Origin: Pseudomonas rhizosphaerae
Lineage (GTDB): Bacteria > Pseudomonadota > Gammaproteobacteria > Pseudomonadales > Pseudomonadaceae
DNA length: 64,000 nt
Assembly: GCF_000761155.1 (NCBI RefSeq)
Contig: NZ_CP009533.1
Span: forward strand, 2,232,001-2,296,000
Reading direction: 5' to 3'
Part shown: piece by piece, positions 1 to 64,000 of the stretch
Layout: every line of letters begins with the position of its first letter
Position numbering within the stretch: position 1 is the stretch's first letter
Notes under the pieces: model-generated
What the model was told of the DNA's origin: nothing
Databases searched by the model: none
The model's input: only the letters and a program-made list of their open reading frames with translations
Translations under genes and position numbers: made by a program

Positions 1-524
1 CTGATGCCGGCACAGACATAGAACGACTCGCGCCAGCCATAGGCCGCCATCACCGCCACCATGGCCGCCGGCGCCAGTGCATTGCCCAGGCGCGCAAAGG
101 CGTGGGTGATGCCTTGGGCGAAACCACGGTTCTCCTTGCCGACCCAGCGCGACATGGCCGCCGTGGCCGCGGGGAAGGTCGCGCCTTCCCCCAGGCCCAG
201 CAACACCCGAGCGACGATCAGCGAGACGAACCCACCGGCCATGCCGGTGAGCACCGTGGCGCTGGCCCAGATCAGCCCGCACACCACGAGCGTGCGCTTG
301 GCGCCGAAACGGTCGCTGACCCAGCCGCCGATGATCTGGAACACCAGGTAGGGATAGGCGAAAGCCGAGAAGACGATGCCGATCTCGGTCTTGGTGAGGT
401 TGAATTCCTTGCCGAAACCGACCGCAGCGGTGCTGACATTGACCCGGTCCAGGTACGTGATGAAATACATGGCGCACAGCATGACCAGCACCATGGTAGT
501 AGGGCGCAGATATAACCGCTTCAT
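1..524 (-). CDS. MFS transporter, ACS (anion:cation symporter) type, 3' part cut by window edge
   Basis: The visible 174 residues are the N-terminal half of a major facilitator. The start is a membrane segment followed by the motif YFITYLDRVNVS, then a loop with GGWVSDRFGAKRT, which is the MFS motif A between helices 2 and 3. Helices 4-5 carry RVLLGLGEGATFPA, typical of the ACS family that takes up organic anions such as sugar acids or phthalate. The ATG lies about 8 bases after a GGAGAT ribosome binding site. It sits 97 bases downstream of the aminotransferase gene on the same strand, so the two are probably co-transcribed. The substrate cannot be read from this fragment. Confidence 0.9.
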   Translation of the reverse strand, partial: MKRLYLRPTTMVLVMLCAMYFITYLDRVNVSTAAVGFGKEFNLTKTEIGIVFSAFAYPYLVFQIIGGWVSDRFGAKRTLVVCGLIWASATVLTGMAGGFVSLIVARVLLGLGEGATFPAATAAMSRWVGKENRGFAQGITHAFARLGNALAPAAMVAVMAAYGWRESFYVCAGI

Positions 525-621
525 GTTCTATCTCCAGTTTCTTATTGTTTACGCCGGGAGGCGTTGAGTCGGGATAGTCAGTCGCATCGAGCGCCAGCCA
601 AGGGCGGCGGCGCCGTTGATT

Positions 622-1833
622 TCACTCGCGGCGCAGGGGCACGTGTTGTCCGCCCAGGTAATCCATCGCGGCCAGCACGCCGCTGGCCTCGAGCTTCACC
701 CCCGCCATCTGCAGGCCCATTTCGCAGCCGCTCAACGTGGCCATCAAGGTCAGGTCGTTGCAGTCGCCCAGGTGACCGATGCGGAACATGCGCCCCTTGA
801 GCTTGCCCAGGCCTGTGCCCAGCGACATGTCGAAGCGTTCGTAGATGGTCTTGCGCACGGCGTCGGCGTCGATACCTTCGGGCGTCATCACGCCGGTGAG
901 CACCGGGCTGTAGACGCTGGGGTCGGCGCATTGGATGGGCAGGCCCCAGGCTTGCACGGCGGTACGGCAGGCGTGGGCGAGGCGTTGATGGCGGGCGAAG
1001 ACGTTGTCCAGGCCTTCGCCGAGGATCATGTCCAAGGCTTCGGACAGCCCGTACAAGAGGTTGGTATTGGGGGTGTAGGGCCAATAGCCGGTCTTATTCA
1101 TCTCGATGATTTCATCCCAGGCCCAGAAGCTGCGCGGCAGCCCGCCACGCTGGCTGGCTTCGATGGCCTTGGGCGAGAGCGCGTTGAAGCTGATGCCAGG
1201 GGGCAGCATCAAGCCCTTCTGCGAGCCGGAGATGGTCACGTCCACGCCCCACTCGTCGTGACGGTAGTCCGCCGAAGCCAGCCCGGAGATGGTGTCCACC
1301 AACAGCAGGGCCGGGTGACCGGCAGCATCGATGGCCCTGCGCACGGCGGGTATGTCGGAGGTGACGCCGGTACTGGTTTCGTTGTGCACCACGCACACCG
1401 CCTTGATCTGATGCCCGCTGTCCTGTTCCAGCCGTGCCTGGATCATGTCGGCGCGCACGCCTCCGCGCCAGCCCTCTATCCCGGGAAGCCCGATGAATTC
1501 AGGCTTGAGCCCCAGGCTGATGGCCATCTTCTGCCATAGGCTGGCGAAATGGCCGGTTTCGAACATCAACACCTGGTCGCCCGCACTCAGGGTATTGCAC
1601 AGCGCTGCTTCCCAGGCCCCGGTACCGGAGGCGGGGTAGATGATCACCGGGTGGCGGGTCTTGAAAATCCGCTGGATGCCTTCGAGGACTCTCAGGCCCA
1701 GTTCACCGAACTCGGGGCCGCGGTGATCGATGGTGGGATAGCTCATGGCCCGAAGGATGCGATCCGGCACCGGGCTGGGGCCAGGGATCTGCAGGAAGTG
1801 ACGGCCGGCAGGATGGAAATCGAGCTTGAGCAT
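622..1833 (-). CDS. Class V aminotransferase, serine/alanine-glyoxylate type
   Basis: A 403-residue PLP enzyme of fold type I. Near the N-terminus it has IPGPSPVPDRIL, followed by HRGPEF, both typical of serine-glyoxylate and alanine-glyoxylate aminotransferases. D180 (LLVDTISG) should contact the PLP pyridine nitrogen, and K206 in SGSQKGLMLPPG is the expected Schiff-base lysine. Full length for the family. The likely reaction is transfer of an amino group from serine or alanine to glyoxylate; 2-aminoethylphosphonate-pyruvate transaminase is a more distant alternative. It is divergent from the GntR regulator and upstream of the MFS carrier, which suggests a small substrate-induced uptake and transamination operon. 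Confidence 0.85.
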   Translation of the reverse strand: MLKLDFHPAGRHFLQIPGPSPVPDRILRAMSYPTIDHRGPEFGELGLRVLEGIQRIFKTRHPVIIYPASGTGAWEAALCNTLSAGDQVLMFETGHFASLWQKMAISLGLKPEFIGLPGIEGWRGGVRADMIQARLEQDSGHQIKAVCVVHNETSTGVTSDIPAVRRAIDAAGHPALLLVDTISGLASADYRHDEWGVDVTISGSQKGLMLPPGISFNALSPKAIEASQRGGLPRSFWAWDEIIEMNKTGYWPYTPNTNLLYGLSEALDMILGEGLDNVFARHQRLAHACRTAVQAWGLPIQCADPSVYSPVLTGVMTPEGIDADAVRKTIYERFDMSLGTGLGKLKGRMFRIGHLGDCNDLTLMATLSGCEMGLQMAGVKLEASGVLAAMDYLGGQHVPLRRE

Positions 1834-1854
1834 GGGTTGACCCTTTGTTGTTGT

Positions 1855-1870
1855 ATTTTGAATGCAAAAT
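1855..1870. promoter_or_regulatory. Candidate GntR-family operator
   Basis: The sequence ATTTTGAATGCAAAAT has perfect 6-bp arms (ATTTTG/CAAAAT) around a 4-bp centre. It lies 22 bases upstream of the aminotransferase start, in the gap shared with the divergent GntR gene. Operators of FCD-type GntR regulators are often of the ATTTTGTATACAAAAT form, so this is a plausible binding site for the product of the gene at 1987. Assignment is inference. Confidence 0.5.
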
Positions 1871-1986
1871 TACATTAGCAGCTGAGCGCCCTGTGTCAAA
1901 CCACTCAATTGCGCTAATATCGACCCATATTCGTGCTTTTTAGAATAAGAAAAGCTCGCGTTAATCCATTGATACAAGGAGTTTGC

Positions 1987-2694
1987 ATGCAGTCTTCGCC
2001 AATGGCCTCCAGCGCTGCGCCTGCCTTGCAGTTGCCCCGTCTTGAACGTCAGCGCCTGCACGACACCGTGGTAGAGCACCTGCGCGGGTTCATCACCGAG
2101 GGGGTGCTACCGCCCGGCACCAAGCTGAACGAGCGTGAGCTGTGCGAAACCCTAGGCATTTCACGCACGCCCCTGCGTGAAGCGTTGAAGGTGCTGGCCG
2201 GGGAGGGCTTGATCGAGATCAATCCGAACCGGGGTGCCAGCGTGGCGCGCATGAGCGAATTGGAGATTCGAGAGGCGTTCGAACTGATGAGCGGTCTGGA
2301 AGCGTTCGCTGGGGAGTTGGCGTGCGAGCGCATTACCGACGCTGAACTCGACGAGATCAAGGCGTTGCACAACGCCATGGTGGTGAGCAAGAGCCAGCAC
2401 GACTTGGTGGGCTACTACCAACGCAACCGTGCGATCCATGACCTGATCAACCTGGCCTCGCGCAATTCGGCGTTGCGCCAAATGTACCTCACGGTGAATC
2501 GTCGTTTGCAGGCGTTGCGTTTCCTTTCCAACCAGCAAGCGCCGAAATGGGACCGGGCCCTGCACGACCACGAACACATGATCGAAGCCCTGCAGGCCCG
2601 GGACGGCAAACGCCTGAGCACGATCCTGCGCCAACACCTGTTGGAAAAACGCGACGCCATCATGCTACTGGTCCAGAACAGCGACCGCCCGTGA
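1987..2694 (+). CDS. GntR family transcriptional regulator, FadR subfamily with FCD domain
   Basis: A 235-residue regulator. Residues about 20-90 form the GntR winged helix (LNERELCETLGISRTPLREALKVL followed by the wing NPNRGASVA). Residues about 100-225 are an all-helical FCD ligand-binding domain whose histidines (RAIHD, HDHEH, RQHLLEKRD) match the metal-binding set of this family. The start chosen is the ATG after an AAGGAG site; an upstream in-frame ATG at 1933 has no such site. It is divergent from the aminotransferase/MFS genes and probably represses them through the palindrome at 1855-1870 until an effector binds. Confidence 0.88.
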   Translation: MQSSPMASSAAPALQLPRLERQRLHDTVVEHLRGFITEGVLPPGTKLNERELCETLGISRTPLREALKVLAGEGLIEINPNRGASVARMSELEIREAFELMSGLEAFAGELACERITDAELDEIKALHNAMVVSKSQHDLVGYYQRNRAIHDLINLASRNSALRQMYLTVNRRLQALRFLSNQQAPKWDRALHDHEHMIEALQARDGKRLSTILRQHLLEKRDAIMLLVQNSDRP

Positions 2695-2734
2695 TTCCCC
2701 GGACGCGGTGTGTCTGAACGAACGCGGCGCCCCC

Positions 2735-2763
2735 GGACGCGGCTCGCGCCGCTGCTACGGGGA
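2735..2763 (+). repeat. REP element, single copy
   Basis: Contains the core GGCTCGCGCCGCTGCTAC, shared with copies near 9993-10055 and 35827-35952. It lies in the short gap between the convergent GntR and TpsA genes, the usual place for a pseudomonad REP. Confidence 0.75.
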
Positions 2764-2771
2764 AGCGGGGG

Positions 2772-5429
2772 TCAGCGCAGGGTCAGCGGGATGTTCAGGT
2801 CCTTGATGCGCTGGGCGGTATCGGCATCGACTTCGCCTGCCACGAACGAGGACTCACGGGTCGTCCCGTTGTTGGCTGGCAACGGCGTATCCAGCGACGC
2901 GAGGGGCAAGCCTGCCAACGCCTGCCAGCTCGACTGCCGCGGCGGAACATGGCCATGGTAGTACTTGCGGATTGCATCGCCGTCTTCCACGGGCGTGTCC
3001 TTGAACAACGCCAGGGTGCTCGGCACCGTCAACCGACCTTTCGCCTCCACCGAGGCAGCATGGGTGGCCAGACGCGCTGCCGAAATATCGATGTCACCTC
3101 CGGCTTTCATCGAAAACCCGTTGTGGGTGCGTTCTGTCATGTGTGCCTGTCCGTCATCGTCTGCCGGACTGAAGTAGTGATCGGGAATGTCATTCTCCAG
3201 CCACACCGCCTTGTTACGCGGTCCCGTGGCTTCCAGGCTCCCGGTGAGCTGAATGTCGCTGGCCCGCAGCTTGATGTCACCCTCGCTTTCCAGCGCCGAG
3301 CCGGCCACATCGAGCATCGCACCTGCCTCCATGTGCAAGGAGCCCCCGGCAATCGTGCTGCGTGCTTGTGACACCTGGTACCCTTCGCGGCGCCACTGGC
3401 CTTGCGGCAGCTCGCCAGCCACCGGTCCCCACTGCGACCCGCTCAGGTTGAAACCTTCTTTCTGAGCCATACCGCTGACCCACACATTACCCTGGGCAAT
3501 GAATGTCAAGGCATTGTTCGCCAGCAGATGTGAGCCGGCGACGGACACATTGCCGTTTCGAAAAGCCGAACGACCCGCTCGCACGGACAGCGTATCACTG
3601 GCCTTCACCAGGGTAGGCATGGACACCTCAAAGGTACGGTCGAAGCTGCGCAGTTCCTGGTCGGCGCTCGGGCGGGCGCCGTCGATACGCACGCGCTTGC
3701 TTGAACCTGCGATGGCGATATCGCCTTCGCTATGGAGACTGACCTTCGTTCCAGAAAGCTGGCCGCCATCGATGCGGATATCCTTGCCCGTTATCGACAG
3801 GTGGCCACCGCGCGCTTTCATTCGTGTCGGCTGCTGATACGTGTGCTCGCGGTAAGCCTCGTGCGCCAGGCTTTTGGACAAGGTGACGCGCCGCGTGCCG
3901 GTGCCCTGGGTGAAGCTGCTCTTGAGATCCAACCCGCTGATCACGATAGCTCCTGGCCCGTTCATGCTGACCGAATGAGCTGCGTCGATCCTGGCACCTA
4001 CCAACTTGCCAGTGGGCAGATCGACTGAACCGCCTTTGATATGGCTGGCCTGAGCGCTTTCAAAATACGTGGAGGCACTGTCTTCGGGAGCATCGGACGA
4101 GGCGAGTCGAACCGTGCGCCATTGTTTGTCCACCTTGGCACCGGCTTGCAGGCCTCCACGCACGGTGTACATGCCCACGAATTCCGGGCCTTCGACACGG
4201 GTCGCCGCCATCTCGATACCGTCGCGACCGTCCAGCCTCACCGTGCCGGTGGCAATCAGGGTATTGCCCACATGGCGCACCGAGCGCTCTTCGATCTGGG
4301 CATCCGTTTCGCCTTGCGCCAGGGTGAACCAGGTGTCGGCAGCCGTCGCCTGTCGCTGCGTCTGGGTTTCGTTGCTCAACGCGTCGAGTTTCAGCCGGCC
4401 ACCTGACCGCGCGTCGATATGGCGCCCGGCGAGTGCCAGGGATGTCAGCGTCATGTCGCCTGCGGCGGACAGCTTCACATCTTCTGCCTTGGCATCGATC
4501 GAAGCTCGCGCATGCCGCCCATTGCGAGTGGTTGAAGAGCCGATCGCCAGTGCCCCGGCGGAGGCGATCTCGATACCTTGCTCGGCGCTCAGTCGGGTAA
4601 CGCCCATGTTTACGCCAGCGCCGTTCTGGGTGCTGACGATCTTGATGCGCCGGGCCTGCATGGCCCCCAGCAGCTTGGCATCGACCGCTGTAGCAGTCTG
4701 GGCTACTTCGGCGATCGCCAACGTTCGCGCATCGACCCGATGCTGCCCCAGCAGCAGGCTCAAGTCGCCACCTGCGCTGATGTCGCCGTCGACTTGCACG
4801 GTGGGCGCGATCAACTGCACGGAACCGGCGCCAACCGCCACGCCGCCTTGGCCGACCTCCAGCGACTGCTGCGCCGTGCGCGTGTCGTAACGGGCGATAC
4901 GGCCATCCTCCAGTTCGGCTGTGCCCACCACATAAGTCGCGGCGTTGGGCTGATCCAAAGTCATGCGAGCGCCGTTGAGCATGATGCCGTTGGGGTTGCT
5001 CAACACGTAGTCGGCGGCTTGGCCGAAGATGACTTGCTCGCCGTTGATCTCTGAACCGCGCGTGCCTACCACTTCGTTGAGAATGGTGCTGGCAGCTGTG
5101 CCTGCGAACTGGCTGTTGGCACCGACCGCGAGTTGCTGCCCGCCGACCTCTGCCTGCCCGGCCGCCAGGCTGTTGTTCAGCACCACGCCGGCGGTGCCGA
5201 CGTTGTAGTCCTGCCACTGGTTGTGGGACAAGCCCTGGGCATTGGGCGCAACGATATCGATGATTGGTGCGTGCGCCTGGCTGTCGACGATTGCCATGCC
5301 CATCGGTCCATCGACCGCGACCAGTCCCTCTGCAAAAGCAGGTTCCAGCGTGGCCAGCAGGACGGCCGAGATGGCCAGGCCTAGTGTGTGTCGGGTAAAG
5401 GAAGGATGCTTGAAGACTGTCTGTTGCAC
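2772..5429 (-). CDS. Two-partner secretion exoprotein (TpsA / filamentous haemagglutinin N-terminal domain)
   Basis: An 885-residue exported protein. Residues 1-33 are an extended signal peptide ending AFA. Residues about 35-260 form the TPS secretion domain, with SHNQWQDYNV (68-77), NNS (85-87), ILNEVVG (116-122) and the hallmark NPNGI (145-149). The rest is a long series of beta-helix-like repeats (GDLSL, GDMTL, GDIAI, GSLHM, GDIKL, GDIDI motifs), as in adhesins and CdiA-like proteins. It is much shorter than typical FHA/CdiA, and I see no VENN motif or C-terminal toxin. No TpsB outer-membrane transporter gene is in the window, so secretion would need one encoded elsewhere. It could be an adhesin or a truncated relic. 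Confidence 0.82.
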   Translation of the reverse strand: MQQTVFKHPSFTRHTLGLAISAVLLATLEPAFAEGLVAVDGPMGMAIVDSQAHAPIIDIVAPNAQGLSHNQWQDYNVGTAGVVLNNSLAAGQAEVGGQQLAVGANSQFAGTAASTILNEVVGTRGSEINGEQVIFGQAADYVLSNPNGIMLNGARMTLDQPNAATYVVGTAELEDGRIARYDTRTAQQSLEVGQGGVAVGAGSVQLIAPTVQVDGDISAGGDLSLLLGQHRVDARTLAIAEVAQTATAVDAKLLGAMQARRIKIVSTQNGAGVNMGVTRLSAEQGIEIASAGALAIGSSTTRNGRHARASIDAKAEDVKLSAAGDMTLTSLALAGRHIDARSGGRLKLDALSNETQTQRQATAADTWFTLAQGETDAQIEERSVRHVGNTLIATGTVRLDGRDGIEMAATRVEGPEFVGMYTVRGGLQAGAKVDKQWRTVRLASSDAPEDSASTYFESAQASHIKGGSVDLPTGKLVGARIDAAHSVSMNGPGAIVISGLDLKSSFTQGTGTRRVTLSKSLAHEAYREHTYQQPTRMKARGGHLSITGKDIRIDGGQLSGTKVSLHSEGDIAIAGSSKRVRIDGARPSADQELRSFDRTFEVSMPTLVKASDTLSVRAGRSAFRNGNVSVAGSHLLANNALTFIAQGNVWVSGMAQKEGFNLSGSQWGPVAGELPQGQWRREGYQVSQARSTIAGGSLHMEAGAMLDVAGSALESEGDIKLRASDIQLTGSLEATGPRNKAVWLENDIPDHYFSPADDDGQAHMTERTHNGFSMKAGGDIDISAARLATHAASVEAKGRLTVPSTLALFKDTPVEDGDAIRKYYHGHVPPRQSSWQALAGLPLASLDTPLPANNGTTRESSFVAGEVDADTAQRIKDLNIPLTLR

Positions 5430-5629
5430 GAAGATGCTCCTCTCTGGGGCTATGGGGTGTTGGCAAACGGCTGGACGAATCCGCCGGGGGCCACTCTAGA
5501 GAGAAGCGAGGCACGGTAATGAGTGTAGGAATGGTCCTCGTGATGTAGGACGTGTCTGTCAGATGCACAGCCGGCGGGCAACCTGTACCCGTCCACGCGG
5601 GACGGGCACTTGGCCGAGAATCCTGCATG

Positions 5630-6871
5630 TCAGGGCAGGCTGAACTCCACGCGTTCGGGGATACGGTTCATCAGCACCCGCCCGCCGCGAATCGACACCC
5701 GCGCCTTGGCTTGCTGGCGCACTGCCTCATAGTCGCTCTCGGCGCCCAGGATCACCATGTTCGCCGGGCGTCCGACGACGATCCCATAGCGCTCGCCCAG
5801 GTTCAGCGCCCGAGCACTGTTGTCGGTGACCAGGTCGAGCGAGCGCTGCAGGTCCTCGAAGCCCATCATGTGACAGATGTGCAGGCCGGCATCCAGTACT
5901 CGCAGGATGTTGCCGTTGCCCAGCGGGTACCACGGGTCCTTGATGGAGTCCTGGCCGAAGCAGACATTCATGCCGGCTCGATCCAGCTCGGCCACCCGCG
6001 TCACGCCACGGCGCTTGGGAAAGGTATCGAAACGGCCCTGTAGGTGAATGCTCTCGGTGGGGCAGGAAACGAAGCTGATCCCCGACTGCTTGAGCAGGCG
6101 GAACAGTTTCGAGCAATAGGCGTTGTCGTAGGAGCCCATCGCCGTGGTGTGGCTGGCGGTGACACGGCTGCCCATGCCGCGCACGCGGGCCTGCTCGGCA
6201 AGCACTTCGAGAAACCGCGAATGCGGATCATCGGTCTCGTCGCAGTGCACGTCCACCAAGCAGCCGGTGCGCTCGGCCAGGTCCATGAGGAAGCCGATGG
6301 AGCTGACACCTTGCTCCCGAGTGTTCTCGAAATGCGGAATGCCACCGACCACGTCGGCGCCCATGGCAACCGCGCGCTCCATTAGCTGACGGCCGTCGGG
6401 ATAGGACTCGATGCCTTCCTGGGGAAACGCCACGATCTGCAGATCGATCAGGTGACGTGCTTCCTCGCGTACTTCCAACATGGCCTTGAGCGCACCCAAG
6501 GTAGGGTCGGTGACGTCGATGTGCGTGCGCACATGCTGGATGCCGTGCTCGGCCAGCATGCCGATGGTGGTGAGGGCCCGCTGCTTGGTGTCTTCGTGGG
6601 TGATGCTGGCCTTGCGCTGGCCCCAGCGCTCAATGCCTTCGAACAGGGTGCCACTCATGTTCCACTGCGGATCGCCCGCAGTGAGCGTGGCGTCCAGATG
6701 GATGTGCGGCTCGACCAGTGGCGCTATCAGCAGTTGGCCCTGTGCATCGATGTCGCCACCCTCGGGCTGCACGATGCCGTGCTGAGCTTGCAGCGATGCA
6801 ATGGTGGCGCCATTGCAGGCAACGGTGTGCAGTCCATCGGTCTTGCGCAACCGGGCGTTGATGATTTTCAT
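5630..6871 (-). CDS. codA: Cytosine deaminase family amidohydrolase (CodA-like), possible 5-methylcytosine deaminase
   Basis: A 413-residue TIM-barrel amidohydrolase, clearly CodA-like over its whole length. Metal ligands are visible as EPHIHLD (H56, H58), VDVHCDE (H209, E212), ASHTTAM (H241) and D308. The segment that reads CFGHDD in E. coli CodA reads CFGQDS here. The catalytic D308 is kept, but the residue equivalent to E. coli D314 is S309. The start at 6871 has an AAGGAGG site; the longer upstream frame does not. It lies 68 bases downstream of nhaR on the same strand. Role: deamination of a cytosine-type base to a uracil-type base for salvage. No CodB permease is adjacent. Confidence 0.85.
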   Translation of the reverse strand: MKIINARLRKTDGLHTVACNGATIASLQAQHGIVQPEGGDIDAQGQLLIAPLVEPHIHLDATLTAGDPQWNMSGTLFEGIERWGQRKASITHEDTKQRALTTIGMLAEHGIQHVRTHIDVTDPTLGALKAMLEVREEARHLIDLQIVAFPQEGIESYPDGRQLMERAVAMGADVVGGIPHFENTREQGVSSIGFLMDLAERTGCLVDVHCDETDDPHSRFLEVLAEQARVRGMGSRVTASHTTAMGSYDNAYCSKLFRLLKQSGISFVSCPTESIHLQGRFDTFPKRRGVTRVAELDRAGMNVCFGQDSIKDPWYPLGNGNILRVLDAGLHICHMMGFEDLQRSLDLVTDNSARALNLGERYGIVVGRPANMVILGAESDYEAVRQQAKARVSIRGGRVLMNRIPERVEFSLP

Positions 6872-6939
6872 GGGAAATCCTCCTTTCTGGGTGCCGATGG
6901 TCCATGGTGCCATAGTTGTCCGCCATGCTCGGAAAACCT

Positions 6940-7854
6940 TCACACGGGTGCCGTGAACAACTCGCGGCGGGCGCCCTCGGTGATGGCCACGATGCCGGGA
7001 TGCTTGACCTTGCGCTCGACTGAAATCACGTAGAACGACTCGGTGACCGCTTCGGTCTGACCGATCAAGCGAACGCGATACTGGGTCATGATCTCATCGG
7101 CGATGACACTGGGTGCAATGAAGATGCCGCTGCCCGATTGGCCGAAAGCCTGCATCAAGGCGCTGTCGTCGAACTCACCGACCACCCGTGGCAGCAGGCC
7201 CTGATCGCCGAACCAGCGCATCAAGCGGCTGCGTAGCACGCTTTCCTGCCCAGGAATGAGCAGCGGCGCCCCGTGCAGGCACTGCGGAAAATCGCCGCCG
7301 TGGCGGGCCGCAAGTTGCTCGGTGGCGAAGAAACTGATGCCGCACTCACCCAGTTTCTGGCTGTAGCCCTTGATGTCCAGGTGCGACGGCATGGGGCTGT
7401 CGGAAATGACCATGTCCAGCCGCTGGATCGCCAGGTCGGCCAGCAGCCGCTCCAGCTTGTCTTCGCGGCAGGTGATGCGCAACGGTTCACTCAATTCCAT
7501 GGTTGGCGCGATCAGCCGGTAGACGATCGACTTGGGCACCACATCGGCCACGCCTACCCGAAAGGGGATCTGTTCCTCGTCGGGCTGGGTGCGCAGCACG
7601 GCCTCCAGCTCGCCGCCAATCTGGAACATGCGTTCGGCATAAGGCAGCGCCTGGCGACCGGCTTCGGTCAGCTCAAGATGTCTGCCAACACGCCGAAACA
7701 ATTTTACGCAGAACGTTTCTTCGAGCAGGCTGATCTGACCGCTGATGGTTTGTGCGGTGAGGTTGAGTTGCTCACTGGCACGCACGATGCTTCCCGTGCG
7801 TGCAACGACCCAGAAATAGTGAAGCTGACGATAATTGAGCACGGGTATGTTCAC
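6940..7854 (-). CDS. nhaR: LysR family regulator NhaR
   Basis: A 304-residue LysR protein. The N-terminal helix-turn-helix is LNYRQLHYFWVVARTGSI, followed by LTAQTISGQISLLEE. The C-terminal effector domain has the NhaR-like motifs GVADVVPKS, DMVISDSPMPS, LIPGQESVLRSRLMRWF and GEFDDSALMQAFG, close to E. coli NhaR, the Na+/H+-responsive activator of nhaA. The start is GTG at 7854, with a small inverted repeat around it (7852-7872) and no strong ribosome binding site. It is divergent from the TerC gene, which it may control, and upstream of the deaminase gene. Confidence 0.88.
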   Translation of the reverse strand: MNIPVLNYRQLHYFWVVARTGSIVRASEQLNLTAQTISGQISLLEETFCVKLFRRVGRHLELTEAGRQALPYAERMFQIGGELEAVLRTQPDEEQIPFRVGVADVVPKSIVYRLIAPTMELSEPLRITCREDKLERLLADLAIQRLDMVISDSPMPSHLDIKGYSQKLGECGISFFATEQLAARHGGDFPQCLHGAPLLIPGQESVLRSRLMRWFGDQGLLPRVVGEFDDSALMQAFGQSGSGIFIAPSVIADEIMTQYRVRLIGQTEAVTESFYVISVERKVKHPGIVAITEGARRELFTAPV

Positions 7855-7872
7855 TTCGTAAAAACCGAAGTG
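7852..7872. promoter_or_regulatory. Inverted repeat at the nhaR start codon
   Basis: CACTTCG and CGAAGTG form perfect 7-bp arms around a 7-bp A/T-rich spacer. On the minus strand the repeat overlaps the GTG start of nhaR. It could be an autoregulatory LysR site or an mRNA hairpin limiting translation. Function is not shown by sequence alone. Confidence 0.3.
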
Positions 7873-8025
7873 TATCTGGTAAAAATACGAATTTTCCAGA
7901 AGTATCCGCCTCTCTAGAATGCCTCGCTAGCAATGAGCCAGTAGTTAGGGCTAGAGATCTGATGCGCGGCATCTGCCGAGCCTCCCCAGACATTCAGCGA
8001 ACCGTGATAAGGGCAGGAACGATAC

Positions 8026-8781
8026 ATGGAATACCTACTGGAACTGGCTTCAAGCCCCACCGCCTGGGTGGCGTTGATTACCCTGGTGATCATGGAGGTC
8101 GTGCTGGGTATCGACAACCTCATATTCATCTCCATCCTGACCAACAAGCTGCCCAAGGAGATTCAAGCCAAGGCACGCCGTATCGGTATCAGCATGGCGC
8201 TGATCCTGCGCCTGGGTCTGTTGAGCACCGTGGCCTACATCGTTCAGCTGACCGAGCCGGTGTTCTCCGTGCTGGATCACTGGTTCTCGTGGAAAGACGT
8301 GATCCTGATCGCCGGTGGTCTGTTCCTGCTGTGGAAAGCGACCAAGGAAATCCACCACACCGTGGACCCGGTCGAACAGGAAGAAGCCAAGATCGGCGAC
8401 AAGGTGAGCATGAGCTTCGCCTCGGCGATCGGTCAGATCCTGGTACTGGACCTGGTGTTCTCCATCGACAGCATCATCACCGCCGTGGGCATGACCGAGC
8501 ACTTGCCGATCATGATCATTGCCGTGGTCAGCGCCGTCATCGTGATGCTGGTAGCAGCGGAACCTCTGGCCAAGTTCATCAACGACAACCCGACGGTCGT
8601 CATGCTGGCCCTGGGCTTCCTGATCATGATCGGCATGACGCTGATCGCCGAAGGCTTCGGTGCCCACGTGCCTAAAGGCTACATCTACGCAGCCATGGCG
8701 TTCTCTGCCACCATCGAGGGCTTGAACATGCTGTCGCGCAGGGCCAAGCAGCGCAAGATAGCGGCCAGTCGCGAGGCGTAA
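8026..8781 (+). CDS. TerC family integral membrane protein
   Basis: A 251-residue polytopic inner-membrane protein. The signature acidic motifs are in membrane segments: [14 protein letters not shown] near residues 24-37 and [15 protein letters not shown] near 142-156. About seven hydrophobic segments are visible. TerC/Alx proteins are linked to metal ion (manganese, tellurite) export or to membrane insertion of exported metalloproteins. The ATG follows an AGGA site by 8 bases. A strong terminator follows the gene. I could not recognise a yybP-ykoY manganese riboswitch in the 171-base leader. The divergent partner is nhaR. Confidence 0.88.
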
Positions 8782-8799
8782 AGGCGACAAGCAAAGCGA

Positions 8800-8826
8800 G
8801 GGGGCATGGATGCCCCCTTTTTTTTT
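8800..8826 (+). terminator. Rho-independent terminator after the TerC gene
   Basis: GGGGGCA and TGCCCCC form a 7-bp GC stem with a TGGA loop, followed by nine T residues. It lies 18 bases after the TerC stop codon. Confidence 0.93.
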
Positions 8827-8851
8827 CGCCTGATGCTTTGTTTGGGTGGGT

Positions 8852-9034
8852 TCAGATGTGTTGCGGCGTGGTGGTGCGGCGCAGCGCTACAGCGCTTTTT
8901 GGTTTGGCTGGTTGCCGGATCTGCGGCTCGTGGTGCTGATGGCGACGCGCAATACGCAGTACACCCCAAAGCATGGCAGCTGCCACGGCCATCCAGCCGG
9001 CAATCAGGCTGAAGATTGTCATTGCAAGGCTCAT
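8852..9034 (-). CDS. Small single-span membrane protein, 60 aa
   Basis: The product starts MSLAMTIF and has one hydrophobic helix (residues about 3-25, including LIAGWMAVAAAMLWGVL). A histidine- and arginine-rich tail follows (RIARRHQHHEPQ), which places the C-terminus in the cytoplasm by the positive-inside rule. The start at 9034 has a GGAGG site 5 bases upstream; an in-frame ATG four codons earlier lies within that site. It is convergent with the TerC gene. Function unknown. Confidence 0.6.
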   Translation of the reverse strand: MSLAMTIFSLIAGWMAVAAAMLWGVLRIARRHQHHEPQIRQPAKPKSAVALRRTTTPQHI

Positions 9035-9245
9035 CACTACCTCCATTGCTTTCGCGTCTTCTCGGTCACGTAATAGATGACCCTGAGGGTTTGCCGGCGT
9101 TTCAACCTATTGACGAAAGGTCATTTGCGTGGGTTGAACTCGTTGGTGCGATGTCCCGTAGCGAGTCGCTGTACCACTGGCTGCGGGAAATCTATGATGG
9201 CCGCTCAGGCGGTACGTTGTGCGCCGCCATGGAACGGGGAACACC

Positions 9246-9917
9246 ATGCTGCCGAAAATGAACGTCATGGCCAGAACGCTGCTGGTCTGCAGCCTGCTGG
9301 CTGGCGTGGCCGCCTGTACCAGCAGCAATGGCCCGGCATTGCCCGGCCTGGCGGATCGGGTGGAGCTCAACGGTGTGCCGTTCTTCCGGGGCAACGCCAA
9401 TCAAAGCGGTTCGATGGTGCTCGCCAGCATGCTCTCGCAACAAGGCATTACCATTACACCCGGGCTGCTCGACCCAGCCTTGAAACTACCCGGTGAGACC
9501 GATCGCCTGCAGCAGAACATTGCACAGGTGGCCCGTGAATATGGCCTGCTGGTGTATCCGCTGGATCCGGAACTCAATGCGTTGCTGGCCCAAGTGTCGG
9601 CGGGCAATCCGGTAATGCTGCGCTACAGCGAAGGCTCGGCGTTCTGGTCGCAGCCGCGCTATGCGTTGCTGGTGGGTTATGATCGATTCAAGCGGCACGT
9701 GTTGCTGCGTTCGGGTATGAACCGACGCCTGCAGATGGATTTCGGCAGTTTCAGCTCGGCGTGGAAAAGTGCAGGGTCATGGGCCATCCTGGTTCAACAG
9801 CCCAATCAACTGCCTGCCCAGCTCGACCGCCAGCGCTGGCTGGACGCCGCCCGCGAAACCGCCGCCGCCGGCCAGGAACCCGCCGCCGCCCGCGCCCGCA
9901 AGGCAGTCGGCGCATAA
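9246..9917 (+). CDS. Lipoprotein with C39-like peptidase fold, apparently catalytically dead
   Basis: A 223-residue protein with a type II signal peptide (lipobox VAAC, C24). The following domain resembles the C39-like papain-fold peptidases, which normally show QCGPAALA around the nucleophile and HYAVVVGYD around the histidine. Here the first motif reads NQSGSMVLA (S54 in the cysteine position) and the second reads QPRYALLVGYD (R138 in the histidine position). The fold markers LPGETDRLQ, VLLRSGMNRR and FSSAWKSAGSWAILV remain. The alanine-rich C-terminal tail is of low complexity. The start has a GGGGA site. Probably an outer-membrane-anchored, non-catalytic C39 relative. Confidence 0.72.
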   Translation: MLPKMNVMARTLLVCSLLAGVAACTSSNGPALPGLADRVELNGVPFFRGNANQSGSMVLASMLSQQGITITPGLLDPALKLPGETDRLQQNIAQVAREYGLLVYPLDPELNALLAQVSAGNPVMLRYSEGSAFWSQPRYALLVGYDRFKRHVLLRSGMNRRLQMDFGSFSSAWKSAGSWAILVQQPNQLPAQLDRQRWLDAARETAAAGQEPAAARARKAVGA

Positions 9918-9992
9918 CCACCCGCCCGTGGGAGCAGTCATCGGCCGCGAAGAAAGCACCGCGCCGTATCAGGCATAACTGTATGCACCCCT

Positions 9993-10055
9993 GACGCGGC
10001 TCGCGCCGCTGCTACAGGGCAATTCGATTTCTGTAGCAGCGGCGCAAGCCGCGTC
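9993..10055. repeat. Inverted pair of REP elements (REP doublet)
   Basis: A forward copy (GACGCGGCTCGCGCCGCTGC with following TACAG) and a reverse-complement copy ending GCAAGCCGCGTC flank an A/T-rich 14-base spacer, so the pair can fold into one long hairpin. It lies in the convergent gap between the C39-like lipoprotein and the FAD oxidoreductase genes, where it may also stop transcription from both sides. Confidence 0.85.
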
Positions 10056-10093
10056 CGGGAGCACAGCGGTGTGTCAGGTTTGGCGTATCCGGG

Positions 10094-11377
10094 TCAAAAC
10101 CCGAGGCGATCACGCAGGCTGTAATACCAGGCGCCCAGCTGGGTCAGCGGCGCGCCCAGGGCTCGCCCGCCAGGAAAAGGGTAGTGAGGCAGATCGGCGA
10201 ATGCATCGAAGCGCTCGGCCTGGCCGCTCAAGGCCTCGGCAAGCACCTTGCCCGCCAGGTGGGTGTACGTCACCCCATGCCCACTGCAACCCTGTGAATA
10301 ATAGATGTTGTCGCCCAGGCGCCCCATCTGCGGCAGGCGCGACAACGTCAGCAGGAAGTTGCCGGTCCAGGCATAGTCGATCTTCACCTGCGCCAATTGC
10401 GGAAACGCCTTGAGCATTTTCGGCCGAATGATCGCCTCGATGTTGGCCGGATCTCGCGCGCCGTACACCACGCCACCGCCGAAGATCAAACGCTTGTCCG
10501 CCGTCAGGCGGTAGTAATCGAGCAGGTAGTTGCAGTCTTCCACGCAGTAATCCTGCGGCAACAGCCTGCGCGCCAGTTCCTCGCCCAACGGCTCGGTCGC
10601 AATCACCTGAGTGCCACAGGGCATGGACTTGGCCGCCAATTCCGGCACCAGCTCGCCCAGATAGGCGTTGCCGGCGACGATCACAAACTTGGCCCGCACC
10701 TTGCCGTGAGCGGTATGCACCACAGGGCTCGGGCCGCGCTCGATGCGAATGGCCGGCGATTGCTCATGAATGCGGCCGCCCAGCGACTCGACCGCCGCTG
10801 CTTCGCCCAACGCCAGGTTCAGCGGATGGATATGACCGCCACTGACGTCCAGCAAGCCGCCGACATACTGGTCGCAGTCCACAACCTGGCGAATGCGGGC
10901 CTGGTCCATCAGCTCCAGCTGGGTATGGCCGTAGCGCTCCCATAAACGTTGCTGGGACTCGAGGTGCTTGAGTTGCTTGGCCGTAATTGCGGCGAAGACA
11001 CCGCCATTCTTCAAATCACAATTGATGCCGTAGCGCGTCACCCGTTCGCGAATGATCCGCGCGCCCTCGAAGGCCATGTCGCCGAGCAGCCGCGCCTGTT
11101 CGGCGCCGACACTGCGCTCGATCACATCCAGGTCACGGCTGTAACTGTTGACGATCTGCCCGCCATTGCGTCCCGAAGCACCGAAACCGACCTTGGCCGC
11201 TTCCAGCACACACACGCTGAAACCACGCTCCAGCAGAAACAGCGCACTGGACAGGCCGGTATAACCTGCACCGATGATGCACACATCCGTTTCGATCTCA
11301 CCTTGAAGGGCAGGGCGAGGCGGCGCCGCGTTGGCAGACGCGGCGTAGAAGGAGGGTGGATACTGCATGCTGGACAT
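10094..11377 (-). CDS. FAD-dependent amine oxidoreductase, PuuB/OrdL type
   Basis: A 427-residue DAO-family flavoprotein. The dinucleotide-binding motif is CIIGAGYTGLSSALFL (residues about 33-48), followed by LEAAKVGFGASGRNGGQIV, which is typical of PuuB, the gamma-glutamylputrescine oxidase. The C-terminal half has YYRLTADKRLIFGGG, and then YAWTGNFLLTLSRLPQMG and SQGCSGHGVTYTHLAGK, which complete the FAD site. It oxidises a primary or secondary amine, giving an aldehyde, ammonia and H2O2 or reduced acceptor. No puu genes adjoin it, so the exact substrate is open. The start follows a GAGG site. Confidence 0.85.
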   Translation of the reverse strand: MSSMQYPPSFYAASANAAPPRPALQGEIETDVCIIGAGYTGLSSALFLLERGFSVCVLEAAKVGFGASGRNGGQIVNSYSRDLDVIERSVGAEQARLLGDMAFEGARIIRERVTRYGINCDLKNGGVFAAITAKQLKHLESQQRLWERYGHTQLELMDQARIRQVVDCDQYVGGLLDVSGGHIHPLNLALGEAAAVESLGGRIHEQSPAIRIERGPSPVVHTAHGKVRAKFVIVAGNAYLGELVPELAAKSMPCGTQVIATEPLGEELARRLLPQDYCVEDCNYLLDYYRLTADKRLIFGGGVVYGARDPANIEAIIRPKMLKAFPQLAQVKIDYAWTGNFLLTLSRLPQMGRLGDNIYYSQGCSGHGVTYTHLAGKVLAEALSGQAERFDAFADLPHYPFPGGRALGAPLTQLGAWYYSLRDRLGF

Positions 11378-11509
11378 CCGGCAACCTCGGCGCGGTGGAA
11401 TTCACCTGTCTTCGGATGCTAGCGCAGTTGGGCCCGGCTCACCAGCGCGCAGAAATTGAACGCGCTGAAAATAATTCCGCAATTCATAGGCTTAGCGCGT
11501 AAAAATGAG

Positions 11510-11537
11510 TTGACAGGTCATGCCGATTCCGTAGAAT
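11510..11537 (+). promoter_or_regulatory. Sigma-70 promoter of tRNA-Val
   Basis: TTGACA (-35, 11510-11515) and TAGAAT (-10, 11532-11537) are separated by 16 bases and end 13 bases before the tRNA. The discriminator is GC-rich (GCCGCC), as in stringently controlled stable-RNA promoters. Confidence 0.75.
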
Positions 11538-11550
11538 GCCGCCTCACAGC

Positions 11551-11627
11551 AGGCACGTAGCTCAGTTGGTTAGAGCACCACCTTGACATGGTGGGGGTCG
11601 TTGGTTCGAGTCCAATCGCGCCTACCA
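11551..11627 (+). tRNA. tRNA-Val (anticodon GAC)
   Basis: A 77-nt cloverleaf ending in encoded CCA. The anticodon stem CCACC/GGTGG encloses the loop TTGACAT, giving anticodon GAC for valine. The T arm has TTCGAGT. The acceptor stem pairs AGGCACG with CGCGCCT and so contains one A5-C68 mismatch. It has its own promoter and terminator and is monocistronic. Confidence 0.96.
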
Positions 11628-11659
11628 AACAAAATCCGCTCTGCTGGGCGGTCTGGAAA

Positions 11660-11685
11660 GGCGATCCGAAAGGGTCGCCTTTTTT
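11660..11685 (+). terminator. Rho-independent terminator after tRNA-Val
   Basis: An 8-bp stem GGCGATCC/GGGTCGCC (one G-T pair) with a GAAA tetraloop is followed by six T residues, 33 bases after the tRNA. On the minus strand it may also end the 68-codon gene beginning at 11896. Confidence 0.9.
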
Positions 11686-11689
11686 GCGT

Positions 11690-11896
11690 CTACCGATCCG
11701 TAGTTTGCTTGAGCCGTTCGACCAGGGTGGCAAGCTGCGCGCTGCAAGATTCGATCTCCGCGAGGCGTTGAAGAACTTCTGCGCCTGCGTCAGACCGATG
11801 AAGACAGCGTCTGACGTCGTCCAGAGCACCTGCGTACGCTTGTTGATGCTGCTGAAGGCGCATCAGGTGCAGCGCCAGCAGGTCATGCTCGAACAT
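11690..11896 (-). CDS. Small hypothetical coiled-coil protein, 68 aa
   Basis: A short all-helical product, rich in leucine, glutamine and alanine (HLMRLQQHQQAYAGALDDV, EVLQRLAEIES), with heptad spacing that suggests a coiled coil. A strong GGGGGAG ribosome binding site lies 6 bases before the ATG. It is first in a row of small minus-strand genes of pseudomonad type. I do not recognise the family or function. Confidence 0.6.
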   Translation of the reverse strand: MFEHDLLALHLMRLQQHQQAYAGALDDVRRCLHRSDAGAEVLQRLAEIESCSAQLATLVERLKQTTDR

Positions 11897-11951
11897 CGCG
11901 GCTCCCCCTCATGCGTGTCACAGCCGCCTGGTGATGCCTTGCAGAGCGAGT

Positions 11952-12185
11952 TCAGTTCAGCGGCCGCCACTGCACATCACGCAGACCCCGGCGTTCGACG
12001 TGTCTTCTCAACTGCTCGGCATGCTCCGCCGGATTGGTTCCGCCGTAGACCAACCCGATACCCGAATGCAGGGCGGCGTAATACCAGGCGTCGGAGTCGC
12101 TCATGTGGGTATCTCGTTGCTGAAAGCGCCGAGCTTCACCATTGAGAACGTAGCGAATCTCGTAGTCCGTGAACCGGCTTGTCAT
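11952..12185 (-). CDS. Small conserved protein, resembles DUF6555
   Basis: A 77-residue soluble protein. The pattern Y-E-I-R-Y-x-L-x-GE, then F-x-x-R, M-x-x-x-x-A-W-x-x-A-A-L-H-x-G-x-G, ending DVQWR, matches from memory the small Pseudomonas family DUF6555. A GGGAG site lies 7 bases before the ATG. Function unknown. Confidence 0.7.
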   Translation of the reverse strand: MTSRFTDYEIRYVLNGEARRFQQRDTHMSDSDAWYYAALHSGIGLVYGGTNPAEHAEQLRRHVERRGLRDVQWRPLN

Positions 12186-12248
12186 ATATTGCTCCCGTGT
12201 TACCGGGCATCTGACATGCAGGCCATTAGCCAGTTCCGCAATGATGGC

Positions 12249-12270
12249 AAAATCCTACCATCGGTAGGAT
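12249..12270 (-). terminator. Candidate terminator of the 57-aa acidic protein gene
   Basis: ATCCTACC and GGTAGGAT are perfect 8-bp arms around a 3-base loop. Read on the minus strand, the hairpin is followed by a short T run, and it lies 15 bases after the stop codon of the gene ending at 12285. The T run is short, so termination may be weak. Confidence 0.55.
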
Positions 12271-12284
12271 CGGCCTTGGGCGTA

Positions 12285-12458
12285 TCAGCTCGGTTCGGTC
12301 GATGCGTCGGCACCGTCGATGTCCGGATCGTCCGGCAGCACCTCCGGCTCGCCATCGTCGGCATCGTTGAGGGCGGCGCCATCGCTGGTCAGGTCATCTG
12401 CCAGCGGATCGGCCTCGGTTTGGCCGATAAGCGGGATGGGATCAAGATCGTTGGTCAT
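12285..12458 (-). CDS. Small acidic protein, 57 aa
   Basis: Translating the minus strand from 12458 gives a 57-residue protein, MTNDLDPIPLIGQTEADPL and onward, ending ASTEPS. About a third of residues are Asp or Glu and several are proline, with no cysteine and no hydrophobic core, so it is probably disordered. A GAGG site lies 6 bases before the ATG, and a hairpin with a T run follows the stop, which supports a real gene. Unknown function; such short acidic proteins are common in pseudomonads and easily missed. Confidence 0.6.
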   Translation of the reverse strand: MTNDLDPIPLIGQTEADPLADDLTSDGAALNDADDGEPEVLPDDPDIDGADASTEPS

Positions 12459-12546
12459 GGCATGCCTCGCAAGTTGACGTGGGTGTCATGCATTCGAGAT
12501 ATGCCTGGCAGCTCAGGTTCTGTCCGATCTGCAACCGTCGGTCATG

Positions 12547-12843
12547 TCACAACTCGATCGCGTTGAATTCGCAGTAGTCCTCCCAACTCAAGCCCAGCGC
12601 GTCGGCCACCTCTTGATGGACCTCAAGGCGCATGGCCTTGAGCTCTTCCGGGCTCTGCGCAATCAGCTGCAAGGCCAGCTCCCAAGGCTCGAGGCCCTGA
12701 GCCTGGGCTTCGTCCTCGAACGCCCACTGCACTTGTTGTGCTTGCTCGCGGCTGTCCAGCACCTGAATTTCCTCGCGCAACTGGGGGTGCGCGTCGAGAA
12801 ATATCGCCAGTGCGGCTTGGTTACGGTCTTCTTTGGCGATCAT
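12547..12843 (-). CDS. Small conserved protein, resembles DUF6388
   Basis: A 98-residue soluble helical protein. The segments LAIFLDAHPQLREEIQ, GLEPWELALQLIAQSPEELKAM and GLSWEDYCEFN match from memory the Pseudomonas DUF6388 family. The frame continues upstream, but the start at 12843 fits the family's N-terminus; its ribosome binding site is only fair. It is divergent from the SPOR lipoprotein gene. No function is known to me. Confidence 0.7.
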   Translation of the reverse strand: MIAKEDRNQAALAIFLDAHPQLREEIQVLDSREQAQQVQWAFEDEAQAQGLEPWELALQLIAQSPEELKAMRLEVHQEVADALGLSWEDYCEFNAIEL

Positions 12844-12985
12844 GTCTAGGCCCTGCCGGCTGTTCGAAATAAAGCGCTCATGATGCCATGGCAGGGCAGT
12901 GACGTCAGCGTCGGTCATCGCCCGTGCGGGCGCTGGAAGGATAGATAGTGATAAAATCCGCCCCTCGAATTCTGGAGGTAGGCGT

Positions 12986-13555
12986 GTGCGCAAGTTGATG
13001 ATGGTGATGGCGATGCTGACGTTGGCCGGCTGCGGAACCGCGTTCGAAAAAGCCCACGAGGCGGTGTCGCAGTTGTTGGAGAATCCCAAGACGGCGCGTT
13101 TCACCAACGTACGCACCACCGACCAGGGCAACTACTGTGGCCAGGTGAAGGGCAAGGACGCCCAGGGCGTCTACGGCCCTTACCGCAGCTACGCGGCGAT
13201 TCCCCACGGCGATCGATTTGAAGTTGTCATCGACAAGGATGGCAACGATCCGCGCGTGCGCGAAGTGTGCGGCAGCGCCGAGGAGTTGCTGCCTGCAGTC
13301 GATGCAGCCGAGCCGGGACAGCGCTGGGAAGTGCGGATCGTCTCGGGCCGCAACATGGGCTCGGTCACCGACATGGCGGCACGTTTGGTGGAAAACGGCT
13401 TCGTGGCCAGTTTCGTCCAGCGTGACGGCCAGACCATCGTCTACCTGGGGCCGTTCGACAGCAAGGCCGAGGCCGACAAGGAACGGGCCCGGCTCATGGG
13501 ATCACGCGGGATCGAGTCGGTGGTGATGCCGTTCAGCGAAGCGGACAAGCCCTGA
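12986..13555 (+). CDS. SPOR-domain lipoprotein
   Basis: A 189-residue lipoprotein beginning at GTG, 7 bases after a GGAGG site; the lipobox is LAGC with C16. The N-terminal half has a conserved small domain (NYCGQVKGKDAQGVYGPYRSY). The C-terminal 75 residues have the SPOR pattern (RWEVRIVSGRN, then AARLVENGF, YLGPFDSKAEADKERARL and SVVMPF). SPOR domains bind septal peptidoglycan lacking stem peptides, so an envelope or division-site role is likely. It stands alone between oppositely oriented genes. Confidence 0.75.
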   Translation: MRKLMMVMAMLTLAGCGTAFEKAHEAVSQLLENPKTARFTNVRTTDQGNYCGQVKGKDAQGVYGPYRSYAAIPHGDRFEVVIDKDGNDPRVREVCGSAEELLPAVDAAEPGQRWEVRIVSGRNMGSVTDMAARLVENGFVASFVQRDGQTIVYLGPFDSKAEADKERARLMGSRGIESVVMPFSEADKP

Positions 13556-13583
13556 GGCGTGGGTACGCTTCAGGGCAGCGGCT

Positions 13584-14273
13584 TCAGCCGCAGGCCTTGA
13601 GGTCGACCGGCCCGACGAAAGCGTTGCCGTGTCCCATCACGCACGCCACCTGCTGGTTGCGCTGGCGCTCCCAGACCTGCACCGGGTAGGTCTTGTCCCA
13701 GGCCTGGTACAGCTGGGTGTCCTGGCGCGACAGGCGCAGCCCGTACTGCTTGCTCATGTACATGTAGGTGCGCGCGATCATCCCGCGGATCGAAGGCCGG
13801 GGCATGACCTTCTTGGCCTTGAAGTCGACCTGAGTCAGGCACGAACCGTATTGCCCGCGTTGTTCGGGCAGCCAGCCGAAGCTGAAATTGCTGCGGTCGC
13901 CGTTCACCTCGCCAATGCTGGGCACCAGGTTGTGCAGGTCGGCTTCGGCGGTCTGATAGACCTTGTCGTTGCGGGTACAGTTTTTACGCCCGCCGTTCTG
14001 CCAGCACTGGCGCTGGTGACCAATCTGCCAGGCGGGGACGATGTGTTCCCACTCGATGCGCGCAGCGCGGTTGGCATTCTTGCGCGGCACATAACCACAC
14101 GCCGCCAGGTTGACTCGGTTGCCGGTGTACTTGCAGCCGCAGTAGAACTCGGTGGACTGGGGGGCGTACAACTTCCAGGCGACTTTCTTGGCTTCGCTGA
14201 AGGTACGTGGGGCATCGGCGTGGGCGATGAAACTGGACAGCATCAAACTGACGAACAAACTGCGAACCATCAT
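13584..14273 (-). CDS. endA: Endonuclease I
   Basis: A 229-residue periplasmic or secreted nuclease of the EndA/Vvn family. A signal peptide covers about residues 1-22 (LFVSLMLSSFIAHADA). The beta-beta-metal catalytic core is RIEWEHIVPAWQIG, and the downstream AEADLHNLVPSIGEVNGDRSNF holds the metal-binding asparagine. Several cysteines (FYCGCKY, CWQNGGRKNC) probably form disulfides. The start at 14273 follows an AGGAAG site and lies 4 bases after the stop of the DUF1654 gene, so the two are an operon. A perfect LexA box precedes the operon, which suggests damage induction. Confidence 0.9.
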   Translation of the reverse strand: MMVRSLFVSLMLSSFIAHADAPRTFSEAKKVAWKLYAPQSTEFYCGCKYTGNRVNLAACGYVPRKNANRAARIEWEHIVPAWQIGHQRQCWQNGGRKNCTRNDKVYQTAEADLHNLVPSIGEVNGDRSNFSFGWLPEQRGQYGSCLTQVDFKAKKVMPRPSIRGMIARTYMYMSKQYGLRLSRQDTQLYQAWDKTYPVQVWERQRNQQVACVMGHGNAFVGPVDLKACG

Positions 14274-14277
14274 TGAA

Positions 14278-14520
14278 TCAATCTTCCTTCGGTACGACCC
14301 AGAAAATCTGCACGCCACCGTCGTCGCGGTGGGCGAGGGTGACATTGTCGTTCTCGGCGATTTCCTCGAGCATTTGCGCCCAGTCCTCCTCGCTTTCGTG
14401 CTCGAGCCGAAAGATCAGCGCGGCACGGGATTTCTGCGCGGTGGGCGAGTTGATGATCTTCTGGATGCGCACGCCTAGACGTTCATAGGCGCTCGGCGCG
14501 GCGGGGGTGGCAGTGGTCAC
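14278..14520 (-). CDS. DUF1654 domain protein
   Basis: An 80-residue protein starting at GTG, 8 bases after AAGGA. The core YERLGVRIQKIINSPTAQKS, then EEDWAQMLEEIAEND and DDGGVQIFW, is that of the pseudomonad DUF1654 family. The open frame extends upstream across the LexA box, but no ribosome binding site supports a longer start. It is the first gene of an operon with endA. The family's function is unknown; the context suggests a DNA-damage or nuclease-related role. Confidence 0.75.
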   Translation of the reverse strand: MTTATPAAPSAYERLGVRIQKIINSPTAQKSRAALIFRLEHESEEDWAQMLEEIAENDNVTLAHRDDGGVQIFWVVPKED

Positions 14521-14539
14521 GACGCGTTTCCTTGAGGGG

Positions 14540-14555
14540 CTGTACGTGCGTACAG
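14540..14555. promoter_or_regulatory. LexA (SOS) box
   Basis: CTGTACGTGCGTACAG fits the consensus CTGT-N8-ACAG and is a perfect palindrome apart from the two central bases. It lies 20 bases upstream of the DUF1654 GTG. On the minus strand a candidate -10 (TACTGT) overlaps it, with TTGCGA 17 bases further upstream, so bound LexA would block the promoter. Confidence 0.8.
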
Positions 14556-14704
14556 TATTTGACTGTAGGACGTTTCGCAATAGCCCTAGGTAAATAGCGG
14601 GGTTCTGACAGCGGATTCGCGAATTTTCTTCCCGGTTGACAAAAAAACTTGAATCCGATCAGAGACATCCGACACGACGTGGCGAATCGAAAGTCCTGGC
14701 AGTG

Positions 14705-14727
14705 ATATCGTTATGCAATAACGATAT
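14705..14727. promoter_or_regulatory. Long palindrome upstream of the dioxygenase/ABC operon
   Basis: ATATCGTTAT and ATAACGATAT are perfect 10-bp arms with a 3-base centre (GCA). It lies about 73 bases upstream of the dioxygenase start in an unusually A/T-rich stretch. It is a strong operator candidate for a sulfur-starvation or substrate regulator, but the protein is unknown and no regulator gene is adjacent. Confidence 0.5.
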
Positions 14728-14799
14728 TTAAAATTACGTTCTTATACCTCTACAGTTTGGCCATTCCCTCGTACTCAATAGCCAGAGTCGGAGCACAAC

Positions 14800-15681
14800 A
14801 TGGCCGTCGCCCTTTCAGAGATCCCTCGTCAGTCCTTCAAGATCCGTCCGTTGGCCGGCCATGTCGGGGCCGAAATCATCGGCCTGGACTTGCGCTTGCC
14901 GCTCAACGATCAGGATTTCGCCAGCATCCACCGGGCGCATCTGGACCATCATGTCGTGGTCTTTCATGACCAGCGCATCACCCCGCAACAGCAGATCGAC
15001 TTCAGCCGCCGTTTCGGGGTGCTGCAGATCCATGTGCTCAAGCAGTTTCTATTGGCAGGGCACCCGGAAATCCTCATCGTTTCCAATATCGTCGAGAATG
15101 GCCAGCCGGTCGGGTTGGGTGACGCAGGCAAGTACTGGCACTCGGACCTGTCCTACAAAGAATTGCCGAGCCTGGGCTCGATGCTGCATGCCCAGGAGTT
15201 GCCCAGCGAGGGCGGCGATACCTTGTTCGCCGACATGCACAGGGCCTGGGACACGCTGCCGTCTGCATTGCGCGAGGCAGTCGAAGGCAAGCAGGCCGTG
15301 CACTCATACACCGCGCGCTACAGCGAGGGCAAGAACGCGGCCAATTGGCGGCCGACCTTGACGGCGGAGCAGTTGACCCAAGTGGTGACCGTGACCCATC
15401 CGGTGGTCCGTACCCATCCTGAAAACGGCCGCAAGGCCCTGTTCGTCAGTGAGGGATTCACCACGCACATCGTAGGCATCCCTGAAGATGAAAGTCGGGA
15501 TCTTCTGCAGCAGCTCTATGCCCACAGCGTGCGCGCAGAGAACGTCTATCGGCATTCCTGGCAAGCCCACGACATGGTCTTCTGGGACAACCGCTCGCTG
15601 ATTCACCTCGCGGCCGGCTGCCCGGACCACCTGCGGCGCAAGCTCTACCGCACCACCATCCAGGGCGACGCGCCGTTTTGA
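14800..15681 (+). CDS. TauD/TfdA family Fe(II)/alpha-ketoglutarate dioxygenase
   Basis: A 293-residue non-haem iron dioxygenase. The facial triad is visible as WHSD (H114, D116) and the distal histidine in NRSLIHLAAG (H269). R280, 11 residues further on, should bind the 2-oxoglutarate carboxylate. Enzymes of this family hydroxylate sulfonates or sulfate esters next to sulfur, releasing sulfite or sulfate for assimilation. The three following genes encode a sulfonate/nitrate-type ABC importer, which fits a sulfur-scavenging operon. The exact substrate (taurine, alkylsulfonate, alkyl sulfate) cannot be read. The ATG follows GGAG. Confidence 0.85.
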   Translation: MAVALSEIPRQSFKIRPLAGHVGAEIIGLDLRLPLNDQDFASIHRAHLDHHVVVFHDQRITPQQQIDFSRRFGVLQIHVLKQFLLAGHPEILIVSNIVENGQPVGLGDAGKYWHSDLSYKELPSLGSMLHAQELPSEGGDTLFADMHRAWDTLPSALREAVEGKQAVHSYTARYSEGKNAANWRPTLTAEQLTQVVTVTHPVVRTHPENGRKALFVSEGFTTHIVGIPEDESRDLLQQLYAHSVRAENVYRHSWQAHDMVFWDNRSLIHLAAGCPDHLRRKLYRTTIQGDAPF

Positions 15682-15694
15682 TAGGGAGTCTTGC

Positions 15695-16576
15695 ATGAAC
15701 GCTGCACTGCCAGGCCACACGGCCAGCGCTGGGACCGATTCGGCAACCGGGCAACGGGCGACTCCCGAAACCCTGCTGCAGGTGGAGAACGTCAGCCTCG
15801 AATACCGCACCTCCGAACGGGTGGTGCGGGCCACGCATCAGGTCAGCTTCGAAGTCGATCGGGCCGATCGATTCGTCCTGCTCGGGCCTTCCGGGTGCGG
15901 CAAGTCCACGTTGCTCAAGGCTGTGGCGGGTTTCATCAAGCCCAGTGAAGGTCAGATCCGCCTCGCGGGTGAGCGGATCGAAGAGCCTGGCCCCGACCGG
16001 ATCGTGGTGTTTCAGGAGTTCGACCAGCTTCCGGCCTGGAAAACCGTGATCGAGAACGTGACGTTTCCGTTGCTGGCATCGCGCACGCTCCAGCGCGCCG
16101 AAGCCAACGAGCGGGCCCGTCACTACCTGGAGAAGGTCGGCCTGAGTGCCTTTGCCGATGCCTACCCACACACCCTCTCCGGCGGCATGAAAGCCCGCGT
16201 GGCAATCGCACGCGCGTTAGCCATGCAGCCGAAGATCCTGCTCATGGACGAGCCGTTCGCTGCGCTCGATGCGCTAACGCGGCGCAAGATGCAGGAAGAG
16301 CTGCTGGAGCTGTGGCAGGAAGTGCGCTTCACCCTGCTGTTCGTCACCCATTCCATCGAGGAAGCCTTGGTGGTGGGCAATCGCATTCTGCTGCTCTCAC
16401 CTCATCCCGGCCGGGTTCGGGCCGAGATCAACAGCCACCAGTTCGACCTGGGCAGCCTGGGCGGCGTGGACTTCCAGGCCAGTGCGCAGCGCATTCACCG
16501 GTTGCTGTTCGACGAAGGCGAGGAGCCGTCGATGGACCTTCCCGTGGATTTCCAGCACCTGCGCATCGCCTATTGA
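15695..16576 (+). CDS. ABC transporter ATP-binding protein, taurine/sulfonate/nitrate type
   Basis: A 293-residue ATPase. Walker A is GPSGCGKST (in LLGPSGCGKSTLLKAVAG), the signature is LSGGMKARVAIARAL, Walker B is ILLMDEPFAALD, and the switch histidine is in FVTHSIEEAL. The combination is typical of the SsuB/TauB/NrtD family. It starts 13 bases after the dioxygenase stop. It powers the importer formed with the next two products at the inner membrane. Confidence 0.92.
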   Translation: MNAALPGHTASAGTDSATGQRATPETLLQVENVSLEYRTSERVVRATHQVSFEVDRADRFVLLGPSGCGKSTLLKAVAGFIKPSEGQIRLAGERIEEPGPDRIVVFQEFDQLPAWKTVIENVTFPLLASRTLQRAEANERARHYLEKVGLSAFADAYPHTLSGGMKARVAIARALAMQPKILLMDEPFAALDALTRRKMQEELLELWQEVRFTLLFVTHSIEEALVVGNRILLLSPHPGRVRAEINSHQFDLGSLGGVDFQASAQRIHRLLFDEGEEPSMDLPVDFQHLRIAY

Positions 16577-16614
16577 CCTCGCTGCGTTGACCCCGCCGCA
16601 TTCGGAGCAAACCC

Positions 16615-17481
16615 ATGAGCCTTTCCCCACCCGTGCGTCAAGAGTATGAAGTGACGCTTGAGCCGTTCACTCAATCCGAACTGGTTCGCGACATTTCCCT
16701 GCCCCGTCGCATCTGGCAGCAGGCCTGGGTACGCAAGGGCGTGATCCTGTTGGCCCTGGCCGTGCTATGGGAACTCGCTGCCCGTTGGCAGAACAATGAC
16801 CTCCTGCTGCCCAGCTTTCTGCAGACCGCCAATGCGTTCATCGAGGGAGTTGCCAGTGGCGAATTGCTGAGCAAGGTGTGGATCTCCCTGACCGTGCTGA
16901 TCAAGGGCTACCTGATCGGCATCGTCCTGGCGTTCGGTCTGACCACCTTGGCAGTCTCGACCCAGTTGGGGCGCGACCTGCTCAGCACCTTGACCGCCAT
17001 GTTCAACCCGCTGCCAGCCATCGCGCTGTTGCCGCTGTCGTTGCTGTGGTTCGGCCTGGGCGAGAACAGCCTGATCTTCGTACTGGTGCATTCGGTGCTC
17101 TGGGCCCTGGCGCTGAACACCTACGCCGGCTTTCTCGGGGTATCCGAAACCCAGCGCATGGCCGGGCGCAACTATGGCCTGCGTGGCTTGCGCTTCGTCT
17201 GGCACATCCTGATTCCGGCGGCACTGCCGTCGATCCTGGCGGGCCTGAAGATCGGCTGGGCATTCGCCTGGCGCACCCTGATCGCCGCCGAACTGGTGTT
17301 CGGTGCGTCTTCGGGCAAGGGCGGCCTGGGCTGGTACATCTTCCAGAACCGCAACGAGCTGTACACCGACAAGGTCTTCGCCGGCCTGGCCGCCGTGATC
17401 CTGATCGGTTTGCTGGTGGAAAACCTGCTGTTCAACACCTTCGAACGTCTCACCATCAAGCGCTGGGGCATGCAGCGCTGA
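16615..17481 (+). CDS. ABC transporter permease, SsuC/TauC type
   Basis: A 288-residue permease of the binding-protein-dependent family. Six or so membrane segments are visible, and the EAA loop near GRNYGLRGLRFVWHILIPAALPSILAGLKIG contacts the ATPase. The ATG follows a GGAG site. It lies 38 bases after the ATPase gene in the same operon. Confidence 0.92.
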   Translation: MSLSPPVRQEYEVTLEPFTQSELVRDISLPRRIWQQAWVRKGVILLALAVLWELAARWQNNDLLLPSFLQTANAFIEGVASGELLSKVWISLTVLIKGYLIGIVLAFGLTTLAVSTQLGRDLLSTLTAMFNPLPAIALLPLSLLWFGLGENSLIFVLVHSVLWALALNTYAGFLGVSETQRMAGRNYGLRGLRFVWHILIPAALPSILAGLKIGWAFAWRTLIAAELVFGASSGKGGLGWYIFQNRNELYTDKVFAGLAAVILIGLLVENLLFNTFERLTIKRWGMQR

Positions 17482-17511
17482 GTCCATCCATCCCTGTCCA
17501 GAGCATTCAAC

Positions 17512-18513
17512 ATGGTATTTGCAAACAAGCTTTCCCTGGCCTGCGGGCTCGCTGCCGCGGTGTTGGCCGGCGGCGCCAGCGCCGAAGGCAAGATCAGCAT
17601 CGCCCAGCAGTTCGGCATCGGCTACCTCATCCTTGATGTGGTGCGTGACCAGCAGTTGATCGAGAAACACGGCAAAGAGCAGGGCGTGGACATCGAAGTG
17701 GACTGGAACAGCATATCCGGGGCCACTGCCATGAACGAGGCGTTGCTCGCCGGTGCTCTGGATGTGGTCTCGGCTGGGGTGCCACCGATGCTCACCGTGT
17801 GGGACCGGACCAAAGGCCGGCAGAACGTCAAGGCCATCGCTTCGTTGGGTTCGATGCCCAACTACTTGCTCAGCAACAACCCCGACGTGAAGACCCTGAA
17901 AGACTTCACCGACAAGGACCGCATCGCGGTGCCCGCCGCTGGCGTCGGTTTCCAGTCGCGCACCTTGCAACTGGAAACGGCCAAACTGTATGGCGACAAG
18001 GAATTCAAGAAATTCGACAACATCTCGGTGAGCATTCCCCATCCGGACGCGACCTCGGCATTGATCGCCGGCGGTTCGGAAATCAGCGCGCATTTCTCCA
18101 GCCCCCCATTCCAGTACCAGGCCCTGGAAAACCCCAAGGTGCACAAGGTGCTGAGCAGCTATGACATTCTCGGTGGGCCGGCCACCTTCAATGTGCTGTA
18201 CACCACCCAGAAATTCCACGACGACAACCCCAAGACCTACAAGGCCTTCTATGACGCGTTGGTGGAAGCGGCGCAGATCGTCAAGGCCGACAAGGTGGCT
18301 GCAGCCAAGACCTACATCCGGGTCGAGAAATCCACCCTGAGCGAAGCCTTCGTGGAGAAGATCGTCAAGGACCCGGAGATCGACTTCACCGTAGTGCCGC
18401 AACGCACCTTCATCTACGCCGAGCGCCTGCATGAGCTGGGTGTGCTGAAGAACAAGGCGCAGAGCTGGAAAGACTATTTCTTTGAAGAAGCGCACGGCGG
18501 CGAGGGCAGTTGA
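17512..18513 (+). CDS. ABC transporter substrate-binding protein, NMT1/SsuA-like
   Basis: A 333-residue periplasmic protein with a signal peptide ending near GGASAEG (about residue 24). The body has the NMT1/SsuA pattern: binding-lobe start ISIAQQFGIGYL, then WNSISGATAMNEALLAGALDVVSAG and later NYLLSNNPDVKTLKDF. It delivers a sulfonate-like anion to the permease. It is last in the operon; the intergenic spacing is short and the ribosome binding site weak. The substrate is inferred only from the family and the linked dioxygenase. Confidence 0.88.
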   Translation: MVFANKLSLACGLAAAVLAGGASAEGKISIAQQFGIGYLILDVVRDQQLIEKHGKEQGVDIEVDWNSISGATAMNEALLAGALDVVSAGVPPMLTVWDRTKGRQNVKAIASLGSMPNYLLSNNPDVKTLKDFTDKDRIAVPAAGVGFQSRTLQLETAKLYGDKEFKKFDNISVSIPHPDATSALIAGGSEISAHFSSPPFQYQALENPKVHKVLSSYDILGGPATFNVLYTTQKFHDDNPKTYKAFYDALVEAAQIVKADKVAAAKTYIRVEKSTLSEAFVEKIVKDPEIDFTVVPQRTFIYAERLHELGVLKNKAQSWKDYFFEEAHGGEGS

Positions 18514-18720
18514 TACCAAGTGTCGCGTGGTTTTTGCCTGGAAACCGAACTCAATGCGGGTCGCTCTATTGATCGGTGCATCTGTCACTGATTGAATCGG
18601 ACCCGGCAAGCTCGACGATCCGAGGCCTTTGCTGAGGTCGTCGGTCTTGCGCATCAAGCAGCCGCGTGCCGTTGCGGTCGTGTTGCTGCTGTTCGCGGGT
18701 TCTCATTCAAGGCTTTGATC

Positions 18721-19872
18721 ATGTCGTCGAGCAGTACCTTCGCCACCGCGTCGCCGGGTCGGCAAGCGCAGATTTCCACCCGTATTGCCTTCTTCATCGC
18801 CGGTTTCGCCATGGCCGCCTGGGCCCCGCTGGTGCCGCTGGCCAAGGCTCGGGCGCAGCTGAGTGAAGGTAGCCTGGGCCTGCTATTGCTGGGCCTGGGT
18901 GCCGGCTCGATTCTGGCCATGCCGTTGGCCGGTTACCTGTGCGCACGGTGGGGTTGCCGGCGGGTCATCGTCGGTGCCAGCGTGCTGATCTGCCTGATGC
19001 TGCCGCTGCTGGCCAGCGCCTCGACCCTGCCGCTATTGATCGCCGCCGTGCTGTTGTTCGGCGCCGGGATGGGGGCCATCGACTGCGCCATGAACATTCA
19101 GGCCGTGCTGGTCGAGAAGGCCAGTGGGCGGCCGATGATGTCCGGTTTCCACGGCTTGTTCAGTGTCGGTGGCATCCTCGGCGCAGGGGGCATGACCGCC
19201 TTGCTGGCACTGGGCCTGACACCGACGCTGGCAGCGCTCTGTGTGGTGGCGGTGACCCTTGCCGCCGTCATCAAGGCGGCGCCGAACCTGCTGCCTTACG
19301 GCAATGAAAGCGACGGCCCGCTGTTCGCCGTCCCGCGCGGCATCGTGCTGTTTCTCGGCGCGCTGTGCTTCATCGTCTTCCTCACCGAAGGTGCGATGCT
19401 CGACTGGAGCGCGGTGTTTCTGGTGTCCGAGCGGGGCATGGAACCGGCGTACGCCGGCCTGGGCTATGCAGCGTTCGCCACCACCATGACCATCGGCCGA
19501 CTGACCGGCGATGCCATCGTCGCCCGCGTCGGTGGTGCCCGCGTCACGTTGTTCGGTGGGTTGTGCGCAGCGGCCGGGCTGGCCTTGTCGCTCGCCGTTC
19601 CGGCATGGCCCGCCGCTCTGCTGGGCTACGCCCTGATCGGCGCCGGTTGCTCGAATATCGTGCCGGTGTTGTTCACCGCCGTCGGGCGCCAGACCACCAT
19701 GCCGCAGAGCGCCGCCATCCCGGCCATGACCTCGCTGGGGTATGCGGGTATTCTGGTGGGGCCAGCATTCATCGGTTTCGTCGCCCACGGCAGCAGCCTG
19801 TCGATCGCGCTGGGCGTGCTGATCGTGCTGCTGCTGTTCGTCGCCGCCAGCGGGCGCTACCTGCGAAACTGA
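18721..19872 (+). CDS. MFS transporter, YbjJ-like
   Basis: A 383-residue major facilitator with about 12 hydrophobic segments. The N-terminus IAFFIAGFAMAAWAPLVPLAKARAQLSE resembles YbjJ, and the helix 4-5 region GAIDCAMNIQAVLVEKASGRPMMSGFHGLFSVGG is characteristic of that family. The open frame extends further upstream, but this ATG after AAGG gives the family length. It is monocistronic by orientation and spacing. Substrate unknown. Confidence 0.82.
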   Translation: MSSSSTFATASPGRQAQISTRIAFFIAGFAMAAWAPLVPLAKARAQLSEGSLGLLLLGLGAGSILAMPLAGYLCARWGCRRVIVGASVLICLMLPLLASASTLPLLIAAVLLFGAGMGAIDCAMNIQAVLVEKASGRPMMSGFHGLFSVGGILGAGGMTALLALGLTPTLAALCVVAVTLAAVIKAAPNLLPYGNESDGPLFAVPRGIVLFLGALCFIVFLTEGAMLDWSAVFLVSERGMEPAYAGLGYAAFATTMTIGRLTGDAIVARVGGARVTLFGGLCAAAGLALSLAVPAWPAALLGYALIGAGCSNIVPVLFTAVGRQTTMPQSAAIPAMTSLGYAGILVGPAFIGFVAHGSSLSIALGVLIVLLLFVAASGRYLRN

Positions 19873-19945
19873 ACGGTCCGTGCGGGGGTCTACGCTGTAC
19901 GCTCACCAGTAGACTTTCCATCGTCACTCGATACGGAGTTCAGCC

Positions 19946-20437
19946 ATGCAATTGCACGGATCCTGTCACTGCGGTGCCGTCACCTTCAGCCTGCACAGCG
20001 CGCACCCTTATCCCTATCAGCGTTGCTACTGTTCGATTTGCCGCAAGACCCAGGGTGGCGGTGGCTACGCGATCAACCTCGGTGGCGAGGCTGCGAGCCT
20101 CAACGTTCAAGGGCGCAGCCACATTACCGTCTACCATGCGCGCCTTCCTGACGAAGACGGTACGGGCTCGCACCCTAGCAGCGCCGAGCGGCATTTTTGC
20201 CATCTGTGCGGCAGCGCGCTGTGGCTGTTCGACCCTGCATGGCCTGAGCTGGTACACCCGTTCGCCAGCGCTATCGACAGCGAACTGCCCGTGCCGCCTG
20301 AGCATACCCATCTGTTGCTCGATTCGAAGGCGGGATGGGTGGAGGTCAATGCGGGCAAGAACGACCTGCAGTTCCAGAAGTACCCGGAAGAATCACTCGC
20401 CCAATGGCACGAACGGCTTGGCCTGACCCAGGATTGA
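19946..20437 (+). CDS. GFA/CENP-V domain zinc-binding protein
   Basis: A 163-residue protein of the glutathione-dependent formaldehyde-activating enzyme family. Zinc ligands follow the family pattern: SCHCG (C7, C9), CYCSIC (C27, C29, C32) and HFCHLCG (C85, C88). The fold also shows the terminal motif WVEVNAGKNDLQFQKYPEESLAQWHERLG. A GGAG site lies 8 bases before the ATG. It may act on a glutathione adduct, but most family members have no proven substrate. Confidence 0.85.
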   Translation: MQLHGSCHCGAVTFSLHSAHPYPYQRCYCSICRKTQGGGGYAINLGGEAASLNVQGRSHITVYHARLPDEDGTGSHPSSAERHFCHLCGSALWLFDPAWPELVHPFASAIDSELPVPPEHTHLLLDSKAGWVEVNAGKNDLQFQKYPEESLAQWHERLGLTQD

Positions 20438-20563
20438 GCGGCAGTGCTGCCTTGGAAACATGGTGAATTACCTGCGCGGGTCTGCCAGGTCATGGTGCAG
20501 CGAACGCCTGAGGCGATTCATCCTCCAACGCCTGAACCCATTGTGATCGAGGACACGCTACCC

Positions 20564-20896
20564 ATGAAGTTGTCCCTACTGGCGACCGTGCTGCTGGGCG
20601 CGGCGCTGTCCCATTCGGCACTGGCCTTCGAGGCTACTGTGCAGAAACCGCCGCAGCAGGTCATCAACCTGGCTGCGAACGACACCTCGAACCCCTACAA
20701 CAGCCCTACACGACGCATCAATCCGAACAGTCGGCAGGGCACCACCGCGCCCAATCCGCAATTACGCCAGCCCACGCCGCGCACCGACAACCCACGGCCG
20801 CCGACGCTCGAGAACCGTGGTATCGGTAACGGCGAAAATCTGCGCCGTCCGGTCAATGGTACCCAGCAACCCCGCACCGCCCCTGGCACGCGGTGA
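20564..20896 (+). CDS. Secreted proline- and asparagine-rich small protein
   Basis: A 110-residue product with a clear signal peptide (LSLLATVLLGAALSHSALAF, cleavage after ALA). The mature part is of low complexity, rich in Pro, Asn, Arg and Thr (NPYNSPTRRINPNSRQG, TPRTDNPRPP), and probably disordered. The longer upstream reading frame lacks signal-peptide character, so the internal ATG was chosen. It precedes the PQQ dehydrogenase gene by 31 bases. Function unknown. Confidence 0.65.
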   Translation: MKLSLLATVLLGAALSHSALAFEATVQKPPQQVINLAANDTSNPYNSPTRRINPNSRQGTTAPNPQLRQPTPRTDNPRPPTLENRGIGNGENLRRPVNGTQQPRTAPGTR

Positions 20897-20927
20897 TCCC
20901 ACTTTTTCTCGCTGAAGGATAAGCCCT

Positions 20928-22073
20928 ATGTTGCAGAAGACCCTTTTGGCCTCAGCCTGTGCTGGCCTTGCCCTGTATGGAATGGCAGCTTCGGCCGCCA
21001 CGGTCACCACTTACCAGAGCGAACTGGGCCAGGTGACCGTGACCACCGTGGCCGAAGGCCTCAAATACCCGTGGGGCCTGGCTTTCCTGCCCGACAACAA
21101 GGGCATGTTGGTCACCGAGAAACCAGGTGATCTGCGTGTGATCAGCGGCGAGGGCAAGATCTCGTCACCCATCAGCGGTGTGCCGCAAGTGTGGGCGAAG
21201 AACCAGGGTGGCCTGCTCGACGTGGTGCTGTCGCCCGATTTCAAGGCTGACCGCATGGTCTACCTGTCGTATGCCGAACAGGGCGAAGATGGCAAGGGTG
21301 GTACCGCCGTGGGCCGCGGGCGTTTGTCTGAAGATCTGACCCATCTGGAAAATTTCACCACGATCTTCCGTCAGGAGCCCAAGCTGTCGGTGGGCAACCA
21401 CTTCGGCTCGCGCCTGGTGTTCGACCGTGACGGCTACCTGTTCATTGCCCTGGGCGAAAACAACCAGCGCTCGACGTCCCAGGACCTGGACAAACTACAG
21501 GGCAAGGTGGTGCGAATCTTCCCCGACGGCAAGATACCGAAGGACAACCCGTTCGTAGGCAAGAAAGGCGTGCGCCCGGAAATCTGGTCGTTCGGTCATC
21601 GCAACCAGCAGGGCGCCGCCTTGAATCCATGGACGGGGACGCTGTGGACCCATGAGCATGGCGCCAAGGGTGGCGACGAGCTCAATATCATCGAGCGTGG
21701 TGCCAATTACGGCTGGCCGCTGTACACCCACGGCATCAACTATTCCGGCGAACCGATTCCCGAAGCCAAAGGCAAAACCGGCCCAGGCATCACCGACCCT
21801 TTCCACGTCTGGGAGAAGTCGCCCGCCATCAGCGGCATGGCCTTCTATGACAATGACAAGTTCAAGCGCTGGAACCACAACCTGTTCATTGGTGCGCTGG
21901 CTTCCGAAGACCTCATCCGTTTGCAGTTCGAAGGCGACAAGGTGGTACACGAAGAGCGGTTGCTGGGCGAGCGCGGCGAACGTATCCGTGATGTGCGCCA
22001 AGGCCCGGATGGCTATTTGTATGTGCTGACCGATGACGACAACGGGGAATTGTTGAAGATCGGCCTGGAATGA
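20928..22073 (+). CDS. PQQ-dependent soluble aldose sugar dehydrogenase (YliI/Asd-like)
   Basis: A 381-residue periplasmic six-bladed beta-propeller. A signal peptide ends AASAA near residue 23. The propeller has the family motifs YPWGLAFLPDNKGMLVTEKPG, SVGNHFGSRLVFDRDGYLFIALGE (catalytic histidine region), SFGHRNQQGA and HEHGAKGGDELNII (calcium/PQQ region). It oxidises the anomeric carbon of aldoses in the periplasm using PQQ. A good AAGGA site precedes the ATG. No pqq genes are in the window. Confidence 0.9.
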   Translation: MLQKTLLASACAGLALYGMAASAATVTTYQSELGQVTVTTVAEGLKYPWGLAFLPDNKGMLVTEKPGDLRVISGEGKISSPISGVPQVWAKNQGGLLDVVLSPDFKADRMVYLSYAEQGEDGKGGTAVGRGRLSEDLTHLENFTTIFRQEPKLSVGNHFGSRLVFDRDGYLFIALGENNQRSTSQDLDKLQGKVVRIFPDGKIPKDNPFVGKKGVRPEIWSFGHRNQQGAALNPWTGTLWTHEHGAKGGDELNIIERGANYGWPLYTHGINYSGEPIPEAKGKTGPGITDPFHVWEKSPAISGMAFYDNDKFKRWNHNLFIGALASEDLIRLQFEGDKVVHEERLLGERGERIRDVRQGPDGYLYVLTDDDNGELLKIGLE

Positions 22074-22180
22074 GTGGGTACGTTTGATCGATTGAGTGAA
22101 ACCTCTTGGTCATCTTCGAGTCGATTGGTGGTCAATGGCCATCATGGCTTCGACCATTCCGCGTTCTCAAGAGGTTCAGC

Positions 22181-22834
22181 ATGATCGGTGTCATCATACC
22201 TGTGCATAACGAGCAGGCCAGTCTCGACCGGTGCCTGCAGTCGGTCATGCAGGCCGCGGAGCATGGCACCTTGTGCACCGAGCTGGTCCGCATCGTCGTG
22301 GTGCTCGATGACTGCAGCGATCATTCGCGGGATATCGCCCAACGCTATCCGGTGCGACTGATCGACATCACTGCCGGCAACCCGTTGGCGGCAAGAGCCG
22401 CGGGCGCTGATCATCTGGTTCACGCCGGCGCTCGCTGGTTGGCACTGACCGAGGCAGACGTTCGGGTACCCGATGATTGGCTGGCCGCGCAGTTGGCGTA
22501 TCAGGTCGACGCGGTTTGCGGGCGGGTGGATGCCGAACCTGGCGCGCGGAAGGGCGTTCCGGGTCAGCGGCGACGCCGTTCCATTGCCCTGGACGAATTG
22601 CGGCCTGGTGTCCATGGGGCGAATCTGGGTATCAGCACCGTCGCTTACATGGATGCCGGCGGCCTCAGCGCAGTGACTGGCCAGGACGAGATGCAACTGA
22701 TTCGTCGGGTAGAGGCCAACGGGCGACGTATCGCCTGGAGTGGTTCGGTGCGCGTCAGACGCTGCGCAGTAGTGGGCAGTGGCTACGGCGAGCCGGCACG
22801 ACTTCCGGCCCTGAGCAGGGCGAGTGGGTTCTGA
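22181..22834 (+). CDS. Glycosyltransferase family 2 protein
   Basis: A 217-residue GT-A enzyme. The N-terminus MIGVIIPVHNEQASLDRCLQS is the nucleotide-sugar binding start, VVVLDDCSDHS is the acidic motif after it, and LALTEADVRVPDDWL is the position of the metal-binding acidic motif (TEAD here in place of the usual DAD or DxD). It is short for the family, with no membrane segments. AGAGG precedes the ATG. The next gene encodes a second GT2 protein, 20 bases on, so they probably act together. Confidence 0.78.
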   Translation: MIGVIIPVHNEQASLDRCLQSVMQAAEHGTLCTELVRIVVVLDDCSDHSRDIAQRYPVRLIDITAGNPLAARAAGADHLVHAGARWLALTEADVRVPDDWLAAQLAYQVDAVCGRVDAEPGARKGVPGQRRRRSIALDELRPGVHGANLGISTVAYMDAGGLSAVTGQDEMQLIRRVEANGRRIAWSGSVRVRRCAVVGSGYGEPARLPALSRASGF

Positions 22835-22854
22835 AGACATGGTGAAGTTCTGAC

Positions 22855-23700
22855 ATGCTAAATGTAATCACGCTGGTACACGGCCGCGAACGGCAGCTGG
22901 ACAATGTCATCCGTGGGCTGGAGCAGGGCAGTGTGCTGCCGGACGCATTCTGGGTGGTGTTCATGAACCAGCCAGCGCGCAATCTGCACAGCGAGCTGTT
23001 TCCTATCCATTGCCGTGTCATCGACGATGGCTCCCATGGCCTGCCGCTGGCCAGGGCGCGCAATGCCGTTCGCCAATGCGAGGGTGAGCAATGGGTGTTC
23101 CTGGACGTGGACTGCATCCCCGGTCAGACCTTGCTGGCGGACTACGCCGATGCGCTGCGCAACCGGCCCGAGGCGTTGCACCTGGGCGAAGTGCGCTATC
23201 TGCCCAGCACGGCGCAGATGGAAGGTTGGACCCATGCCACGCTGGCGCGCGATGGAGTCGCCCATCCGTTGAGCCAGTACCGTGGCGAACCGGGCTCGGT
23301 GCTTGCGCATCATCTGTTCTGGTCACTCAATTTTGCCTGCACCCGTGAGGTGTTCGAGCGCATCGGCGGCTTCGACGAGGGGTATGTGGGCTACGGCGGC
23401 GAAGACACCGATTTCGCCTTCAGCGCGCGTCGGCAGGGTGTCGAGCTGAGAACGGCGGCGGCCCTGGCTTTTCATCAATACCATCCCACATGGCGTCCGC
23501 CGCTCAACCACTTCGACGCCATCGTGACCAACGCGCAGAGGTTTTATCTCCGCTGGCAGCAGTGGCCCATGGAGGGCTGGCTGACGGAGTTCGCCGAACG
23601 GGGGCTGATGAGATGGTCTCGCGACTCGCTGCAGATCCTTCGCCATCCCACCGACGATGAAGTCGATGCCTGCCTGGACCGGGCCGGCTCGGGGTTCTGA
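22855..23700 (+). CDS. Glycosyltransferase family 2 protein with galactosyltransferase-like C-terminus
   Basis: A 281-residue GT-A protein. VITLVHGRERQLDNVIRGL is the N-terminal sugar-nucleotide region, VFLDVDCIPGQ the DxD motif (D-V-D), and GGFDEGYVGYGGEDTDFAFSARR the C-terminal galactosyltransferase-like acceptor motif. It follows the first GT2 gene by 20 bases. The pair may build a surface or storage glycan, but no polymer export genes adjoin them. Confidence 0.82.
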   Translation: MLNVITLVHGRERQLDNVIRGLEQGSVLPDAFWVVFMNQPARNLHSELFPIHCRVIDDGSHGLPLARARNAVRQCEGEQWVFLDVDCIPGQTLLADYADALRNRPEALHLGEVRYLPSTAQMEGWTHATLARDGVAHPLSQYRGEPGSVLAHHLFWSLNFACTREVFERIGGFDEGYVGYGGEDTDFAFSARRQGVELRTAAALAFHQYHPTWRPPLNHFDAIVTNAQRFYLRWQQWPMEGWLTEFAERGLMRWSRDSLQILRHPTDDEVDACLDRAGSGF

Positions 23701-23769
23701 GACCTGGACTGATTCGGCAAAGATTACTGGCTTGCTTCGAGTGCGCCGCTGCTACGGGATTTGCGCAGA

Positions 23770-25740
23770 TCAGGGGGCGGCACAGTCGTTGTCGAGCAGG
23801 TGGCCGATGCGGCTGATCAGGTCGCCCATGCGGAAGGGCTTGATCACCATGTCCATGCCCTCGGCGAGGAAGGTCTGCAGGTCCAGGGCGTTTTCGGCGT
23901 AGCCGGTCATGAACAGCACCGGCAGTTCGGGACGCAAGGCGCGGGCGGCGTCGGCCAGGACGCGGCCGTTCATCTGCGGCAGGCCCACATCGGTCAGCAG
24001 CAGTTGGATCGACGCGTCGTTGCGCAAGGTCTCCAGCGCGTCCAGCGCACTGTCCACCTCGGTGCAGCGGTATCCCGCATCGGTCAATGCCTCGACCACG
24101 AACATGCGCACCGACGCCATGTCTTCCACGACCAGCAAATGCTCGCCGCTGCCGCGATTCTCCACCTGCACCGACTCGCTGGGCTGCGGCAGCAGCGCCA
24201 GGCCAGCCGGCAACATCAGGGTCACCTCGGTGCCATGGCCCAGCAGGCTGCGAATCCTGACATCACCGCCGGACTGTCGAGCGAAGCCATAGATCGTCGA
24301 CAGGCCCAGCCCCGTGCCTTTGCCGACCGCCTTGGTGGTGAAGAACGGATCGAAGACCTTGTCGATGATGCTGTGGTCGATGCCGGTGCCGTCGTCGCGC
24401 ACCGAAAGCACCACGTAATCGCCATCGGCCAGGCGTGTGTCACCTTTCGAATAGGCGGCGAAGGTCGACAGGCGAATGTTGCCGCCCTCGGGCAATGCGT
24501 CGCGGGCGTTTATCACCAGGTTCAGCACGGCATTCTCGAACTGGATCGGATCGACCATGGCGATCGCCGCGCTGTCGGTCAGGTCCAGGCTCAGGGTGAT
24601 CCGTTCGCCGATGGTGCGGCGCATCAGATCCTCCAGCGAGTGCACATGCTGGTTGATCGCGATCGGCCGCGTGTCCAGCGGTTGCTGGCGGGCAAAGGCC
24701 AGCATGCGATGGGTGAGGGCGGCCGCGTTGGTCGCCGACTGCAACGCAGCGTCGGCGTAACGCGACACGGTCCTGTCGACGCTGGCTGTGGCCCCTGCGG
24801 GCTCGACCCGTTTCTTGATCAGCTCCAGCGCCGTAATGATCCCGGTCAGCAGGTTGTTGAAGTCGTGGGCGATACCCCCGGTGAGCTTGCCCAGGGCGTC
24901 CATTTTCTGCACCTGCAGCAACTGCGTCTCGGTGCGCGCGCGTTCGGCCACTTCCTGGGCCAGCAATGTCTGGGCGTCGGCCAGCTGGATCTGTTGCTGG
25001 CGCTCGCGCAGACGATGCTCCGTCACATCCTCGATGAATACCAGGCTGTGCCCGGGTGCGCGGTACGGCGACACCTGCCACTCGGTCTCACGCAATTGTT
25101 CATCGACCCTGATGGAAAGATTGCCGCGCCAGCGCTCGCCCTTGCTCAGGCGCACCTGCAAATCCTCCAGCACGGTTTCCTGCCCAGCTGCCAGATGAGC
25201 TTGCAGACTACTCAGGGACACCGGCGTGGGCAGCAGCTGCGAGAAGGCATGGTTGCATTCGATCACCTGCAGCTGCTCGTCGATCACGGCAATGGGCGCG
25301 GCGATGTTGGCGAAAATCTCGCGAAAGCGTGCTTCGCTTTCGCGCAAGGCATTCTCCGTATCGCGCACGCGCAACAGCGTACGCAAGGTCGCCAGCAAGA
25401 CGTCGGCGTCCACTGGGTGGATCAGGTAGGCGTCGGCACCGGCTTCAAGGCCGGTGATGATGTCGCCGGTCTGTATCGACGCCGCCGACACATGGATGAT
25501 CGGCAGCAACGCCGTGGCGGGTTTGGCGCGCAGCAGGCGGACGATGTCGAAGCCGCTCATGTCCGGCAGGTTGACGTCCAGAATCAACGCGTCCAGCGGT
25601 TCGCTGGCGATCAGCGCCAGGCCGTCGCCTCCGGTACCGGCTTCCAGAATGGTGATGCCGTGCTGTTCCAATCGGCGCCGCAAGGCGTAGCGCGTGGCGC
25701 TGTTGTCGTCGACGATGAGTACGCGCACTTCAGGCGTCAT
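23770..25740 (-). CDS. Hybrid sensor histidine kinase, REC-PAS-HisKA-HATPase-REC
   Basis: A 656-residue cytoplasmic kinase with no membrane segments. Order: receiver 1 (residues 5-120, phosphoacceptor D55, with histidine in place of the usual lysine before P109), a PAS-like segment (about 140-240), a coiled coil, HisKA with GGIAHDFNN (H292), HATPase with N box NLVINARD and G box GKGTGLGLS (about 474-481), and receiver 2 (D584 in LLTDVGLPQMNG). The start overlaps the preceding gene by 11 bases and has a GGAG site; the longer start at 25758 lacks one. Last gene of the stressosome operon, so a likely output branch. Confidence 0.88.
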   Translation of the reverse strand: MTPEVRVLIVDDNSATRYALRRRLEQHGITILEAGTGGDGLALIASEPLDALILDVNLPDMSGFDIVRLLRAKPATALLPIIHVSAASIQTGDIITGLEAGADAYLIHPVDADVLLATLRTLLRVRDTENALRESEARFREIFANIAAPIAVIDEQLQVIECNHAFSQLLPTPVSLSSLQAHLAAGQETVLEDLQVRLSKGERWRGNLSIRVDEQLRETEWQVSPYRAPGHSLVFIEDVTEHRLRERQQQIQLADAQTLLAQEVAERARTETQLLQVQKMDALGKLTGGIAHDFNNLLTGIITALELIKKRVEPAGATASVDRTVSRYADAALQSATNAAALTHRMLAFARQQPLDTRPIAINQHVHSLEDLMRRTIGERITLSLDLTDSAAIAMVDPIQFENAVLNLVINARDALPEGGNIRLSTFAAYSKGDTRLADGDYVVLSVRDDGTGIDHSIIDKVFDPFFTTKAVGKGTGLGLSTIYGFARQSGGDVRIRSLLGHGTEVTLMLPAGLALLPQPSESVQVENRGSGEHLLVVEDMASVRMFVVEALTDAGYRCTEVDSALDALETLRNDASIQLLLTDVGLPQMNGRVLADAARALRPELPVLFMTGYAENALDLQTFLAEGMDMVIKPFRMGDLISRIGHLLDNDCAAP

Positions 25741-26605
25741 GGCCAGGCTCCGGCGCAATGGCCAACGGAATGATCACAAAGAATGTCGAACCCACGCCCG
25801 GGCTGCTCTGCACGCCCACCGTGCCACCCAGCAGCTCGGCGAAGCGTTTGCACAGCGACAGGCCCAGGCCGGTGCCGCGCAGGCGCTTCTGCACCGGCGA
25901 ATCGATCTGGGCGAAATCCTCGAACAGGGTGCCATGCAGTTCTGCGGGAATGCCGATACCGGTGTCGGTCACCGCGAAACGGATCTGCGACGGCGACTCG
26001 AGGCTGGCCGACACCCGTACCTCGCCTGCAAGGGTGAACTTGAGCGAGTTGGAAATGAAGTTGCGCAGGATCTGCGCCAGCTTCTTGTCATCGGTGTACA
26101 GCCTTGGCAGACCGGCAGGCTCTTCGAAAATCAGGTCCACGGCGCTGGCGTTGACGATCGGGCGGAACATGCCGCGCAGCGCCGCGAACAGGTCGAACAT
26201 GTCGAACCAGGCGGGCGAGATGGTGATCCGTCCGGCTTCGATCTTGGCCAGGTCGAGCAGGTCATCGACCATGTCGCTCAGTTCCTGCGCCGCGTTGGTG
26301 ATGAAACTCACCTGCTTTTGCTGCTCCGGGGCCAACGGACCGTCCAGTTCATCGGCGAGCAGGCCGGTGATGCTCAGGATCGAGCCCAGCGGGGTGCGGA
26401 ACTCGTGGCTCATGTAGGACAGGAACCGGCTCTTGAGGTCCGAGGCCTGGCGCAGTTCCTCGGCCTGGCCGTCAAGCTCGCCATACAGCGCCAGCACGCC
26501 TTGGTTGGTTTCATCCAGTTCGTCGCGCAGTGCTTGCGCCTCGGCGCGCAACTGAGCGATCAGTGCCGCGCTGGCCTGGGCGTCCAGCTCGAGGGGTTCA
26601 GACAT
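25730..26605 (-). CDS. Cytoplasmic sensor histidine kinase
   Basis: A 291-residue kinase. An N-terminal coiled coil (residues about 10-65) is followed by HisKA with FLSYMSHEFRTPLGSI and HATPase with ILRNFISNSLKFT, VTDTGIGIP and GTGLGLSLCKRFAELLGG. There is no sensor domain or membrane span, so input must come from a partner. It overlaps both neighbours (8 bases upstream, 11 downstream), which indicates tight translational coupling with the stressosome genes. The GGAG site supports the start at 26605. Confidence 0.87.
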   Translation of the reverse strand: MSEPLELDAQASAALIAQLRAEAQALRDELDETNQGVLALYGELDGQAEELRQASDLKSRFLSYMSHEFRTPLGSILSITGLLADELDGPLAPEQQKQVSFITNAAQELSDMVDDLLDLAKIEAGRITISPAWFDMFDLFAALRGMFRPIVNASAVDLIFEEPAGLPRLYTDDKKLAQILRNFISNSLKFTLAGEVRVSASLESPSQIRFAVTDTGIGIPAELHGTLFEDFAQIDSPVQKRLRGTGLGLSLCKRFAELLGGTVGVQSSPGVGSTFFVIIPLAIAPEPGHDA

Positions 26606-27614
26606 GGGCGGGCTCCAGGGCGATGACCAATACGGTGATGTCGTCGCGACCGCGACAGAAGTCGCGGTACAGCACCGACGCAATGAGTGCGGGGTGTAGG
26701 TGGACCAGGCCGGGGTAGTCGACCATGTTCCAGCGCGACTGCAGGCCGTCGCTGTACAGAATCAGCAACTGTCCGCTCGCGTCATCGAAGGTGAACGTCT
26801 GCACGCGGCGGAACTGGCCACCGACGATCCCCGGATGCGAAGCCAGCCCGCGGCTCTTGCCCGGCGCTATCAGCGAAGCGCCGATGTTGCCGATACCGGC
26901 GAAACGCAACTGACCGGAATCGTAATCGAACTGGGCCACGGCCACTGCGCCACCGCGAGTGCCGTTCATGGCCTGATGCATGGCGTCGAGCACGTGTTCG
27001 GGCCGTGCGAACGGCGCATCGGCGAAGGCCCGGCAACCGGCGCGCGCAGCTTTTTCGGCTTCTTCGCCATGGCCCAGGCCATCGACCACCAGCGCGCTGA
27101 TACCCTCGGCGGTAAACGCTACCTGCCAGGCATCGCCGCAGGCCGGGTCGTCGTGCAACGAACGCTGGGTCACGCCCAGGCGCAAGTCGGCTTGGGTGTC
27201 GCGCTTGCGGTAGAGCCGTGCCAGCACCACTGAGCCGCGTGCGTCACTGTAGACGTCGAAGACTTCCGATTGCCGCGCCAGGGCGCCCAGGCCGATACCT
27301 TGGGTACCGCTGGTGGAATAGCCGTCGGCCAGGCACTCGTGCAGTTCGAAGCCGGTGCCGCGATCCAGCGCCAGCAGTTCCACGCCCGGCGAAGTCGGAT
27401 GGGGCAGGGCGCGCAGGTGCAACTCGCCATGGCCTGCATGCTTGAGGACATTGCTGGCCAACTCGGTGGCGACCAGCGCCACGCGGCCGCAGTCGGTTTC
27501 GTCCAGGCCCTGTGCCTGGGCCATCTGCTGCGCGGCACGCCGGGCTTCGCCTACCTGGCTGGCATCCTGCAGTGCAATCACGCGAGTGATGACACTGTGC
27601 AAAGTCAGGTCCAT
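26598..27614 (-). CDS. Fusion of anti-sigma-type HATPase and SpoIIE-type PP2C phosphatase
   Basis: A 338-residue protein. Residues about 1-135 form an RsbT/RsbW-type GHKL ATPase (VATELASNVLKHAG; GIGLGALARQSEVFDVYS). Residues about 150-335 form a SpoIIE/RsbX-type phosphatase (LVVDGLGHGEEAEKAA, IGNIGASL, LILYSDGLQSRW, GRDDITVLVI). In Bacillus, RsbX dephosphorylates RsbR and RsbS to reset the stressosome; the same role is likely here. It overlaps rsbT by 10 bases and the following kinase by 8. Confidence 0.87.
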   Translation of the reverse strand: MDLTLHSVITRVIALQDASQVGEARRAAQQMAQAQGLDETDCGRVALVATELASNVLKHAGHGELHLRALPHPTSPGVELLALDRGTGFELHECLADGYSTSGTQGIGLGALARQSEVFDVYSDARGSVVLARLYRKRDTQADLRLGVTQRSLHDDPACGDAWQVAFTAEGISALVVDGLGHGEEAEKAARAGCRAFADAPFARPEHVLDAMHQAMNGTRGGAVAVAQFDYDSGQLRFAGIGNIGASLIAPGKSRGLASHPGIVGGQFRRVQTFTFDDASGQLLILYSDGLQSRWNMVDYPGLVHLHPALIASVLYRDFCRGRDDITVLVIALEPAHV

Positions 27615-28009
27615 CGGGTGATCGTCACACGAGTGCCTTGGCCAGGTGCGGTGTCCAGCTCGAATTCCTCGACCAGGCGGCGTGCGCCGGTCAGACCCAG
27701 CCCCAGCCCGTTGCCCGAGGTCCAGCCGTCGGTCAGCGCCAGCTTGAGGTCGGGGATGCCGGGCCCCTCGTCACGAAACGTGAGGCGCAAGCCCTTGCGC
27801 ACGCCGTCGTCGAGCACCTGCCAGTCCATGTCGCCACCCCCGCCATAGACCACGGTGTTGCGCGCCAGCTCGCTGACCGCAGTGACCAGCTTGGTCAGGT
27901 CGATCAGACGCATGCCGCAGTCCTGGGCCAGCTTGCGCGCGGTCTGGCGGGCCAGCACCACGTCCTGTTCAAGGCGTACCGGTTGGCTGCCGCTGCTCTC
28001 GATGTTCAT
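27605..28009 (-). CDS. rsbT: Stressosome switch kinase RsbT
   Basis: A 134-residue GHKL serine/threonine kinase. The N box is AVSELARNTVVYGGGG, the G1 box is FRDEGPGIPDL and the G2 region is GNGLGLGLTGARRLVEEFEL, all as in RsbT. In the known system RsbT is held by the RsbR-RsbS complex, phosphorylates them under stress, and is released to activate a downstream partner. The start codon overlaps the rsbS stop (ATGA). Confidence 0.9.
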   Translation of the reverse strand: MNIESSGSQPVRLEQDVVLARQTARKLAQDCGMRLIDLTKLVTAVSELARNTVVYGGGGDMDWQVLDDGVRKGLRLTFRDEGPGIPDLKLALTDGWTSGNGLGLGLTGARRLVEEFELDTAPGQGTRVTITRWT

Positions 28010-28368
28010 GAGCCATCCACCCGTGCCTGCAGCAGGCGCATGCCACGCTCCACGTTCAATGCAGTGCTGACGCCGGGCAAGTTCATGCCCAGTTCGACCA
28101 GAGTGATGGCCACCGCCGGCTGCATGCCGACCAGGACGGTCTGGGCGTCCATGATGCGGGACAAGCCAGAGATGGTGCCGATCATCCGGCCGATGAACGA
28201 ATCGACCATGTCCAGCGCCGAGATATCGATCAGCACGCCACGTGCGGACGTCTTGCTGATCTTCTCGGCCAGGTCATCCTGCAGCCTGAGCGCGAGCTGA
28301 TCGTGCATGTCGACCTGAATGGTCACCAGCAGGTAAGGGCCCATCTGCAATATAGGGATGCGTTCCAT
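28006..28368 (-). CDS. rsbS: Stressosome STAS protein RsbS
   Basis: A 120-residue single STAS domain. The phosphorylatable serine is conserved as S57 in MVDSFIGRMIG, matching B. subtilis RsbS S59. LIDISALDMVDSF is the STAS core. It forms the stressosome shell with RsbR and binds RsbT. It lies 4 bases after the rsbR stop and overlaps rsbT by 4 bases. Confidence 0.92.
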   Translation of the reverse strand: MERIPILQMGPYLLVTIQVDMHDQLALRLQDDLAEKISKTSARGVLIDISALDMVDSFIGRMIGTISGLSRIMDAQTVLVGMQPAVAITLVELGMNLPGVSTALNVERGMRLLQARVDGS

Positions 28369-28372
28369 GGCG

Positions 28373-29224
28373 TCAGTCTGCCTTGCTGACGGTCAGGTTC
28401 AGACGGCGCAAAGCCAAGGCCAGCGCATCCGCGAGGTTGGCTTTGGTCACCACGCCTTGCAGGTCAAGGCCCAGATGGACGATGGTCTGGGCGATCTGCG
28501 GTCGCACGCCGCTGATGATGCAGTCGGCGCCCATCAGGCGAATGGCGGTGACCGTCTTGAGCAGATGCTGAGCAACCAGGGTGTCGACCGTTGGCACGCC
28601 GGTGATGTCGATGATGGCGATTTCCGAGCCGGTGTCGACGATGCGCTGCAACAGCGACTCCATCACGACTTGAGTGCGCTGTGAGTCCAGCGTGCCGATC
28701 ATCGGCAATGCCAGTACGCCTTCCCACAGTTTGACCACCGGGGTGGAGAGTTCGAGCAGTTCTTCCTGCTGACGCTTGATGACCATCTCGCGGGACTTCT
28801 GGAAGGTGCGAATGGTGTGCATGCCCAGCCCGTCCAGCAGGTCGGAGACCAGCAGCAGTTGCTCGGCAAGCTCGGCAGGCTGGCTGGCGTACGCTGCCTG
28901 TAGCACGGCGAACAACGGACGCTTCAAGGCGAAGATGAAGTGTGCAGTCTGGTGCGAGTCGTGACCCAGCAGCGCACGGCTGTGGGACAGCTTCTCCAGT
29001 ACCTGACGGACGTCGGCCCACTGGCTGCCGGCAATGTTGTGGGTCTGGCAGGTCTCCAGGGCGATGATCAACTGGTTGAGCAGCTCGCTGCTCTGTTGTT
29101 GCAGCTCGGCTTCCTTGATGTTGCGCGTCGCACCGCTGGCTTCGAGGCCGGCGAGCCATTGCTCGACGATGGCATTTTGTTGAGATTTGAAAGCGTCAAC
29201 GGTTTGCGTGTTCAGCGCGGCCAT
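28373..29224 (-). CDS. rsbR: Stressosome sensor protein RsbR
   Basis: A 283-residue protein. Residues about 1-155 form an all-helical N-terminal sensor domain (RsbRD-like). Residues about 160-280 form a STAS domain with both conserved threonines: T215 in PTVDTLVAQH and T247 in RPQIAQTIVHLG, matching T171 and T205 of B. subtilis RsbRA. A GAGTTCCTGCATGG-type leader precedes the ATG. It is the first gene of a six-gene overlapping operon whose promoter must lie in 29225-29317. The signal sensed is not evident. Confidence 0.9.
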   Translation of the reverse strand: MAALNTQTVDAFKSQQNAIVEQWLAGLEASGATRNIKEAELQQQSSELLNQLIIALETCQTHNIAGSQWADVRQVLEKLSHSRALLGHDSHQTAHFIFALKRPLFAVLQAAYASQPAELAEQLLLVSDLLDGLGMHTIRTFQKSREMVIKRQQEELLELSTPVVKLWEGVLALPMIGTLDSQRTQVVMESLLQRIVDTGSEIAIIDITGVPTVDTLVAQHLLKTVTAIRLMGADCIISGVRPQIAQTIVHLGLDLQGVVTKANLADALALALRRLNLTVSKAD

Positions 29225-29317
29225 GCAGGAACTCCTGTACAGAGATAGGGCAAGATAGCGTAATGATGGCGATTATCTGCTAAACGCCCTACCTCGTCGA
29301 TGAGCAATAGCGGGCGC

Positions 29318-29722
29318 TTATAAAACCGCGCCCGGGGCCAGGGCCGATTGCAGGATCGACTCGGCGGCCAGCGAGGTGATCAGTGGTGCCGGCAGTGGCG
29401 GCAGGCCATGGGCCGCCCGCGCCTTGTCGCAGGCCGGACTGTGCTCGCCATGCTCCCACGAGGCATCGAACTCGCGACAGGTGCTGGAGCGCTGAGCGTA
29501 CATCGAACAGCTCACGCCGGCCTTGCCCACTTCGCCGGCAAGGGCGGTGCAGCGCGCAGGCGAGGCGTCGGTGCCGATCATCGCCACCCGGTTGTGGGTG
29601 ACCTGGATGACGCGCTCGTCGGGCACTAGCCCGCCTGCAGACTGGCATTCACCCCAATAGAAGGACACACGGAAATACGCGCAGCAGGCGCCGCACTCAA
29701 GGCAAGGGTTGGGTTTGCTCAT
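29318..29722 (-). CDS. YkgJ family cysteine-cluster protein
   Basis: A 134-residue protein with the family hallmark CxxCxxCC near the N-terminus (C7, C10, C13, C14), plus later cysteines in ARCTAL, SCSMYAQRSSTCREF and SPACDK. Such proteins probably bind zinc or an iron-sulfur cluster; no function is established. It is upstream of rsbR on the same strand, 93 bases away, and may be separately transcribed. Confidence 0.85.
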   Translation of the reverse strand: MSKPNPCLECGACCAYFRVSFYWGECQSAGGLVPDERVIQVTHNRVAMIGTDASPARCTALAGEVGKAGVSCSMYAQRSSTCREFDASWEHGEHSPACDKARAAHGLPPLPAPLITSLAAESILQSALAPGAVL

Positions 29723-29936
29723 GTTGGCTCGGGAGGGGGGGCAACAGCATTATTGGGGACCGCGACCACGCCGCCATTCTAGGCTTGCGGCGGCGGTTGG
29801 GAAGGGGGTCTGCCAGGTATATTTCACGGCGCCAGGCTGCTGGAAAACGCCGCCCGGAGACGGCATGTTCGCGCTGTCATCGCACAACACCCTGATATAT
29901 GATCGGTTTTCCATTTGCCGCCACGATTGCCCCTCC

Positions 29937-30677
29937 ATGAGCAACGACCTCGTCACCGCCGACATCACCCGCCGCAGGCCGGGCAACCTGGCCCAGAGCC
30001 TGGTGGACGATGTCTGCAGGATGATCAGCCAAGGCGTGGTCAGGCCCGGCGACAAGCTGCCCACCGAGCTTGAATTGATGGCCGTGGGTGGGGTGAGTAG
30101 GGCCACGGTGCGTGAGGCGCTGTCGCGGCTGCAGGTGTCGGGCATCGTCGAAACCCGCCGCGGGATCGGCACCTTCGTGCTCAACGTTCCCGGCTCCACC
30201 GTGTCGCGCCTGGATCCTGCCACCATCGTCACCCTGCAGGACGTGATTGCGATTCTCGATGTGCGTATCAGCTTCGAGATCGAGGCAGCGGGCCTGGCGG
30301 CATTGCGCCGCAGCGATGCGCAGTTGGCAAGCATCGAAGAGGCGCTTAAACGCTTCGAGCACGCGTCCGATACCAGCGGCTCCATCGTTTCCGACTTCCA
30401 GTTCCACCTGCAGATCGCCCAGGCCTCCAACAACCGCTACTTCGCCGACATCATCACCCACTTCGGCACCAGCATGTTTCCCCGTGCGCGCCTCGACACC
30501 GTGGCCATTGCCCGCCTGGATCGGCAGCAGAAGCATGAGCGCCTGGTGCGCGAACATGCCCACATCTTCGAAGCAGTTGCCCGTTGCGACTATGACGCAT
30601 CCCGTGCGGCCATGCGCATCCACCTGGCCAACAGCCGTGCGCGCGTGGTCAAGGCACACGAGGACTTGTCGATCTGA
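29937..30677 (+). CDS. GntR family regulator of galactarate/glucarate catabolism (FadR subfamily)
   Basis: A 246-residue regulator. The N-terminal winged helix spans KLPTELELMAVGGVSRATVREALSRLQ with the wing RRGIGTFV, followed by an FCD domain (residues about 90-240: DVRISFEIEAAGLAAL, FQFHLQIAQAS, HAHIFEAVARCD, RIHLANSR). Its position directly before the sugar-acid carrier and GarD points to control of that operon. No clear ribosome binding site precedes the ATG; TATGAT 34 bases upstream could be the -10 of a nearly leaderless transcript. Confidence 0.85.
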   Translation: MSNDLVTADITRRRPGNLAQSLVDDVCRMISQGVVRPGDKLPTELELMAVGGVSRATVREALSRLQVSGIVETRRGIGTFVLNVPGSTVSRLDPATIVTLQDVIAILDVRISFEIEAAGLAALRRSDAQLASIEEALKRFEHASDTSGSIVSDFQFHLQIAQASNNRYFADIITHFGTSMFPRARLDTVAIARLDRQQKHERLVREHAHIFEAVARCDYDASRAAMRIHLANSRARVVKAHEDLSI

Positions 30678-30993
30678 CAAGCCTGCCGTACGTAGTACGA
30701 TGACTCTGTCCACTTCTGACGACATCTTTGGAAATAATTCACGTCCGAGGTATGGATATCCTCAGCGTTGTACGATAACGTAACTGCAGTACCGGCACAG
30801 ACCGGTGTCCCCTAATAATTCCAACGTCCAGGGTGCTGCAACCATGATTATCCGCGCGATCTCTCTCCGCTGTTGTCCGACCTCCTTCGTTCCTCAGGCG
30901 CACAGTTCACGCACGTGTTGACTGCGTAACACCTGAAAAACCCGGTTACCTACTTTCTACCCGCATAAAAATAACTCGTGGGAGTACCTTCGC
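30678..30993. promoter_or_regulatory. Regulatory gap between the GntR gene and the sugar-acid carrier
   Basis: A 316-base region without a convincing gene. It contains two copies of GTACGAT(A/G)AC, at 30695-30704 and 30770-30779; the second sits in the near-palindrome CGTTGTACGATAACG. These are candidate sites for the GntR regulator. A GGAG site precedes the carrier ATG. A 25-codon frame from 30844 looks accidental. Confidence 0.4.
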
Positions 30994-32355
30994 ATGCCAG
31001 CGACGAAGAAGACGCATGTGCGCTATATGATCCTGTTCCTGTTGTTCGTGGTGACCACCCTGAACTACGCGGATCGCGCCACCATTTCCATCGCCGGTGC
31101 CAGTCTGCAGAAAGACCTGGGCATCGACGCCGTGACCCTCGGCTATATCTTTTCCGCATTCGGCTGGGCTTACGTCCTGCTGCAGATCCCCGGTGGCTGG
31201 CTGCTCGACCGTTTCGGTTCGAAGAAAGTCTATGCCTGGAGCATCTTCCTCTGGTCGTTGTTCACGGTGATGCAGGGGTTCGTCGGTTACCTGCCGATGG
31301 CCAACGCGGTGATCGCGCTGTTCATGCTGCGCTTTCTGGTGGGTGCGGCCGAGGCGCCGTCCTTCCCTGGTAACGCGCGCATCGTCGCGGCCTGGTTCCC
31401 GACCGCTGAGCGCGGTACTGCGTCGGCGATCTTCAACTCGGCGCAGTACTTCGCCACGGTGCTGTTCGCGCCGCTGATGGGCTGGATCGTCCATTCCTTT
31501 GGCTGGGAACATGTGTTCGTGGTCATGGGCGGCCTGGGTATCCTGTTCTCCGGCGTGTGGCTCAAGTACATCCACAACCCCAAGGAACACCCGAGCGTCA
31601 GCGCCGAAGAACTGGACTTCATCGAGCAAAACGGCGGGCTGGTCGACATGGACCAGGCCAAGGGCGCCAAGTCCAAGCCAAAATGGGGCTACATTCGTCA
31701 ACTGCTCACCACCCGCATGATGCTGGGTGTGTACCTGGGCCAGTTCTGCATCAACGGCATCACCTACTTCTTCCTGACCTGGTTTCCGGTGTACCTGGTG
31801 CAGGAACGCGGCATGACCATTCTCAAGGCGGGCTTCATCGCCTCACTGCCAGCGATCTGCGGATTCATCGGCGGTGTGCTGGGCGGGGTCATCTCGGACA
31901 GCCTGCTGCGTCGTGGCCATTCGCTGACCTTCGCTCGCAAGACCCCGATCGTCTGCGGCTTGATGCTGTCGACCACCATGGTCATCTGCAACTATGTGCA
32001 GGCTGAATGGATGGTGGTGGCGTTCATGGCCCTGGCGTTCTTCGGCAAGGGCGTGGGTGCCCTGGGCTGGGCTGTGGTGTCCGACACCTCGCCCAAGCAG
32101 ATCGCCGGGATCAGCGGTGGCCTGTTCAACATGTTCGGCAACGTGGCGTCCATCACCACACCGATCGTGATCGGCTACATCATCAGCGCCACCGGCTCGT
32201 TCAAATACGCGCTGGTCTATGTGGGTGCCAATGCCCTGGTGGCGGTGTTCAGCTACCTGGTGATCGTCGGTCCCATCAAGCGTGTGGTATTGCGCGAAGA
32301 GAACGGCGATCCGATCGTCGACGACGCACCGCAGCTGTCCAGCGCTCGTCCCTGA
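30994..32355 (+). CDS. gudP: MFS galactarate/glucarate transporter, GudP type
   Basis: A 453-residue ACS-family symporter with 12 membrane segments. MILFLLFVVTTLNYADRATI is helix 1, GGWLLDRFGSKKV is motif A, and RFLVGAAEAPSFPGNARIVAAWFP is typical of GudP/GarP/DgoT carriers. It imports D-glucarate or D-galactarate with protons. It lies between the GntR gene and garD on the same strand. Confidence 0.9.
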   Translation: MPATKKTHVRYMILFLLFVVTTLNYADRATISIAGASLQKDLGIDAVTLGYIFSAFGWAYVLLQIPGGWLLDRFGSKKVYAWSIFLWSLFTVMQGFVGYLPMANAVIALFMLRFLVGAAEAPSFPGNARIVAAWFPTAERGTASAIFNSAQYFATVLFAPLMGWIVHSFGWEHVFVVMGGLGILFSGVWLKYIHNPKEHPSVSAEELDFIEQNGGLVDMDQAKGAKSKPKWGYIRQLLTTRMMLGVYLGQFCINGITYFFLTWFPVYLVQERGMTILKAGFIASLPAICGFIGGVLGGVISDSLLRRGHSLTFARKTPIVCGLMLSTTMVICNYVQAEWMVVAFMALAFFGKGVGALGWAVVSDTSPKQIAGISGGLFNMFGNVASITTPIVIGYIISATGSFKYALVYVGANALVAVFSYLVIVGPIKRVVLREENGDPIVDDAPQLSSARP

Positions 32356-32442
32356 GGCGCTTGCAGCCAACGACAAGACCGCGGCCGGCAAGGCCGGCAC
32401 GCGGCTCTCGATTCAGCCTGAGTTGATTGGAAGGGCCAAGCC

Positions 32443-33996
32443 ATGCAATTGATCGAACATTCCGATTCTCCCCGCTACGTGCGCCTGCACGCGGCCGATA
32501 ACGTCGTGGTCGTGGTCAACGATCAGGGCGTGGCCGAAGGCAGTCGCTTTCCCGATGGCCTGACAGTCATCGAAGGCGTGCCGCAAAGTCACAAGGTGGC
32601 TACCGTTGACATCGCCGAAGGCGGCACGGTGGTGCGCTATGGGCAGATCATCGGCTACGCGCTGGAACCGATCCGTCAAGGCAGTTGGGTCAAGGAGAGC
32701 CAACTGGCGATGCCGTCGGCGCCGCCCCTGGACAGCCTGCCAATGTCCGACGCAGTGCCGCCCGCGCTGCCGCCTCTGGAAGGGTTCACCTTCCAAGGCT
32801 ACCGCAACGCCGACGGCACCGTGGGTACCCGCAATATCCTGGGGATCACCACCACCGTGCAATGCGTCACCGGGGTGCTGGACCACGCCGTGAAGCGCAT
32901 TCGTGAGGAGTTGCTGCCCAAGTATCCGAACGTCGACGACGTCGTGGCCCTGACCCATAGCTATGGCTGCGGCGTCGCCATCAACGCGCGCGACGCTTAT
33001 ATTCCGATTCGTACGGTGCGCAATCTGGCGCGCAACCCCAACCTGGGTGGCGAAGCGCTGGTGATCGGCCTGGGTTGCGAGAAATTGCAGGCCGGGCAGG
33101 TGATGCACGAGGACGACCCTTCGGTAGACCTCAGCGAGCCGTGGCTGTACCGCCTGCAGGATTCGGGTCACGGTTTCGGTGAAATGGTCGAACAGATCAT
33201 GGCCCTGGCCGAAACGCGCCTGGCCAAGCTCGACCTGCGTCGTCGCGAAACCGTGCCTGCCAGCGAGCTGATTCTGGGCATGCAGTGCGGTGGCAGCGAT
33301 GCGTTCTCCGGGATCACGGCCAATCCGGCGTTGGGCTTTGCTTCGGACCTGCTGATCCGGGCCGGTGCCACGGTGATGTTTTCCGAGGTGACTGAGGTTC
33401 GCGATGCGATCTACATGCTGACCTCGCGGGCAGAGACCCACGAAGTGGCGACCGAGCTGGTGCGCGAGATGGACTGGTACGACAACTACCTGGAGCGCGG
33501 CGCGGCGGACCGTAGTGCCAACACCACGCCGGGCAACAAGAAAGGCGGATTGTCCAACATCGTCGAGAAATCCCTGGGTTCGATCGTCAAATCGGGGAGC
33601 AGCGCCATCAACGGCGTACTGGGTCCGGGCGAGCGGGTCAATCGCAAGGGTCTGATCTACTGCGCCACGCCGGCCAGCGACTTCGTTTGTGGCACGCTGC
33701 AACTGGCTGCGGGCATGAACCTGCACGTATTCACCACCGGGCGCGGCACGCCCTACGGCCTGGCGATGACGCCGGTGGTCAAGGTGTCCACCCGTACCGA
33801 ACTAGCCGAGCGCTGGCCAGACCTGATCGATATCGACGCCGGGCGTATCGCCACCGGGCGGGCAACCATAGAGGAGCTGGGCTGGGAGTTGTTCCACTAC
33901 TATCTGGCGGTGGCCAGCGGTGAGAAGCAGACCTGGGCTGAGCGCTATCGCCTGCACAACGACATCACCCTGTTCAACCCCGCGCCGATCACCTGA
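32443..33996 (+). CDS. garD: Galactarate dehydratase
   Basis: A 517-residue enzyme of the UxaA/GarD family. The N-terminal SAF domain covers about residues 1-90 ([13 protein letters not shown]). A linker is followed by the catalytic part with [41 protein letters not shown] (metal-binding cysteine) and [10 protein letters not shown]. It converts meso-galactarate to 5-dehydro-4-deoxy-D-glucarate. The downstream 5-KDG dehydratase is not in this window. The ATG follows GGAAGGG. Confidence 0.93.
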
Positions 33997-34167
33997 TCGA
34001 GCGCCCCTGATGGCAGGAAAGGGCAGCGGGCAATCCGCTGCCGCGGGTGGCTGTCGTGCGGGTGAACAAAAGAAGCGTCAAAAAAGGGAATCAAATAGCT
34101 ACCTCCAGTGTCGAAGTGCCACTAAACTGTCATTCACCGTTTCGGTACCTACACTAGAGGTTTTCGC

Positions 34168-35808
34168 ATGAAGCTCAGTCCGTTTGCGGGCAAACCTGCA
34201 CCAGCCCAATTGCTGATCGACATCCCGCGTCTGGTCACGGCTTATTACACCGGCCAGCCGGATGCGAGCGAGCCCACCCAGCGTGTGGCTTTCGGCACCT
34301 CGGGGCACCGTGGCAGCTCGTTCGACCTGAGCTTCAACGAGGGCCATGTGCTGGCTATCAGCCAGGCGATCTGCTTGTACCGCGCGAGCAAGGGCATCGA
34401 CGGCCCGCTGTTCGTCGGTATCGATACCCATGCGCTGTCGACGCCAGCCGGTGCCAGCGCCCTGGAAGTCTTCGCGGCCAATGGCGTGCAGGTGATGCTG
34501 TCCAAGGACGACGAATACACCCCAACGCCGGCCGTGTCCCACGCGATCATCTGCCACAACCGCGGGCGTAGCAGCGGCCTGGCCGACGGCGTGGTCATCA
34601 CCCCGTCGCATAACCCGCCGCAGAGCGGTGGCTTCAAGTACAACCCACCCAATGGCGGGCCCGCCGACGGCGACGTCACCAAGTGGATCGAATCCAAGGC
34701 CAATGAATTGCTTGCCGACGGCCTGCGCGATGTGAAGCGCATGCCCCATGAGCAGGCGCTGAAGGCTGCGACCACACACCGTCACGACTACATCCATCAT
34801 TACGTGGCCGACCTGGTCAACGTGATCGACTTCGACGTGATTCGCAAAGCCGGCCTGCGCCTGGGCGTGGATCCGCTGGGCGGGGCAGGTGTGCGCTACT
34901 GGTCGGCGATTGCCGAGCACTATCAGTTGGATCTCGAGGTGGTGAACACCGAAGTCGATTCCACGTTCCGCTTCATGTGCGTCGATTGGGATGGACAGAT
35001 TCGTATGGATCCGTCGTCCAGCCATGCCATGCAGGGGCTGATCGGCCTGAAGGATCGCTTCGATGTAGCTTTCGCTTGCGACCCCGACCACGACCGTCAT
35101 GGCATCGTTACCCCTACAGGCGGGTTGCTGGCGCCGAACAACTACCTGGCGGTGGCCATCGACTACCTGTTCCAGAACCGTCCGCAGTGGCGCGCCGATG
35201 CCGCCGTGGGCAAGACCGTGGTCAGCAGCGGCTTGATCGACCGCGTGACGGCACGCCTGGGACGTCGTCTGCACGAAGTGCCGGTAGGTTTCAAGTATTT
35301 CGCCGATGGGCTGTTCGATGGCTCGCTGGGTTTTGGCGGCGAAGAGAGCGCTGGGGCGTCGTTCCTGCGCAAGGATGGCACTGTGTGGACCACCGACAAG
35401 GATGGTCTGATTCCAGCACTGCTGGCCGCCGAGATGACAGCCCGCACGGGTCGCGATCCGAGCCAGGCGTATGAGGCCCTCACCCAGAGCCTGGGCGAGC
35501 CGTTCTCCACGCGTGTAGAGGCCAAGGCCAACCCGCAGCAGAAGGCGGCCCTGAGCAAGCTGTCGCCCGAGCAGGTCAAGTCGACCGAGCTGGCCGGCGA
35601 GCCGATCGAGCAGATTCTCAGCCATGCGCCGGGTAACGGCCAAGCCATCGGTGGCTTGAAAGTCATCACCGCCAACGGTTGGTTCGCGGCGCGCCCATCG
35701 GGCACCGAGGACATCTACAAGATCTACGCCGAAAGCTTCATCGACGAAGCCCACCTGCAACGCCTCGTGGCCGAAGCCCAGGTGTTGGTGGATTCGGCGA
35801 TCGGTTGA
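34168..35808 (+). CDS. pgm: Phosphoglucomutase (alpha-D-glucose)
   Basis: A 546-residue alpha-D-phosphohexomutase. Motifs in order are [10 protein letters not shown], the active-site serine loop [15 protein letters not shown], the metal loop CDPDHDRHG, the sugar-binding loop [12 protein letters not shown] and the phosphate loop [13 protein letters not shown]. It interconverts glucose 1- and 6-phosphate for glycogen, trehalose and envelope sugars. AGAGG lies 7 bases before the ATG. It is flanked downstream by a REP cluster. Confidence 0.96.
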
Positions 35809-35826
35809 CCCCACGTGACGGCCCGC

Positions 35827-35952
35827 GTAGCAGCGGCGCAAGCCGCGTCGGCGGTGGTTGCGGTGTGTCTGATGCACTGCGGTGCTGCTGGACGCGGCTT
35901 GCGCCGCTGCTACGGGGAGCGGGGTATGTGTACCAGCGGCGCAAGCCGCGTC
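35827..35952. repeat. Cluster of three REP elements
   Basis: Copies at 35827-35849 (reverse), 35891-35915 (forward) and 35931-35952 (reverse, one base changed at its 5' end) share the core GCGGCTTGCGCCGCTGC. Alternating orientation permits hairpins between neighbours. They fill most of the gap between pgm and the helicase gene. Confidence 0.88.
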
Positions 35953-36033
35953 ATGGGCGCTGCGATAGCAGGGGTGAGGCGCTGACGGGATCTTTGGTAT
36001 ATTGCGGTCCTCGCGACGTGCCCAGGAGCTTTT

Positions 36034-38415
36034 GTGTCATCGCAACCTACCGATAAAGACCGTCAGGCCCAGGGCTTGATCGCCCGGGGCTGGCGTTGGC
36101 TGCGCTCGCAGCAGCGCGAAGCCTGGTTTCACACCTCACTGGTTGACGCGCCAACGACCACCCCGTCCGCTGACCTCGCCAAATCCCAGGAAAGCCGTCC
36201 GCGACAAAAGCCCAAAAAACCCGTTGCACTTCAGGCACCTCAGCCGTTGCTGTTCGCACCCTGGCAACTGGAGCTGACGCCTGCGCTGAAAAAAACCATC
36301 AAGGCCGACGTTGCTGCACGCTTGCCCGAGCATGCCCAGCCTAGCGCTGCACAGTGGAAGATGATTTTCAGCACTACACCGGCCACGTGCGTAGTTGCCG
36401 GCGCAGGTGCGGGAAAATCCACTTCGTTGGTATTGCGCGTTCTGGTGCTACATCACTACCTGCGCTACGAGCTGGACAGCCTGAGCGTAGTGACGTTCAC
36501 GCGAGAATCACGTCGAGACTTTATCAAGAAGCTTTGCCAAATTTTTGATAAATGGGAAATATCCTACGTATTCGAGAAACTACGTGAGGTTGTCCGGACC
36601 TATCATTCGTTAGCACTTCCCCTGATTCATGCATTGCCCGGCCTGGCCGACGTGCGTGCGTTCGAGAACCTAGGCGCCGCCGGGTCAGGCACTGACGACG
36701 CCAATCCGTTCCAACTCCGTCTCAATGACACTCAGCGTCAACTGATGAACGAGTGCTATCGCAGCCTCATGGGCAACGATCCAGTCTTCGCGGGTCACAT
36801 TGCCAGCCTGCGCCGAGGCGCCGCGCAACTGCGCAAGTTGGACCCACAGGATCCTGACGTTCAGAAGCGCTTGAAAGCGCTGAGCCTGGCCAGTGCCCGC
36901 GACGCAGAACTGTGTGACCTGATCGAAGAGTATTGGCAGGTAGCAGGATCTTGGCCTATAAAAGGGATTAAGATAGATCGGCAAGCTATTGATATAAAAG
37001 GATTTAAATTTACGACGCACGGGTATATCGCCAAGCTGAACACGTGGGTCGTGCTGGGGTTCGACGCCGCGACCGACGCGCAGTTGACCCGGCCCACAGC
37101 CAAGATACCCGTGTGGGGTGAATGGGCGGTCAAGCGCACCCTGTTTCAAGCTTTCTGCGATAAACCATTGATATGGCTCGATAACCCATCTGATGCCAAG
37201 AAAGTTCTGAGCGCATTGAACAGCAAGGCCCTTTCCGGCCCTGGGTTCGAATATCAGCTGCCGGGCGAACTCGCTCCGGCTCCCTTGCTCGATTGTTTCG
37301 TGGCTGCAGCAACCTTCATCGAGAACCTGGGATTGCAGGTGCCCGATGCCATCGATCGCATGACCTGGGACGCAGAAGATCCAGAGGCCGGCTTCTTCGC
37401 GGCGCTGCGGACCTACTGGCCAGCGTTCGAAGCGCATCTGCAACAGCAGAAGCCACCGGTGATGCTGTTCAACCGCATGTTCGCGCTGCTGGGCGAAGGC
37501 GCAGATTCGCGGGTTGGCGAGCTGCCCGATGATGCACTGCGTCCCATGTCCCACCTGTTGGTCGATGAGTTCCAGGACATTTCCGCGCAAATCGTTGGCT
37601 GGCTGCGGGCATGCCTGACGGAAATACTGCGCCGTGGCCCGGCGCTGGCTACTGATCGCAAGGCGCAAAACAGCTCGCTGATGTGTGTTGGCGATGACTG
37701 GCAGTCCATTTATGGCTGGCGCGGCAGCACGCCCAGCTATTTCATGCAGTTCAATCGAACGTTCGGTGCGCACAAGCACACCCGCGTCCTGCTGATCGAC
37801 AACTACCGCAGCCATCAAGCGATCATCGATGCCGCCGAACACATCGTTGCATCGGCCCCCGCCATACCGGGCAAGAAGGCCCAGGCGCGCACGGCGTTCA
37901 CCCGCGAGCCGGTGCCGGTCACCGTGCTGAGTCGGGATCTCGCCGACCTGGCGCGGCGCGCTGCCGAGCATCATGCGGCCGGGGATTCGATCCTCGTGCT
38001 CTATCGTCGCAACAGCGACCGTCAGGCGCTGGCCGAGCATATCCAGGGGTTGATCCAGATCGACCAGGCATTGCCGCTGGAGCAGCGCCGCTTGCGCCAA
38101 CTTACCTTCCACAGTGCCAAAGGGTTGCAGGCCGACGCGGTGTTTTTGCTGGGCGACTGCCAGTACGCCAGTCGCTCGCCCTACAAGAATCAGGTCTATG
38201 CCCTGGCAGGGCTGGCGCAAGCGGGACAGGCCGACGGTTACGACAGTGCCCAGCACGAAGAAGCGCTGCGCCTGGCCTATGTGGGTATCACCCGTGCCAT
38301 CCACAGCTGCTACTGGTACGTGGAAAGCGCCACCAAGCCAGGCGCTCGCGCCTCGGATCGCATCGAAGCCAGCCTGCCGTGCTTCAGCGACCTGCGGGTC
38401 AAGCCCAGGCGCTGA
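36034..38415 (+). CDS. UvrD-like superfamily 1 DNA helicase
   Basis: A 793-residue helicase starting at GTG, 5-6 bases after AGGAG. The first 100 residues are a basic extension. Motifs: Walker A AGAGAGKST (122-130), Ia VVTFTRES, II VDEFQD (510-515), III VGDDWQSIYGWRGS, IV NYRSHQAIIDAAEHIV, V TFHSAKGLQADAVF and VI LAYVGITRAIHSCYW. The organisation resembles helicase IV/UvrD with a long insertion between motifs Ia and II. No nuclease domain is visible. Codons for GSWPIKGIKIDRQAID (near 36945-37015) are A/T-rich and include rare ATA, unlike the rest. Confidence 0.88.
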   Translation: MSSQPTDKDRQAQGLIARGWRWLRSQQREAWFHTSLVDAPTTTPSADLAKSQESRPRQKPKKPVALQAPQPLLFAPWQLELTPALKKTIKADVAARLPEHAQPSAAQWKMIFSTTPATCVVAGAGAGKSTSLVLRVLVLHHYLRYELDSLSVVTFTRESRRDFIKKLCQIFDKWEISYVFEKLREVVRTYHSLALPLIHALPGLADVRAFENLGAAGSGTDDANPFQLRLNDTQRQLMNECYRSLMGNDPVFAGHIASLRRGAAQLRKLDPQDPDVQKRLKALSLASARDAELCDLIEEYWQVAGSWPIKGIKIDRQAIDIKGFKFTTHGYIAKLNTWVVLGFDAATDAQLTRPTAKIPVWGEWAVKRTLFQAFCDKPLIWLDNPSDAKKVLSALNSKALSGPGFEYQLPGELAPAPLLDCFVAAATFIENLGLQVPDAIDRMTWDAEDPEAGFFAALRTYWPAFEAHLQQQKPPVMLFNRMFALLGEGADSRVGELPDDALRPMSHLLVDEFQDISAQIVGWLRACLTEILRRGPALATDRKAQNSSLMCVGDDWQSIYGWRGSTPSYFMQFNRTFGAHKHTRVLLIDNYRSHQAIIDAAEHIVASAPAIPGKKAQARTAFTREPVPVTVLSRDLADLARRAAEHHAAGDSILVLYRRNSDRQALAEHIQGLIQIDQALPLEQRRLRQLTFHSAKGLQADAVFLLGDCQYASRSPYKNQVYALAGLAQAGQADGYDSAQHEEALRLAYVGITRAIHSCYWYVESATKPGARASDRIEASLPCFSDLRVKPRR

Positions 38416-38416
38416 C

Positions 38417-40450
38417 TCAAGCCTGGGACATTTCCCGGACCTTGGCCGTGAGCACGTCGAAGGCAAACGGCTTGGTGATCATCTGCATGCCGTCATCCAG
38501 GAAGCCGGCGCGCACTTCGGCATGCTGGGCATAGCCGGTGATGAACAGCACCTTGAGGCCGGGCCGCAGGTTGCGCGCCACTTCGGCCAGTTGCCGGCCA
38601 TTCATGCCCGGCAAGCCCACATCGCTGATCAACAGGTCGATGCGCTGCGCAGACTTGAGGATCGGCTGCGCTTCGCTGGCGTCGGCAGCTTCCAGATAGC
38701 GGTAGCCCAATTCGCGCAGGACCTCGCACACCAGTGTGCGCACTGCCTGGTCGTCTTCGACGATCAGTACCGTTTCACCGTTGCTGGCCATGGGTGACTC
38801 GATTACCGGTACCAGACTGGGCGGCAACTGCGAGGCGTAACAACGCGGCAAGTACAAGGATACCGTGGTGCCTTCGCCAGGCGTGCTGTGGATGGCCACG
38901 TGGCCACGCGATTGCTTGCTGAAGCCGTAGATCATCGACAGGCCCAGGCCGGTGCCCTGGCCGATGGGTTTGGTGGTGAAAAACGGATCGAAGGCGCGAT
39001 CGACCACGGCCGGGTCCATGCCCATTCCGGTATCGCTGACGCTGAGCATGATGTAGTCGCCAGGCTCCAGGTTCTGCTGCGCACTGGTGAAGCGTTCATC
39101 CAGATGCCGATTGGCTGTCTCTACGGTCACCTCGCCAGCGCCGGGCATGGCGTCGCGGGCATTGATCACCAGGTTGAGCAGGGCGCTTTCCAGTTGATGA
39201 GGGTCGGCCTCGGCAATCCACAGGTTCGGCTCCAGGCGCATGTGCAAGCTGATGCTTTCGTTCAGGCTGCGGTGCAGCAGCTCTTCCATGGAGTGAACCA
39301 GTTCATTCACCTGAACCGGTTTGGAGTCCAAGGACTGACGGCGGGAGAATGCCAGCAAGCGGTGGGTGAGGGAGGCGGCGCGGTTGGCCGAACTGATGCC
39401 CATGTCGATCAATTTCGGCAGATCGTCGAACTGGCCGCGGTGCATGCGCCGGCGCATCAGTTCCAGACTGCCGATGATGCCGGTGAGCATGTTGTTGAAG
39501 TCGTGGGCAATGCCTCCCGTCAACTGGCCCACGGCTTCCATTTTCTGCGCCTGGCGCAGGGCCTCTTCATTGACCCTGACTTGTGCAGTGCGTTCTTCGA
39601 CCTGTTGTTCGAGGTTGCCGTTGAGCTCGCGCAACTGCTGCTCGGCGGCTTTTTGCTCGGTGATGTCGGTGGTAACCCCGACCAACCCCTGGATCAAGCC
39701 CTTCGCGTCAGGAATCGCCCTGGCCCGCACGTCGACCCAATGCACTGAACCATCGGGCCAGCGATTACGAAACTGCAGAGCGAAATCGGCACCCAGTTGC
39801 AGGCTGTTGATCAGCGCTTCTTGCATCATTGCCTGATCGCCGGGGTGAACGCACAGGAGCCAGTCGGAGTAGTCGAAATGGGCATCGGCCTCGATGCCGT
39901 AATGGGCGCGGGTTCGGTTCGAGCAGTTCAACTGCAGCGGGCTGCGGGTCAACTCCCACGCGCCCAGGCGCCCGGCGCTCATGGCATGCTGCAAGCGTTG
40001 CTCGTTCTCGCCGAGGTCAAGCAGGCGGTCACGGGCTTCGTACTGCCGGCGGCGCCCACGGATGGCGGTCTTGGCCAGGCTCACCAGCGTCATTGGGTGA
40101 AAAGGACGCTCCACGAAGGTGACGTTGCCCAGGCGCGCAGCCAACAGCATGGATTGCGCCTGATCGGCCGCGCGCTGATGGGTCATCAGGACGATCGGCA
40201 GGTCGGACCAGGCCGGTTGCTGGCTCAGGTACACCAGCAGCGGCTGCATCTTGGGTTCGGAGAGCGCTTCGTTGGCGACGATGCACATGCCCGCGCCTTC
40301 ACGCTGCAGATGGGCGCAAAGCTCGTCGACGTCGCCCACGGCAATGCCCTGGATACCGGCCTGCCCAAGGATCTGCAAGGCGACCTGACTGTCGCGGCCC
40401 AGAGGCGCAAGGACCAGCACACGCTCCGATGTAGGAATCGTCATCTTCAC
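38417..40450 (-). CDS. Hybrid sensor kinase with degenerate N-terminal receiver, PAS, HisKA, HATPase, REC
   Basis: A 677-residue cytoplasmic kinase. Residues about 8-130 look like a receiver that lacks the phosphoacceptor aspartate. A PAS fold (about 155-268) precedes a coiled coil (270-300), HisKA with GGIAHDFNN (H316), HATPase (NLVINARDAMPG, GQGTGLGLSMIYGFSKQ) and a C-terminal receiver (D610 in ISDVGLPGMNG). The GTG start overlaps the KaiC-like gene's stop (GTGA); an ATG 6 bases on is the alternative. The pair is translationally coupled, so the KaiC-like ATPase probably feeds this kinase. Confidence 0.88.
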   Translation of the reverse strand: MKMTIPTSERVLVLAPLGRDSQVALQILGQAGIQGIAVGDVDELCAHLQREGAGMCIVANEALSEPKMQPLLVYLSQQPAWSDLPIVLMTHQRAADQAQSMLLAARLGNVTFVERPFHPMTLVSLAKTAIRGRRRQYEARDRLLDLGENEQRLQHAMSAGRLGAWELTRSPLQLNCSNRTRAHYGIEADAHFDYSDWLLCVHPGDQAMMQEALINSLQLGADFALQFRNRWPDGSVHWVDVRARAIPDAKGLIQGLVGVTTDITEQKAAEQQLRELNGNLEQQVEERTAQVRVNEEALRQAQKMEAVGQLTGGIAHDFNNMLTGIIGSLELMRRRMHRGQFDDLPKLIDMGISSANRAASLTHRLLAFSRRQSLDSKPVQVNELVHSMEELLHRSLNESISLHMRLEPNLWIAEADPHQLESALLNLVINARDAMPGAGEVTVETANRHLDERFTSAQQNLEPGDYIMLSVSDTGMGMDPAVVDRAFDPFFTTKPIGQGTGLGLSMIYGFSKQSRGHVAIHSTPGEGTTVSLYLPRCYASQLPPSLVPVIESPMASNGETVLIVEDDQAVRTLVCEVLRELGYRYLEAADASEAQPILKSAQRIDLLISDVGLPGMNGRQLAEVARNLRPGLKVLFITGYAQHAEVRAGFLDDGMQMITKPFAFDVLTAKVREMSQA

Positions 40451-41931
40451 TGATCATCTGCATCGAGCAGGGGCCGTGCCTCACCGACGTAGGTCGGCAC
40501 CCCGCGCAACACCCCCTGGAACGCGCTGAGGGGACCGCCAAGCGTCAGGCCCTGGCCGCCGATGGTGTATTCACGGATGGTATTTTCATGCCCGCCGAAG
40601 CGCTTCTTGATCACCGACACGGCGCGGCGCACATTGCCAAGGGCTTCGAAGTAGCGCAACAGAATCACGGTATCGGCCAGGTAGGTGATGTCCACGGGCG
40701 CCTTCATGTCGCCGACCACGCCTTGCTGGGCCACCGTCATGAATGTCGAGGCGCCCAGGCGGTTGAGATAGAGCAGCAGTTCGTGGATGTGCAGCACCGG
40801 CGTTTTCTCACCCATCATGGCCGCGTGATAACCATTGATGCTGTCGATCACCACCGTCTTGATGCCGTGCAAATTGACGCTGTTGCGCACCATGTGGGCG
40901 AACTCGCCGGGCGACTGCTCGGCTGCGTCCACCTGATGGATGACCATCTCGCCTCGCTGCTGGTAAGCCGGCAAGTCGATGCCCAGCTTCTTCATGCGTT
41001 CGAACAGCAGGCTGAGTTCCTCGTCGAAGATGAACAGCGCGACTTTTTCACCGCGGGCCACCGCCGCCGCGGCGAAGACCATGGAGATCAGCGATTTGCC
41101 GGTACCGGCGGGGCCAATGATCAGGGTGCTCGAACCGTTCTCGACGCCGCCTCCCAGCAACGCGTCCAGTTCCGTGATGCCGGAGGTCAGCTGAGTGCGT
41201 TCATACGTCGCGCGGTGCTCGGCTGCCACCAGGCGTGGGTAGACGTGAATGCCGCCGGACTGGATGGTGAAATCGTGGTAGCCACCGCGGTATTTCTGCC
41301 CGCGAAATTTCATGATGCGCAACCGCCGCCGTTCTGCGCCGTAGTCCGGCGCCGTTTCTTCCAGGCGAATCACGCCGTGGGCAATGCTGTGCAGGGTCTT
41401 GTCCAGCGGCTCGCTGGTCATGTCGTCCAGCAGCAGGACCGTGGCATGGAAACGCGCGAAGTAGTGCTTGATGGCCAGGATCTGCCGGCGGTAACGCAGC
41501 GAGCCCTGTGCCAGCAGGCGCACCTCGGAGAGGCTGTCGAGCACCACTCGCGAGGGCTTCACCCGTTCCACTTCATCGAAGATCTGCCGAGTCGCCTCGC
41601 CCAGCTCCAGGTCGCTGCTGTACAGCAGGCTTTGCTGCTGTTGCAGGTCGAGCACCAGTTCCGGCGGGGTCAACTCGAATACCGTCACCCGTTCGTCCAG
41701 TTCCCAGCCGTGGGAGCGGGCACCTTCGCGCAGCTCTTTGGCGGTCTCGGACAGTGTGATGTAGAGACAGGTTTCGTCCTGCGCCACCCCTTCGAGCAGA
41801 AACTGCAGGGCGACCGTCGTCTTGCCCGCGCCTGGCTGGCCTTCGAGCAGGAAAATATGGCTGCGGGTCAGACCTCCGCCCAAGATGTCGTCCAGCCCGG
41901 CGATACCGGTGGCTGCTTTGGCCGTCGTCAA
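40447..41931 (-). CDS. KaiC-like double-domain ATPase
   Basis: A 494-residue protein with two tandem RecA/KaiC domains. Domain 1 has Walker A GQPGAGKTT, LSETAKEL and VVLDSLSEVRLLA. Domain 2 (from about residue 245) has GPAGTGKS, FDEELSLLFERM and VVIDSINGYHAAM. The C-terminus is an extended tail. The best start is TTG at 41931, 7 bases after GAGGA; no ATG is available in frame. In cyanobacteria KaiC signals to the kinase SasA. Here the adjacent overlapping hybrid kinase suggests a similar two-protein route, without KaiA or KaiB in the window. Confidence 0.85.
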   Translation of the reverse strand: MTTAKAATGIAGLDDILGGGLTRSHIFLLEGQPGAGKTTVALQFLLEGVAQDETCLYITLSETAKELREGARSHGWELDERVTVFELTPPELVLDLQQQQSLLYSSDLELGEATRQIFDEVERVKPSRVVLDSLSEVRLLAQGSLRYRRQILAIKHYFARFHATVLLLDDMTSEPLDKTLHSIAHGVIRLEETAPDYGAERRRLRIMKFRGQKYRGGYHDFTIQSGGIHVYPRLVAAEHRATYERTQLTSGITELDALLGGGVENGSSTLIIGPAGTGKSLISMVFAAAAVARGEKVALFIFDEELSLLFERMKKLGIDLPAYQQRGEMVIHQVDAAEQSPGEFAHMVRNSVNLHGIKTVVIDSINGYHAAMMGEKTPVLHIHELLLYLNRLGASTFMTVAQQGVVGDMKAPVDITYLADTVILLRYFEALGNVRRAVSVIKKRFGGHENTIREYTIGGQGLTLGGPLSAFQGVLRGVPTYVGEARPLLDADDQ

Positions 41932-42048
41932 AAATGTGTCCTCGGGTAGCGGAAAGGGCGGAGGGGGGCGGAAGCTGTTACAGCATGATACTGGACACCG
42001 CCGCCATTAGGGGGGTTCCGAGCTTTGAAGATTTCGATTCTCGGGCTT

Positions 42049-43104
42049 CTACAGCCCCTGCTGCAAGCTGGGATCGTCGGCATTCTGCTGTTCCAGTTCA
42101 GCCAGCAGCACCTGGACATTCTGCAACTGACCGGTTTCCTTCCAGTACTGGATCAACAGCACCCGGGCGCGGCGGTTGGCCGGATCGCGCCGCAGAATCT
42201 CCTCGAGCTGCTTCTGGGCCGCCTCGACCTGCTGCAGATCGTGCAGGTTGGTGGCCAGCACATAGCGGTAGTCGTTGTTGTCCGGCGCCAGTTCCACCGC
42301 ACGGGCCAGGGCGAGCAGGGCGTATTCGTCTTCGTCATGGGCCATCAGCCACAGGCCCAACTGCTGCTGCAAGAGGGCCGATTGCGGATGAGCCAGCAGC
42401 TGTTCGGCAAGCAGGCGACGAGCCTGATCGCTTTTGCCCTGGCGCTCGAGCAGTTCCACCTGCACGGCGATGGCGTCCAGGTCATCGGGTTCGAGCAGGC
42501 GATAGCGAGCCAAGGCCTGTTCGGCTTGATCGTGAGCGGCGTCGTGCAGATACAGTCGGGCCAGTTCCAGCTGCGCGGCGGCGTCGTCCGTTTGGCCTTG
42601 AAGGGCAGTGATGTAGGCGTTCACGGCCTTGTCCAGGTGCGCGAAATACAGGCCCAGCTCATCAGCCGGCAAGCCGAGCAACCCACGAACGGCATGAAAG
42701 CGGATTGCCTCGTCGCGATCCTCCAGCAATGGGCCCAGCAACACGCTGCGCTGGCTCTCGGGCACCAGGCCGATCACGGCGTCGATCGCTGCGTGGCGCA
42801 CCTCGGCGACATCGTCGTGCAGGTCGGCGGTGGCCAGCTTTAGGGCCTGGGGGCTTGGGTAGTTGGGCAGTTGCGCGTACAGCGCGGCGCGGCGCTCGGC
42901 GCTCAGGTCGCTGCGCGCCAGCTGCTGATAGAGCACCCGCGCGGCGCCAGGCTGACCGTTGCGGGCTTGACTCAATGCGTTGCTGTAACCCTGCTGCGGT
43001 GCGACAGGGGCAGGCGTGGCAGCCGGGCGCCAGGCATACCAGAGCGCCGCCAGCAGCAGTGTCACAAGGATAACGATCAGCGAAAGGCGAACGCGTTTGA
43101 ACAT
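42049..43104 (-). CDS. Membrane-anchored TPR/HEAT-like protein
   Basis: A 351-residue protein. One N-terminal membrane span (residues about 5-23, LSLIVILVTLLLAALWYAW) is followed by a periplasmic helical domain: HEAT-like repeats (VAEVRHAAIDAVIGL, DEAIRFHAVRGLLGL) and then TPR-like repeats (AQLELARLYLHDA, YALLALARAVELAPDNNDYRYVLA, EILRRDPANRRARVLL). Likely a scaffold. The ATG chosen puts the span at the N-terminus; the ribosome binding site is weak. It is divergent from the efflux genes. Confidence 0.75.
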   Translation of the reverse strand: MFKRVRLSLIVILVTLLLAALWYAWRPAATPAPVAPQQGYSNALSQARNGQPGAARVLYQQLARSDLSAERRAALYAQLPNYPSPQALKLATADLHDDVAEVRHAAIDAVIGLVPESQRSVLLGPLLEDRDEAIRFHAVRGLLGLPADELGLYFAHLDKAVNAYITALQGQTDDAAAQLELARLYLHDAAHDQAEQALARYRLLEPDDLDAIAVQVELLERQGKSDQARRLLAEQLLAHPQSALLQQQLGLWLMAHDEDEYALLALARAVELAPDNNDYRYVLATNLHDLQQVEAAQKQLEEILRRDPANRRARVLLIQYWKETGQLQNVQVLLAELEQQNADDPSLQQGL

Positions 43105-43268
43105 GCAGGTATCCGAAAAAGCGCAGGCTTGGCCAGGGCATTCAGCTTGGGTCACAGTCCAGGCTCAGTCAAATCGATGCAGCCGCGACCATTGGCAAGC
43201 CACCTGCCGGTGAGGTTTACTAGCGCACCCTTTCTGCCATCTTCGTCTCCATCCGCCAAGGCCACCGC

Positions 43269-44930
43269 ATGTCCCGCTACACGAGCCGCGAGTGGCTGCC
43301 CCATGAAAAGCCGAACCTGCCGGGCTCACCCTCGACACCCTTGCATCCGACACCCAAGCGCCTGGCGTTCGGCATCGTCGGCCTGCTGGTGGCGCTGACC
43401 GGCGGCCTGGGCAACTCGCTGGTGGTGGCCAATCTGCAATTCCTGCAGGGATCGCTGGGGGCTACGGCAGCGGAGATGGCCTGGTTGCCGGCCGCCTACG
43501 TGATGACCAACGTGTCGATGAACCTGCTGCTGGTCAAGTTTCGCCAGCAGTTCGGGCTGCGCACCTTCACCGAGCTGTTCCTGGTGCTGTACGCCCTGGT
43601 CACCTTCGGCCACCTGTTCGTCAACGACCTGGGCTCGGCCATTGCCGTGCGCGCGGCCCACGGCATGGTCGGAGCGGCGTTGAGTTCGCTGGGCCTGTAC
43701 TACATGATCCAGGCCTTCCCGGCCAAGTGGCGGCTCAAGGCCCTGGTGCTGGGGTTGGGTACTTCGCAACTGGCGCTGCCGCTGGCCCGAGTGTTTTCCG
43801 AGGACCTGCTGCAGATCGCCGAATGGCGCGGGTTGTACCTGTTCGAACTGGGCATGGCGCTGCTCACACTGGGCTGCGTGTTCATGCTCAAGCTGCCGCC
43901 GGGCGACCGCTTCAAGACCTTCGAGCCCCTGGATTTTCTGATTTTCGCCATTCTGGCCACGGGCATCGCGTTGCTCTGCGCCGTGTTGTCCCTGGGTCGG
44001 ATCGACTGGTGGCTGGAAGCGGATTGGATCGGCTGGGCGTCGGCAGGCGCCATCGTGTTGATCCTCGGTGGACTGGCGGTGGAACACAATCGCAGCAACC
44101 CGATGCTGATGACCCGCTGGCTGGGCAGTGGGGTTGCCATACGCTTGGCCCTGGCGGTGATTCTGACGCGCATGGTGCTGTCGGAGCAGTCCACCGGGGC
44201 GGTCGGGCTGCTTCAAGTGCTGAACATGGGCCAGGAACAGATGCGCACTCTTTATGTGGTGATGCTGTGCGGCGCAGTGGCAGGCTTGGCCGTGAGCGCC
44301 TGGACCATCAACCCCGAGCATCTGTTCATGCCGCTGATCATTGCCCTGGCGCTGATGGCCGTCGGCTCGGCGATGGACAGTTTCTCCAGTAACCTGACGC
44401 GTCCGGCCAACATGTACCTGAGCCAATTCCTGCTGGGGTTCGGCGGTACGTTTTTCCTCGGGCCGACCATGGTGCTGGGCATGCGTCACGTGTTGACCAA
44501 TCCACGCAACCTGGTGAGCTTCTCGGTGTTGTTCGGTATCTGCAACAACCTCGGCGGATTGATCGGCGCGGCGTTGCTGGGCACGTTCCAGATCGTGCGG
44601 GAGAAATACCATTCGAGCATGATCGTCGAACACCTGACCCTGATGGACCCGCTGGTCCAGGCGCGGGTCAGCAGCGCGGCCGCCAGTTACCTCTCCAGTG
44701 TCGCCGACCCTGCATTGCGGGCCACGCTGGGTACCCGCGCCCTGGCCACCGCAGCCACGCGCGAGGCGAACGTCATGGCCTACAACGATGTCTTCATGCT
44801 GATCTGCATCATCGCCGTCCTGACCATGCTGTGGATCTTCGTGCGCAGCCTGTGGCTGATGAGCACCACGCGGGCGGTTCAGACCACCGCGACACCTACC
44901 GTATCCACCAGCGGCGCCAGCACTTCATGA
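43269..44930 (+). CDS. MFS multidrug efflux protein, EmrB/QacA (DHA2) type
   Basis: A 553-residue transporter with about 14 hydrophobic segments. The DHA2 features are AEMAWLPAAYVMTNVSMNLLLV in the first helices, the RAAHGMVGAALSS segment and the large C-terminal loop LMDPLVQARVSSAAASYL before the last helix, as in EmrB. The gene overlaps the membrane-fusion gene (ATGA), so they form a tripartite pump with an outer-membrane channel encoded elsewhere. Substrate unknown. Confidence 0.85.
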   Translation: MSRYTSREWLPHEKPNLPGSPSTPLHPTPKRLAFGIVGLLVALTGGLGNSLVVANLQFLQGSLGATAAEMAWLPAAYVMTNVSMNLLLVKFRQQFGLRTFTELFLVLYALVTFGHLFVNDLGSAIAVRAAHGMVGAALSSLGLYYMIQAFPAKWRLKALVLGLGTSQLALPLARVFSEDLLQIAEWRGLYLFELGMALLTLGCVFMLKLPPGDRFKTFEPLDFLIFAILATGIALLCAVLSLGRIDWWLEADWIGWASAGAIVLILGGLAVEHNRSNPMLMTRWLGSGVAIRLALAVILTRMVLSEQSTGAVGLLQVLNMGQEQMRTLYVVMLCGAVAGLAVSAWTINPEHLFMPLIIALALMAVGSAMDSFSSNLTRPANMYLSQFLLGFGGTFFLGPTMVLGMRHVLTNPRNLVSFSVLFGICNNLGGLIGAALLGTFQIVREKYHSSMIVEHLTLMDPLVQARVSSAAASYLSSVADPALRATLGTRALATAATREANVMAYNDVFMLICIIAVLTMLWIFVRSLWLMSTTRAVQTTATPTVSTSGASTS

Positions 44931-46099
44931 CCGAACCGACGTCCACGACCACCAACGCCATCGCCGCCACCCCGGAAGGCCAGACTCCGCCGCCCAATCC
45001 GGCGGCCACCGAGCCGCGCTCGCGGCGGGTACGACTACTCTCCAGCCTGATTTTCGCCAGCGTGGCGTTGGTGGGGGTGGCGATCGTGCTCTACGCCTGG
45101 CAGCTACCGCCGTTCAGTAGCCGTATCGAAAGCACCGAGAACGCCCTGGTGCGGGGCCAGGTGACGATCATCGGGCCACAGCTGGCAGGCTACGTGTTCG
45201 AGGTGCCCGTACAGGACTTCCAGTTCGTCAAGGCCGGCGACCTGCTGGTCCGCCTGGACGACCGTATTTACAAACAGCGCTTGAACCAGGCTTTGGCTCA
45301 GGTGCAGGTGCAGAAAACCGCACTCGCCAACAATCTGCAGCAGCGTCGCAGTGCTGAAGCGACCATCACCCAGCGCCAGGCGGCGGTCGCAGACAGCGAA
45401 GCCCAGGCGCGCAAGGGCGCGGCCGACCTGCGCCGCAACCAGGACCTGATCAGCGATGGCTCGGTGTCGCGTCGCGAGCTGGATGTGACCCGCGCCGCCA
45501 ACGCCCAGGCGCTGGCGTCGGTGGCGCAGGCCAAGGCTGCATTGGCGATCGCTCGCGAAGATCTGCAGACGGTCATCGTCAACCGCGACTCGCTGGCCGC
45601 CAACGTGACCAATGCCGAGGCGGCGGTGGAACTGGCCCGCATCGACCTGGACAACACCCGCATCCTGGCGCCGCGCGACGGCCAGTTGGGGCAGATCGGC
45701 GTGCGTCTGGGCGCTTACGTCAATTCCGGCGCGCAGTTGATGGCACTGGTGCCCGACACGCTGTGGGTCATGGCCAACATGAAGGAGACCCAGATGGCCG
45801 ACGTGCGCATCGGCCAGCCGGTGACCTTCACCGTCGATGCACTCAATCACCTGCGGTTGCGCGGGCATGTGCAGCGCATCTCGCCGGCCACGGGTTCGGA
45901 GTTCAGCTTGCTGCAGGCCGACAATGCCACCGGCAATTTCGTCAAGATCGCCCAGCGCATCCCCGTGCGTATCACCGTAGACCCGGACCAGGCCGCGGCA
46001 CGACGCCTGCGCCCCGGCATGTCGGTGGTGGTCAGCATCGACACCGGCTATGTGGTCGAGCAGGACCGCACCGATGCGCCCAGTGACGACATGCCCTAG
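44927..46099 (+). CDS. HlyD/EmrA family membrane fusion protein
   Basis: A 390-residue adaptor. One membrane span (residues about 37-60) is followed by lipoyl half-motifs (ENALVRGQVTIIGPQLAGYV; ILAPRDGQLGQIGVRLGAYV), a long coiled-coil hairpin (residues about 105-215) and a beta-barrel with GQPVTFTVDAL and RLRPGMSVVVSID. It bridges the EmrB-like transporter to an outer-membrane channel. The start overlaps the transporter's stop codon. Confidence 0.88.
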   Translation: MTEPTSTTTNAIAATPEGQTPPPNPAATEPRSRRVRLLSSLIFASVALVGVAIVLYAWQLPPFSSRIESTENALVRGQVTIIGPQLAGYVFEVPVQDFQFVKAGDLLVRLDDRIYKQRLNQALAQVQVQKTALANNLQQRRSAEATITQRQAAVADSEAQARKGAADLRRNQDLISDGSVSRRELDVTRAANAQALASVAQAKAALAIAREDLQTVIVNRDSLAANVTNAEAAVELARIDLDNTRILAPRDGQLGQIGVRLGAYVNSGAQLMALVPDTLWVMANMKETQMADVRIGQPVTFTVDALNHLRLRGHVQRISPATGSEFSLLQADNATGNFVKIAQRIPVRITVDPDQAAARRLRPGMSVVVSIDTGYVVEQDRTDAPSDDMP

Positions 46100-46144
46100 C
46101 CTGCGGAGGGGGCGCCGACGGTGGGTTGCCGCGCCTAAACCATT

Positions 46145-46285
46145 TGATCTTTGCCGACGGGTCGCCTACCGTCTGCGCCGCTTGTCATCGCCCAGTGCAG
46201 GAAGCCGGTTCGAATCCGGCGCGGTCGCGCCACTGTGATCGACATGTTGCATGTCGTCAGCCAGACCTTGCCCCCGGGTTTTCTT
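46145..46285 (+). promoter_or_regulatory. Cobalamin riboswitch upstream of the corrinoid ABC operon
   Basis: The conserved B12-element core is visible: GAAGCCGGTTCGAATCCGGC, then GCGGTCGCGCCACTGTGA at about 46217-46239 and AGCCAGACC near 46258-46267. The element ends about 34 bases before the ATG of the binding-protein gene. Binding of adenosylcobalamin should repress the uptake operon. The outer limits are approximate. Confidence 0.85.
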
Positions 46286-46318
46286 CGATCTGTTGGACGC
46301 GCCATCCAAGGAGTTGTC

Positions 46319-47347
46319 ATGAGTTTTGCTACCGTATTCGCTCGCGCCAGCGTCGCTGCCGTCGGTCTTTTCGCCGCCGGTGCCAGCCTCGCCGCTACCC
46401 ACTATCCATTGACCCTGGCCAACTGTGGCGCACCCGTCATCATCCAGGCGGCACCGCAGCGCGCGGTCAGCCTCGGTCAGGCGAGCACGGAGATTCTCCT
46501 GTCGCTGGGCCTGGCACCGCGCATGGTCGGTACCGGCGTATGGTTCGGGCCGCTGCCCGAATACCTGCGCGATGCCAATGCCAAGGTGCCGCGCCTGGCC
46601 GACAATGCCCCCAGCTTCGAGGCCGTGGCCAATACCGCGCCCGACATCGTGGTGGCGCAGTACACCTACCACGTCGGCCCCAACGGCGAAGTCGCCAAGC
46701 CCGAGCAGCTTGCCAGTCTGGGCATTCCTTCCTACGTGTCGCCCAGCGATTGCGACGGCAAGGAAGTGACCGCCACTTCCAACGCCGACGGCAGCCGTAG
46801 CCAGGTGTTCTCCATGGAGCTGGTGAACAAGGAGATTCGCGAACTGGCGAGCATCTTCGACGTCGAGTCGGCCGGGGAGCATTTGACCGCCCAGTTGCAG
46901 GCGCGCATCCAGGCGGCCATCGAGCGCGCTTCGAGCGCCGAGCAAAAGCCCTTGTCGGTGGTGTACTGGTTCTCCAGCACGCGCCTGGAAGGTGATCCCT
47001 GGGTAGCCGGCAAGAGCGGCGCACCGGGCTATATCAACCGCTTGCTGGGCCTGCGTAACACCGTCGACAGCGACGAGGAGTGGCCTGGGGTAAGTTGGGA
47101 AAGCATCGCCGCCAGCAACCCCGATGTGATCGTCGTTGCGCGCATGCAGCGCCGCCTGTATCCGGCCGACGATGTCGAGAAGAAGCTGGCCTTCCTGCGC
47201 AGCGATCCGGTCACCCGTGAACTGGATGCCGTGCGCCACAACCGCATCATCGTGGTCGACGCGCAGTCGCTCAATCCCTCCATGGATGTGGTGCGCGCGG
47301 TGGAAGACATCGCCGCTGGCCTGGAACGCACACGGGCCCAGCCTTGA
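46319..47347 (+). CDS. BtuF-like corrinoid ABC transporter substrate-binding protein
   Basis: A 342-residue periplasmic protein with a signal peptide ending SLAAT (about residue 25). The bilobed family pattern is RAVSLGQASTEILLSLGL, then VANTAPDIVVAQYTYH and later SWESIAASNPDVIVVA, ending DVVRAVEDIAAGLE. AAGGAG lies just before the ATG. The cobalamin riboswitch in its leader makes a corrinoid or cobalt-complex ligand more likely than a siderophore. Confidence 0.85.
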   Translation: MSFATVFARASVAAVGLFAAGASLAATHYPLTLANCGAPVIIQAAPQRAVSLGQASTEILLSLGLAPRMVGTGVWFGPLPEYLRDANAKVPRLADNAPSFEAVANTAPDIVVAQYTYHVGPNGEVAKPEQLASLGIPSYVSPSDCDGKEVTATSNADGSRSQVFSMELVNKEIRELASIFDVESAGEHLTAQLQARIQAAIERASSAEQKPLSVVYWFSSTRLEGDPWVAGKSGAPGYINRLLGLRNTVDSDEEWPGVSWESIAASNPDVIVVARMQRRLYPADDVEKKLAFLRSDPVTRELDAVRHNRIIVVDAQSLNPSMDVVRAVEDIAAGLERTRAQP

Positions 47348-48380
47348 TCCAGCGCCTGGCCCGTGAAGACGGCTGGGTCTGGCGCTGCCTGCTGGCGGTG
47401 CTGGCCCTGGCCACCTTGAGTGTGTCCATCGCTCTGGCGGTGTCGGTGGGGGAAATGGGTATCGCCCTGTCCACGGTCGGCAAGGCGCTGCTCAACGGCC
47501 TGGGCCTGGGCGACTACGCGGTGCCGCGTATCGTCCAGGGCATCATCTGGGAGTACCGCCTGAGCCGTGCGCTGGTGGCCGCGTGCTGTGGCGCGGGCCT
47601 GGCGATCTGTGGTGCGGTGTTGCAGGCGCTGTTGCGCAACGTGCTGGCCGAACCCTATGTGCTGGGTATCTCCGCAGGCGCGTCTACCGGCGCGGTGGTG
47701 GTGATGTTGCTGGGACTGGGCGGCGGCGTGATCGGTATTTCCCTGGGGGCTTTTCTTGGCGCGGCACTGGCTTTCGGCCTGGTGCTGCTGCTCGCCGCAG
47801 GCGCCAGCAGCGGTCCGGCGCAGGTGATCCTGGCCGGCGTGGCCGGCTCTCAGCTGTTCAATGCGCTGACTGCCTACATCGTCTCGACCTCGGCCAACGC
47901 CGAGCAGGCGCGCAGCGTGATGTTCTGGCTGCTCGGCAGCCTCGGCGGAGTGCGCTGGCCCGACGTCGGCCTTGCGGCGGCAGTGGTGGGTGCAGGCTTG
48001 TTGTTGTGCCTGTACTTCGCGCGGGCGCTGGATGCCTTCGTGTTCGGCGAAGACGCTGCCGCCACCCTGGGCGTGCCGGTGGTCGCGGTGCGCCTGGTGC
48101 TGTTCGCCACCACTGCGCTGATCACCGCCACCATGGTCAGCATCGTCGGCGCGGTGGGCTTCGTCGGGCTGGTGGTGCCGCACATCGCGCGGTTTCTGGT
48201 CGGTCCCAGCCACGTTCGCCTGTTGCTCGCCTCGGTGCTGATCGGCGCCAATTTCATGGTGCTGGCCGACATCGTTGCGCGCATCATCGTGCCGGGCCAG
48301 GTCTTGCCCATCGGTGTGGTCACGGCGCTGGTCGGCGCCCCGGCCTTCGCCTTGATCCTGTACCGCGCGAGGCGTCGAGC

Positions 48381-48384
<4 letters not shown>
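47344..48384 (+). CDS. FecCD/BtuC family ABC permease
   Basis: A 346-residue permease with about ten hydrophobic segments. Family motifs are WEYRLSRALVAACCGAGLAICGAVLQALLRN, PYVLGISAGASTGAV and VGAVGFVGLVVPHIARFLVG, the last contacting the ATPase. It starts at TTG, overlapping the binding protein's stop (TTGA); no in-frame ATG exists nearby. It forms the uptake channel of the riboswitch-controlled operon. Confidence 0.9.
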
Positions 48385-49136
<752 letters not shown>

Positions 49137-49183
49137 GCCGTGTCACTGACACATCCCGTGCCCTGTGGTAGCCTTGCGCGTTC

Positions 49184-49349
49184 GAGGTTCTCTGCCCTGC
49201 AGAGCTAAGATGGGAACGCGGTCCAAGCCGCGGCTGCCCCCGCAACTGTAAGTGATGAAGGCTGCGCCAAGGCCACTGCGAGTGTTCGCGGGAAGGCGCC
49301 GCAGCCTCGGCCAGCACGGTCGGCATCACGAGCCAGGAGACCTGCCTCA
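49184..49349 (+). promoter_or_regulatory. Cobalamin riboswitch upstream of cobW-cobN
   Basis: A classic B12 element. GAGGTTC and GATGGGAAC open it, GGCTGCCCCCGCAACTGTAAGTG is the central core (the string CCCCGCAACTGTAA is diagnostic), and GAGCCAGGAGACCTGCCTC closes it. It occupies most of the 317-base gap before cobW and should shut down cobalt insertion genes when cobalamin is plentiful. Confidence 0.95.
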
Positions 49350-49453
49350 GCCGTTCTTTCCTATTCAACCGGGCGGGGTGATCCGGTGACGAATGCTGGC
49401 GCCTGCCGTTGCGGTGCTCGTCTCGTGCCCTGCCGCGCAATCAGGGCGACCCG

Positions 49454-50527
49454 ATGAAAACGCTGTCCAAACTACCCGTCACCATCGTCACCGGCTTCCT
49501 GGGCTCGGGCAAGACCACCTTGCTGCGGCACATGCTCGATAACGCCCAAGGCCGGCGCATCGCCGTGATCGTCAACGAATTCGGCGAGCTGGGCATCGAC
49601 GGCGAGATCCTCAAGCAATGCACCATCGGCTGCACCGAGGAAGAGGCGAACGGCCGCGTCTACGAGCTGGCCAACGGCTGCCTGTGCTGCACCGTGCAGG
49701 AAGAGTTCTTCCCGGTCATGCGCGAGCTGGTCGCCCGGCGCGCCGACCTCGACCATATTCTGATCGAAACCAGCGGCCTGGCCTTGCCCAAGCCGCTGGT
49801 GCAGGCCTTCCAGTGGCCGGAAATTCGCAGTGCCTGCACGGTCGATGCGGTCATCACCGTGGTCGACAGCCCAGCGGTGGCGGCCGGTACCTTTGCCGCA
49901 TTCCCCGACCAGGTCGACGCCCAGCGCAAGCTCGACCCCAACCTGGACCATGAGTCGCCGCTGCACGAGCTGTTCGCCGACCAACTGGCCAGCGCCGACC
50001 TGGTCATTCTCAACAAGGCCGACCTGATCGATGCCGAGGCTTTGGCGGCGGTACGCGCCGAGGTTGCCGAGGAACTGCCGGCAGCGGTCAAGGTGGTCGA
50101 GGCCAGCAGTGGTCGTTTGCCACTGGCCGTGCTGCTGGGCCTGGGCGCCGAGTCCGAGCAACACATCGACGGGCGCAAGACCCATCACGACCATCACGAA
50201 GGTGACGATCACGACGATCACGACGATCACAACCACGATGCCTTCGACTCGATCTCCATCGAGCTGCCCCAGGCCGAGGAAGCCAAGCTGTTGCAGGCGC
50301 TCAACGCCGCCGTGGTCCAGCACGGCATCCTGCGCGTCAAGGGTTTCGCGGCCATTCCGGGCAAGCCGATGCGGCTGCAGATCCAGGGTGTGGGCACCCG
50401 TTTCGACAAACACTTCGATCGCGCCTGGGGCACCGACGAAGCGCGCAGCACGCGCCTGGTGCTGATCGGTCAGGAGCTCGATGCATCCTCGCTGCAAGCC
50501 CAACTGCGCGCTGCGCTGGAAGCCTGA
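49454..50527 (+). CDS. cobW: CobW GTPase / metal chaperone
   Basis: A 357-residue G3E GTPase. Walker A GFLGSGKTT, the metal motif ANGCLCCTV (GCxCC), Walker B-like ILIETSGLALP and the nucleotide specificity motif LNKADL are all present. A histidine- and aspartate-rich stretch (about residues 238-257, including HHDHHEGDDHDDHDDH) should bind metal. CobW supplies Co(II) to the cobaltochelatase encoded by the next genes. First gene after the riboswitch. Confidence 0.94.
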   Translation: MKTLSKLPVTIVTGFLGSGKTTLLRHMLDNAQGRRIAVIVNEFGELGIDGEILKQCTIGCTEEEANGRVYELANGCLCCTVQEEFFPVMRELVARRADLDHILIETSGLALPKPLVQAFQWPEIRSACTVDAVITVVDSPAVAAGTFAAFPDQVDAQRKLDPNLDHESPLHELFADQLASADLVILNKADLIDAEALAAVRAEVAEELPAAVKVVEASSGRLPLAVLLGLGAESEQHIDGRKTHHDHHEGDDHDDHDDHNHDAFDSISIELPQAEEAKLLQALNAAVVQHGILRVKGFAAIPGKPMRLQIQGVGTRFDKHFDRAWGTDEARSTRLVLIGQELDASSLQAQLRAALEA

Positions 50528-50530
50528 CCG

Positions 50531-53500
50531 ATGCACCTGCTGAGGACCCAGCCCGGTGGCTTCGTGCCGGACGACAGCATCGCCGACCTCGGGCAGACGC
50601 CTGCCGAGCTGGTGATTCTGTGCAGTGGCGACTCGCACCTGGCGTTGCTCGCCGAGGCCTGCGGGCAACTGCCCGCCGACTATCCGAGCCTGCGCCTGGC
50701 CAACCCCATGCAGGTGCAGAACCATTCCTCGGTGGACCTTTACGTTGACCAGGTGCTGCGCCACGCCAAGGTCATCCTGATTTCCCTGCATGGCGGCATT
50801 GGCTACTGGCGCTACGGCGTCGAGCAGTTGATGCAGCTGGCCGAGCGGGGCGTGCAGGTCATCCTGGTGCCGGGCTGCGATCGCCCCGATCCCGAACTGG
50901 CCGAGCGCTGCACGGTACTGCCCGAGCAGGCCGAGCAGCTGTGGCAGTACCTGCGCCAAGGCGGCATGGAGAACGCCCGCAATCTGTTCGGCTATCTCGG
51001 CAATACCTGGTTCGGCCGCACCGAGCGCTGCGAAGCGCCTCGGGCACTGCCGCGCACGGTCATCTACCATCCAACGCGGCCCACCGCCGAGCTGGCCGAC
51101 TGGCAAGCGCAATGGCAGCCGCAGTCGCCGGTGGTAGCGCTGCTGTTCTATCGCTCGCACCTGCAGGCGGCCAACACCGGTTTCGTCGACACCTTCTGCG
51201 CCAGGTTGCAGGCAGCCGGGCTCAACCCGCTGCCGATGGCCGTGGCCAGCCTCAAGGAGGCTGCCTGTCTGGAGCAGGTCCAGGCGTGGATGGACGAGGC
51301 GGGCGCTGCAGTCATCCTCAACACCACCGGCTTTGCCCAGTCCAGCCCGGAAGCACCGCACCTGCGACCGTTTCGTCGCGACATCCCGGTGATCCAGGCC
51401 ATCTGCGCGCAAGACAACCAGGCGTTGTGGCAGGCCAGCGAGCAAGGCCTGGGCGCCCGCGACCTGGCCATGCACATCGCCTTGCCGGAGCTGGACGGAC
51501 GCATCATCAGCCGCGCCATCAGTTTCAAGGACCTGGCCTGGCACAACGAGCGCAGCCAGAGCGACGTAGTGTGCTACACGGCGCACGTCGAGCGCATGGA
51601 TTTCGTCGCCGAGCTGGCACGCAAATGGGCCGACCTGGCGCGCCTGCCCAATGCCGACAAACGTGTCGCGCTGGTGCTGGCCAACTACCCGACCCGCGAT
51701 GGCCGAATCGGCAACGGCGTCGGCCTGGACACTCCGGCAGCGGCGCTGAACATCCTGCGAGCAATGCAGCAGCAGGGCTATCCGGTGGCCGATCTGCCCG
51801 ACAGCGGCACGGCGTTGATCCATGCCTTGCTCGGCGGTGTGACCAATGACCTGGAACAGCTGGACCTGCGTCCCTGTGCCCAGAGCATGGCGCTGGACGA
51901 CTACCTCGCCGCGTTCGCCTTGCTGCCCCAGGCCAATCAGGCCGCGGTCCGTGAGCGTTGGGGCGAGCCGGAAGCCGATCCGATGCTGCGCAATGGCCGG
52001 ATGATGATCGCTGGCCTGCGCATGGGCCTGACCTTCGTCGGCATCCAACCGGCCCGTGGCTACCAGGTGGACGTCAGCGCGGTCTATCACGACCCCGACC
52101 TGGTGCCGCCCCATGGCTACCTGGCGTTCTATTTCTGGTTGCGCCACACCTATGGCGCTGATGCGCTCATCCACGTGGGCAAGCACGGCAACCTGGAGTG
52201 GCTGCCAGGCAAGGGCGTGGGCCTGTCCGAACAGTGCTGGCCCGACGCGATACTGGGGCCGATGCCCAACATCTATCCGTTCATCGTCAACGATCCAGGG
52301 GAGGGCGCACAGGCCAAGCGCCGCACCCAGGCGGTGATCATCGACCACCTGATGCCGCCGTTGACCCGTGCCGAAACCTACGGACCGCTGCGCGATCTGG
52401 AACTGCTGGCCGACGAGTATTACGACGCGCAACTGCTCGATCCGCGCCGCGCCCAGGCCCTGGAAAAGGACATTCTGGCGCTGGTCCGCGAGACTCGTAT
52501 CGACCATGAGCTGCAAATGGCCGAAGGGGCCGAGGCGGCGGTGTGGCTGCCGCGCCTGGACACCTACCTGTGCGACTTGAAGGAATCGCAGATTCGCGAC
52601 GGCCTGCACGTGTTCGGCGAATCGCCCCAGGGCCGGTTGCGCGCCGATACCCTGTTGGCGCTGCTGCGCATTCCTCGCGGCGATGGGCGCGATGCCGAGG
52701 CCAGCTTGGTGCGCGCGCTGGCCAAAGCCTTCGAGTTGGGCTTCGATCCGCTCGACTGCGACCTCGGGGCCCCCTGGAGCGGGCCGCGGCCCGCAGCCTT
52801 GGCCGAACTGACCACCGAACCGTGGCGCAGCGCCGGCGACAGCCGAGAGCGTCTCGAACTGTACGCCGCCCAGTTGATCGAGCAAGCACTGAGCGGCCCG
52901 GTAACCCTGGGCGAAGGCTTCGATGCCGTTCAGCTCATCCTGGAGCACCTGCGCGACACCGTGGCGCCGCGCCTGGATGCCTGCGGACCGGCCGAGATGC
53001 ACGGCCTGCTGGCCGCCCTGGCAGGCCGTTTCGTGCCCGCCGGGCCGAGCGGGGCGCCCAGCCGTGGGCGTCTCGACGTGCTGCCCACGGGTCGCAATTT
53101 CTTTTCCGTGGACGTGCGCAACCTGCCGACCACCACCGCTTGGCGGATCGGCTTCGCCTCGGCCAACCTGATCCTGGAGCGGCACCTGCAGGACCATGGC
53201 GATCACCTGCGCCAGCTGGGCCTGTCGGTCTGGGGCACGGCGACCATGCGCACCGGTGGCGACGACATTGCCCAAGCCATGGCGCTGATGGGTGTACGCC
53301 CGGTGTGGGCCACCGGCAGCCAGCGCGTGGACGATTTCGAGATTCTGCCGCTGAGTCTCCTCGATCGCCCACGGGTGGACGTGACCCTGCGAGTGTCCGG
53401 CTTCTTCCGCGATGCCTTCTCCAATCTGCTGCGCCTGTTCGATGCAGCGGTGCAGGCGGTGGCTGCGCTCGACGAGCCGGAGGACCTCAACCCGCTAGCG

Positions 53501-54283
53501 GCCAAGGTGCGCAGCGAACAGGGTCAGTTGCTGGCCGAGGGTGTCTCGGCGGAGCAGGCTGCACGCGAAGCCGGCTGGCGCATCTTCGGCGCCAAGCCGG
53601 GTGCCTACGGGGCCGGTGTCCAGGGGGCCATCGACGGTCGCCTGTGGCAGACCCGTGAGGACCTTGCCGAGGCTTATCTGAACTGGGGTGCCTATGCCTA
53701 TGGCGCGGATGACGAAGGCACCGCCGCACGCGCGCCGTTCGCGCGTCGCCTGGGCCAGGTCCAGGCAGTGCTGCAGAACCAGGACAACCGCGAGCACGAC
53801 CTGCTCGATTCCAACGACTACTACCAGTTCCAGGGCGGCATGCTCGCTGCCGTGGAAACCCTCAGCGGGCAGACCACCGCCAGCTACCATGGCGACCACA
53901 GCCAGCCTGACGTGCCGCGCGTGCGCACCCTGAAGGAAGAGCTGAACCGGGTGGTGCGGGCCCGCGCGGCCAACCCGAAATGGATCGAAGGGGTCAAGCG
54001 GCACGGCTACAAGGGCGCCTTCGAACTGGCCGCGACGGTCGATAACCTGTTTGCCTTCGATGCCACCACCCACCTGATCGACGATCACCAGTACGCCTTG
54101 CTCACCGATGCCTACCTGCTCGACCCGGACACCCGTGGCTTCCTGCAGGAGCACAACCCTGCGGCCCTGCGCGACATGGCCGAACGCCTGCTCGAGGCTC
54201 AGCAACGTGGCCTGTGGGCCGAGCCCGGTGACTACCGTCAGGCCGTGGAAGACCTGCTGCTGGATACCGAAGAAGATGCCTGA
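50531..54283 (+). CDS. cobN: Cobaltochelatase large subunit CobN
   Basis: A 1250-residue CobN/magnesium-chelatase-H protein of full family length. Recognisable blocks are [16 protein letters not shown], the hallmark [40 protein letters not shown] and the C-terminal [21 protein letters not shown]. It binds hydrogenobyrinate a,c-diamide and inserts Co(II), driven by an AAA+ ATPase. It starts 4 bases after cobW and is followed by the chlI/chlD gene. Confidence 0.96.
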   Translation: [1250 protein letters not shown]

Positions 54284-54296
54284 AGAGAACCCTGCA

Positions 54297-55313
54297 ATGA
54301 CCGACACCGTGCACTTTCCGCTGGCCGCTGTGGTGGCCGCCGATTCGCTGAAGCTGGCGCTGTGTCTGGCAGCCATCGACCCGCGCATCGGTGGGGTGTT
54401 GATCGAAGGGCCGCGGGGCATGGCCAAGAGCACGCTGGCGCGGGGGCTGGCCGACCTGCTTGCCGATGGCCAGTTGGTGACCTTGCCACTGGGTGCCAGC
54501 GAAGACCGTCTGGTCGGCACGCTGGACCTGGAGGCCGCACTGGGCGAGGGGCGGGCACGCTTTTCGCCCGGTGTGCTGGCCAGGGCCGACGGCGGGGTGC
54601 TGTATGTGGATGAGGTCAACCTGCTCGCCGACCATTTGGTGGACCTGCTGCTGGACGTTGCCGCCAGTGGCGTCAACCGCATCGAGCGTGACGGTATTTC
54701 CCATGCTCATCCAGCGCGCTTCGTACTGATCGGCACCATGAATCCCGAGGAAGGCGAGTTGCGCCCGCAGCTGCTCGACCGGTTCGGTCTGAACATCGCC
54801 CTGGATGGCCAGCCGGCCCCGGCCGAACGCGGCCAGATCATTCGCCGCCGCCTGGCGTTCGACAGCGACCCCCAGGGCTTCTGCGAGCAATGGGCCCCGG
54901 CCCAGGCAGCGCTGCGGTTGCGTTGCCAACAGGCACGGGAACGCCTCGAATCGATCCCGCTGAGCGACCAGGCCCTGGAAGCCATTACCACCCGCTGTTT
55001 CGCCGAAGGCGTGGACGGCCTGCGTGCCGATCTGGTGTGGCTGCGCGCGGCACGGGCGCACGCAGCGTGGCGCGGCGGCGACGATATTCTGGAGGAAGAC
55101 GTTGAAGCGGTGGCCGAGTTCGCCTTGCGCCACCGTCGCCAGGCACCACGCAAGCCGCAGCCCCAGCGAGAATCGAAGCCGGCGCCACCGCCCCCCGCTG
55201 AGAGCGCCGCGCAACCCTCTGATCCGGGTCAGGGCCAGTGGGGCGACATGCCCGCTCAGGCCGTTCCGGTAGGTGACCGCCGCAGCGTGCCGAGCTGGCC
55301 AAAAAAGCCCTGA
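54297..55313 (+). CDS. ChlI-like AAA+ ATPase (small cobaltochelatase subunit), zero frame of a frameshift gene
   Basis: A 338-residue AAA+ protein. Walker A is in EGPRGMAKST, LPLGASEDRLVGTLDLEAAL is the ChlI-specific segment, Walker B is LLYVDEVNLL-like (VLYVDEVNLL), and sensor 1 is IGTMNPEEGELRPQLLDRFGL. Residues from about 280 are a proline-rich linker normally seen between the AAA+ and VWA parts of ChlD. The zero frame stops six residues after SVPSWP, directly at a slippery heptamer, so termination gives a ChlI-type subunit and -1 shifting gives a ChlD-type subunit. The start follows an AGAG site; an upstream ATG at 54276 overlaps cobN. Confidence 0.88.
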   Translation: MTDTVHFPLAAVVAADSLKLALCLAAIDPRIGGVLIEGPRGMAKSTLARGLADLLADGQLVTLPLGASEDRLVGTLDLEAALGEGRARFSPGVLARADGGVLYVDEVNLLADHLVDLLLDVAASGVNRIERDGISHAHPARFVLIGTMNPEEGELRPQLLDRFGLNIALDGQPAPAERGQIIRRRLAFDSDPQGFCEQWAPAQAALRLRCQQARERLESIPLSDQALEAITTRCFAEGVDGLRADLVWLRAARAHAAWRGGDDILEEDVEAVAEFALRHRRQAPRKPQPQRESKPAPPPPAESAAQPSDPGQGQWGDMPAQAVPVGDRRSVPSWPKKP

Positions 55314-55340
55314 GCATCCGTCCGCGCCCAGCGGATGCTC
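55301..55340 (+). promoter_or_regulatory. Programmed -1 ribosomal frameshift signal
   Basis: The heptamer A AAA AAG (55301-55307) is exactly in phase with the zero frame (codons CCA AAA AAG CCC TGA). Four bases later GAGCATCCG (55312-55320) and CGGATGCTC (55332-55340) form a perfect 9-bp stem with an 11-base loop, covering most of the zero-frame stop codon. This is the arrangement of the E. coli dnaX frameshift site. The -1 frame continues as KKALSIRPRP into the VWA region. Confidence 0.85.
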
Positions 55341-55969
55341 GGCCCGGCCAGGGCAACCTCGAACAAGGGCGACAAGGCGCGGCGCGTGCGGCGTCGAGCG
55401 GTACGCTCGACTGGCCGGCGACCCTGCTGCAAGGACGACCGCGTCAGCGCGATGACCTGCGCTGGCAGCAACGTCGCAGCGCGGCGCAGCAACTGTGGCT
55501 GGTGGTGGTCGACGCTTCTGCCTCGACGCACCGTCACGGCGCTCTGGCCGAGGCCAAGGGCGTGCTGGCGCAGGTCTTCGACGATGCCTACCGGCAACGC
55601 GCACGGCTGGCGTTGTTGACCGCCAGTGGCAGCGGACCGATCTGGCAATGCCACGGCCTGAAAGCCTCGGCAGCACTGCAGCCCTGGCTCGAGGCACTGG
55701 GCGCAGGGGGCGGTACGCCATTGCTGGCGGCATTGGCCGAGGCCGACGATTGGCTCAGGCAACGCGCGCGGCGCTATCCGCAGGAGGCACAGCGCTGCCT
55801 GGTGTTCACCGACGGGCGTCTGAAGTCCCTTGAAGGCGTAGCCCCGCTGGCCTGCCCGGCGTTATTGCTGGACATGGAAATGAGCCCGATCCGACTGGGC
55901 CGCGCCCGTACCCTGGCGGCTGCCCTGGGCGCCGAGTATCAACATCTGGAAGATCTGCCACGGGCCTAG
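55307..55969 (+). CDS. ChlD-type VWA region, translated by -1 frameshift from the upstream ChlI frame
   Basis: The -1 frame from 55307 encodes 220 residues: a basic linker (GRQGAARAA, LDWPATLLQGRPRQRDDLRW) as in ChlD, then a VWA domain with the MIDAS motif VDASAST (D-x-S-x-S), the second site GGGTPL and FTDGRLKSL. The frame is open back only to a stop at 55274 and offers no ATG before the domain; GTG codons near 55502 lie inside its first strand. So it is best read as the C-terminal half of a 557-residue ChlI-ChlD fusion. Confidence 0.82.
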   Translation, partial: ALSIRPRPADARPGQGNLEQGRQGAARAASSGTLDWPATLLQGRPRQRDDLRWQQRRSAAQQLWLVVVDASASTHRHGALAEAKGVLAQVFDDAYRQRARLALLTASGSGPIWQCHGLKASAALQPWLEALGAGGGTPLLAALAEADDWLRQRARRYPQEAQRCLVFTDGRLKSLEGVAPLACPALLLDMEMSPIRLGRARTLAAALGAEYQHLEDLPRA

Positions 55970-56085
55970 CCCGGATGTGCGCACGGTTTTCCAAGGCCTA
56001 CTGAACCTGATTGCGCCGATAAGACGTATCGCTGACGCGCCTTGGAGCCGTGAAGGCCGTCGCTGACGGCTGGAAAGGGGTTGAA

Positions 56086-56114
56086 ACGTCAATTTTCCGT
56101 TACCATTTTGACGT
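56086..56114. promoter_or_regulatory. Inverted repeat before the degenerate sigma-54-type regulator gene
   Basis: ACGTCAA (56086-56092) and TTGACGT (56108-56114) are perfect 7-bp arms separated by 15 A/T-rich bases, about 60 bases upstream of the gene. It may be an operator, possibly autogenous. I found no convincing -10 at a standard distance. Confidence 0.35.
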
Positions 56115-56173
56115 AAGTTGCAACCCGCTGTTTTTGATGTATTTTCCCGAGCATGTCCCATCCAGGAAAGGCC

Positions 56174-57103
56174 ATGCCCGTGAATCCTAATGCCTACCCC
56201 TGCGAGCCTTGCGGACTGTTGGGCGATAGTCTGCCCATGCGCGACCTGTACAAGCTCATCACCAAGTTCTCGGCGACCGACTCGCCGGTACTGATCCAGG
56301 GTGAAGCCGGTACCGGTAAACAGTTGATCGCCCGTGCACTGCACCAGCAGTCGCAACGCCGACAGCAGCCCTTCATCGTTTTCGACTGCCAGGCCCGCGC
56401 ACAGCGGCCAGGCCAGACGCCGCTGTTCGCGCCGGGTTGTGGCGAAACCAACGTGCACCCATTGTCCGGTAGCGTGCTGCAGGCCGCCAATCGCGGGACC
56501 CTGCTGCTCGAGCAAGTGCAAGGCTTGCCCCTGGACATCCAGGAGCAACTGCTGCGGTTTCTCCAGCGCAAGACCCCGGGCGATGTGGATGTGCGGGTCC
56601 TGGCCACCAGCAACGTCGATCTGGCACTGGCCATCAGCCGCGGGCAACTGCGCGAGGACCTCTACTACCGGCTCAATGTGCTGCAGATCATTGCCGCGCC
56701 GTTGCGCGAGCGCTTTGGCGACCTGGCCATGCTCGCGAATCATTTCGCGCAACGCTACAGCCGCGAGAACGGCAGACGCGAGCGGCCATTCAGCCAGGAG
56801 GCGCTGATCGCCATGGGCGAGCATGACTGGCCGGGCAACGTCCGCGAGCTGGCGAACCGGGTTCGCCAGGCTCAGGCGCTCGCCCAAGGCAATCGGATCG
56901 AAGCCATAGACTTGGGTTTGGGCATCGAAACGCTGGTCACTGCGCCCATGGGCACGCTGCACGATTACAAACACCGCGCCGAGCGCCAGGCGCTGGGTGA
57001 CGTGCTGCTGCGCCATGGCGGCAACCTGAGCACGGCGGCCAGGGTGCTCGGGGTGTCGCGCCCAACGCTGTATCGCCTGTTGCACAAGCATCAGATGCGC
57101 TGA
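56174..57103 (+). CDS. Sigma-54-activator-like AAA+ regulator, degenerate
   Basis: A 309-residue protein. It has an NtrC-family ATPase core (Walker A GEAGTGKQ, 43-50; arginine-finger region LREDLYYRLNV; WPGNVRELANRVR) and a Fis-type helix-turn-helix at the C-terminus (GNLSTAARVLGVSRPTLYRLL). The GAFTGA loop that contacts sigma-54 is absent: the segment after Walker A runs LFAPGCGETNVHPLSG. Walker B reads TLLLEQVQGL, with E-Q in place of D-E. It therefore probably does not open sigma-54 promoters and may act as a plain DNA-binding regulator. The start at 56174 follows AGGA; 56153 is an alternative. Confidence 0.8.
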   Translation: MPVNPNAYPCEPCGLLGDSLPMRDLYKLITKFSATDSPVLIQGEAGTGKQLIARALHQQSQRRQQPFIVFDCQARAQRPGQTPLFAPGCGETNVHPLSGSVLQAANRGTLLLEQVQGLPLDIQEQLLRFLQRKTPGDVDVRVLATSNVDLALAISRGQLREDLYYRLNVLQIIAAPLRERFGDLAMLANHFAQRYSRENGRRERPFSQEALIAMGEHDWPGNVRELANRVRQAQALAQGNRIEAIDLGLGIETLVTAPMGTLHDYKHRAERQALGDVLLRHGGNLSTAARVLGVSRPTLYRLLHKHQMR

Positions 57104-57110
57104 CCGCAGC

Positions 57111-57638
57111 CTAGGGTTGATCCAGAACATGTCGAACGCTCGCCAGCACCTGCGCTTCGCGCGCCAGCCAGTCGCCGCCTATCACCGTGCAGGGCAGCCC
57201 GTGCGCCAGCAGCCAGGCTTGGCTTTGCGCAAAGAAAGCCTGGCGCTGGGCCAGGTCGGGCTGGCAGCGCTGGCCATCGGCGGACCAGTCGACGCCTTCG
57301 GGCGAGAGCAACAGGTGGGCATCGTAATGGCGCTGCAGCAGCGCCGTTTCCAGCCACGCAGGGCAGTCACCGAACAGCGTGCGGCTCCACAACAGATTGC
57401 TCAACAGATGGGTGTCGAGTACCAGCAGCGCCGGTTGCGTGCGCCGAGCGGCATCTTCCCAGGCCAATTGGCCACGGGCGATGGTGTCGATGTCGGCATA
57501 GCAGGTGTCGCGCTGTTCGCGGTCGATGAAGTGGCGCACGTATTCGCCCACCACCACGGCGCCCAGGCGCACGCGCAGGCGTTCGGCCAGCCAGCTCTTG
57601 CCCGAGGATTCCGGCCCGCACAGTACCACCACTTTCAT
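57111..57638 (-). CDS. NadR-like P-loop kinase (probable nicotinamide riboside kinase)
   Basis: A 175-residue P-loop protein. Walker A is CGPESSGKSWLAERL, followed by VGEYVRHFID, DIDTIARGQ and LVLDTHLLSNLLWS, which match the C-terminal ribosylnicotinamide kinase domain of NadR. LLLSPEGVDWSADGQR is the lid region. It overlaps the pnuC stop codon (ATGA), so it should phosphorylate nicotinamide riboside as PnuC brings it in, making NMN for NAD synthesis and trapping the substrate. Confidence 0.87.
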   Translation of the reverse strand: MKVVVLCGPESSGKSWLAERLRVRLGAVVVGEYVRHFIDREQRDTCYADIDTIARGQLAWEDAARRTQPALLVLDTHLLSNLLWSRTLFGDCPAWLETALLQRHYDAHLLLSPEGVDWSADGQRCQPDLAQRQAFFAQSQAWLLAHGLPCTVIGGDWLAREAQVLASVRHVLDQP

Positions 57639-58198
57639 GCAGACACCGCTGCGCTTTTGCGCCACTGGTGCCAGCCGTGAACGGCCAGCATCAGGAACAG
57701 GCCATACAGCGCGGCCGTCAGGTACAGCCCCTGATCAACGAACAAACCGACGAAGATTGCATCCAGCACGATCCACAGCGGCCAGCATTGCTCGCGCTTG
57801 TTGGCCATCCACCACTGCGCCACCAGGCTGAAGCCGGTGAGCAGGGCGTCCAGCCACGGCTGGCTGGCATCGCTCCAGGTGGCCATCGCCGCACCCAGCG
57901 CGAGTCCTGCAACCAAGCCAATGGCCAGACCGCCAAGCAGAGGCGCCGGTGTCAGGCGGATGACCGCTCCACCCGTGGCCGTGGCGTCGCCTCGGGTCCA
58001 CTGCCACCAGCCATACACCTGGACGCCGGCGTACACCACCTGCAACAGCATGTTGGAGTACAGCTTGTAGTCGTAGAAAACATACGAATAGATCAGGACC
58101 ATGACCAGACCGATCGGCCAGCACAGCCAATTCTGCTTGACGGTCAACCACACCGCGATCACGCCCAGCGTGGCGGCGAACAATTCCAAAGGCGACAT
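57635..58198 (-). CDS. pnuC: Nicotinamide riboside transporter PnuC
   Basis: A 187-residue inner-membrane protein with about seven helices. Family motifs are WLTVKQNWLCWPIGLVMVLIYSYVFYDYKLYSNMLLQ-like (WPIGLV, YKLYSNM), VYGWWQW and the late WIVLDAIFVGLFVDQGLYLTA. It carries nicotinamide riboside by facilitated diffusion. The start follows AGGGA by 7 bases; the longer upstream frame has no membrane character. Coupled to the downstream kinase. Confidence 0.9.
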   Translation of the reverse strand: MSPLELFAATLGVIAVWLTVKQNWLCWPIGLVMVLIYSYVFYDYKLYSNMLLQVVYAGVQVYGWWQWTRGDATATGGAVIRLTPAPLLGGLAIGLVAGLALGAAMATWSDASQPWLDALLTGFSLVAQWWMANKREQCWPLWIVLDAIFVGLFVDQGLYLTAALYGLFLMLAVHGWHQWRKSAAVSA

Positions 58199-58440
58199 GG
58201 ACAATCCCTGGCAGGTGCATGCAATGCATCGAAGGCGGGGATTGTAACCTGCGCCACCGGTGCCGCGCGCGTCGCTCGCCGCGCGCAGGTTGCAAAGATG
58301 AAACTTCAACTCAGTCAACACTCACCGACGCCCGCATGCGGATTTGCACGAGCTGCTCTGATAGCATCGCGGGGCCCGACGGCAATGAGTTCTATTAAAC
58401 AGACAGGACCTCGCCAGGCGCGGGTCCAATTGGGGGAATG

Positions 58441-59271
58441 ATGGATTTTTGGACCGCCATGCAGGCGCTGATTCTGGGCATCGTGGAAGGCTTGACCGAG
58501 TTCCTGCCCATCTCCAGCACCGGCCACCAGATCATCGTGGCCGATCTGATCGGCTTCGGCGGCGAACGGGCCATGGCCTTCAATATCATCATCCAGCTGG
58601 GTGCGATATTGGCGGTGGTGTGGGAATTTCGTCGCAAGATCCTCGAAGTGGTCACCGGCTTGCCGACCCAGCGCAATGCGCAGCGCTTCACCATCAACCT
58701 GCTGATCGGCTTCCTGCCCGCAGTGGTGCTGGGAGTGATATTCGCCGACAAGATCCACGAATACCTGTTCAACCCGATCACCGTGGCGGTGGCGCTGGTG
58801 ATAGGCGGTTTCATCATGCTGTGGGCCGAGAAACGCGAACACGCCGTACGCGTGCACCACGTCGACGACATGCACTGGACCGATGCCCTGAAAGTCGGCT
58901 TCGCCCAGTGCCTGGCAATGATTCCAGGAACGTCGCGCTCCGGCTCGACCATCATCGGTGGCCTGCTGTTCGGTCTGTCGCGCAAAACGGCAACCGAATT
59001 CTCGTTCTTCCTCGCCATGCCGACCATGGTCGGTGCCGCGGTGTACTCGGGCTACAAGTTCCACCACCTGTTCCAGCCCGCGGATTTCCCGGTATTCGCG
59101 TTGGGTTTCGTGGTGTCGTTCATCTTCGCCATGATCGCAGTACGCGGCCTGCTGAAGTTCATCGCCACCCACAGCTATGCCGTGTTCGCCTGGTACCGCA
59201 TTGCCTTCGGCCTGGTCATCCTGGCCACCTGGCAATTCGGTTGGATCGACTGGTCCAGTGCGCAAGGCTGA
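58441..59271 (+). CDS. uppP: Undecaprenyl-diphosphatase
   Basis: A 276-residue polytopic membrane enzyme of the BacA/UppP family. The two catalytic motifs are [14 protein letters not shown] near the N-terminus and [16 protein letters not shown] in the middle. It removes a phosphate from undecaprenyl diphosphate to recycle the lipid carrier for peptidoglycan and surface polymers, and affects bacitracin resistance. Two adjacent ATGs occur; the second has better spacing from GGGGG. Confidence 0.94.
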
Positions 59272-59701
59272 GCCGGCGCCCAAACGGGCGCAGGACCAAG
59301 GCCGCGGTCGGGCACAGCGACCGGTGCAGTTCATGGCGCTGAAGCTCACGGTGTTCGTGCTGCTCTGCCTGCTGCCCTTTCTGGGGACACTGCGCCTGGC
59401 CATGGCCGGCCATCCTTCGGTGCTGGCGATCTATGGGCTGATGAGTTTGCTGACGGCGGGGCTGTACTGGCATGACAAGCGGCGGGCGACCTCGCAAGGC
59501 CAGCGCACCCCTGAGAAGCTCCTGCACGGTGTCGAGCTATTGGGCGGCTGGCCTGGCGCGCTGGTGGCCCAGCAATTGTTCCGGCACAAGACACGCAAGG
59601 TCTCCTACCAACTGGTTTTCTGGATGATTGTCGCGCTGCATCAAGCGTTCTGGTTCGACCAGGTCATCTTTGCCGGGCAACACCTGGGCATCACGTTTTG
59701 A
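59258..59701 (+). CDS. DUF1294 small membrane protein
   Basis: Up to 147 residues. A basic N-terminal stretch ([20 protein letters not shown]) precedes the DUF1294 domain: [66 protein letters not shown] and a final hydrophobic helix. No cold-shock domain is fused at the N-terminus, unlike some relatives. The GTG start at 59258 overlaps uppP by 14 bases; ATG at 59333 is a shorter alternative (122 aa). Function unknown. Confidence 0.72.
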
Positions 59702-59723
59702 TGATGCTTAAAAAGCGCCCATG

Positions 59724-59753
59724 AAAAATGCCCCCGCACAGGATGCGGGGGCA
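59724..59753 (-). terminator. Rho-independent terminator of the DUF4142 gene
   Basis: TGCCCCCGCA and TGCGGGGGCA form a perfect 10-bp stem with a 5-base loop. On the minus strand it is followed by five T residues, 30 bases after the DUF4142 stop codon. Confidence 0.9.
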
Positions 59754-59782
59754 TCGGGTGTTGCAGGCAGCGGCGCTAAGCC

Positions 59783-60292
59783 TTACTGCGCAGCAGCGCC
59801 ACCGTGGGCAGCGGCCAGTTTCTTGGCAGCTTCCAGATGCGCCTTCAGCTTGGGCAGGGTTTCAGTGGCGAACGCCTTGAGCTCGGCATCTTCACCACTC
59901 TTGATTTCGTCTTCGAAGATCTCGATGGTCGCTTCGTGCGCCTTGACCTGGTTGTTGGCATAGGCCTGGTCGAACGACTTGGCCGAACGCAGTTCCAGAA
60001 TCATCGCCTTGGCCTTGTCCAGCAGCTCGGCGTCATCGGATACGTCGATGTTCTTCTTGTCGGCCAGCGCCTTCAGCTTCTGGTTGGCCGCAGTGTGGTC
60101 CTTGACCATCATGTCGGCGAAGGTCTTCACGTCCGCAGCGGTGCCTTTTTCCTGAGCCAGCTTGCCTGCTTCGACTTCGGCAACGCCTTTGGCCGATGCA
60201 TCTTCGACAAAATCATCGGAGGCCGCGAAGGCACCGTGGCTGGCGAGCGAGACAGAAAGGGCGAGGGCAGCGGCGTAGAATTTGGATTTCAT
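59783..60292 (-). CDS. DUF4142 periplasmic protein
   Basis: A 169-residue exported protein. A signal peptide ends GAFAAS near residue 24. The mature part is a ferritin-like four-helix domain: DFVEDASAKGVAEVEAGKLAQ, FADMMVKDHTAANQKLKAL and AHEATIEIFEDEIKSG are the DUF4142 pattern, with a lysine/alanine-rich end. AAGGA lies 8 bases before the ATG. Relatives are often linked to stress or copper/oxidative conditions; the role is unproven. Confidence 0.87.
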   Translation of the reverse strand: MKSKFYAAALALSVSLASHGAFAASDDFVEDASAKGVAEVEAGKLAQEKGTAADVKTFADMMVKDHTAANQKLKALADKKNIDVSDDAELLDKAKAMILELRSAKSFDQAYANNQVKAHEATIEIFEDEIKSGEDAELKAFATETLPKLKAHLEAAKKLAAAHGGAAAQ

Positions 60293-60410
60293 GGTCAATT
60301 CCTTGTGTAGAGTCTGAGACGGACTGAGCGTTGCAGGCCGTGAAACTGTGACTGCTGTCAGTCCTTGGCAGTTTCATCGGATGTACGTTCGTGTGATGGT
60401 TGGCAGTGGC

Positions 60411-60632
60411 TCAGCCTTTGCTGTGTTCGTCCGAGGTCGGCGCAATGGCAACGCCTCGTGGTCCGGCAAAGCCCCAGATCGCCAGCCCAACCAGTGGAAA
60501 GACGAAAATCAGCACGGTCCAGCCGATCTTGGTGCCCGAGCTCTTGGTGCTTCTCCAGACGCTGGCCAAGGCCCAGAGGTCGAGCAGTAGCACGATGATC
60601 GCCGCAGCGGTCCAGAAAATCGAAGTTTCCAT
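60411..60632 (-). CDS. PLD nuclease N-terminal (PLDc_N) small membrane protein
   Basis: A 73-residue protein with two hydrophobic helices (FWTAAAIIVLLLDLWALASV and IGWTVLIFVFPLVGLAIWGFAG) joined by a short basic loop. This is the PLDc_N fold, which occurs alone or at the N-terminus of cardiolipin synthases. There is no PLD catalytic domain. Function unknown. It lies between the DUF4142 and OBAP genes on the same strand. Confidence 0.78.
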   Translation of the reverse strand: METSIFWTAAAIIVLLLDLWALASVWRSTKSSGTKIGWTVLIFVFPLVGLAIWGFAGPRGVAIAPTSDEHSKG

Positions 60633-60723
60633 GAGTAGGCTCGCTGATCAGTGTGTGTCCTACAGGGGAGGGTCAGCCTGCTCGGCAAGTTCCATTCGAT
60701 CGGTGGATGGCGCCCGTTTGGCC

Positions 60724-61485
60724 TCAATGAGCGTGTTGGCTGCCCGTAGGGTCCTGGATCTGAATCACTCGGCCCTTGCTCCAGGCATCGGCGCCAGGGT
60801 CTATCGGCGGCGCGGGAATGTCGGCGCGCTGGCGTTTTTTCTCGGTGCTGTCGATGCCGAAGCGTTTATCTCGCTCGCGCACCAGGGCAGGGTCGATCTG
60901 TCCGTCACCCGTGAAGCCCATCATCAACTGAGGCACGCCCAGCGGCAGTTGCTTGTCCAGGTCGGTGTGCCAGGTGTGCCAGGTCTTGCCGTAGGTGTTC
61001 ACCAGTTTCTCCATCAGGGCATGCTCGGCAGGCGCCGGAATGCCCGGAGCTATGAGTTGGCCGGACTTCACCTCATGGACGTGGCTATGCCACAACGCTT
61101 TTTCCGCCTTGGGTAGCTTGGCGTAAAGGCCGGCGCTGATGATGTATTCGACGCCCATCAGTTTGGCATCCTTGACGTTGCCGTCGTAGATGACGCATTG
61201 AATGACTTCTTCATTGAGGATGGCGCAGTAATGATGAGCTTCCATCTGCGCACCGGGGTGACCGTTGTAGAAGTGAAAGCCGTCCAGGTAGGCGTTCAAT
61301 TCGTTGATCGGAGGACGTGACTGCAAAGCGTTGGCGCCGGCATCGAGGGTCTTGGTCAAGGCCGTGGTCGGGGCGCCGGGCGCGTCGACCTTGGACTGGC
61401 TGTTGTTGCCGGCACAGCCGGCAACGGTCAAGGCCGCCAGACACAACAGTGGAGTGCGCAATGCAAAGAGAGAGCGAGCGCTCAT
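60724..61485 (-). CDS. OBAP-family (DUF1264) lipoprotein
   Basis: A 253-residue protein. A lipoprotein signal peptide ends LTVAGC (C24). The domain is that of oil-body-associated proteins: LDGFHFYNGHPGAQMEAHHYCAILNEEVIQCVIYDG, GVEYIISAGLYAKLP, and ALWHSHVHEVKSGQL. AAGGA lies 8 bases before the ATG at 61485; the longer frame to 61539 lacks a site. The bacterial role is unknown; anchoring to the outer membrane is likely. Confidence 0.85.
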   Translation of the reverse strand: MSARSLFALRTPLLCLAALTVAGCAGNNSQSKVDAPGAPTTALTKTLDAGANALQSRPPINELNAYLDGFHFYNGHPGAQMEAHHYCAILNEEVIQCVIYDGNVKDAKLMGVEYIISAGLYAKLPKAEKALWHSHVHEVKSGQLIAPGIPAPAEHALMEKLVNTYGKTWHTWHTDLDKQLPLGVPQLMMGFTGDGQIDPALVRERDKRFGIDSTEKKRQRADIPAPPIDPGADAWSKGRVIQIQDPTGSQHAH

Positions 61486-61722
61486 GCTGGAATCCTTTTC
61501 AGTGAGGTGAGCGCAGTGCAGGCCCGGTCGAAGGGGCATGCGAAACTGCGCAGGGCACCTTCATAGAACGACAGGTTTGATCAGGGTTCAGCCGGGCAAG
61601 GCAAGCCATCCGAGGGGTGCGCGCCTGGCTGCGCAATATTTCACGGAACCGGGGTGTGACTTGGCCCATCCTATGCTGTGTCAGAACCTACCCCCGAGGT
61701 TTTGCCAAGGAAGAGCGCCGCG

Positions 61723-62760
61723 ATGGTCCGTCGTTGTGCAGTACTCGTTTCTCTGCTGCTGTTGAGCCTGCTTTCGGTGCAGGCTCAAGCGAACCCCCAT
61801 GCCCGCTGGAACGTGGGCTACCACCTGCTGACCTTCAACGATCCGCTCGACGAGCAGCCGATGCAGGCCTACGCCTTCTATCCGACTCAAGGGCATACGC
61901 GGCCCGCACGCCTGGGCAGCTACAGCATCGACGCGCTGCAGGATGCGCCCGTGGCGATCGGTCGTTTCCCGCTGTTGATGTTGTCCCACGGCAACACTGG
62001 CACGCCGTTGGCCTTGCATGACTTGATCACGGCGCTGACGCGCAAAGGCTTCGTCGTCGTGGCCGTGGTGCACCCGGGCGACAATGCGCAGGATCACAGT
62101 CGACTGGGTAAACTGAGCAACCTCTACGGTCGGCCGCTGCAGATTTCCCAGGCGATTACCGCCGCGCTGGGCGATTCGATGTTGTCACCGTTCGTCAACG
62201 CCAATGCGGTCGGCGTGATCGGCTACTCGGCGGGCGGCGAAACGGCGCTGATCCTGTCCGGCGCACGTCCCGACCTGCAACGCCTGCGCAAGTACTGCGA
62301 AGAGCGCCCGTTCGACGCCGACGCCTGCCAGACGCGTGGTGAACTGGAAGCCGACCGCGACGACCTCACCCCCGAGGCAGACCCACGGGTGCGCGCCCTG
62401 TTATTGATGGCGCCGCTGAGCCTGATGTTCGGTCGCCAGACCCTGGCCGAGGTCCACCTGCCAACGCTTATCTACAGCGGCGACAACGATCAGTTGGTAG
62501 CCATCGACAAGAATGCCGACGCGCTGGCGCGCAAACTGCCCGGCAACACGGACTATCGCCTGCTGCCCGGTGCCGGTCATTTCGTCTTCATGGCTCCTTG
62601 CAGCGACGAACAACGCAGCGCCTCGCCGGCACTGTGTACCGATGCCGATGGCGTGGACCGCGAAGGCATCCACCGCGACCTGATCCACGAAGCCGGCAAA
62701 TTCTTTACCCATACCCTCGGCCGGCCTTCACGCGCAGGCCTGCAGACCGCCGATCACTGA
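61723..62760 (+). CDS. Exported alpha/beta hydrolase, dienelactone hydrolase / PAF-acetylhydrolase type
   Basis: A 345-residue hydrolase with a signal peptide ending VQAQAN (about residue 23). The oxyanion region is LLMLSHGNTGTPL, the nucleophile elbow is GYSAGG, the acid is probably in YSGDNDQLV, and the histidine is in LPGAGHFVFMAPC. Substrate unknown. Its 3' end overlaps the convergent MFS gene by 7 bases. GGAAGAG precedes the chosen ATG. Confidence 0.85.
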   Translation: MVRRCAVLVSLLLLSLLSVQAQANPHARWNVGYHLLTFNDPLDEQPMQAYAFYPTQGHTRPARLGSYSIDALQDAPVAIGRFPLLMLSHGNTGTPLALHDLITALTRKGFVVVAVVHPGDNAQDHSRLGKLSNLYGRPLQISQAITAALGDSMLSPFVNANAVGVIGYSAGGETALILSGARPDLQRLRKYCEERPFDADACQTRGELEADRDDLTPEADPRVRALLLMAPLSLMFGRQTLAEVHLPTLIYSGDNDQLVAIDKNADALARKLPGNTDYRLLPGAGHFVFMAPCSDEQRSASPALCTDADGVDREGIHRDLIHEAGKFFTHTLGRPSRAGLQTADH

Positions 62761-63938
62761 TCCTGCCGCGAGAGCCACACGGTCAGGCCCAAAGCGACCA
62801 GGGAAAGTCCGGCCGCGAGGGCGAAGATCGAGCCATAACCGAACCCGGCCGCCACGGCGCCCATCACCGGCCCCGCAATCGCCAGGGCCAGGTCGAAGAA
62901 CACCGCGAACGCACTCAGCCCAGCGCCCCGGCTGGTGCCAGGCACCTTGTGGATGGCCAGCACGCCAAGCGCCGGATAGACCAGTGACAACCCCAACCCC
63001 GCCAGCGCCGCACCTGCCAGGGTGAACACCGGCGAGGGCGCCAGCCACAGCAGGCACAGCCCGACCACTTCGGTGGCGATGCAGGCCATGGCCACGGTAG
63101 ACCCGCCCAGATGGTTGATGCTGTTGATGAACACCAGCCGGGCCGCGATGAAGCTGATGCCGAAAGCCGTCAGGCACCACGCCGCGCCTTCCCAGCCGCG
63201 TTCCACGTAATACAGGGTGATGAACGTCGTGAGCGTACCGTAGCCGATCGATGCCAGCATCAGGCTCATGCCGTGGGGGGCGACCCGACCGAAAGCAGAC
63301 CAGAACGGCATGCGCTCGCCGCGCACCACGGGGGAGGCCGGCGTACTGCGAATCATCCACAGGCCCAGGGCGCTCAACGCCATCAAGGCAATGCCCAGGC
63401 TCCAGAAACCGGCGAAGGCAACCATCAACACGCCCAGGGGCGCGCCAATCGCGATTGCGCCGTAGGATGCGATGCCGTTCCACGAAATGACCTTGGCCAT
63501 GTGTTCGGCGCCGACCCGGCTGATGCCCCAACTGCTGGTGCCCACCCCGATGGCGCCCTGGGCCAGGCCCAGGACCACACGCCCGGCGATCAGCACCCCC
63601 AGGCTCCACTGCGGCACGCTGTGCAGGAACACCGAGGCGAACGTCAGCGCACCGCTGATGCCGATACCGATCAGCCCATAGACGATGGTGCGCTTGGTGC
63701 CCAGGGCATCGGCCATGCGCCCGGCGCTGGGGCGGCTGAGCAAGGTTGCCAGGTATTGCGCGCCGATCACCACACCTGCGGCCACGGCGCTGAACCCCAG
63801 CTGGTCGTGAACGTAGCCTGGCAGCACCGCGATGGGCAGCCCGATGGAGATGAAGGCAATGAAGGTATAGAAAACGATGGAGATGATTTGCAGGGTGATA
63901 GAGGCAGGTGGCGACACGGGTTGGGCAGAATCAGTCAT
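62754..63938 (-). CDS. MFS transporter, YhhS-like
   Basis: A 394-residue transporter with 12 hydrophobic segments. The N-terminal FYTFIAFISIGLPIAVLPGYV, motif A region SRPSAGRMADALGTKRTI and the GRVVLGLAQGAIGVGTSSWGI segment match YhhS-type efflux proteins. It probably exports small molecules; the substrate is unknown. It is convergent with the hydrolase gene; the 62 bases beyond its start to the window edge show no gene. Confidence 0.85.
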   Translation of the reverse strand: MTDSAQPVSPPASITLQIISIVFYTFIAFISIGLPIAVLPGYVHDQLGFSAVAAGVVIGAQYLATLLSRPSAGRMADALGTKRTIVYGLIGIGISGALTFASVFLHSVPQWSLGVLIAGRVVLGLAQGAIGVGTSSWGISRVGAEHMAKVISWNGIASYGAIAIGAPLGVLMVAFAGFWSLGIALMALSALGLWMIRSTPASPVVRGERMPFWSAFGRVAPHGMSLMLASIGYGTLTTFITLYYVERGWEGAAWCLTAFGISFIAARLVFINSINHLGGSTVAMACIATEVVGLCLLWLAPSPVFTLAGAALAGLGLSLVYPALGVLAIHKVPGTSRGAGLSAFAVFFDLALAIAGPVMGAVAAGFGYGSIFALAAGLSLVALGLTVWLSRQDQ

Positions 63939-64000
63939 GAGCTCGTTCGCAGGCGTGCGGTTGAGGTCCCCTTGGACAAGGGACGTTGGTTAAAGCAAAG

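Follow-up and report, generated by a model that had tools for sequence, protein, structure and literature searches.

A chlI-chlD gene beside cobN in Pseudomonas rhizosphaerae carries a conserved -1 frameshift signal

In dnaX, programmed frameshifting takes place at an A AAA AAG heptamer with a stem-loop downstream of it. For the magnesium-chelatase genes, the portion of PMC3711429 (2013) used here lists members with a -1 frameshift, Pseudomonas among them, and reports frameshifting of 63, 40 and 10% measured in E. coli for three genes of the family; the corresponding cassettes contain 11, 9 and 7 A, efficiency declining as the run shortens, and the RefSeq annotation of such genes is described there as two adjacent genes. 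A two-subunit explanation for fs-chlD is given in PMC9227772 (2022), and the one frameshift passage in the portion of PMC7242693 used here concerns another gene. A first-pass annotation of the present locus had stated that chlD frameshifting was proposed in the literature, which is indeed the case, as papers exist and PMC3711429, in the same portion, names Pseudomonas. Given that PMC3711429 and PMC9227772 describe fs-chlD, the frameshift in this gene is very probably real and already known, and a published recoding event in B12 synthesis is confirmed here for this strain and the relatives examined.

The locus shares with fs-chlD genes the identity of the gene, the -1 direction, an A-rich slippery site, a downstream structure and the two-subunit explanation, and differs from them in the exact species and perhaps in details of the Pseudomonas stem. 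In addition, the tested cassettes carry 7-11 A residues whereas the run here is six A and a G, and the slip rate at this gene may therefore be lower than in the published cassettes with their 11, 9 and 7 A. The title of a 2020 paper by Antonov, cited in PMC9227772, makes the claim for fs-chlD as well. With dnaX the locus has in common the heptamer A AAA AAG and the downstream stem-loop, but the shifted product of dnaX is the short one, the shifted product here would be the long one, and by eye there is no Shine-Dalgarno-like stimulator just upstream of this heptamer. As in the CobNST cobaltochelatase, a CobN large subunit stands with an AAA+ and VWA-bearing partner; CobNST, however, has dedicated CobS and CobT, and the genome studied here encodes neither as judged by profile matches (no match to CobT or CobS at E 0.001). 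The AAA+ and VWA domains are related by sequence to those of the Mg-chelatase subunits ChlI/BchI and BchD (PDB 8osf, 6l8d and 1g8p; 2x31 for the VWA part), but the neighbouring large subunit here is CobN and the P-loop reads GPRGMAKS.

The window, that is, the whole stretch of 64,000 nucleotides that was analysed, comes from a 4.685-Mb assembly. Within it a cobalamin riboswitch is followed by a cobW-like ORF, cobN and then the frameshifted gene, and the features in window positions are:

49168..49363, plus strand: cobalamin riboswitch aptamer, 5' of the cobW-like ORF, cobN and chlI/D (Rfam RF00174, 108.3 bits, gathering threshold 31.5)
49409..50527, plus strand: ORF that we take to be a cobW-like GTPase from the look of its sequence (bounds as in the ORF list)
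50531..54283, plus strand: cobN, large cobaltochelatase subunit, 1250 aa (TIGR02257, 1717 bits, cut-off 822.05)
54297..55313, plus strand: zero-frame product, a ChlI-like AAA+ subunit of 338 aa with an ATG start (ORF; matches to AAA_lid_2, AAA_5 and Mg_chelatase)
55301..55307, plus strand: slippery heptamer A AAA AAG, in phase X XXY YYZ (sequence; homologue comparison)
55311..55313, plus strand: zero-frame TGA stop, one codon 3' of the heptamer (sequence; homologue comparison)
55307..55969, plus strand: -1 frame extension of 220 aa, a linker and a VWA domain with MIDAS (DASAS) (matches to VWA_2 and TIGR02442)
55312..55340, plus strand: putative stimulatory stem-loop with a perfect 9-bp stem, extendable at its base (sequence, fold prediction, homologue stems)

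We hold with high confidence that this gene is an fs-chlD for a CobN-type cobaltochelatase of aerobic B12 synthesis and that it gives two products by -1 slippage. Part of the ribosomes would terminate at the TGA at 55311 and release the ChlI-like AAA+ subunit, and the others, aided by the stem-loop just downstream, would move back by one base at A AAA AAG and continue into a ChlI-ChlD fusion with the VWA domain; both products would then make up the ATPase component that powers CobN as it inserts cobalt. The inferred parts of this scheme are that slippage occurs in P. rhizosphaerae, how efficient it is, and what each product does.

The sequence bears out the first-pass reading that the ChlI-like frame ends CCA AAA AAG CCC TGA with an in-phase heptamer at 55301-55307, and that the -1 frame runs without a stop through a VWA domain with a MIDAS motif; this frame has an upstream stop at 55274 and is then open to the stop at 55967-55969, so that the slippage product would be a fusion of 557 aa. 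VWA_2 matches the -1 part from its residue 65 (position 55499) onwards, with 29.9 bits against a cut-off of 27. TIGR02442 (putative cobaltochelatase) has a curated cut-off of 779.45 bits that refers to the whole protein, and the halves were scored apart here, giving 412.8 bits for the zero-frame product, with the best stretch at profile positions 88-339 of 641, and 70 bits for the -1 part at positions 458-641. The gene is built as fs-chlD genes are, with a ChlI-like AAA+ frame, then a VWA frame in -1, and an A-rich slippery site in phase where the frames overlap. AAAAAAG occurs four times on the two strands of the window against 1.84 expected, a count reached in 11 of 100 shuffles; the heptamer by itself is not rare, and the excess over chance lies in the constancy of its phase, position and surroundings among homologues. 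The P-loop of the 338-aa protein occupies residues 38-45 and has Ala where the usual motif has its last Gly; the P-loop with this Ala variant was matched in 216 of the 221 sequences compared below.

The nearest ChlI relatives found are in genomes of the same genus (93 and 92% identity), and 374 of the 398 same-genus genomes searched contain the ChlI part with an E-value of 1e-40 or below. We read the site in loci from 140 same-genus genomes, the source genome included, and in 80 named loci, two sets that overlap; the named loci are the best 80 of at least 591 confirmed, and 64 of them are named Pseudomonas. Among the 221 sequences with a ChlI match, the window included, the VWA part lies in the -1 frame relative to ChlI in 201, in frame in 12 and in +1 in one, and there is no VWA match in seven, where contigs end or the sequence is masked (L175). 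Removal of identical genes left 189 distinct -1 genes, counting the window's own. What the sequences show directly is the frameshift signal, how well it is conserved, and selection on both halves as coding sequence. The A run has the same codon phase in all 189 genes, and it reads A AAA AAG in 188 and A AAA AAA in L181, from Caballeronia. A zero-frame stop lies one codon past the heptamer in 186 of the 189 (185 of the 188 A AAA AAG genes and L181), and none of these genes showed a second in-phase A AAA AAG in its ChlI frame ahead of the site. The alignment across relatives that the first-pass annotation had proposed as a check thus comes out in its favour for heptamer, stop position and broken frame in the loci examined. 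In L138 the stop follows the heptamer directly, with the slippery site and the broken frame kept. L007 and L017 have CAG in place of the usual TAG, which puts their stop 18 nt further on, with heptamer, stem sequence and broken frame kept; these two are natural variants suited to reporter work.

An ordinary in-frame ChlI-ChlD gene disrupted by faulty sequencing or by a recent frameshift mutation would suit the position of the break at a homopolymer, and broken genes do exist among the relatives. In L219 ChlI is in two pieces and lacks the heptamer, in a genome that is 86% complete; in L220, the +1 case, ChlI is in three pieces with five A at the site, and the cobN of that genome is itself in three pieces. 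That 188 of 189 distinct genes are broken identically at this heptamer, and that both parts are under purifying selection, make such an origin of the broken frame here extremely improbable, and error or pseudogene was rejected on the conservation of heptamer and frame break in the 189 genes. Only two of the 12 in-frame sequences, L212 and L219, belong to the genus; in L212 the heptamer and hairpin sequence are kept, and the ChlI match ends early, the frame breaking before the heptamer. The departures in L212, L219 and L220 could be assembly errors or decay.

Codon position 3 is the most divergent in 182 of 182 comparisons, in the ChlI part and the -1 part alike, and the median identity to the 182 other genes is 77% in the ChlI part and 61% in the -1 part. 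Against L003, dN is 0.044 and dS 0.656 in the ChlI part, and dN is 0.081 and dS 0.834 in the -1 part, where dN is below dS in all pairs computed. Based on the position-3 divergence and on dN below dS, the -1 half is a maintained coding sequence.

RNA polymerase could slip on the A run and give a mixed mRNA pool instead of ribosomal slippage, and the homopolymer is there; ribosomal slippage is nevertheless the better fit to a codon phase that is strictly kept, to the G at the end of the run and to the nearby downstream stem, and six A are few for transcriptional slippage. We regard polymerase slippage as very improbable. A second possibility is that no fusion is made and the VWA protein is translated separately from ChlI, from a start of its own or by reinitiation. 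The first-pass claim that the VWA frame lacks a start codon before the domain holds in the window, where the earliest ATG, GTG or TTG is the GTG at 55502, inside the VWA domain, but it does not extend to the homologues: 172 of 184 have some ATG, GTG or TTG at least 20 codons before the MIDAS (five more had no recognisable MIDAS), such a start has an SD-like 4-mer in 40 of the 184, and 96 have a TTG 29 codons before the MIDAS. Against separate initiation, only seven of the 184 combine an ATG or GTG with an SD-like 4-mer of the stricter kind, no start position upstream of the domain is common to all homologues, and the conserved heptamer would be left unexplained. Given the counts of start positions and SD-like motifs, an independent start for the VWA protein was set aside as unlikely, and two separate proteins without a fusion are, in our estimate, a very improbable outcome of this gene.

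Ribosomal -1 slippage in fs-chlD genes is accompanied by a downstream RNA structure, and one is present here, with a putative stimulatory role. The perfect 9-bp hairpin noted in the first-pass annotation four bases after the heptamer is there, its stem GAGCATCCG/CGGATGCTC beginning at 55312, 4 nt past the heptamer, and the predicted fold adds weaker pairs at its base. The 42 nt 3' of the heptamer fold at -19.7 kcal/mol (z -2.53), a value equalled by 2 of 200 dinucleotide shuffles, and 33 of 514 other 42-nt windows of the gene fold equally or more stably; within its own gene the hairpin is strong, not extreme. Across the 189 -1 genes, the 42 nt starting 3 nt past the heptamer have a mean of -25.4 kcal/mol against -12.9 kcal/mol elsewhere in the same genes, and this region ranks in the lowest 1% of its own gene in 111, in the lowest 5% in 135 and above the lowest 10% in 30. 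A perfect stem of at least 7 bp (G-U allowed) is found 2-7 nt past the heptamer in 179 of the 189 genes, and the best stem starts 5 nt past it in 114 and 6 nt past it in 68. Judged from these predicted folds, the check that the first-pass annotation proposed also speaks in its favour for the hairpin, in that a stem following a short spacer is widely kept, but not in every homologue.

The stem pair most variable on both sides was followed in 170 genes (the 189 minus 6 off the tree and 13 unreadable) and is C-G in 97, U-A in 44, U-G in 29 and C-A in none; about 25 C-A would be expected were the sides independent, an estimate that ignores kinship. The tree places 13 changes on one side of this pair against 6 on the other; among independent pairs the stem sides never move oppositely, yet the covariation is not significant (median p 0.5). 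The substitutions are consistent with a paired stem (no forbidden pair in 170 genes) but without significance once kinship is allowed for. The five inner positions next to the variable pair are paired in 167, 161, 159, 121 and 155 of 173 genes, and with values from 121 to 167 the inner stem is less strict.

The source genome has cobN and lacks a separate small-subunit gene, as do fs-chlD genomes. Its one further ChlI match is the AAA+ ORF L002, at 30% identity, which scores far below every chelatase cut-off. Among the named loci longer than 5.8 kb, 69 of 79 have a cobN match, and the ten without one are nine in-frame loci and L164. Ten in-frame sequences lie outside Pseudomonas, in Neptuniibacter (2), Motiliproteus (2), Marinomonas, a Cellvibrionales MAG, Psychromonas, Vreelandella, a Granulosicoccus MAG and Mycobacterium, and L175 (Litchfieldella), where the sequence is masked, is presumed to be in frame. 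Nine in-frame genomes were searched, with the presumed one of L175 included and the two MAGs left out, and each of the nine gave a CobN match above the cut-off (the gene of G400, from Marinomonas, is in two pieces). In seven of the nine no second ChlI reaches E 1e-10, and G399 and G405 have a second ChlI match only at 32 and 31%. A strong CobS-like match, below the curated cut-off, is found in four of the nine, one of them with an internal stop, and is absent in five. By these ChlI and CobS searches, G398, G400, G402 and G404 apparently have only CobN and a single in-frame ChlI-ChlD gene, and these four either make the short product otherwise or have no strict need of a separate short subunit. 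Caballeronia (G408), by comparison, has the frameshifted gene plus a strong CobS-like match.

A reversed, dnaX-like signal, in which the slip would give the short product, was sought in the 11 in-frame-type loci, and no in-phase A AAA AAN was found there, L175 being masked at that place. Runs of six A occur in other phases in five of the 11 (L168, L171, L173, L174 and L176), and other X XXY YYZ heptamers are scattered among them.

That the in-frame CobN relatives mostly lack a separate small subunit weakens the case for an obligatory short product, and the need for this product is less settled than the frameshift itself. The first-pass annotation had proposed that the gene supplies both subunits for the adjacent CobN; the frameshift and fusion in this proposal are supported, and the short product as a required subunit would go beyond them as an inference. 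Since a single AAA+ protein apparently suffices in relatives that combine CobN with an in-frame ChlI-ChlD, the frameshift in Pseudomonas may mainly set the ratio of ring subunits and not supply an indispensable small one, with the riboswitch setting the total. We consider this unlikely; were it true, the short product would be a tuning device with its dose set by the slip rate. The alignment, contrasted with the in-frame relatives, offers a natural comparison for the role of the short product.

Some of the same-genus genomes have no ChlI match within the E 1e-40 threshold. Twenty of these 24 were checked for cobN: 12 have no match, seven have CobN-like matches that are partial and divergent only, and G273 has a full cobN whose end lies 92 bases from the contig end. 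In G060, G082, G180, G185, G242, G260 and G317, where the gene is absent, an open frame of 1408-1491 aa encodes a divergent CobN-like protein, and nothing passes the family cut-off for ChlI-ChlD; the frames in these seven genomes are perhaps a CobN homologue with another role. At L062 (G176:C1, a single-contig genome of the same genus), the cobN match spans 2217545-2221285 and chlI begins at 2221292, with no stop between cobN and the ChlI part, so that the open frame comprises 1582 aa. Together with the frameshift this could give a CobN-ChlI-ChlD chain, or else it could reflect an indel error.
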